Below, piece after piece: positions 1 to 26,923 of a stretch of 26,923 bases of DNA. The stretch's first letter is position 1; each line of letters begins with the position of its first letter. This DNA comes from a virus, in the IMG/VR virus record IMGVR_UViG_3300046009_004047, positions 1 to 26,923 of that record. One strand, 5' to 3'. The notes below the pieces were generated by a model. That model was not told where the DNA came from. It worked only from the letters and a program-made list of their open reading frames with translations, and searched no databases. A program made the position numbers and the translations under genes.

Positions 1-1497
1 GGAGCTATTTCAAATTCAACTTTGGTTGAAAAAACCGGATTAAATCCGTTTTCAAATTTGACCCCTGAAAATTCTGAAACTCATTTTGAAAATGTTGCTC
101 AGATTCCCGTGGAACATAGCGTGGAACAATTGAATCTAAATGACAATCATTCTCATTCGCCTTTCAGTCTTCCGCCCGGTTTGTTAGGCGATTTAGCAAG
201 CTTCATCCATAACTACGCCATTAGGCCCGTGCCAGAGATAGCTTTAGCATCAGCAATAGGTTTAATGGCAGGCATAACAGGCCGAGCCTATAACATAAGC
301 GGGACGGGCTTAAATCAATACGTTTTGGTTCTAGCCCAAACCGGAACCGGCAAAGAAGCCGCTACACGCGGGATTAATGCCTTATTGCATGAGATTGCAA
401 AGGTTGTTCCAAGCGCAAATGAATTTATAGGCCCATCAGTAATCAGCAGTAGTCAGGCTTTGATTAAAAAATTAAGTAAACATAAAAGTTTCGTCTCCAT
501 AGTTGGTGAATTTGGAAGTAAACTACAATTAATGACCGGCAAAAATGCCAGTCCATCAGATCGCGGTTTATTGATAGCTATGCTTGATTTATTCAATAAA
601 AGCGGTCATGGTGATTATTTTGGATCAATGGCCTATTCTGATAATGATAAAAATATTGAGTCATTAAAAAGCCCTTCTTTTAGTTTGTTAGGTGAAAGTA
701 CACCAGATACTTTTTACCAAGCAATAGATGAAAAAACGATCCAGTCTGGTTTTGTTCCACGTTTTACAGTTATCGAATATTTAGGTGATAGGCCAAACAT
801 AAACGATATGCCCACAAAATTGAGTGACAATTATTCATTGATAGATTCTCTTGCTAAATTGTGCGCACAATGCTTAATGTTAAATAATGAGCATAAAGTT
901 ATTAATGTCCAGGTTGATGAAGAATCAGCTTTAATCCTGGATAAATACAATGTATTTTGTGATGAACAAATTAGAGGCAAAGACGAGGCATCGCGGCAAA
1001 TATGGAACCGTGCGCATTTAAAAGTGTTAAAACTTGCCGCGTTAGTTGCAGTAGGTATTAATAGTTTTAATCCGATCATTACAAAAGACAATGTATTGTG
1101 GGCAATAGGCATTGAAAATGAAAATATAAAAAGAATATTGTTTAAGTTTCACAATGGCTTAACTGGTCAGAATAGCGACATAAACGAACAGATACAAAAC
1201 ATTGAATTGATAAAAGTAATACAACAATGGTTATTTAAACCCTTTAGTCGATTAGGTGGTTTCAAAGATTGTGAGTATCTACATACTTTGCGCATTGTTC
1301 CACATAAGTTTATATTGATAAAATTACAAGCAAAAAAGTGTTTTAAAGATGACAAACTAGGCTCAACTATTGCAATCAAACGAGCTTTAAAAAGCTTGGA
1401 AGAATCAGGCGACATACTTAGTACACGTAACAAAGAATTATATAAAACTAATCAGTTAGTTTACACAATTCAAAACATTGATACTTTTATAGAATAA
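1..1497 (+). CDS. DUF3987-family ATPase/primase-associated protein (5' end outside window)
   Basis: The frame is open from base 1 with no stop, so this is the 3' part of a longer gene; the TTG at 22 is only an internal codon. A P-loop AQTGTGKE lies near nt 334-357, preceded by a hydrophobic strand (YVLVL). Further on, the segment SLLGESTPDTFYQA (about nt 680-725) and SGFVPRFTVIEYLGDRP are typical of DUF3987 (YfjI-like) proteins. These are found in phages and mobile elements, often next to or fused with primase or TOPRIM domains. The likely role is in phage DNA replication, as a cytoplasmic ATPase; this is inferred from the family. It ends just before a bidirectional terminator and converges with the minus-strand operon. 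Family call fairly sure, role less so. A primase or bifunctional N-terminus could lie upstream of the window. Confidence 0.8.
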   Translation, partial: GAISNSTLVEKTGLNPFSNLTPENSETHFENVAQIPVEHSVEQLNLNDNHSHSPFSLPPGLLGDLASFIHNYAIRPVPEIALASAIGLMAGITGRAYNISGTGLNQYVLVLAQTGTGKEAATRGINALLHEIAKVVPSANEFIGPSVISSSQALIKKLSKHKSFVSIVGEFGSKLQLMTGKNASPSDRGLLIAMLDLFNKSGHGDYFGSMAYSDNDKNIESLKSPSFSLLGESTPDTFYQAIDEKTIQSGFVPRFTVIEYLGDRPNINDMPTKLSDNYSLIDSLAKLCAQCLMLNNEHKVINVQVDEESALILDKYNVFCDEQIRGKDEASRQIWNRAHLKVLKLAALVAVGINSFNPIITKDNVLWAIGIENENIKRILFKFHNGLTGQNSDINEQIQNIELIKVIQQWLFKPFSRLGGFKDCEYLHTLRIVPHKFILIKLQAKKCFKDDKLGSTIAIKRALKSLEESGDILSTRNKELYKTNQLVYTIQNIDTFIE

Positions 1498-1501
1498 AAA
1501 A

Positions 1502-1522
1502 AAGCCGGTATTAAACCGGCTT
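1502..1522. terminator. Bidirectional intrinsic terminator
   Basis: Perfect 8-bp stem AAGCCGGT/ACCGGCTT with loop ATTAA. It is flanked by an A-run on the left and a T-rich stretch on the right, so it can stop transcription from both sides. It sits between the converging DUF3987 gene and the minus-strand operon, as expected for a shared terminator. Confidence 0.85.
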
Positions 1523-1530
1523 ATTAATTT

Positions 1531-1770
1531 TTATAACTCTAATTCTTTAACAATTTTATATAAAGCTGTTTCTATGTGGGAATCATTTAGATATTTATAT
1601 AAAACATTACTAGCATAAATATACAACTTAGCAGCGTTAAATAAATCCCATATAAACCTTTTTTCTCTATCTATCCCATATCCTAATGATTTATGAATTT
1701 TTACCTTTTCTTTATCTAAAGAATCAATAGAATTTTTAATATAATCATAATGTTCTGGCTTTATTTTCAT
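1531..1770 (-). CDS. Small hypothetical phage protein (79 aa)
   Basis: Last gene of the minus-strand operon. It starts at ATG 1770, six bases after the stop of the upstream gene, with GTAGGT upstream as a modest ribosome site. The protein is lysine- and tyrosine-rich and probably helical, with no signal peptide or membrane segment. No family recognised. Its place in a run of compact, co-oriented small genes suggests an early-expressed accessory or host-takeover function, but that is inference from context only. Confidence 0.6.
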   Translation of the reverse strand: MKIKPEHYDYIKNSIDSLDKEKVKIHKSLGYGIDREKRFIWDLFNAAKLYIYASNVLYKYLNDSHIETALYKIVKELEL

Positions 1771-1775
1771 TTTAA

Positions 1776-1979
1776 TTACCTACTTAATAGTTTATTACAA
1801 GCACTTTCGTATATTTGTTTTGCATTATCGTTTAAAGTTTCAACACTTAATAATGGACTAGGTTTAAAATACTTTTGCATTTTACAAAATCTTAAATATT
1901 CAATTGACCATTGCCCAGAATGGCAATGCATTAATGCTAAGTACCAAGCTTCCACAATATTAAATCTATGAAAATACAT
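1776..1979 (-). CDS. Small hypothetical phage protein (67 aa)
   Basis: Starts at ATG 1979 with AAGGA about a dozen bases upstream; five bases separate it from the preceding gene. The sequence is rich in aromatic residues, histidine and cysteine in its first half (FHRFNIVEAWYLALMHCHSG) and is predicted to be helical. No transmembrane segment or known motif was recognised. It belongs to the same minus-strand operon as its neighbours and is probably translated by coupling. Function unknown. An overlapping plus-strand frame at 1750-1971 was judged a shadow. Confidence 0.6.
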   Translation of the reverse strand: MYFHRFNIVEAWYLALMHCHSGQWSIEYLRFCKMQKYFKPSPLLSVETLNDNAKQIYESACNKLLSR

Positions 1980-1984
1980 TTTAA

Positions 1985-2221
1985 TTAATCCTTATTAAAT
2001 TTATAAACATTTAATTCGATTACATCACCCATTAAACCACTAACATTATCACGACTAAAAAACTTTTCGCCAACAATTTCAAATGTACAATTGTTAAAAC
2101 GTGGGTATAGAAAGTTATTTAATTGTTCAATTTCTTCGTCACTTAATCCGGTTTCATCATCGTTATAAATTGCTGGTAAATAATGTTCCAATATTTGAAT
2201 AGTATGTATTAATTCTAACAT
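1985..2221 (-). CDS. Small acidic hypothetical phage protein (78 aa)
   Basis: A GTG at 2230 is possible, but the ATG at 2221 has AAGGTGA at good spacing and lies just after the upstream stop, so 2221 is preferred. The N-terminal half (LELIHTIQILEHYLPAI, then an acidic DDETGLSDEEIEQL segment) looks like two helices. The C-terminal half looks like beta strands (CTFEIVGEKFF, VIELNVYKF). Proteins of this general look are common among small phage early genes, but I cannot name a function. Part of the minus-strand early operon. Confidence 0.65.
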   Translation of the reverse strand: MLELIHTIQILEHYLPAIYNDDETGLSDEEIEQLNNFLYPRFNNCTFEIVGEKFFSRDNVSGLMGDVIELNVYKFNKD

Positions 2222-2226
2222 TTTAA

Positions 2227-2505
2227 TCACCTTTCAATATTTACAGTTAGACATTCTGTATATTTTTTGCCGATGTATAAAGTAGAACAGTTTGAAAAAC
2301 AAATTGCCTTTACACGCTGCCAGCGATTGTTAAATTTAATCATATAATTTGTGGGCATGGCTGAACCATAGCCGCTTATTGTTTGGCCTTTACGCGGCAA
2401 ATATTTAGTTTCTTTTATTTCAACTTCAATTGTACAATAAGAATGGTAACCACCTATTTGATTAGGATTATTGCTTTTTTCTTTCGTGTGGATATATGCT
2501 TTCAT
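2227..2505 (-). CDS. Hypothetical phage protein (92 aa), likely all-beta
   Basis: Starts at ATG 2505 with TGGAGT upstream, inside the stop region of the preceding gene. The protein has alternating hydrophobic strands and several basic residues (IEVEIKETKYLPRKG, YMIKFNNRWQRVKAICF). This suggests a compact beta fold that could bind nucleic acid, though no diagnostic motif is present. Three cysteines do not form a CxxC pair. Function unknown. The gene is embedded in the minus-strand operon, with an overlap-free gap of five bases to each neighbour. Confidence 0.65.
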   Translation of the reverse strand: MKAYIHTKEKSNNPNQIGGYHSYCTIEVEIKETKYLPRKGQTISGYGSAMPTNYMIKFNNRWQRVKAICFSNCSTLYIGKKYTECLTVNIER

Positions 2506-2511
2506 TGTTAT

Positions 2512-2865
2512 TTACTCCATTTCTTCATCTTCAATAATTTCTTCATCAAATAAATTTTTCTTTTCCTCATTGGTCATTAGTTCATAACAATATGCCCACA
2601 AATCACCATCTTGATGTAATCTAAAAACATTGCCATTTTCATCAACATATTTCGCATTGTTTAAAATCCATTCCCATGATTCCCGGTAATATTCACTATC
2701 AGGATCAATAGCATCTATCCACCAATCCTTATTTTCTTTAGTTAAGCCCCAAGCTTTGCAATGTTCTGTAGCTTCATTGTTGTCATTATCTGTTAAAAAA
2801 TCACGCGGGATATAGATTCCACGTGCATCTGATAAAATTAAATTTACAGCGTTTAAGTTGTTCAT
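2512..2865 (-). CDS. Acidic hypothetical phage protein (117 aa)
   Basis: A GTG at 2874 would add three residues. ATG 2865 is preferred because GGAG lies seven or so bases upstream. The protein is strongly acidic, tryptophan-rich in the middle (WGLTKENKDWWIDAIDPDS, then YYRESWEWILNNA) and ends in a run of glutamates. No membrane segment. Its charge pattern recalls small phage proteins that mimic DNA or bind host enzymes, but that is speculation; no family recognised. The upstream gene's stop overlaps its ribosome-binding site, so coupled translation is likely. Confidence 0.65.
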   Translation of the reverse strand: MNNLNAVNLILSDARGIYIPRDFLTDNDNNEATEHCKAWGLTKENKDWWIDAIDPDSEYYRESWEWILNNAKYVDENGNVFRLHQDGDLWAYCYELMTNEEKKNLFDEEIIEDEEME

Positions 2866-2870
2866 TTTAT

Positions 2871-3053
2871 TCACTCCAAACCTTTAGTTGTTATTAGTTG
2901 CGGTATAGCTTCACATTTAAACCATGCCATTTTAAAATTAGTTTTTAGATAATTTTCAGCTTGATCTTTAGTCATTGGTTCATTAGAAACCTTTTTAACT
3001 ATTCTACCGTGAACGTTTGTTATACACGGGAAGAACAATAATTCAGCGTTCAT
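2871..3053 (-). CDS. Small hypothetical phage protein (60 aa)
   Basis: Starts at ATG 3053 with a clear AAGGA site. It has a short hydrophobic N-terminus (LLFFPCI) that is too short for a membrane span, then a basic middle and a helical segment KDQAENYLKTNFKMAWF. Function unknown. It is the first gene after a 109-base spacer carrying a strong hairpin, so its messenger leader is structured. Confidence 0.6.
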   Translation of the reverse strand: MNAELLFFPCITNVHGRIVKKVSNEPMTKDQAENYLKTNFKMAWFKCEAIPQLITTKGLE

Positions 3054-3082
3054 TAGATTTTCCTTATATTGAAATTAAGCTT

Positions 3083-3148
3083 GCTGGCTGCCATTGTGGG
3101 CAATACCCGCTACCCTAGCTAGGCTTTGAGCTTACAAGGGCAGCCAGC
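3083..3148 (-). other. Large intergenic hairpin in the early minus-strand operon
   Basis: Perfect 10-bp arms GCTGGCTGCC (3083-3092) and GGCAGCCAGC (3139-3148) continue, after one mismatch, with TTGT/ACAA, giving a 15-position stem (3083-3097/3134-3148). The loop holds a GGG/CCC mini-stem and the palindrome CCTAGCTAGG (3114-3123). No poly-T follows directly on either strand, so it is not a standard terminator. It lies in the 5' leader of the 60-aa gene and the 3' tail of the 283-aa gene. It could be a processing site, attenuator or small RNA. It also includes one TGTGGGCA copy. Confidence 0.6.
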
Positions 3149-3162
3149 GTAAAATTTAGCGG

Positions 3163-4014
3163 CTAATTTTGCAAGGTTCGACCATCCTGGCATTTAATTT
3201 CATACAAAAATGGAAATTCTGAGATTACATTCAAAATTTCACTGACAACTTCGGCGCTAACTGGCGATCTCCAACCAAATGAAAATCGATCGATGTGGGG
3301 ATAATAAATTACATTATCGATTTTAATTCCATTGTCTAAAAACCACATCATTCCATCATGTTTTACATTTGCTGTTTTAATTTGTTTATCGCGTTCGTTA
3401 ATTAAATCAGTACGCTGTTTTAATAATCTGGCTTTATCGCGTTCATTGTTGCCGTATGTTTGGGCTTGGATGTATTTATGTAATAATTCTGCTAACTCAC
3501 TTTCTGTTAGTGGTTTTCTATCACCTTTATACGATACAGGTTGCAAACGTGTTAAATATAACTGGCCCTTTTCTAAATATTCTGAACCTATGCAATGTGG
3601 GCAAAATTCAGGGCTTTGTTCTGTTTTGCTTTCTTGGTGCCCACAATACCCACATGAAAGCGTATTGTTTCTTAGGTTTACAATTTCTTCAGTAATTTCC
3701 AAGTAGTGACCGCGTTTGATATTTTTGTTTGGTAAACAAGCATCCATAGCCCAGTCAAACACTCTTAAACCTTTTGAACTAATACCTTCAATCGGTGCGG
3801 TATTCCATTGGTTGTCAAATATTTGTTTAGTTTCAAGTTCAACTTCAATACCATTTTTTGCAAAGTCGAGATAGTGTGAATTTCCACCCCAAGTTTCAAA
3901 GCATTTTAAACCTTTAGCTTTTAATGTTTTAACTAGTTCGTTATATGCTGTTTTTTCTTCAGCATTAGCAATGTTAAAATAATATGATCTTAATGTTGTT
4001 TTGATTGTTTTCAT
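3163..4014 (-). CDS. Zinc-ribbon-containing hypothetical phage protein (283 aa)
   Basis: Starts at ATG 4014 with AAGGAAC upstream. A zinc-ribbon-like site is visible: C121-x2-C124, then C138-x2-C141 (CGYCG ... CPHC). It is followed by a long charged helix (about residues 175-220, KARLLKQRTDLINERDKQ) and a beta-rich C-terminus. The N-terminal 100 residues are mixed alpha/beta with no recognised motif. Zinc ribbons of this type usually bind nucleic acid or stabilise a protein-protein interface; which applies here is unknown. It is the largest gene of the minus-strand early operon. Family not recognised. Confidence 0.75.
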   Translation of the reverse strand: MKTIKTTLRSYYFNIANAEEKTAYNELVKTLKAKGLKCFETWGGNSHYLDFAKNGIEVELETKQIFDNQWNTAPIEGISSKGLRVFDWAMDACLPNKNIKRGHYLEITEEIVNLRNNTLSCGYCGHQESKTEQSPEFCPHCIGSEYLEKGQLYLTRLQPVSYKGDRKPLTESELAELLHKYIQAQTYGNNERDKARLLKQRTDLINERDKQIKTANVKHDGMMWFLDNGIKIDNVIYYPHIDRFSFGWRSPVSAEVVSEILNVISEFPFLYEIKCQDGRTLQN

Positions 4015-4052
4015 TTTATGTTCCTTTTAGTTATGTTTTAGTTGCTGTTCAA

Positions 4053-4373
4053 TTATACACGATAAGCGCGTTTATCGCTACCGTTTAAATTCATTAGCGC
4101 ATCATAGTAATTTGCTATCAGTTTTAAATCTTCACGATCCTGGGCTGTTCTGGCTGCATTTGTGTACAAGGTTGGAGTGTAGCCACCTTTAGCGTTTACC
4201 AGATCAATAATACCGTCAAAAGCACTATGTTTTTTAATCAGTCGATCAACTTTAGCAGTCAATCTAATGTCGGATGGAATTTCATTAATCATTTTTAATT
4301 GCTCACGTTTTGTAAACAAGTTGTTGTTTGTCATTACAACATTAGCTAATTTAATTTGTAGTTGAATGTTCAT
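4053..4373 (-). CDS. First gene of the leftward early operon, hypothetical (106 aa)
   Basis: An upstream TTG at 4433 keeps the frame open, but it coincides with a promoter -35 box. ATG 4373 is therefore chosen, giving a 106-residue protein. The N-terminus is helical (NIQLQIKLANVVMTNNNLF). It is followed by a charged region, a GYTPTLYTNAARTAQDREDL segment and a helical end. Basic residues are frequent. No known domain recognised. Being closest to the control region, it is a candidate early regulator, but no helix-turn-helix could be identified by eye. Confidence 0.65.
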   Translation of the reverse strand: MNIQLQIKLANVVMTNNNLFTKREQLKMINEIPSDIRLTAKVDRLIKKHSAFDGIIDLVNAKGGYTPTLYTNAARTAQDREDLKLIANYYDALMNLNGSDKRAYRV

Positions 4374-4405
4374 TTTGTTTTGTCCGGTTTGTTTTTGTTG
4401 GTTAC

Positions 4406-4433
4406 AGTTTAGCGTTTTGTATGGAATTGTCAA
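4406..4433 (-). promoter_or_regulatory. Leftward sigma70-type promoter
   Basis: On the minus strand, TTGACA (4433-4428) is followed after 16 bases by TAAACT (4411-4406), with a start point expected near 4399 and the first ATG at 4373. The perfect -35 box and position at the head of the minus-strand operon support it. The -10 box is imperfect. Confidence 0.65.
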
Positions 4434-4463
4434 GAATTTTTGTATAATTTTTTTTAATGTATG

Positions 4464-4824
4464 AAAATCAATGACTTAAAAATACTTGCCCACAAATATC
4501 TGTATGGATTTAGCTGTTTTGTATAAAATTTAGTCAATTTGAGGAAATTCTTGTATGAAAAATTTTTATTATTTTTAATTATTAGTTCAAATATAATTGA
4601 AATGACATGGCTTTAAATTGTTAAGTGATTGATTTTGAACGAGTTAATTTTAATTTATTGAAGTGTTTTTAACTTTTATTATTGTGCCCAAAAGTGAGTT
4701 AAGTTATTGATTTTAAAGAGGAAAATGCCGTTTTATTATAAAATTATCGTTTTTCTAAAAACACCCCCTTTTTATAATTTACAAATAAAACTTGTATATA
4801 ATTTGTAAGTCATTGATTCTAAAG
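4464..4824. repeat. Four spaced copies of TAAGTNATTGATTYT
   Basis: Copies: minus strand at 4464-4478 (read as AAAATCAATGACTTA on plus), and plus strand starting at 4622, 4700 and 4806. The one variable position after AAGT is C, G, T, C, and the matches extend into A/T-rich flanks. Spacings are irregular (about 150, 78 and 106 bases). Similar spaced copies act as operators or iterons in other phages. The core was not noticed elsewhere in the window. Confidence 0.65.
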
Positions 4825-4933
4825 GATTAACAAGAAATTCTTGTAAATATATAAAATATATATATATATATAATAATAAATAAATAATAACTAATAAAAA
4901 ACTAACTAACATCAACACTTTGCAAAAAATCGT

Positions 4934-4995
4934 GTATGATTTTTTTAAGTAAATCCAGCTCAGCAAAAAATATTTGTAATTTAAAAAAATCATAC
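4934..4995. repeat. 15-bp perfect inverted repeat upstream of rightward operon
   Basis: Arms GTATGATTTTTTTAA (4934-4948) and TTAAAAAAATCATAC (4981-4995) with a 32-base spacer. The left arm also forms a smaller AAAAAATC/GATTTTTT hairpin with the bases just before it. It lies immediately upstream of the TTGACA at 5012, so it could be a protein-binding dyad controlling rightward early transcription. Confidence 0.6.
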
Positions 4996-5116
4996 GGAAA
5001 AAAACGCAAAATTGACAAAAAATTTTGTAAGGGTTTTTTATGAATTTTTTATAGTTGCTTTTATGATTTTTTTATGGTATTTTTCAGCGTCAAAATCATC
5101 AAAAGGCAGACTTAAA

Positions 5117-5611
5117 ATGACAAACGAAGCTAATAATGTGGGCATAGAAAAGCCTAACATCCTGGAACAAATGGAAATAGGTGAGGTTAAACACTTTGAT
5201 GTAAACACTACTGAAGCACGGCAAGTTAAAAAACTTATTCCACAATATAGATACAAACAATTAACTTTCAAACTTGTTAAACTTGGTAATCAATTGATCG
5301 TTAGTCGATTGCCAGACAAAACAATTGTGGGTAATTATGAAATGGCGCTATTCAAATGTTCCAACAAAGCAGCTGATTTGATTGTTGAAGGATCAGACAA
5401 TCGTATAGACTTGGAACCACCATTTGACGCTGTATTTCCTTTATATAAGATGACAATAGGTCAATCGTTCGCTTTGCCATTGATTGAACCAAAATACAAA
5501 CGCTTTACAATTGAAAATGAAATAAAGAAATACTGCAAAAGAAATGAAAAACAATTTAAAGTAATCGAGCATTCAAAGCTTGGTTTGTTTGAAGTTGCAA
5601 GGATCGCTTAA
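5117..5611 (+). CDS. Early phage protein with two copies of a small repeated domain (164 aa)
   Basis: The frame could start at TTG 5012, but that overlaps promoter-like sequence and would add an AT-driven hydrophobic leader. ATG 5117 with AAGG ten bases upstream is preferred. Two similar segments are visible. The first begins NILEQMEIGEVKHF and ends LGNQLIVSRL; the second begins PLYKMTIGQSFALP and ends KLGLFEVARI. Each has the pattern M-x-I-G-x(2-3)-F ... (G)-L-x-V-x-R. The same pattern recurs at the end of the 191-aa protein at 6828. Function unknown, probably cytoplasmic. First gene of the rightward early operon. Confidence 0.75.
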   Translation: MTNEANNVGIEKPNILEQMEIGEVKHFDVNTTEARQVKKLIPQYRYKQLTFKLVKLGNQLIVSRLPDKTIVGNYEMALFKCSNKAADLIVEGSDNRIDLEPPFDAVFPLYKMTIGQSFALPLIEPKYKRFTIENEIKKYCKRNEKQFKVIEHSKLGLFEVARIA

Positions 5612-5750
5612 AATGCTTAAAGACACAATTCTAAATGTTTTATTGTGGGCATTGTTAATCGGCTTTTGACCTGCAACAATTCTGTTTACTGTTATAATAA
5701 TTGTGGGCATGTTATGCAAATCATCTTAATTTTGTTATGGAGTTATTAAA

Positions 5751-5894
5751 ATGAAAAATCGAATCGAATTTAAAAAACCAGCCACATGCCCTTCAGCTAT
5801 CTGGAACAATGCGAACCACGATACAAGGCTTGCTATCTTATGCGCTAGTATGAGTAAACGCTTTGTTGATAAACTGATAGCATTAACATGGTAG
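5751..5894 (+). CDS. Small hypothetical phage protein (47 aa)
   Basis: ATG 5751 with a good GGAG site at 5739-5742. The 47-residue product is basic and contains CPSAIWNNANHDTRLAILCA, with no membrane segment. The strong ribosome site and the overlap of its end with the next start (5888) support it as real. Function unknown. Confidence 0.55.
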   Translation: MKNRIEFKKPATCPSAIWNNANHDTRLAILCASMSKRFVDKLIALTW

Positions 5895-5977
5895 GTTTAA
5901 TACTGCAAAAACTGATCGAATACATGCCAGTGTTTTTTATACTGGTTTTAATTGCTAACTTACTAAGGTTAATCTAA
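5888..5977 (+). CDS. Single-span membrane micropeptide (29 aa)
   Basis: ATG 5888 overlaps the end of the preceding small gene, and its TAA overlaps the next ATG (5977). The 29-residue product is almost entirely one hydrophobic helix (MPVFFILVLIANLLRLI after a short polar start). The back-to-back overlaps on both sides argue for a translated micropeptide rather than chance. It may be an inner-membrane early protein; function unknown. Confidence 0.45.
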   Translation: MVGLILQKLIEYMPVFFILVLIANLLRLI

Positions 5978-6153
5978 TGACTAAAATAAAAGAATTATCA
6001 CAATTGCCTAACAAAATAGGTTTTGAATTCATTGGAATAGGTAAAGATAACCAAAAATATGATTGTAATGTATACTACGACAATGTTAAAAATATACATA
6101 GGATCGGTGGACAAGCTAACTATAATCAATTAAAAGGATGGACTAACAAATGA
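5977..6153 (+). CDS. Small hypothetical phage protein (58 aa)
   Basis: ATG 5977 shares its A with the preceding TAA, and its TGA overlaps the next ATG at 6150. The protein is mixed alpha/beta with a KIGFEFIGIGKDNQKYDCNV segment and no membrane span. No family recognised. The tight overlaps indicate coupled translation in the rightward early operon. Confidence 0.55.
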   Translation: MTKIKELSQLPNKIGFEFIGIGKDNQKYDCNVYYDNVKNIHRIGGQANYNQLKGWTNK

Positions 6154-6362
6154 CTCAAGACAACTTAATTGAAGGTGAGGAAAAGACTGTCCTTTTAACT
6201 GAAAAAGAATTAAACAGGATGATCCAGGTAGCTAGGTCTATCGAACGTGAAGAAATTGCTTTAATGTTATCTAAGGATGCTAAAGACAAAAACAGCACAA
6301 CACGCGCAACAATTGCAAGGTTGATTGATTTAGTACGTTCAAGGTCAAACAATGACACCTGA
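6150..6362 (+). CDS. Small helical hypothetical phage protein (70 aa)
   Basis: ATG 6150 overlaps the preceding stop by four bases (ATGA). The protein is predicted helical: KELNRMIQVARSIEREEIALML, then TRATIARLIDLVRSRSN. The pattern could support dimerisation or DNA binding, but no defined motif is present. The gene overlaps the nuclease gene downstream by 11 bases, so the two are probably translated together. Confidence 0.65.
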   Translation: MTQDNLIEGEEKTVLLTEKELNRMIQVARSIEREEIALMLSKDAKDKNSTTRATIARLIDLVRSRSNNDT

Positions 6363-6777
6363 ACAACTAGCTAAATCAGGTAGTGAGCATGCACACCAGA
6401 CAGCATTATTTGCTTGGTGTGCATTGAACGTTAATCAATATCCTGAACTTAAATGGTTTCATGCTATACCTAATGGCGGCAATCGTGGCGATACAGCACA
6501 ATCGAGAGCCATTGAAGGTGGTAGAATGAAAGCTGAAGGCGTTAAGCGTGGTGTTGCTGATTGTTTCTTACCTGTTAAATGTGGGCACTGGTCAGGCTTA
6601 TATATTGAAATGAAAAAGGTAGACTTAAAACCTAAAACAGCTAAATCAAATGGCGGTTTGAGTGTTGCACAAATTGAGTTTAAAAAGTTTGTGCAAAATC
6701 AAGGGTATGGATGGGTGGTGTGCTATGGATGGGTAGAAGCTAAAGATATTTTAATTCAATACTTGACACAAAGTTAA
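6352..6777 (+). CDS. VRR-NUC family nuclease (141 aa)
   Basis: The core shows the VRR-NUC pattern of the PD-(D/E)xK superfamily. There is HQTALFAWCAL near the start, then WFHAIPNGGNRGD, KAEGVKRGVADCFLP (the catalytic aspartate region), LYIEMKK (the E-x-K) and a final LSVAQIEF ... GWVVCYGW. The length matches stand-alone phage VRR-NUC proteins. Such enzymes cleave branched or structured DNA, and some are proposed Holliday-junction resolvases, so a role in resolving replication or packaging intermediates is plausible. Family assignment is strong; the exact substrate is inference. Last gene before a new promoter. Confidence 0.9.
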   Translation: MTPEQLAKSGSEHAHQTALFAWCALNVNQYPELKWFHAIPNGGNRGDTAQSRAIEGGRMKAEGVKRGVADCFLPVKCGHWSGLYIEMKKVDLKPKTAKSNGGLSVAQIEFKKFVQNQGYGWVVCYGWVEAKDILIQYLTQS

Positions 6778-6790
6778 AACTGTATAAAAT
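6763..6790 (+). promoter_or_regulatory. Rightward sigma70-type promoter
   Basis: TTGACA (6763-6768), 16-base spacer, TAAAAT (6785-6790); start expected near 6797, about 30 bases before the next ATG. The -35 box overlaps the end of the nuclease gene. It would drive the 191-aa gene and the downstream structured RNA, up to the terminator at 7658-7686. Confidence 0.75.
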
Positions 6791-6827
6791 TAACAGCGTA
6801 CAAACATTAATAATTTTGGAGAATAAA

Positions 6828-7403
6828 ATGGCAAAACCTAACAAAACATTAATCGAGTGTGTAGCCGCAACTTTGGTTGGTGGTTTCACATACACCATAC
6901 CACTACAACATTCAAGCTTAGTTAAAGACGGATTGGTGGAAGTTAATCCAGCGGTTACTGATCCAAACGGAAAAGGCATCGGTACACGTGCAACACAAGC
7001 AGGTATTGAACTGGTTCAAGAGTACGAAGCTTCAGCTACAAATGAACCAACTGATACACCTGAAGGATGGGATGCCCCTACTGATGCGCCCACTCCCATA
7101 CCAGCTAAAACTGGTAAATTTGTCATTGAAGATGCTGTACCAATGCCAAAAATTAAAAGGGTAGGTGGTGGTAATAGCCTATATCCTTTTGATGCTTTGG
7201 AAGTTGGACAATCTTTTTTTGTGGGCAAAGAAGCTAAATCGTTGGCTTCAACTGTTGCTAATGCAAACTTGCGCTATTCTGAGGTTATTCCAGGTGAAAC
7301 GCGCATTAATAGAAAAGGTGTTGAAGTGCCTAAAACTACCCAAACCCGCAAATTTGAAGTTCGTGCGGTTGACGGTGGTGCTAGAATCTGGCGTACTGCA
7401 TAA
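6828..7403 (+). CDS. Phage protein with C-terminal small repeat domain (191 aa)
   Basis: A TTG at 6816 is in frame, but ATG 6828 has GGAG six bases upstream and is chosen. The N-terminal part (about 1-65) is a compact domain with VAATLVGGFTYTIPLQ. A proline/threonine linker follows (DTPEGWDAPTDAPTPIP). The C-terminal 75 residues begin YPFDALEVGQSFFVGKEA and end RKFEVRAVDGGARIWR. That pattern matches the two repeats of the 164-aa protein at 5117. Function unknown. It has its own strong promoter, so it is probably well expressed, and it is followed directly by the structured RNA. Confidence 0.75.
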   Translation: MAKPNKTLIECVAATLVGGFTYTIPLQHSSLVKDGLVEVNPAVTDPNGKGIGTRATQAGIELVQEYEASATNEPTDTPEGWDAPTDAPTPIPAKTGKFVIEDAVPMPKIKRVGGGNSLYPFDALEVGQSFFVGKEAKSLASTVANANLRYSEVIPGETRINRKGVEVPKTTQTRKFEVRAVDGGARIWRTA

Positions 7404-7420
7404 TTAATAAATAGTTTAAA

Positions 7421-7686
7421 CCTAGCTAGTCAGGTTAAGGCTAGCTGACTTTGCCCGTTTCAAAGCAAATGGGTGCTAAGTTTTGAAGGATTGGTTATTA
7501 ACCTGACTTGCGTATCGGGTGCGCTACAGCTAAACGAGCTGAATAATAGCCAATCACTTGAAAGCTTAAACTTAGACAGGCAAGGTGGTCGGAAAAATTA
7601 CCTCCCGTTTAAGCTTTCTTCAGTTTGTTCCGACCTTTCTAAAGAAGGTAACTCCACAGCCAGCCTTTAAAAAGCTGGCTTTTTTT
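7421..7686 (+). ncRNA. Candidate structured RNA with two consecutive pseudoknots
   Basis: Long perfect helices fall in interlocking order. A: 7428-7438 pairs with 7498-7508 (11 bp). B: 7489-7500 pairs with 7544-7555 (12 bp, one G-U); A and B share three bases, so one gives up its end. Small hairpins 7454-7460/7467-7473 and 7527-7531/7537-7541 lie inside. C: 7560-7571 pairs with 7607-7618 (12 bp). D: 7587-7594 pairs with 7628-7635 (8 bp), crossing C. A terminator stem closes the region at 7658-7680. No convincing gene fits here. It does not show the conserved sequences of tmRNA, RNase P or group I introns. Likely transcribed from the 6763 promoter as a 3' RNA; function unknown. Confidence 0.65.
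7658..7686 (+). terminator. Intrinsic terminator closing the structured RNA
   Basis: Stem AGCCAGC (7658-7664) / GCTGGCT (7674-7680), nine-base loop, then a run of six more T residues. A standard rho-independent terminator. It separates the early transcription unit and the structured RNA from the packaging genes. Confidence 0.9.
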
Positions 7687-7739
7687 ATGTTTTGCCTATA
7701 CTATTTTGTAGAATTTTTAATAAATTATACGGGTACGAT

Positions 7740-7994
7740 ATGGACATACAAACAGCTTTTAATATTGCTTTAAGTATTTTGGGAACTTTATTCGGTTGGT
7801 TATTGCATACATTGTGGGGATCAATAACTAAACTGCAAGAAGAAAATAAGGACATTGTTAAAAAGATTGGAGAAATAGAAGTTTTGGTTGCTGGTGATTA
7901 TGTTAAGCGCGAAAGTTTTGAAAAAACCATCGAAGCTTTATTTCGTAAAATTGATGGTTTATATGACTTGTTAAGTAAAAAAGCTGATAAATGA
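7740..7994 (+). CDS. Membrane-anchored coiled-coil protein, holin-like (84 aa)
   Basis: ATG 7740 is preferred over the TTG at 7692, which lies in the terminator tail. One transmembrane helix is visible at residues 5-25 (TAFNIALSILGTLFGWLLHTLW). It is followed by a charged coiled coil (ITKLQEENKDIVKKIGEIEVL) and a second amphipathic helix. This layout is common in small phage proteins near terminase or lysis genes that are often labelled holin-like. A lysis or inner-membrane role is possible but not shown. Its stop overlaps the next start by four bases. Confidence 0.65.
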   Translation: MDIQTAFNIALSILGTLFGWLLHTLWGSITKLQEENKDIVKKIGEIEVLVAGDYVKRESFEKTIEALFRKIDGLYDLLSKKADK

Positions 7995-8134
7995 ATATCG
8001 AAAAGCTACAGTGTATTATTAACGAATTAGAAGAATTTAGGGGTAGTCTATACCCACATGATATAGATTTATTTGTTGCATATTCAAATTCAATTGATGA
8101 GTTGGTTAGATTAATAAATCAATTGCAAAAATAA
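7991..8134 (+). CDS. Small hypothetical phage protein (47 aa)
   Basis: ATG 7991 overlaps the stop of the membrane protein gene (ATGA), which suggests coupled translation. The product is acidic and helical (IEKLQCIINELEEFRGSLY ... IDELVRLINQLQ), the kind of pattern seen in small helical bundles. No family recognised. Confidence 0.5.
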   Translation: MNIEKLQCIINELEEFRGSLYPHDIDLFVAYSNSIDELVRLINQLQK

Positions 8135-8192
8135 TTGTTGAACATTTTTATTAGATATGATATTGAGCGTTAAAAGTTAATCGGATAAGGCA

Positions 8193-8573
8193 ATGACTGA
8201 AGATAAACAAAAATTTGTTGAACTGTGGGTAAGATACGGTGATGCGTATAAAGCAGCGTCTGATTTATATCCTGGCGAGTATGGCAAATGTTTAGAAATT
8301 GCTAACACTTGGCCTTTAGACGTTGAGATTTTAGCTGCCAAAATTAAATATATTGATAGTCATGGTGTACCTATGCCTATCGATGATGTGGGCTTAGTTG
8401 CTGAGTTATTAGAAGTTGCTAGAAGTGCAAAATATGTTGATGAAAAAGTTAAAGCTTACAATCTAATTGCTGAAATAACCGGCGCAAAAAAGAACAATCA
8501 AAAAATTGAAATGCCTATAATTCAAAGTGAACCATTTAGAGTGGTGCTTGCTGGCGATGATGTAAATATATAG
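8193..8573 (+). CDS. terS: Terminase small subunit
   Basis: Starts at ATG 8193 with AAGG close upstream. The N-terminus (DKQKFVELWVRYGDAYKAASDLYP) has the helix-rich, helix-turn-helix-like look of small terminase subunits. It is followed by a central helical oligomerisation part and a basic tail (ITGAKKNNQKIEMP). Position directly before the large terminase supports the call. It would recognise phage DNA and regulate the large subunit at the start of packaging. Length (126 aa) is on the short side but within the range of phage small terminases. Assignment rests mainly on fold pattern and context. Confidence 0.8.
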   Translation: MTEDKQKFVELWVRYGDAYKAASDLYPGEYGKCLEIANTWPLDVEILAAKIKYIDSHGVPMPIDDVGLVAELLEVARSAKYVDEKVKAYNLIAEITGAKKNNQKIEMPIIQSEPFRVVLAGDDVNI

Positions 8574-8579
8574 TTAATA

Positions 8580-9908
8580 ATGAAACTAACTGAAAAACAA
8601 CAGGAAGCACAAAAGATACTTGCTTCATTCGCCTTATATTTAATGCTGTTCGGTGGTTCCCGTTCAGGTAAAACTTTTTTATTAGTTCGTAATGTAGTTT
8701 TAAGGGCTTTAAAATCCCCAGGATCAAGACATTGTATTTTAAGGTTTCGATTTAACCATATTAAATCATCTATTATTTTTGACACTTTCCCAAAGGTGAT
8801 GAAAATATGCTTTTCTGATATTGAATGGAAATTAAATAAAACAGATTGGTTTGTAACATTACCTAACGGTTCTGAAATTTGGTTCGGTGGTATGGATGAT
8901 AAACAACGAACTGAAAAGATATTAGGTAATGAATATGTAACTATATACTTTAACGAATGTTCGCAATTGTCATATTCTGCGGTTGGATTGGTCGTTACTC
9001 GTTTAGCGCAACAATGCTATGAATATGTTAATGGTGAGCAAGGTAAATTATTAACTCCAAGATTGTATTTTGACTGTAATCCGCCTAATAAATTACATTG
9101 GACTTATTTACTGTTTGTTAAGTTTGTTGATCCTGAAACTAAAGAACCTTTAAAAAATCCTGAAAAGTATAAATCAATTAAAATGAACCCTGCTGACAAC
9201 AAGGTTAATTTAACTGAAACTTACTTAGAAACTTTGGCTAGTTTACCAGCTAGGTTGAGAAAACGTTTTATTGATGGTGATTTTGCCGATGCTAATCCAG
9301 ATGGTTTATTCAACGATGAAACTATTGAAAAATGGCGAGTTTTGGATGGTCGGGTTCCTGAGTTTGTTCGTGTTGTGGTTGCTTGTGACCCTAGTGGATC
9401 AGATGATACAGATAATGCTGGAAATGATGCGATAGGGATTGCCGTGGTGGGCCTTGGTGTTGATGGCAACGTCTACCTATTAGAAGATTGCACAGTGAAA
9501 GCTGGCCCTGCTGTATGGGGTAGAATTGTGACGACTGCTTATGATCGACACAAGGCAGATGTTGTTGTTGGTGAAATGAACTTTGGTGGTGCTATGGTTA
9601 AGTTTGTTATTCAAACTAGCCGACCCGGAACGCCATTTATGCCCGTTACTGCTTCAAGAGGTAAAGCTGTTCGGGCTGAACCTGTATCGGCTTTATATGA
9701 AGAAGGTAAAGTAAGACATGTGGGCTACTTTCGTGAACTTGAAGAAGAATTGAGTGGTTTTTCAAGTATGGGATATGTGGGCGAACATTCCCCTAATAGA
9801 GCAGATGCTTTAATATGGGCGATAACTGCATTATTTCCAGGTGCAACTAAAAAACAAAATAACGTTAATCAAAAATTGGCTTTGCCGGTGGTGAATCATT
9901 ATGGATAA
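8580..9908 (+). CDS. terL: Terminase large subunit (packaging ATPase/nuclease)
   Basis: The ATPase domain has Walker A GGSRSGKT (residues 25-32) and Walker B TIYFNE (121-126). The C-terminal RNase H-like nuclease shows VVVACDPSG with D270, GEMNFGG around E332, and NRADALIWAITALFP with D409. All key acidic residues are present, and the 442-aa length is normal. The protein cuts concatemeric DNA and pumps it into the prohead through the portal. It follows the small subunit by six bases and overlaps the portal gene by eight, as in P22-like packaging modules. Confidence 0.95.
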   Translation: MKLTEKQQEAQKILASFALYLMLFGGSRSGKTFLLVRNVVLRALKSPGSRHCILRFRFNHIKSSIIFDTFPKVMKICFSDIEWKLNKTDWFVTLPNGSEIWFGGMDDKQRTEKILGNEYVTIYFNECSQLSYSAVGLVVTRLAQQCYEYVNGEQGKLLTPRLYFDCNPPNKLHWTYLLFVKFVDPETKEPLKNPEKYKSIKMNPADNKVNLTETYLETLASLPARLRKRFIDGDFADANPDGLFNDETIEKWRVLDGRVPEFVRVVVACDPSGSDDTDNAGNDAIGIAVVGLGVDGNVYLLEDCTVKAGPAVWGRIVTTAYDRHKADVVVGEMNFGGAMVKFVIQTSRPGTPFMPVTASRGKAVRAEPVSALYEEGKVRHVGYFRELEEELSGFSSMGYVGEHSPNRADALIWAITALFPGATKKQNNVNQKLALPVVNHYG

Positions 9909-11865
9909 ACAAGAAAAATTAGCTAAAGTTCATTCTGAAGCAATGGCTGAATTTGCAAAAATACAAAGTGCTTTACGAAACGAACGGCTTCAATGCCTGA
10001 AGGATCGTCGTTTTTATTCGGTTCCTGGCGCTCAATGGGAAGGCCCATTAGGTATTCAATTTGAAAATAAACCTAAGTTTGAAGTTAATAAAATTCATTT
10101 AGCTGTAATTAGAATTGTAAACGAATATCGAAACAATAAAGTCGATTGTTTATTTGTACCTAAAAATGGTGAAAGTTCAGATAGGTTATCAGATACTTGT
10201 AATGGTTTATACCGTGCCGATGAACAAGATAGTTCTGCTGAAGAAGCTTATGATAACGCTTTTGAAGAAGCTATTGGTGGTGGTTATGGTGCATGGAGAT
10301 TACGTTGCGATTATGAGGACGATGAGGATGAAGAAAATGAATATAAACGCATTAAAATCGAACCTATATTTGATGCTGATAGTTGTGTGTTTTTTGATTT
10401 AGGTGCAAAAAGACAAGATAAAGCTGATGCTAAAAGTTGTTATGTTTTAACGTCATATACACATGATGCTTTTGAAGCTGAATGGGGTAAAAGTGCAGCG
10501 TCAATTGGTAAACTAATACATCAAAGTGAATTTGATTGGCTAACACCTAATGTTGTATATGTTGCTGAATATTATAGAGTTGAAGAAGTTAAAGAAACTC
10601 TACATATTTATCGTGGTTTAATGGGCGATGAAATTAAAATATGGGATGAAGAATTAAAAGAAGATGAAGAAAAGTTACGTGAACTTTCTGCAACTGGTTA
10701 TAAAGAAGTTAGACAAAAGAAAGTAAAAAGAAAACGTGTTCGTTTGTATATTATTGACGGTAAGGAAATTTTAGAAGATCAGGGGTATATTCCTGGTAAA
10801 AACATCCCTATTGTACCTGTATATGGTAAACGTTGGTTTGTTGATAATGTTGAACGTTGTATGGGGCATGTTAGATTAGCTACAGATACACAACGTTTAA
10901 TCAATATGCAGCGTTCAAAGTTGGGTGAAATGTCTGCTTTATCGACTGTTGAAAAGCCTATATTTACACCAGAACAAATGTACGGCCATGTACAAATGTG
11001 GGCAGATGATAATATTCAAAATTACCCATATTTGCTAATTAATCCGATGATGGATCAAATGGGCCAACCTATTGCAACTGGGCCTGTTGCTTACACTAAG
11101 GTTGCAAATATACCACCAGCATTAGCGGCTTTATTACAAATCACCGAACAAGACATGCAGGATTTGTTGGGCAATCAACAAGCTGCTGAACAGATTGAAA
11201 GTAATTTAAGTGGTAGAGCTGTTGAGTTAATTCAAAACAAACTTGATATGCAAACATTCATTTATATATCGAATTTTGCCAAAGCTAAAAAAAGAAGTGG
11301 TGAAATTTGGTTGTCTATGGCTAAAGAAGTTTTAATTGAAGAAAACAGAAAGTTAAAAACAATTGACGGTAGTGGTGAAAAATCACAAATTCAAATTAGA
11401 AAACCGATAATTGAAGATAATGAACTGACGTATGAAAACAACATATCTGAAGCTAGTTTTGATGTTGATATTGATATTGGACCAACTTCATCAACTAAAA
11501 GAAATGCTACAGTTAGATCATTAACTAATATTTTACCTTTGACACAAGACCCTGAAGTAAGTCAAGTGTTGACAGGTATGATTATGATGAATATGGAAGG
11601 TGAAGGTATATCTGATGTTCGTGATTACTTTAGACAAAAATTAATTAGAATGGGGGCAGTTAAACCAACTGATGAAGAAAAACAACAATTAGCTGCTGAA
11701 CAAGCTAACCAACAACCTGATGCAAACACAACATTCTTAATGAAGTCTGCTGAAGAAGCTGAAGCTAAAGCTGCTAACGAAAGGTCACAAACTATGTTGA
11801 ACGCTGCTAAAACTGAAAAAACTCAAGCTGAAACTAAAGTTTTGTTATCTGGTGGTGGTAATTAA
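9901..11865 (+). CDS. P22-like portal protein (654 aa)
   Basis: The start overlaps the large terminase end by eight bases. The N-terminal half resembles P22 portal: DRRFYSVPGAQWEG, VNKIHLAVIRIVNEYRNN, an acidic loop (CDYEDDEDEENEY), then PIFDADSCVFFDLGAKRQDKADA and CYVLTSYTHDAF. The middle has YRVEEVKETLHIYRG and PIVPVYGKRWFVDNVERCMGHVRLATDTQRLIN, typical of this family. The C-terminus is an alanine/glutamate-rich helix (EEAEAKAANERS), matching the helical barrel of P22 portal, though shorter. It forms the dodecameric DNA gate at one capsid vertex. Confidence 0.93.
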   Translation: MDKQEKLAKVHSEAMAEFAKIQSALRNERLQCLKDRRFYSVPGAQWEGPLGIQFENKPKFEVNKIHLAVIRIVNEYRNNKVDCLFVPKNGESSDRLSDTCNGLYRADEQDSSAEEAYDNAFEEAIGGGYGAWRLRCDYEDDEDEENEYKRIKIEPIFDADSCVFFDLGAKRQDKADAKSCYVLTSYTHDAFEAEWGKSAASIGKLIHQSEFDWLTPNVVYVAEYYRVEEVKETLHIYRGLMGDEIKIWDEELKEDEEKLRELSATGYKEVRQKKVKRKRVRLYIIDGKEILEDQGYIPGKNIPIVPVYGKRWFVDNVERCMGHVRLATDTQRLINMQRSKLGEMSALSTVEKPIFTPEQMYGHVQMWADDNIQNYPYLLINPMMDQMGQPIATGPVAYTKVANIPPALAALLQITEQDMQDLLGNQQAAEQIESNLSGRAVELIQNKLDMQTFIYISNFAKAKKRSGEIWLSMAKEVLIEENRKLKTIDGSGEKSQIQIRKPIIEDNELTYENNISEASFDVDIDIGPTSSTKRNATVRSLTNILPLTQDPEVSQVLTGMIMMNMEGEGISDVRDYFRQKLIRMGAVKPTDEEKQQLAAEQANQQPDANTTFLMKSAEEAEAKAANERSQTMLNAAKTEKTQAETKVLLSGGGN

Positions 11866-11880
11866 AATTAATGTACTTCA

Positions 11881-11914
11881 TGCCCACAAAATACTTGAAT
11901 TATTATTGTGGGTA
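11881..11914. other. Inverted pair of TGTGGGYA motifs (hairpin)
   Basis: TGCCCACAA (11881-11889) can pair with TTGTGGGTA (11906-11914) in a 9-bp stem with one G-U. It lies in the portal-scaffold gap and overlaps the candidate promoter there. It could be a weak terminator-like stem, though no T-run follows, or a dyad binding site. Confidence 0.55.
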
Positions 11915-11924
11915 TGTATATACT
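11895..11924 (+). promoter_or_regulatory. Candidate promoter before scaffold/coat genes
   Basis: TTGAAT (11895-11900), 18-base spacer, TATACT (11919-11924), with start expected near 11931. The spacer contains a TGTGGGTA element. A small hairpin, CAACTG (11939-11944)/CAGTTG (11950-11955), would lie at the 5' end of the transcript. It would boost scaffold and coat expression; support is by consensus match only. Confidence 0.5.
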
Positions 11925-11975
11925 ATGAGCAAGGTTTCCAACTGACCTACAGTTGAGTATTTTAGGATATTAAAA

Positions 11976-12827
11976 ATGTTAGAAAATGAAGCAGATTTAG
12001 ATGTTAATGAAAACAAAGATGAAGAATTAAATTTAGATAATGCAGTTGAAACTGAAGTTGAGGTTGATAGTGCATTAAATGAAGGTGATTCTGAAGATGA
12101 AGTTATAATTAGCATTGAAGGTGAGTCGCTACCACCAGATGAAGTTGAAGATGAATCTAAAGCCCCTGATTGGGTTAAAGATTTGCGTAAACAACATCGG
12201 GAGTTGGTTAAGAAAAATAAGGAACTTGAAACTGAACTTGAAAAAGTAAAGCCGAAAGAACCTGAAATAACTTTACCAGCAAAACCGACATTAGCTGATT
12301 GTGATTATGATGCTGATGAATTTGAAACTCGTATAGAAAAATGGCACTCACAAAAATTAGCTTTTGAGGCAAAACAAAAAGCCGATGAAGAAGCTAAGGA
12401 AAATGAGAAAAAGATTTGGCAAAATAAACTTGATAACTACGGCAAATTAAAATCTGAACTTAAAGTTAAAGATTTTGAAAATGCTGAAGAAGTTGTTAAG
12501 GTTAGTTTAAATAACGTACAACAAGGCATTATTGTTGATGTTGTTGAAAATCCTGCTGTTTTAGTTTATGCACTTGGTAAAAATGAAAAGTTGTTGAAAG
12601 AATTAGCAAGTTTGAAACCTGCTCAGTTCGCACATGCTTTAGGTAAATTGGAAACTAAATTGAAAATTACTGAGAAAAAATCACCACCAGCTATGCGTAT
12701 TCCTAACGGTAACGGTAACGGTAACGGTGTCGATTCAACTCTTGAACGTTTACGAGCTGAAGCTGAAAAAACCGGCGATATGACAAAGGTTTTGGCTTAT
12801 AAAAAACAGCTTAAAAATAAATCTTAA
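11976..12827 (+). CDS. Scaffolding protein (P22 gp8-like)
   Basis: ATG 11976 with AGGA eight bases upstream. The N-terminal 60 residues are extremely acidic. A long charged coiled coil follows (DLRKQHRELVKKNKELETELEKVK and the KQKADEEAKENEKKIW region). The C-terminus has an NGNGNGNG hinge followed by a short basic helix (TLERLRAEAEKTGDMTKV ... KKQLKNKS), which fits the coat-binding C-terminal helices of P22 scaffold. It sits between portal and coat and is close to P22 scaffold in size. It directs prohead assembly and is then released. The assignment rests on context and composition, as scaffold sequences diverge quickly. Confidence 0.85.
   Translation: MLENEADLDVNENKDEELNLDNAVETEVEVDSALNEGDSEDEVIISIEGESLPPDEVEDESKAPDWVKDLRKQHRELVKKNKELETELEKVKPKEPEITLPAKPTLADCDYDADEFETRIEKWHSQKLAFEAKQKADEEAKENEKKIWQNKLDNYGKLKSELKVKDFENAEEVVKVSLNNVQQGIIVDVVENPAVLVYALGKNEKLLKELASLKPAQFAHALGKLETKLKITEKKSPPAMRIPNGNGNGNGVDSTLERLRAEAEKTGDMTKVLAYKKQLKNKS
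12705..12728 (+). repeat. Four tandem AACGGT units in the scaffold gene
   Basis: Four exact in-frame copies of AACGGT encode an (Asn-Gly)x4 flexible hinge between the body of the scaffold and its basic C-terminal helix. Such a microsatellite can gain or lose units without a frameshift. Confidence 0.85.
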
Positions 12828-12845
12828 TTTTATCTGGTGATAGAA

Positions 12846-14228
12846 ATGAAAAAAACTTACATTAAGGCTTATGCCTTGGCTATTGTTGCTTATATTGGTG
12901 AATTGCTGTATTGCAATTTTATTTTGCCGTTTGTTCAACGAACTGGTTTGATGATGTATGCAAATGCGTTCAGTAAAGAAGAACGAATTGCATTTGAAGC
13001 TTTGTTGGAAGGTTTCAACGATGCGTTAGTTTTGAGCAATTTGGTGTCGGTTTATAACACTGATTCAACCATGATGGAACGAACTGGTAATGCTATTTGG
13101 CGACCACAACCTTATATTGCACAATCGTTTGATGGTACTGATATGACCTCAAACTTTAGGGATTATACTCAATTGTCTGTTCCTGCTACATTGGGTTATT
13201 CTAAATCAGTACCTTGGGCTTTGACTGCTTCAGAACTGCGTGATGCGTTGCAAGAAAATCGTTTAGGTGAAGCCGGTAAACAAAAACTTGCATCCGACAT
13301 TAACGTTGCTGTAACTACTGTTGCATCTAATCACGGTTCTTTGGTTGTTAAACGAACTGTAGCTGCTTCAGGTTTTGATGATGTTGCGTTGGCCGATACC
13401 TTGATGAATGAACAAGGTGTTAATATGTTGGATCGTAAACTGGCATTGTCAAGCCGCGATTACAACGGTATGGCAAGCAATTTAGCCAGTCGTCAAACAT
13501 TGGCAGGTAAACCACTAACTGCTTATGAAAAAGCATATGTTGGTGAAGTGTCCAGCTTTGAAACTTACAAAATGGACTATGCGAATCGTTTAACTGCAGC
13601 TGCTGGTGTTTCTGTTACTGTCAATGGTGCAAACCAAAGATATGTACCTAAAGCAACATCAACTGCTGGTACTGGTGAGGTTTCTAACGTTGATAACCGT
13701 TTCCAAAACTTAACAATCGGCGTTTCTTCAGGTACAGTTAAAGTTGGTGATGCGTTCACTATTGCTGGTGTTAATGCTGTTCACCATATCACCAAACAGG
13801 ATACAGGATCATTGAAAACATTCCGTGTAACTGCGATTGTTTCCGGTGGTGGTGGTGCTGGTGTTGTGCAAATCACACCACCTATTATTGCTGCTGACAG
13901 TTCACCAACCAATGCTGAGTTGTCATACAAGAACGTTACGGCAACACCCGCTAACGGTGCTGCAATCACTTTCTTGAATACTGTATCTGCCCCTGTGAAT
14001 CCTTTTTGGGTGAAAGATTCGATTGAATTGCTTCCAGGTCGTTACGCTGTTCCTTCTGATGCTGGTGCGGCTGTTCTGCGGGCTTCAACCGATCAAGGTA
14101 TTGAAGTGGTTATGCAAAAGTTCTATGACATTAACACTATGGTAACTAAATATCGTTTGGATACCTTGTTCGGTGTTGTGAATAAACAACCGCAAATGTC
14201 CGGTATCATTTTGTTTAACCAAACTTAA
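12846..14228 (+). CDS. Major capsid (coat) protein, P22 gp5-like
   Basis: ATG 12846 has GGTGA five bases upstream; a GTG at 12837 is a less likely start. The body matches P22-type coat proteins: NAFSKEERIAFEALLEGFNDALVLS, TMMERTGNAIWRPQPYIAQSF, then RFQNLTIG ... VGDAFTIAGVNAVHHI (the inserted domain region), and NPFWVKDSIELLPGRYAVP. Related coat proteins typically begin near the MANAF-like segment, here at nt 12951. The preceding 35 residues, including a hydrophobic stretch, are therefore an unusual extension, or the true start is downstream. It builds the icosahedral shell on the scaffold. A terminator follows the gene. Confidence 0.9.
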   Translation: MKKTYIKAYALAIVAYIGELLYCNFILPFVQRTGLMMYANAFSKEERIAFEALLEGFNDALVLSNLVSVYNTDSTMMERTGNAIWRPQPYIAQSFDGTDMTSNFRDYTQLSVPATLGYSKSVPWALTASELRDALQENRLGEAGKQKLASDINVAVTTVASNHGSLVVKRTVAASGFDDVALADTLMNEQGVNMLDRKLALSSRDYNGMASNLASRQTLAGKPLTAYEKAYVGEVSSFETYKMDYANRLTAAAGVSVTVNGANQRYVPKATSTAGTGEVSNVDNRFQNLTIGVSSGTVKVGDAFTIAGVNAVHHITKQDTGSLKTFRVTAIVSGGGGAGVVQITPPIIAADSSPTNAELSYKNVTATPANGAAITFLNTVSAPVNPFWVKDSIELLPGRYAVPSDAGAAVLRASTDQGIEVVMQKFYDINTMVTKYRLDTLFGVVNKQPQMSGIILFNQT

Positions 14229-14247
14229 AACTAACGGTCAATAATTG

Positions 14248-14276
14248 TGGGCATTTTCGGATGCCCATTTTTTTTT
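14248..14276 (+). terminator. Intrinsic terminator after the coat gene
   Basis: Perfect 7-bp stem TGGGCAT (14248-14254) / ATGCCCA (14261-14267), loop TTTCGG, then nine T residues. The left arm is built from a TGTGGGCA motif copy. It is placed to limit read-through from the highly expressed coat gene into tail genes. Confidence 0.92.
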
Positions 14277-14298
14277 AATTTATTTGGAGTATTGTTTT

Positions 14299-14553
14299 AT
14301 GAGTGGAAGAATGTTATATAAACATCCAGGCCCGCATGAAATTCATGGGGATCATTTCGACTATGCTATCTTCGATGATGACGAGGAAAGCGTACAAGCT
14401 GCTATTGATGAAGGTTGGTCACTTACTACCGATGAAGCTAAAGGTGTTCAACCTGCTGCCCCTGCGGTAGAAAAAACAACTAAATCTAAGTCGAAAGAAA
14501 AAGCCCCCGTTGAAGCAGGTTGGGGTACTAAAACCGATGATGCGAATATCTAA
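14299..14553 (+). CDS. Small conserved-looking phage head/tail-joining region protein (84 aa)
   Basis: The open frame begins at 14245, but ATG 14299 has TTGGAG nine bases upstream and lies beyond the terminator, so it is chosen. The N-terminus has MLYKHPGPHEIHGDHFDYAI and an acidic segment (FDDDEESVQAAIDEGW), followed by a lysine/alanine-rich low-complexity tail. Proteins of this form often follow the coat gene in short-tailed phages, with unknown role. It ends with a TAATG overlap to the next gene. Confidence 0.7.
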   Translation: MSGRMLYKHPGPHEIHGDHFDYAIFDDDEESVQAAIDEGWSLTTDEAKGVQPAAPAVEKTTKSKSKEKAPVEAGWGTKTDDANI

Positions 14554-15035
14554 TGTCTTGGACAAAACGTGAATTAGTCATACAGGCTTTTGAAGAAATA
14601 GGGTATGCGTCATATATTTATGATGCTATGCCTGAACAGCTTGATAGCGTTTTGCGAACATTAAATGTGATGATGGCTTCATGGAACGCTATCGGTATTC
14701 GTATTGGATACCCGATAGCATCCGATCCAAGTAACGATGATATTAATCAAGATAGCCAAATCACCGATTCAGCTATCGAAGCTGTTTATACTAATTTAGC
14801 TATTCGTATTGCCCCAAGGTTCGGTAAAACAATACCACAAGAGTTACGGCAAACTGCAAAAAGCACATATGATAATTTATTAACTAAATTAGCTATGCCG
14901 CCACCTATGCAGTTTCCAAACACATTACCTTCAGGTGCGGGTAATAAACCTTGGCGTTCTCCATATAAAGTATTTTTGGATAATCCAGTTGATCCATTAT
15001 TAGCTGATAATTCAGATCAAATTGAGTTTGAATAA
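14553..15035 (+). CDS. Tail accessory factor, P22 gp4-like
   Basis: 160 residues, about the size of P22 gp4 (166 aa). Features match the family: WTKRELVIQAFEEIGYA at the start, EQLDSVLRTLNVMMASWNAIGIRIGYP, DSAIEAVYTNLAIRIAPRFGKTIPQELRQTA, and a proline-rich end. In P22 this protein binds the portal and forms the ring that carries the rest of the tail. The start shares one base with the preceding stop (TAATG), and its own stop shares one base with the next start. Assignment strong on sequence pattern and order. Confidence 0.9.
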   Translation: MSWTKRELVIQAFEEIGYASYIYDAMPEQLDSVLRTLNVMMASWNAIGIRIGYPIASDPSNDDINQDSQITDSAIEAVYTNLAIRIAPRFGKTIPQELRQTAKSTYDNLLTKLAMPPPMQFPNTLPSGAGNKPWRSPYKVFLDNPVDPLLADNSDQIEFE

Positions 15036-16630
15036 TGCCCACAATAAACCAACTTTCTAAAGTTTCAAGTCTAAGTGATGGTGATTTGATACCTATGCAA
15101 TCTGAAACTTTAGGTGATGCTAGGGCTATTAGTGCTGGTAATTTAGCTAGTTATGTTAATGGTAAGTTAGGTGCGATTAATACTGGTACAGGTGGCGATA
15201 CAGGTGGTGGTACAACTATAATTAATTCAAATCCATTAGCTGTAATTCCAAAAACAAATGTTAATAAATTGTGGGAAAAGTTTAATACAGGCGAACCAAT
15301 TTATTCAACTCCAATATTTGTTCCTGATTTTACTTCATCTTCTTATTCTGGCCCTGTTTTTATTTATCAATCTTGGGATTGGTATTTATATGTTATTAAA
15401 GTTTCAGATGGTTCTACAGTTTGGCGTTATCCATTCGGCGCACCTAATTATGGTAGAGCGCAGTATGTTAAAATAGGTTCAACACAATATATATTTGGCG
15501 CAAGCCATGATGGTAATGTTTATTGTTTGAATCAAGAAGGAACTAAGATTTGGGATTTTAAAAATCTATATGACAGAGAAGGATCAGGAACGTTTGTTTA
15601 CAACGGTCTGGGTAATTTCACAGATGTTTCAAAAAATTGGGCTACTAATTCGTTTATTAGGTCAATTTCAACGGGAACATATAACGCGAATATTACGATA
15701 ACAATTGGAAGTACACCGACTAACTTTGTAGTTAAAGCATGTTCAGGTAATTCAATTGATATTTATGATCCTGCTGGGTTGACTATAGGTAATACATATT
15801 CATATGTAGTTACGCCAAAATATGAATCAGATATTTATTATCAACATGCGGGTACTGTGAGTGTTGAATCTGGTGTTGGTTATTTATATGTAACTGGTTT
15901 TGATAATCAATGTGTTAAATTATCAATGGTTGGTTCGTTAATCTGGAAGTATTCAACTTTAGAAAACATTGAACCATTCCCATTAGTTAATGATATTGAT
16001 AATGATGGTGTTTTGGAATGTGTATTTCCTTCAGTTGATGGTAAGTTTTATGTAGTCAATGCTGTAACTGGTGTTCTTGAAGGATCGTATACAGGCGGTG
16101 AAGGTTTCGATGCTTATATTAAAGTAGGTCAAATTAAAGGAACATCGACAAAATTTGTAGTATCAGGTTGCCGTGATGGTAGAGTCTATTCGATGAACGG
16201 AACCACTAAAGCTTTAGATTCAAAATCAACTAGTTTTGGATCGTTATCAGGTAATGATATTGATGCTGGTGTTGCTTTATTTGATAACGGCAATGGAACA
16301 TTTAATGTAATAAGTGTGGGTGATGCTGGGTTTATAGTTTGCCTTGATTATAACATGAATGTATTGTGGCGAATAGCTTCAGGGTTATTATTTAACTCAA
16401 CTCCACAAGTTGCTTATATTCAAGAGCAGCAAGTTATCATAGCTTGTGATATGGCAGGAGCAGTTACAATAATTTCAGGAACCGGAACATTGCTATCTCA
16501 ATTCCATGTTAAAGGTGGTATTGAAGGAACTCCTTATATCGGTGATGTTAATGGTGATGGTTATCAAGAAATGATGATAACTACATTAGATGGTAATGTT
16601 TATTTGTATAGATTAACTGGAATATCATAA
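15035..16630 (+). CDS. Tail fibre/receptor-binding protein with beta-propeller repeats (531 aa)
   Basis: The N-terminal ~50 residues (INQLSKVSSLSDGDLIP ... GNLASYVNGKLGA) form an anchor shared with the next gene. A glycine/threonine linker follows, then repeats of PQQ/FG-GAP type to the end. Examples are DWYLYVIKVSDGSTVWRYP, HDGNVYCLNQEGTKIWDF, DIDNDGVLECVFPSVDGKFYVVNA and GDVNGDGYQEMMITTLDGNVYLY. The DxDxDG loops look like calcium-binding FG-GAP sites. A beta-propeller is an uncommon choice for a phage tail protein and could bind host sugars or a surface protein. No catalytic residues seen. Its start codon lies inside a reverse TGTGGGCA copy. Confidence 0.8.
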   Translation: MPTINQLSKVSSLSDGDLIPMQSETLGDARAISAGNLASYVNGKLGAINTGTGGDTGGGTTIINSNPLAVIPKTNVNKLWEKFNTGEPIYSTPIFVPDFTSSSYSGPVFIYQSWDWYLYVIKVSDGSTVWRYPFGAPNYGRAQYVKIGSTQYIFGASHDGNVYCLNQEGTKIWDFKNLYDREGSGTFVYNGLGNFTDVSKNWATNSFIRSISTGTYNANITITIGSTPTNFVVKACSGNSIDIYDPAGLTIGNTYSYVVTPKYESDIYYQHAGTVSVESGVGYLYVTGFDNQCVKLSMVGSLIWKYSTLENIEPFPLVNDIDNDGVLECVFPSVDGKFYVVNAVTGVLEGSYTGGEGFDAYIKVGQIKGTSTKFVVSGCRDGRVYSMNGTTKALDSKSTSFGSLSGNDIDAGVALFDNGNGTFNVISVGDAGFIVCLDYNMNVLWRIASGLLFNSTPQVAYIQEQQVIIACDMAGAVTIISGTGTLLSQFHVKGGIEGTPYIGDVNGDGYQEMMITTLDGNVYLYRLTGIS

Positions 16631-17085
16631 TGTCAAACATTAGACAATTAACCGCAGTTGATGTAATTGAAGATAGTGATTTATTCCCTGTCTATGTTTC
16701 TGCGAACGGTGATACTAGAAAAGCGGCAGCTTCTTTATTTATTGATTATTTGCAAGGTAAAGTTACCGCAACTGACGATAAAATTACTCAGTATGCTGCA
16801 CCTTCAGCTACCGGATTCACTATTCAAATTCAAGATTCAAATGCTAGTGTTTGGTTAATACTGACTCCGTTAGCTGTTTATGCTTCAGGTACAATTAAAT
16901 TACCGTTAGTTCAAAACTGTAAAGATAAACAAGAAATTTTAATTAATACAACACAAGCTTTAACGTTGCTTACTGTTGATGGTAATGGTTCAACAACTGT
17001 GGGCATACCCACAACTTTAACTGCAAACCAGAGTTTCAAACTAAGGTTCGATGCTGTTATGAAAACTTGGTATAACATAACTTAA
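16630..17085 (+). CDS. Short tail protein sharing the fibre anchor domain (151 aa)
   Basis: Its first 45 residues (IRQLTAVDVIEDSDLFP ... LFIDYLQGKVTA) line up without gaps to the N-terminus of the preceding protein, sharing I-x-QL, V, D-x-DL-x-P, GD-x-R and Y-x2-GK. The rest is a beta-rich domain (FTIQIQDSNASVWLILTPLA ... TLTANQSFKLRFDAVMKTWYNI) of a kind seen at the ends of phage fibre and collar proteins. It is probably a tail component using the same docking site as the propeller protein. TAATG overlap upstream; a TGTGGGCA/TACCCACA back-to-back pair lies at 16998-17013. Confidence 0.7.
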   Translation: MSNIRQLTAVDVIEDSDLFPVYVSANGDTRKAAASLFIDYLQGKVTATDDKITQYAAPSATGFTIQIQDSNASVWLILTPLAVYASGTIKLPLVQNCKDKQEILINTTQALTLLTVDGNGSTTVGIPTTLTANQSFKLRFDAVMKTWYNIT

Positions 17086-17099
17086 CTTAGGTAATTAAA

Positions 17100-18773
17100 A
17101 TGAAATTAGATTTATACGGTTCGCACGTTAAAACTTTAGAAGTTGGTGAAACAATTTCAGTTTCAGTTAATGGTGATAATCCAACTGAAATATATTTAAG
17201 TACAATTCCTGGTAATCAACCTGAGCGATTTAGATTAATTGACAATCTTAGTAATGAAAATAAAACTTATGGGCCTTATGCTTATATAGCTAAAGTTCAA
17301 GTTTTAGCTAATGGTAATGACGTTGATATTGATACTGTTGTTTCACCTAGTGGTGGGGCTGGTGTTTCTAATAGTGAGGTATTAATCCCGTTTGGTGACT
17401 CGCTAGTTGCTAGATTTTGGAAGCAGCTCGGGCTGACTGGCAATATCACTGTTTCGGGCAATGTTGCTACTGTTACAACGTCAATCAATCATTTAGCACC
17501 AATAGGCAGTAGGATACGCATAGGCTTATCGTCTTATAGTGGTTTTAATGGTGTGTTCACAATCACAGCTACACCATTTGCCAATCAAGTAAGTTTTGCC
17601 GCTCCTGCTGATGCACCTGTATCGGTGGCGGCTGGTTCAGCGGTAATTTATTTTGAATCTGACCAAAACTTCTCAACTGAGTTTATTCAATACCTGAAAA
17701 TATTTAGCAAGCATCGTTTTTCAATCCCTTATAACGGTGGTCTTGGCGGTGATGATACAGATGAAGCGTTAGTCAGGTTTGAGCAAGAAAATATCATCGG
17801 CATGAATCCGGGCCGGATATTAATCATGCTGGGCACTAATGATTACATCAACGCCACAAGTCAAGACGCTTCTCAGGCTTTAGCCAATCTAACCAACATT
17901 TACAATCAATGTTTATCTGCTGGTATTGCTGTTGATGCATGTACCGTTCCGCCCTTGGGTTCTGGTCATGCAAGCGTATCTGATGTTACTAAAGCAGGAT
18001 TCCTAATGAACCTTAATAAGGGTATCCGTGATTTTGTTCGCGTAACCCCTGGCATGAGACTGCATGATGTGTATCAATGGGTAACTGACCCAGCGCAAGC
18101 GAATGGACAAGCACGGGCTAATTATCTGGTTGATACAGTGCATTTTGCTATCACGGGCGCTTGGAATGTCGGTAAAAACATGGCTGACAATTATGCCTCA
18201 TGGATAGGCGCTCATCCTGACAAGCTGCCAGTTTCACAAGCTGACGGTTGGACATTTAACACTAGCAGTAAAAACAGGTTTGCAAACCACTTAATGCAAG
18301 GGGCTGGCCCAATAGCTACGGGCTGGACAATACTCTACACAGGCGGAACAAAAACAGATTCTACTGTTGCGAGGACGCTTGTTAAGGATGGTGATGTTTT
18401 TGGACAAAATCAAAAAAGCATATTAAATGGCACTGCTGGGACTCATCTTGTTTATCAAGAGCCGCACCTACGGTTAACTGCGGGTAAAACATACGTTGTT
18501 AGAGCCAGTGTGACCATATCAAAAGATACTTTCACCTCTATGCTTACTGAGATATCAGTAGGTTTTACCGTGGACGGTATCGCCAGAACCATTCGGGCCG
18601 GTATTGCTAATGTAATTGATTCGGCTGGAACATTTCAAATTGAAACGCCGCCATTTATATGGCCTGCCAGCTATACAGGAATCCCGTTGTTTTATCTTCG
18701 ATCTGTCCCTGCTGGCACATCAGCAGCAGGGTTTATCGAGTGGGGACGTGTTGAGTTAGAGCAGGTAGATTAA
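17100..18773 (+). CDS. SGNH-hydrolase tail protein, probable carbohydrate esterase (557 aa)
   Basis: Residues 1-90 form a small beta adaptor domain. The SGNH blocks follow: IPFGDSL (G99-D100-S101 nucleophile), YNGGLGGDD (N212-G213 region), MLGTNDY (G245-N247) and DTVHF (D345, H348). All catalytic positions are present. A beta-rich insert of about 75 residues (112-190) splits blocks I and II. The C-terminal 180 residues look like a beta-sandwich carbohydrate-binding module. It probably removes acetyl or similar groups from host surface polysaccharide during adsorption. From about nt 17390 the DNA is visibly less AT-rich with different codon use, suggesting recent acquisition of all but the adaptor. 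Confidence 0.85.
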   Translation: MKLDLYGSHVKTLEVGETISVSVNGDNPTEIYLSTIPGNQPERFRLIDNLSNENKTYGPYAYIAKVQVLANGNDVDIDTVVSPSGGAGVSNSEVLIPFGDSLVARFWKQLGLTGNITVSGNVATVTTSINHLAPIGSRIRIGLSSYSGFNGVFTITATPFANQVSFAAPADAPVSVAAGSAVIYFESDQNFSTEFIQYLKIFSKHRFSIPYNGGLGGDDTDEALVRFEQENIIGMNPGRILIMLGTNDYINATSQDASQALANLTNIYNQCLSAGIAVDACTVPPLGSGHASVSDVTKAGFLMNLNKGIRDFVRVTPGMRLHDVYQWVTDPAQANGQARANYLVDTVHFAITGAWNVGKNMADNYASWIGAHPDKLPVSQADGWTFNTSSKNRFANHLMQGAGPIATGWTILYTGGTKTDSTVARTLVKDGDVFGQNQKSILNGTAGTHLVYQEPHLRLTAGKTYVVRASVTISKDTFTSMLTEISVGFTVDGIARTIRAGIANVIDSAGTFQIETPPFIWPASYTGIPLFYLRSVPAGTSAAGFIEWGRVELEQVD

Positions 18774-18950
18774 ATGAACATTAATTGGAGCGAAGCAAGC
18801 ACACGTAGGGGCGCCGTAGGGCTGGTGATTTTCATTGTCGGCTTAGGCTTAATCATCAACGGTGCTGATTCACGGGCTATTGAAACGCTGCTGTTATTAG
18901 GTGCTGGTGTTAGCAGCTACATGAAATTTACCATACCGGATCGTAAGTAA
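18774..18950 (+). CDS. Holin-like small membrane protein (58 aa)
   Basis: ATG 18774 directly follows the preceding TAA. Two hydrophobic segments are visible: AVGLVIFIVGLGLIING (about 14-30) and IETLLLLGAGVSSYM (36-50), with a polar RGAV start and a basic end. The opening INWSEASTRRGA resembles small phage proteins annotated as holins. A role in timing lysis is plausible but unproven, and no endolysin neighbour is present. Base composition is GC-richer than the phage average, as in the SGNH gene, so the two probably moved together. Confidence 0.65.
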   Translation: MNINWSEASTRRGAVGLVIFIVGLGLIINGADSRAIETLLLLGAGVSSYMKFTIPDRK

Positions 18951-18975
18951 TTTTAACCAAAATAGGAAGATTGAA

Positions 18976-19173
18976 ATGAGTGATTTTAAATCAAGACTGT
19001 TATTAGAGCGTGATGAATTACAAATAAAGACTGAAAAATTAAAAGATTTTATTTGTTCTGAAAATTTTAATTCTTTGCCTGATATTGAAAAACAAGCATT
19101 GCGTGAACAATTTCATCACATGGGAAGATATTTTGAAATTGTTCACGCTAGAGCATTAAGATTTTGTAACTAA
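18976..19173 (+). CDS. Small helical protein resembling the crAss001_48-related family (65 aa)
   Basis: ATG 18976 with AGGA upstream. The protein is nearly all helical with the pattern RLLLERDELQIKTEKLKDFI ... F-x-L-x4-E ... LREQFHHMGRYFEIVHARA. This is the look of a widespread small phage family (crAss001_48-related, function unknown). It ends in a TAATG overlap with the next gene. The DNA returns here to AT-rich composition. Confidence 0.65.
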   Translation: MSDFKSRLLLERDELQIKTEKLKDFICSENFNSLPDIEKQALREQFHHMGRYFEIVHARALRFCN

Positions 19174-19346
19174 TGGAAGCAATCGGCGCACTATTTGAAG
19201 CGATCATGTTCTTTTTAGGAATCTATCAAGAACATGAGGTAACTAAAGAGCAATGCGCTCGCATGTGGGCGGAAGGTTATGTGATTTACCCACAAACCCA
19301 AGAAGAACACGAAAGGGCGCTAAAGTGCAGGGATTTGATCGAATAG
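19173..19346 (+). CDS. Small hypothetical protein (57 aa)
   Basis: Starts within the preceding stop (TAATG). The first 18 residues (EAIGALFEAIMFFLGIY) form a short amphipathic or membrane-leaning helix. A charged, cysteine-containing tail follows (KEQCARMWAEG ... ALKCRDLIE). Its place after a holin-like gene allows a lysis-accessory role, but no lipobox or spanin pattern is present. Function unknown; DNA slightly GC-richer than flanks. Confidence 0.5.
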   Translation: MEAIGALFEAIMFFLGIYQEHEVTKEQCARMWAEGYVIYPQTQEEHERALKCRDLIE

Positions 19347-19347
19347 T

Positions 19348-19539
19348 ATGGTTGATGAAAAAGATAAGATCATATTGGATTTGAAATTAAAGCTTGAAAA
19401 ATCTAGCGAAATTATAGAACACTTGAAGTCTAAGATATATAGGCTTCAAGTTGCTAATGTACATTTATTAAAAGTCATAAAAGATTGTTGTGATATGCTT
19501 TATGATAAATTAATTAAAGAATATGAGGATTTGAAATGA
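19348..19539 (+). CDS. Small coiled-coil protein (63 aa)
   Basis: ATG 19348 follows the preceding TAG by one base. Residues 3-50 form a continuous heptad-like helix (DKIILDLKLKLEKSSEIIEH ... SKIYRLQVANVHLLKVI), then a CCDM segment and a charged end. No membrane segment. Its stop overlaps the next start by four bases. Function unknown; could be an oligomeric structural or regulatory protein. Confidence 0.55.
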   Translation: MVDEKDKIILDLKLKLEKSSEIIEHLKSKIYRLQVANVHLLKVIKDCCDMLYDKLIKEYEDLK

Positions 19540-19835
19540 GAACTTCTTTTAGACCGCAATACGGTTCAACACAAAGTCATGCAGTTACATCAACATCATC
19601 TTCAAAGACGATAAACAAAGATGCTAAAAGTGTTCGTATTGTCAACACTGGTGCGGCTGAAGCTTATTTTAAAATTGGCGAATCCCCACAAACATCAAGT
19701 GCAACAGCCGGTGTTTATTTAGGCCCAGGTAAAGACATTATTGTTGAAAAAGCAGTCGGGGATACTACATTTGCTGCATATTCACCAACAACAACAACAT
19801 TGATTATTTGTACAGGTGAAGGTGGGTACAACTAA
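19536..19835 (+). CDS. Small beta-sandwich virion-type protein (99 aa)
   Basis: ATGA overlap with the preceding gene. A serine/threonine-rich start (STQSHAVTSTSSSKTI) leads to alternating beta strands (SVRIVNTGAAEAYFKIG, VYLGPGKDIIVEKAVGD, TTLIICTGEGG). This resembles small decoration or head-fibre-like proteins found before gp10-type genes in podoviruses. A virion surface role is likely from context, not proven. The stop shares a base with the gp10-like start. Confidence 0.6.
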   Translation: MRTSFRPQYGSTQSHAVTSTSSSKTINKDAKSVRIVNTGAAEAYFKIGESPQTSSATAGVYLGPGKDIIVEKAVGDTTFAAYSPTTTTLIICTGEGGYN

Positions 19836-21241
19836 TGCAAATCCCAATTCTGAATGGGATATACGCTGATCCAACTGGTAATTTCAGAACCGTATACCCT
19901 AAAAACTTAATACCAGTACCTAAAAAACAAGGTATATCTGAAGGTTACTTAAAACCGGCAGATGGTATTGTTGAGTTTGCAAATGGGCCTGGAATTGATC
20001 GCGGTGGAATAAATTGGAACGGTAGTTTATACCGTGCTATGGGTGATAAGCTTTGCCGAATAAACAGAAAAGGTGAAGTTACAATTGTGGGCACAATCGA
20101 CAATGGTGAGGAACCTGTATCGTTTGCGTTTTCATTTGATCGTTTGGCGATTGCATCCGAAAGGAAATTGTTCTATTACGATGGAACAAACTTTACTCAA
20201 GTGACTGATCCTGATTTGGGTGAAGTGTTGGACGTTGTTTGGATTGATGGTTATTTCATGACTACTGACGGTAATAGTTTAGTGGTCACTGAGCTTAATG
20301 ATCCAACACAAGTCAACAATTTGAAATACGGATCATCTGAAATTAACCCTGATTCCATTAAAGGTTTGTTGGTGTTTCGTGGTGAGGCTTACGCTATCAA
20401 CAGATATACAATTGAGGTATTTAGCAACGTAGGTGGGCAATTCTTCCCATTTCGACGTATTGATGGTGCGATGATTCCTTTAGGTGGTGTGGGTGTTAAT
20501 TCAGCTTGCGTGTATTCTAAAGAAATTGTAGCGGTTGTTGGTGGTGGCGAAAATGAACCTGTATCTGTATATTTTATACTAAATGGTCAACATACAAATA
20601 TATCAACAAGGGAAGTAGATACAATACTACAAAGTTACAGTGAAGCTGAATTAGCTTCAGTCTATGTTGAATCAAGATTAGATAGACAAAATTCATTTTT
20701 ATATATCCATTTGCCCACAAAGACTTTGGTGTATGACCACAAAGCCTCACAAGTAGTTGGTGAACCTGTTTGGTTTATTTTAACCAGTTCGATTGTCGAT
20801 GATGGTATTTATCGTGCAAGGTATTTAGTGTGGGTATACGATAAATGGATTACCGGCGACATAACTTCAAATAAACTTGGTTATTTTACTGATGAAGTTT
20901 CAGGCCATTATGATGATGAAGTCGGTTATGAGTTCGCAACTTCAATTCTATACAATGAAGGTAAAGGTATAATTATACACGAACTTGAATTGATTGTTTT
21001 ATCTGGTCATATTGCAAACAATGCTAAAACTACAATTTGGACTTCTTTTAGTACAGACTTAGAAACTTGGAGTATGGAAGTTCCAAGAACAGCAGGTAAA
21101 ATAGGTAATAGAAATGTAAGGTTGAATTGGTTACAGCAAGGTAACATGAGAAACTTTAGAATACAAAAGTTTCGAGGAACGTCTTCAGCTCACTTATCTT
21201 TTGCTAGATTAGAAGCAAGGATTGAAACTTTAAATGACTGA
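19835..21241 (+). CDS. Packaged-DNA stabilisation protein, P22 gp10-like
   Basis: 468 residues, nearly the length of P22 gp10 (472 aa). Shared pattern: an N-terminal NLIPVPKKQGISEGYLKPADG segment, RGGINWNGSLYRAMGDKLCRI, SFAFSFDRLAIASERKLFYYDG, then IEVFSNVGGQFFPFRRIDGAMIPLGGV, DTILQSYSEAELASVYVES and FLYIHLPTKTLVYDHKA, with a beta-rich C-terminus. In P22 it forms the tail hub under gp4 and plugs the channel after packaging. Here four or more cargo genes separate it from the gp4 homologue. TAATG start. Confidence 0.9.
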   Translation: MQIPILNGIYADPTGNFRTVYPKNLIPVPKKQGISEGYLKPADGIVEFANGPGIDRGGINWNGSLYRAMGDKLCRINRKGEVTIVGTIDNGEEPVSFAFSFDRLAIASERKLFYYDGTNFTQVTDPDLGEVLDVVWIDGYFMTTDGNSLVVTELNDPTQVNNLKYGSSEINPDSIKGLLVFRGEAYAINRYTIEVFSNVGGQFFPFRRIDGAMIPLGGVGVNSACVYSKEIVAVVGGGENEPVSVYFILNGQHTNISTREVDTILQSYSEAELASVYVESRLDRQNSFLYIHLPTKTLVYDHKASQVVGEPVWFILTSSIVDDGIYRARYLVWVYDKWITGDITSNKLGYFTDEVSGHYDDEVGYEFATSILYNEGKGIIIHELELIVLSGHIANNAKTTIWTSFSTDLETWSMEVPRTAGKIGNRNVRLNWLQQGNMRNFRIQKFRGTSSAHLSFARLEARIETLND

Positions 21242-21557
21242 TTCATTAAACTTATCGAGAAAACAGTTAGCTTCATTTTTACCAACTCAAGAGTTAATTA
21301 GAACTTTTGAAGAATTGTTGCGAATAGTTTCATCACTATCTACTGAGTCATACGATAATGTTATTGACCAATTAAATTCGATAAACGATCAACTGTTTGA
21401 AATTAATAATCAAATCAGTACATTAGAGTCTGCTATAACTAACGTTCAAAGTCAATTAACATCTTTTGTAGATTTAGTTGAACCACAAACACCTTATAAC
21501 GACGTTAATATTAAAAATAGAATAATGGCAATTGAAACACACTTAGGTATAAAATAA
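21234..21557 (+). CDS. Coiled-coil protein in the gp26 (tail needle) position (107 aa)
   Basis: Overlaps the gp10-like gene by eight bases. The middle is a long heptad coiled coil (NVIDQLNSINDQLFEINNQISTLESAITNVQSQL), ending with a short helix RIMAIETHLG. In P22 the gene after gp10 encodes the trimeric coiled-coil needle gp26 (233 aa). This protein is less than half that length but has the right position and fold type. A shortened needle or a tail plug is the best guess, at moderate confidence. Confidence 0.55.
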   Translation: MTDSLNLSRKQLASFLPTQELIRTFEELLRIVSSLSTESYDNVIDQLNSINDQLFEINNQISTLESAITNVQSQLTSFVDLVEPQTPYNDVNIKNRIMAIETHLGIK

Positions 21558-21904
21558 TGGCAATTGAATATAGTTTGTTGTTTGATCCAAAACAAGTAAA
21601 CAATGCTGCGGCAGACACTTTGTTTACAATACCAGCAGCATACCCTTCATCTACTATTTTAAGAAACGGTAGAGTTAGGTTCGCAAATACATCAGGTGCA
21701 GCAGTAACGATTGAAGTGTGGGCAGTACCTGACGGTGATACAGCAGCTAATGATAATAAGATATTACCTACATATTCAATACCAGCAAACTCATATATTG
21801 ATTTGGATTTGCCCTATATGGGTTTGGGTGCTATGCTACAGGCTAAAGCCGGTGCTGCAACTTCTATAACAGCATCATTTATAAATGGTTTTCTACAATC
21901 ATAA
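21557..21904 (+). CDS. Small beta-rich virion-type protein (115 aa)
   Basis: TAATG overlap upstream. The pattern YSLLFDPKQVNNAAADTLFTIPAAYP, GRVRFANTSGAAVTIEVWAVP and ANSYIDLDLPYMGLGAMLQAKAG indicates a compact beta sandwich. It is related in style to the 99-aa protein at 19536, which has a similar 'ATATS' small-domain composition, though direct homology is not clear by eye. Likely a minor virion protein; function unknown. Confidence 0.6.
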   Translation: MAIEYSLLFDPKQVNNAAADTLFTIPAAYPSSTILRNGRVRFANTSGAAVTIEVWAVPDGDTAANDNKILPTYSIPANSYIDLDLPYMGLGAMLQAKAGAATSITASFINGFLQS

Positions 21905-21909
21905 AAACT

Positions 21910-22491
21910 ATGAAAAACTTCCTTAAATTATTAGATGGTGCAGCTATAACTCAATTGGCATTAGCTTTGCATAGACTTGATAAAAATCCTGGTGGAATCT
22001 GGAAAGAAGATACTTATTTGCGTGATTATCCTCGAGGCCCGTTTGGTGATACCGAGTCGGTTATTTTGCGGTTTCCGCCACGATCAGTTCACGAAACTGA
22101 AGAAGCTTTAGCTAAACATTTGGAAAATTTCGATCAGCATGAAAATGTGGATCAACCTATTTTTAAGCTATTACCTGAAGCAAGACCTTTGATTTTTGGC
22201 CTTATGAATTTAGTTCAAGGTGAGCGTTTAGGACGTTGTATCATTAACAAGTTGCTTCCTGGTGGACAAATATACCCACATGCTGATACACCAGCACATG
22301 CCGAATATTGGGATCGTTTTCACATTGTAATCAAATCAGGCCCAGGTGCTAATTTTATTTGTGGGGATGAGCAAGTTAATATGCGTACTGGTGAAATTTG
22401 GTGGTTCAATAATGCAATTGAACATCAAGTAATTAATAATAGTTTTGAAGAACGTATCCATTTAGTTGTAGATATTAGAACGAGTAAATGA
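21910..22491 (+). CDS. Aspartyl/asparaginyl beta-hydroxylase-like 2OG-Fe(II) oxygenase (193 aa)
   Basis: The core has the iron-binding set H124-x-D126 (LLPGGQIYPHADTPAH) and distal H172 (NNAIEHQVINNS), with R182 placed to bind 2-oxoglutarate. RFHIVIKSGPGANFICGDE and MRTGEIWWFNN are typical of the Asp_Arg_Hydrox family. The enzyme probably hydroxylates an Asp, Asn or Arg side chain of a protein; the substrate is unknown, either host or a co-encoded virion protein. It sits between tail and ejection genes and is followed at once by an acetyltransferase, hinting at virion-protein modification. All key residues present. Confidence 0.85.
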   Translation: MKNFLKLLDGAAITQLALALHRLDKNPGGIWKEDTYLRDYPRGPFGDTESVILRFPPRSVHETEEALAKHLENFDQHENVDQPIFKLLPEARPLIFGLMNLVQGERLGRCIINKLLPGGQIYPHADTPAHAEYWDRFHIVIKSGPGANFICGDEQVNMRTGEIWWFNNAIEHQVINNSFEERIHLVVDIRTSK

Positions 22492-22492
22492 A

Positions 22493-22948
22493 ATGGTAAC
22501 TTTTCAAGTTGAGTCATTTAAAGAAACTTTACCTGAATTTGAATACTTGCTACCTATTCATTATGAAGAATTAGCATTAAATAAAGACAAAGTACCTTTA
22601 ATGCCACAATGGACTATCTATTTTGGTCGTGAAGATGCAGGTGAACTGATATTTGTAACTGCACGATCAAACGGAATTATTATAGGTTATTTTATAGGTT
22701 TCGTTGCACCTGGATTACATTATAAAACTTGTTTAACTTGTCAGTTGGATATTTTTTATATTCATAAGGATTTTAGACAGGGGCGAATGGGCATTAAGTT
22801 ATTCAAGTTTGTTGAAACTGAATTAAGACGTAGGGGTGTCATGCGTTGGTTTGTGGGCAGTAAGTTGCATGCTGATGCAAGTTCATTGTTTAAGTACCTG
22901 AAGTTTGAACCTGTTGAAGTTTATTATACTAAGTGGATAGGTGATTGA
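22493..22948 (+). CDS. GNAT-family N-acetyltransferase (151 aa)
   Basis: Starts two bases after the hydroxylase stop. It has the GNAT fold order: a central strand GIIIGYFIGFVAP, then LDIFYIHKDFRQGRMGIKLFKFVETELRRRG. The acetyl-CoA loop is RQGRMG (95-100), and the C-terminal half has SSLFKYLKFEPVEVYYTKW. It transfers an acetyl group from acetyl-CoA to an amine; target unknown. Similar GNAT genes occur in the structural modules of other podoviruses. Together with the hydroxylase it suggests a two-enzyme protein-modification cassette. Confidence 0.85.
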   Translation: MVTFQVESFKETLPEFEYLLPIHYEELALNKDKVPLMPQWTIYFGREDAGELIFVTARSNGIIIGYFIGFVAPGLHYKTCLTCQLDIFYIHKDFRQGRMGIKLFKFVETELRRRGVMRWFVGSKLHADASSLFKYLKFEPVEVYYTKWIGD

Positions 22949-22949
22949 T

Positions 22950-23639
22950 ATGGTAGCAGCAGCAATAGGCGTATCAGCAGCAGCAGGTATAGCTTCAGGG
23001 GCAATGCAAGCAGGAGCTGCGGGCGATGCTGCCGACGCACAAGCACAACAATCTGAAGCTGCCATAGCTGAACAGCGTAGACAGTTTGAAGAAATGAAAA
23101 AGCTGTTAAAGCCTTATGTGGATATTGGCCCAAAGGCTTTAACAGACCAAACAAATTTAATTGGGATGAATGGCAATGAAGCTCAACAAGAGGCTATCGA
23201 TCAGTTGAAAAAAGGATCGATGTTTAACGAGTTGAACTTACAAGGTCAAAATGCAATTCTGCAAAATGCGTCAGCTACAGGTGGTTTGCGTGGGGGTAAT
23301 ACTCAAGCAGCATTAGCTCAATTTAGCCCTGCATTACTTCAGGCATTAATCGAAAGTCAATATAGCAAACTAAGCGGTTTGACTACATTAGGTCAAAATT
23401 CAGCAGCTTTTCAAGGTACAGCCGGCATGAATATGGCCGCTAACATAGGTCAATCTTATGAAAATATTGGTGCTGCTCAAGCAGGTGGTATTTTAGGCCA
23501 AGCTAAAGGTTGGGGTAGTGCTTTAAATAGTGTGTCTGGTGCTATAAATACAGGTATAGGTGCTGGTATATTTGGTGGTGGAAGTAGCGGTTTACATGGC
23601 GACATTAATGATTTAGTTGGAAATTCGGGGTTATTCTAA
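22950..23639 (+). CDS. DNA transfer/ejection protein, P22 gp7-like (229 aa)
   Basis: A GTG at 22941 is in frame, but ATG 22950 has AGGTGA five bases upstream and is chosen, giving 229 residues, close to P22 gp7. The N-terminus is alanine/glycine-rich and hydrophobic (VAAAIGVSAAAGIASGAM). A helical region follows (EQRRQFEEMKKLLKPYVDIGPKAL), then LQNASATGGLRGGNTQAALAQ and a glycine-rich end with a possible membrane-active stretch. Such proteins leave the capsid with the DNA and help it cross the cell envelope. Order before gp20/gp16-like genes supports the call. Confidence 0.8.
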   Translation: MVAAAIGVSAAAGIASGAMQAGAAGDAADAQAQQSEAAIAEQRRQFEEMKKLLKPYVDIGPKALTDQTNLIGMNGNEAQQEAIDQLKKGSMFNELNLQGQNAILQNASATGGLRGGNTQAALAQFSPALLQALIESQYSKLSGLTTLGQNSAAFQGTAGMNMAANIGQSYENIGAAQAGGILGQAKGWGSALNSVSGAINTGIGAGIFGGGSSGLHGDINDLVGNSGLF

Positions 23640-24946
23640 TGGAACCATATAATTATGATGCTGGTATTGCAGATGGATATAAATCCGCTATGGATGGTTA
23701 CACATTGGGCTTACAATTAAAAGACTATGAAGAAGCCAAAGCTGCTAAACAATATGAAGCTCAGTTAAAAGCAGAACAACAACAAGCTTTAAATCAAGAT
23801 TTAAGTATGGTTGCTAATAACCCTACACCAGATTCAATAGCTAAACTATCCATCAAGTACCCACAATTAGCGGAGCATTTTAAACATAGTTATGCAATGA
23901 TGGATTCTGCTAAAAAAGATGCTCAGATTAAAACCAGTGTGCCTATTTATGCAGCTATTCAGAATGGTGAATATGGTGTTGCTTTAGATAAGCTGGAAGA
24001 ACAAGCTATTGCTTATGAAAATGTGGGCGATAAAGAACAAGCTGAATCAACTAGAGCTATAGCTAAATCAATTGAAGCTCACCCTGAAGGGGCTAAGATG
24101 ACTCTAGGGATTTATTTGTCGGGATTAATGGGTGCTGATAAATTTTCAAGTGCGTTTCAAACAATCCAAGCTACACAAGAAAGTGCTGATAAATCTAAAC
24201 CAGAATTGGATCGAGTGCAAGCTGAAGCTGAAATTAAAAACATTGAAGCTGAAAACTTGCCCACGGAAAAAGCTTTAGCTATGGAAAAGCAAACTCAAGA
24301 TATTGAAACGAGTAAGCTTGACCGAAAAATGAAAGTATTGGATGCTCAAATTAAAAAATCTAACAATGAAACTGAAATTGCGAAATTAGAGTTAGAGCGA
24401 GAAAAAACATTAACTACTTTGAACCAGAAAAAAGCAGAATCAACTCAATTAGCTCAAACTGCTATGGAAACTACAAATCAAGGTTTGGAGTTAATTAACG
24501 GATTACTGAAAGATAAAGATTCATTAAAAGCTGTTTTTGGTGCTAGTGCTTGGAAGGGGATGATACCTGGAACTGAGAACAGAACAGTTGCAGGTAAGAT
24601 TGACCAATTATCAAATATACTTGCTATGAGTAATATTGATAAACTTCCTGGTGCTATGTCTGATAAAGATATTGTATTCTTAAAATCAATTAACGCTAAT
24701 TTAGATGTATGGCAAGACGAGGAAAAAGGTATTGCTGAAATTGAACGCATTAAAAAAGCTTTAGAACGAGTTCAAAGCAAATATATCAATTCAGGTAAAT
24801 TACCGGAAGAAGGGGGTGCGTTTCTAATGCAGCATCCAAAATTAGGTAACGTTGATGAAGGTGCTATAAATAAAATTTTAAAATCATATCCTAATCAAAC
24901 TAGGGAAGATGTTTTAGAATGGCTTAAATTTACAGGTGGTCAATAA
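23639..24946 (+). CDS. Internal virion/ejection protein, P22 gp20-position (435 aa)
   Basis: TAATG overlap upstream and downstream. The first 90 residues are helical and charged (YNYDAGIADGYKSAMDGYTLGLQLKDYEEAKAAK split by turns). Residues of about 190-285 form a long coiled coil. The C-terminal third has mixed helices (MSDKDIVFLKSINANLDVW). No catalytic motif seen. Size and order match gp20 of P22, which is ejected with DNA. The function is given by position rather than by a diagnostic sequence. Confidence 0.75.
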   Translation: MEPYNYDAGIADGYKSAMDGYTLGLQLKDYEEAKAAKQYEAQLKAEQQQALNQDLSMVANNPTPDSIAKLSIKYPQLAEHFKHSYAMMDSAKKDAQIKTSVPIYAAIQNGEYGVALDKLEEQAIAYENVGDKEQAESTRAIAKSIEAHPEGAKMTLGIYLSGLMGADKFSSAFQTIQATQESADKSKPELDRVQAEAEIKNIEAENLPTEKALAMEKQTQDIETSKLDRKMKVLDAQIKKSNNETEIAKLELEREKTLTTLNQKKAESTQLAQTAMETTNQGLELINGLLKDKDSLKAVFGASAWKGMIPGTENRTVAGKIDQLSNILAMSNIDKLPGAMSDKDIVFLKSINANLDVWQDEEKGIAEIERIKKALERVQSKYINSGKLPEEGGAFLMQHPKLGNVDEGAINKILKSYPNQTREDVLEWLKFTGGQ

Positions 24947-26923
24947 TGGCTAAACCTAACAGCTACAAAGACCCGTATTGGTCAAACTTGTCAAAACAAA
25001 CTGAAAAGAAGTTAGAACTTCCTGAAGGTTTATTGTCAAGTATTGTTGTTTATGGTGAAAGATCAAATGCGGATCAAGTTTCTGAAGCAGGGGCTAAAAC
25101 TCCATTTCAAATCATCCCACAAACAAGAAAAGCTATTATTGATAAATACGGCATTGACCCATATTTAAGCGATGAAAATGCGGCTGAAGCTGCAGGTTTA
25201 TTACTTAAAGAAAGTTTGAAGCGTAACGGTGGTGACATAAAACAAGCTGTTGGTGAGTATCATGGTGGAACCAATAGAAAGAATTGGGGGCCAAGAACAG
25301 TAGCCTATCAAGCTAGGGTTAGTGATGGTTTAGAAGCAGCTAAAATAGATAATATTTCAGCAGAATTTGGTCAATGGTTGGATGAAAAGAAAAAGCAACC
25401 TGAAGTACAGACTGAAACAAATGTTGAACCAAAACCAGTAGATCAAGCAATTTTAGAGTTTGGCGAATGGCTGAAAAATAAACCAAAAGAACAACCGACT
25501 GAAGAACCTTCACTGTGGGCAAAAGCTAAAGATGTTGTTACAGGTGAGTTGCGGCAAACACCAGAAACACAATCGTTACCTGAATGGGTAACTATGCCAG
25601 AACTAAATGACATTGCTTCAATTGCTGGTTGGAAAACAGCAATTGGCACTTTGATGAGTTCCCCTGAAGAAACCGCACAAATCATCAAAGCTAATAGCCC
25701 AAACTCACAAGTTCGACAAGATGAAAAAGGCAACTTTATTATCAAGTCAGGCAAAGACGGTAAAGATTATGTAATACCCCCTGGACTATCTACCGGCGAC
25801 ATTCCGAGGATATTGGCTGGAATTGCCGCGTTCACTCCTGCGGGTAGAATGACGACAACAGGGGTAGAAGGCATTGCCGGTGGTGTGTTGGGTTCTGGTT
25901 TAACTCAAGGTGCTGTCGAGGCGTCACAAGCAGCTACGGGCGGGGAATTTAGCCCTGAAGCAGTTTCAGGTGCAGCTTTAGTTGGTGGTGCTATACCGGC
26001 AGCAATTCAAGCCACGCCTGCAATTGTTCAGGGTGTTAAATCAGTAGCTCAACCAGCACAACAGGCTTTAAATAAAATTGTGGGCAAAGTGCCTCAAGAA
26101 GTTGCCGGTGAAGCAGGATCAGTTGGATCAGCAGCAGTACCCCAAGTTGTACAACAAAAAGCTTTAGGTGAGAGTTTACCTGTACCCATAACTAATCAAA
26201 CTAAAGGCCAATTGACTAATGATTTAGATCAACAAGCTTTTGAAAAAGCAGCAGCTAAACAAACTTATGGTAGAGATTTATTAGATACATTTGAAGAACA
26301 TAATTCAATTATAGCTAAAAACTTTGATACTATGATTGAAAGTAAAGGTGTTGACGTCGAATCATCATTAAGACAAACTGGTTTAAAAGTTGACGATGCT
26401 TTGAAAAAAGAAATAGCAAAAGCAAAAACGCAAATAAACCATGAATACAAAGTTGCCGAAAAATCAGTAGAAGGTCAACAACCTGTTAAAACAGATAGTC
26501 TTGTAAATCTATTAAATGAATTGAAATCATCCGAAGGTAATAGTGGTGTAATTAAATCAGCTAAAGATGAATTAATTCGTTTAGGTGGTGCAACTAAAGT
26601 TGAAGGTGAATTAGTTCCATCGACTTTAACTATACCTGATTTGTATAAAATTAGAACTTTGATAAATCAAAATACAAAGTTTGAAGGGCCAGATTTAAAC
26701 TTTGCACCAATTTTGAAAAAAGAAATTGATAAAATAATGAGTGAAAACGGTGGGGAGCTTTATAAGAAAGCTAATACCACTTATGCAAAATATGCAGCTA
26801 AATTTAAAAGTAGAGCTGTTATAAATAATTTAGTTAAATATAAACCTGGAACTAAAGATAGAAAAGTTGCCTTTGAAGATGTATTTAGACATTCTATTTT
26901 AAATGGTTCTAGGGATGACGTTG
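24946..26923 (+). CDS. Ejection protein with N-terminal lytic transglycosylase domain (gp16-position, 3' end outside window)
   Basis: ATG 24946 is coupled to the preceding TAA (TAATG). The frame stays open for 659 codons to the window edge. Residues 25-125 form an SLT-type lysozyme-like domain: IVVYGERSN with likely catalytic E38, EAGAKTPFQIIPQTRKAI, and AVGEYHGG near 101-108. After a proline/glutamate linker comes an alanine/glycine-rich membrane-active segment (about 285-365) and then long helices. It probably cuts peptidoglycan locally while the ejection proteins form a channel for DNA. Domain call strong; the gp16 equivalence is by order. Confidence 0.85.
   Translation, partial: MAKPNSYKDPYWSNLSKQTEKKLELPEGLLSSIVVYGERSNADQVSEAGAKTPFQIIPQTRKAIIDKYGIDPYLSDENAAEAAGLLLKESLKRNGGDIKQAVGEYHGGTNRKNWGPRTVAYQARVSDGLEAAKIDNISAEFGQWLDEKKKQPEVQTETNVEPKPVDQAILEFGEWLKNKPKEQPTEEPSLWAKAKDVVTGELRQTPETQSLPEWVTMPELNDIASIAGWKTAIGTLMSSPEETAQIIKANSPNSQVRQDEKGNFIIKSGKDGKDYVIPPGLSTGDIPRILAGIAAFTPAGRMTTTGVEGIAGGVLGSGLTQGAVEASQAATGGEFSPEAVSGAALVGGAIPAAIQATPAIVQGVKSVAQPAQQALNKIVGKVPQEVAGEAGSVGSAAVPQVVQQKALGESLPVPITNQTKGQLTNDLDQQAFEKAAAKQTYGRDLLDTFEEHNSIIAKNFDTMIESKGVDVESSLRQTGLKVDDALKKEIAKAKTQINHEYKVAEKSVEGQQPVKTDSLVNLLNELKSSEGNSGVIKSAKDELIRLGGATKVEGELVPSTLTIPDLYKIRTLINQNTKFEGPDLNFAPILKKEIDKIMSENGGELYKKANTTYAKYAAKFKSRAVINNLVKYKPGTKDRKVAFEDVFRHSILNGSRDDV

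Follow-up and report, generated by a model that had tools for sequence, protein, structure and literature searches.

The window, by which we mean the whole 26,923-nucleotide stretch of DNA that was analyzed, is a 26.9-kb virus record from a P22-like phage, the portal, scaffold, coat, and terminase of which match the corresponding PHROGs; judged by portal, its closest isolates are uncultured Manatee Spring phages and Pseudomonas phage PfAn1. Ahead of the packaging genes lies a short unit on the plus strand, beginning with a promoter-like element, TTGACA-16-TAAAAT (6763-6790), that agrees with the consensus at 11 of 12 positions and, on this consensus match alone, would serve the DUF7303 gene (PF23978, phrog_7597; 190 aa) at 6831-7403. 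The 3' UTR of the unit runs from the stop codon through the end of the terminator (7404-7687), the intrinsic terminator itself, AGCCAGC-loop-GCTGGCT, comprising a hairpin at 7658-7680 with a T-run that extends to 7687. A phrog_462-like gene encoding 84 aa follows on the same strand (7740-7994), and TerS then starts at 8193 and TerL at 8580, which places the RNA considered here ~0.5 kb before the former and ~0.9 kb before the latter. An earlier, sequence-only reading of this DNA had supposed that the region follows a gene with a strong promoter of its own and closes with a terminator, and both elements are indeed to be found. Since the DUF7303 match upstream is complete, as is the gene downstream, the RNA interrupts neither gene. 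It sits instead between a stop codon and an intrinsic terminator, the placement by which a 3'-UTR-derived RNA is recognized in sequence, the transcript itself being a predicted one.

The AlphaFold model of the DUF7303 protein (mean pLDDT 69) has the N-terminal order helix-strand-helix-strand-strand, and a weak resemblance to winged-helix regulators, with no match at E ≤ 0.001, suggests a possible winged helix there. DUF7303 also occurs in the isolates Pseudomonas phage 73, Acinetobacter phage Loki, and Escherichia phage Halfdan. The G+C content of the RNA stretch is 43%, as compared with 35.6% for the window, and that of the DUF7303 gene is likewise 43%. Elsewhere in the window, Watson-Crick inverted repeats of 15 and 13 bp lie at 4801-5000, in an AT-rich gap between leftward and rightward gene blocks, possibly as an operator, promoter region, or origin, and a beta-propeller-like protein (PF25292 and PF13570 matches) is encoded at 15035-16630 among the P22-like structural genes.

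A 65-codon GTG frame (7473-7670) spans part of the RNA. It has neither a PHROG match nor a counterpart, and we reject a coding explanation on these grounds; the corresponding stretch of the nearest relative, L216, has no stop-free run longer than 52 codons. A coding frame conserved in relatives, which the sequence-only reading had named as evidence against an RNA, was not found, and, so far as testing allows, the stretch is non-coding. The RNA had also been called undescribed and, consistent with this, no Rfam family, GOLLD and ROOL included, reaches its gathering score in the window, while a permissive scan of the site returns weak matches at the 3' end, mostly terminator look-alikes and for the rest chance. 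The resemblance once drawn to a group I intron core fares less well: the group I intron covariance model gives nothing up to E=10 and the RNA does not interrupt a gene, so that the likeness comes down to helix order and the intron idea is abandoned. ARAGORN finds no tRNA or tmRNA in the window, and no tmRNA model, the permuted form included, matches at E up to 10; a tmRNA of either form is rejected, there being neither a tRNA-like domain nor a model match. Bacteriophage pRNA gives no Rfam model match in what is, by portal, scaffold, and coat, a P22-like phage. The stretch holds no direct or tandem repeats, which disposes of a tandem-repeat RNA antitoxin of the type III toxin-antitoxin kind.

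Helices, folding energies, and comparison with chance

Helices were found by an exhaustive mechanical listing across the stretch, and all of those given here are on the plus strand. Helix A (7428-7438/7498-7508; 11 bp), helix C (7560-7571/7607-7618; 12 bp), and helix D (7587-7594/7628-7635; 8 bp) are Watson-Crick throughout, and helix B (7489-7500/7544-7555) has 12 bp with one G-U, the last 3 nt of its 5' strand being common to A3'. The four helices of 11, 12, 12, and 8 bp of the sequence-only reading are thus all in place, and in the interlocking order that it gave, A5'-B5'-A3'-B3' and C5'-D5'-C3'-D3'. Its description of them as perfect holds for A, C, and D, but not for B, which also overlaps A and, because A3' and B5' share 3 nt (7498-7500), is left with 9 bp when A is complete. 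The listing adds helix E (7533-7543/7619-7629; 11 bp, two G-U), helix Y (7448-7455/7579-7586; 8 bp), and P2 (7423-7427/7528-7532), an extension of A, all three of them absent from the earlier account. There are, further, a local hairpin at 7458-7466/7480-7488 (with an alternative at 7453-7460/7467-7474), a hairpin GCGUAU/GUGCGC (7510-7524) bulged within P2-A, and P1alt (7423-7431/7439-7447), a local hairpin that competes with helix A.

Because E and Y tie both units together in a single fold of two layers, the earlier picture of “two tandem pseudoknots,” while right about the interlocking, is too simple. In layer 1, P2 runs into A around the bulged hairpin, and E then runs into C, which it encloses; in layer 2, Y surrounds a hairpin and B, with D then abutting Y. 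With B trimmed to 9 bp, the overlap of the layers is 2 nt (7628-7629), and together they use 156 of 213 nt. Strands lie end to end at P2/A, B5'/A3', P2-3'/E5', C3'/E3', and Y3'/D5', and C3' (7607-7618), E3' (7619-7629), and D3' (7628-7635) follow one another consecutively.

That helices of this kind are unlikely by chance, as had been judged from the sequence, is supported by comparison with dinucleotide shuffles, of which 1 in 1000 contains two Watson-Crick helices of at least 11 bp. The best set of non-overlapping helices, with crossing allowed, scores 149.8, as against a mean of 45.6 and a maximum of 115.6 in shuffles (0 of 500). Crossing as such is ordinary, 428 of 1000 shuffles doing as well by count of crossing helix pairs alone (helices of at least 10 bp with G-U), and the weight of the observation therefore lies in helix length and packing, not in crossing. 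By packing, the window RNA ranks at the top of 2908 sequence windows upstream of TerL drawn from 81 loci, and its z of 4.4 compares with a maximum of 2.7 among 21 control 3' spacers taken from those loci. As a measure, packing can mislead, since positions 801-1050 of L002, inside an open frame at low G+C, score a z of 4.1, equal to the level of the RNA.

The nested minimum-energy fold of the plus strand comes to -90.2 kcal/mol (z ~ -4), better than the -79.3 of the minus strand. Upon removing the terminator, the MFE z of the spacer is -3.2, a value that a few control spacers also reach. This nested minimum holds B and D without A, C, or E, all three of which are given near-zero probability by nested energy models; when A, E, and C are enforced, the nested fold comes to -84.6, versus -90.2 for the preferred fold based on layer 2. 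For that reason energies alone are no proof that the interlocking helices coexist. A pseudoknotted coexistence of both layers is plausible and, because the layers use almost entirely different nucleotides, a pseudoknotted body fits better than a switch between two folds.

Relatives and the gap between DUF7303 and its terminator

IMG/VR was scanned with TerL, portal, coat, DUF7303, and downstream-protein queries, yielding more than 300 loci. The DUF7303 protein of the window as sole query returned no locus, and the downstream 84-aa protein returned only L216; the genome collection gave only 2 distant DUF7303 loci, and hence no set of prophage relatives. At the DNA level, 50,697 phage records gave only chance matches of 20-27 nt, one of which, in MW202692, sits in an unrelated intergenic place. 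An exact 24-mer across the B5'/A3' junction had no occurrence in the IMG/VR scan, and blastn in the relatives matched only the terminator, in the L094 genome. The covariance models R1 and R2, built as the two halves of the window RNA, found nothing credible in ~1.6 Mb of relatives, one 13-bit match in L311 being taken as chance, and no second copy of the RNA occurs in the window or in the fetched relatives. BLAST, Rfam, and the covariance models gave no homologue from which covariation could be read, and the pseudoknots are accordingly described here as putative.

Of the genomes spanning the site, just two are sufficiently close and have a long spacer. The nearest relative, L216 (TerL 78%, same gene order, and with the 84-aa downstream gene also present), has 365 nt from the DUF7303 stop to the end of the terminator. 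Its spacer, a non-coding structured stretch no less exceptional than the window RNA, contains one 20-bp and two 11-bp Watson-Crick helices and packs with a z of 4.0 (0 of 500 shuffles). It shows no sequence similarity to the window RNA, a MAFFT alignment being unconvincing beyond the terminator, and its helix plan differs in having a single crossing; as a query it draws from Rfam only look-alikes of terminators and chance hits, with no family above threshold, and it matches phage DNA only by chance. The other genome, L094/L013 (TerL 72%), keeps the terminator in position and in sequence (91% identical over 33 nt to that of the window) and has an equivalent promoter-like TTGACA-18-TACAAT upstream of DUF7303; its spacer, of 184 nt, is unstructured (packing z 0.1). 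A 20-codon basic reading frame (MKAMKKPAKGKVPKPSKKGC) lies between DUF7303 and the terminator of L094, at 2737-2799. L113 and L067 have a short spacer only, and the RNA is absent from relatives with closely similar TerL (L113/L014, L067). By sequence comparison, then, the RNA is lineage-specific, with the terminator and the place after DUF7303 kept.

The succession of DUF7303 and a terminator recurs both among P22-like phages and on other phage contigs. In the 62 non-redundant DUF7303 loci where a terminator could be detected, its median distance from the stop is 37 nt, the gap being at least 150 nt in only 8; the spacers of relatives range in length from under 40 to 347 nt. Because this arrangement is general, the RNA represents additional sequence in the gap that separates the stop codon from the terminator, and its position before the packaging genes, to which the sequence-only reading had drawn attention, is real but belongs to the DUF7303-terminator module as a whole rather than to the RNA. 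A general family of DUF7303-associated RNAs is rejected, most spacers being too short and the long ones differing mutually. The mean packing z is 1.7 in 14 long and mid-length DUF7303 spacers versus 0.39 in 21 control 3' spacers (Mann-Whitney one-sided p 0.019; 0.065 without the window and L216), a hint, not a proof, that the slot may favor structured RNA.

In L222 (IMG/VR 3300050120_000022), a phage contig, a permuted tmRNA (RF04321; 67.5 bits, E 1.6e-10) that ARAGORN missed lies at 6964-7218, 418 nt downstream of the DUF7303 gene. Just after DUF7303, the 3' spacers of L222 and L225 both include, inside hairpins, the motif CCCTTGAATGGGT, which may be a small conserved element.

Interpretation and comparison with known systems

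As a sequence the RNA looks real and unusual, as a family it is an orphan, and as a molecule it is predicted. The explanation we favor, with about even confidence, is that 7404-7687 is the 3' UTR of a short unit (promoter, DUF7303, RNA, terminator) and yields a compact two-layer RNA of ~215 nt that persists as a 3'-end ligand. This explanation builds on what is directly observed, namely the helices, their non-randomness, the gene context, the conserved terminator, and the lack of homologues in what was searched; from these we infer transcription, coexistence of the layers, stability, and function. Transcription would halt at the terminator, and the RNA body and terminator would together withstand 3'-to-5' decay, leaving a discrete 3'-end RNA that might act as a structured ligand, for example one that binds or sequesters a protein of the host or the phage, or that base-pairs through its loops. 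Such an RNA would be specific to its lineage and turn over fast, its terminator and its place after DUF7303 being retained; fast turnover is suggested by a sequence that is not conserved at an address that is, and would be expected if the RNA encounters a host factor. The product, in short, would be a compact, fast-evolving 3'-UTR RNA, probably stable and knotted.

The two layers might otherwise be the alternative states of a switch or attenuator, in which a P1alt-Y-B-D fold and a P2-A-E-C fold would set termination or read-through into the downstream genes. The two nested folds are of similar energy (-90.2 and -84.6), local hairpins compete with long helices, as P1alt does with A, and 7437-7446 can pair with the 3' arm of the terminator at 7673-7682 (10 bp, two G-U), a pairing with an 8-bp counterpart in L216. 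That pairing, however, is within chance (p 0.14 in the window, 0.06 in L216, and 0.78 in L013), which led us to reject an antiterminator; the layers, moreover, use different nucleotides, whereas switches re-use the same ones, and a plain terminator ~37 nt after the stop suffices in most DUF7303 loci. On balance we consider a switch unlikely. We would say much the same of an RNase-resistant 3' UTR element acting in cis only, which would protect the DUF7303 mRNA and have no function in trans. Its location exactly between stop codon and terminator, its dense structure, and the greater structure of long DUF7303 spacers relative to controls (with the p values given above) all fit this idea, but a simple terminator is enough for most DUF7303 genes, and the L094/L013 spacer, at 184 nt, is yet unstructured.

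An origin as a mobile-element remnant, whether inserted DNA peculiar to this lineage or a decayed gene, with abundant inverted repeats that fold as RNA only incidentally, would be in keeping with the variable spacer length among relatives and with the lack of an RNA counterpart in L094 or L113. Such an origin appears improbable for a stretch that has no direct or tandem repeats and no second copy in the window or the fetched relatives, and the helices of which interlock rather than forming terminal inverted repeats. The nearness of TerS and TerL, for its part, could point to a packaging or replication site that works as DNA, through inverted repeats in duplex or cruciform form; yet interlocking arms cannot all make cruciforms, a stop codon precedes the stretch and a transcription terminator closes it, and relatives whose TerL is closely similar do without the stretch, all of which renders a DNA site very improbable. 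As for a self-cleaving or splicing ribozyme, the A/B topology does recall a P3/P7-type pseudoknot, but with no Rfam ribozyme or intron model matching even at E=10 and no gene interrupted, we give this idea hardly any credence.

On the boldest reading, the gap between the DUF7303 stop and its terminator could be a slot for different, non-homologous, heavily structured RNAs, replaced fast in an arms race with a host factor. The candidates are the window, L216, and possibly L220, L204, and L225. We offer this reading as a tentative and rather unlikely possibility, and just as tentatively its corollary, a class of phage RNA set by position, not by sequence. Phage non-coding RNAs are usually recognized via conservation, and those that change too fast are invisible to Rfam-style surveys. 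Should the RNA be real and its L216 counterpart functional, the fixed address after DUF7303 and before the terminator would let such RNAs be collected, and RNAs so collected would be open to direct tests of host-protein binding and of effects on infection.

Among known systems, the group I intron core (P3/P7/P8) shares with the window RNA the A5'-B5'-A3'-B3' order with hairpins in the loops, although we take helix B to be without the conserved P7 features. The packaging RNA of phi29-type phages is likewise encoded near packaging genes; the window RNA differs from it in having no Rfam match and in belonging to a phage that is P22-like by portal, scaffold, and coat. Bacterial 3'-UTR-derived small RNAs are mostly short, lightly structured, and base-pairing. 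The window RNA resembles this class (examples in PMC6393394, PMC9731577, and PMC13250501) in lying between a stop codon and an intrinsic terminator. On the other hand, most of its nucleotides are in long helices. Type III toxin-antitoxin RNAs are defined by tandem repeats of a small pseudoknot beside a nuclease gene, whereas the window RNA is without tandem repeats and has DUF7303 as its neighbor. In these ToxI-like RNAs, pseudoknots are tied to phage-host conflict (PMC5772629).

The ornate RNAs GOLLD and ROOL, of phages and prophages, combine elaborate predicted structure with pseudoknots, their function being unknown (PMC12286853). They are much larger (many GOLLD RNAs exceed 800 nt), often near tRNA islands, and supported by covariation, in contrast to the window RNA, which is ~215 nt long and situated in a 3' UTR, with no tRNA anywhere in the window and no family match. 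What the window RNA has in common with GOLLD and ROOL is that it is phage-encoded and has an elaborate predicted structure with pseudoknots.
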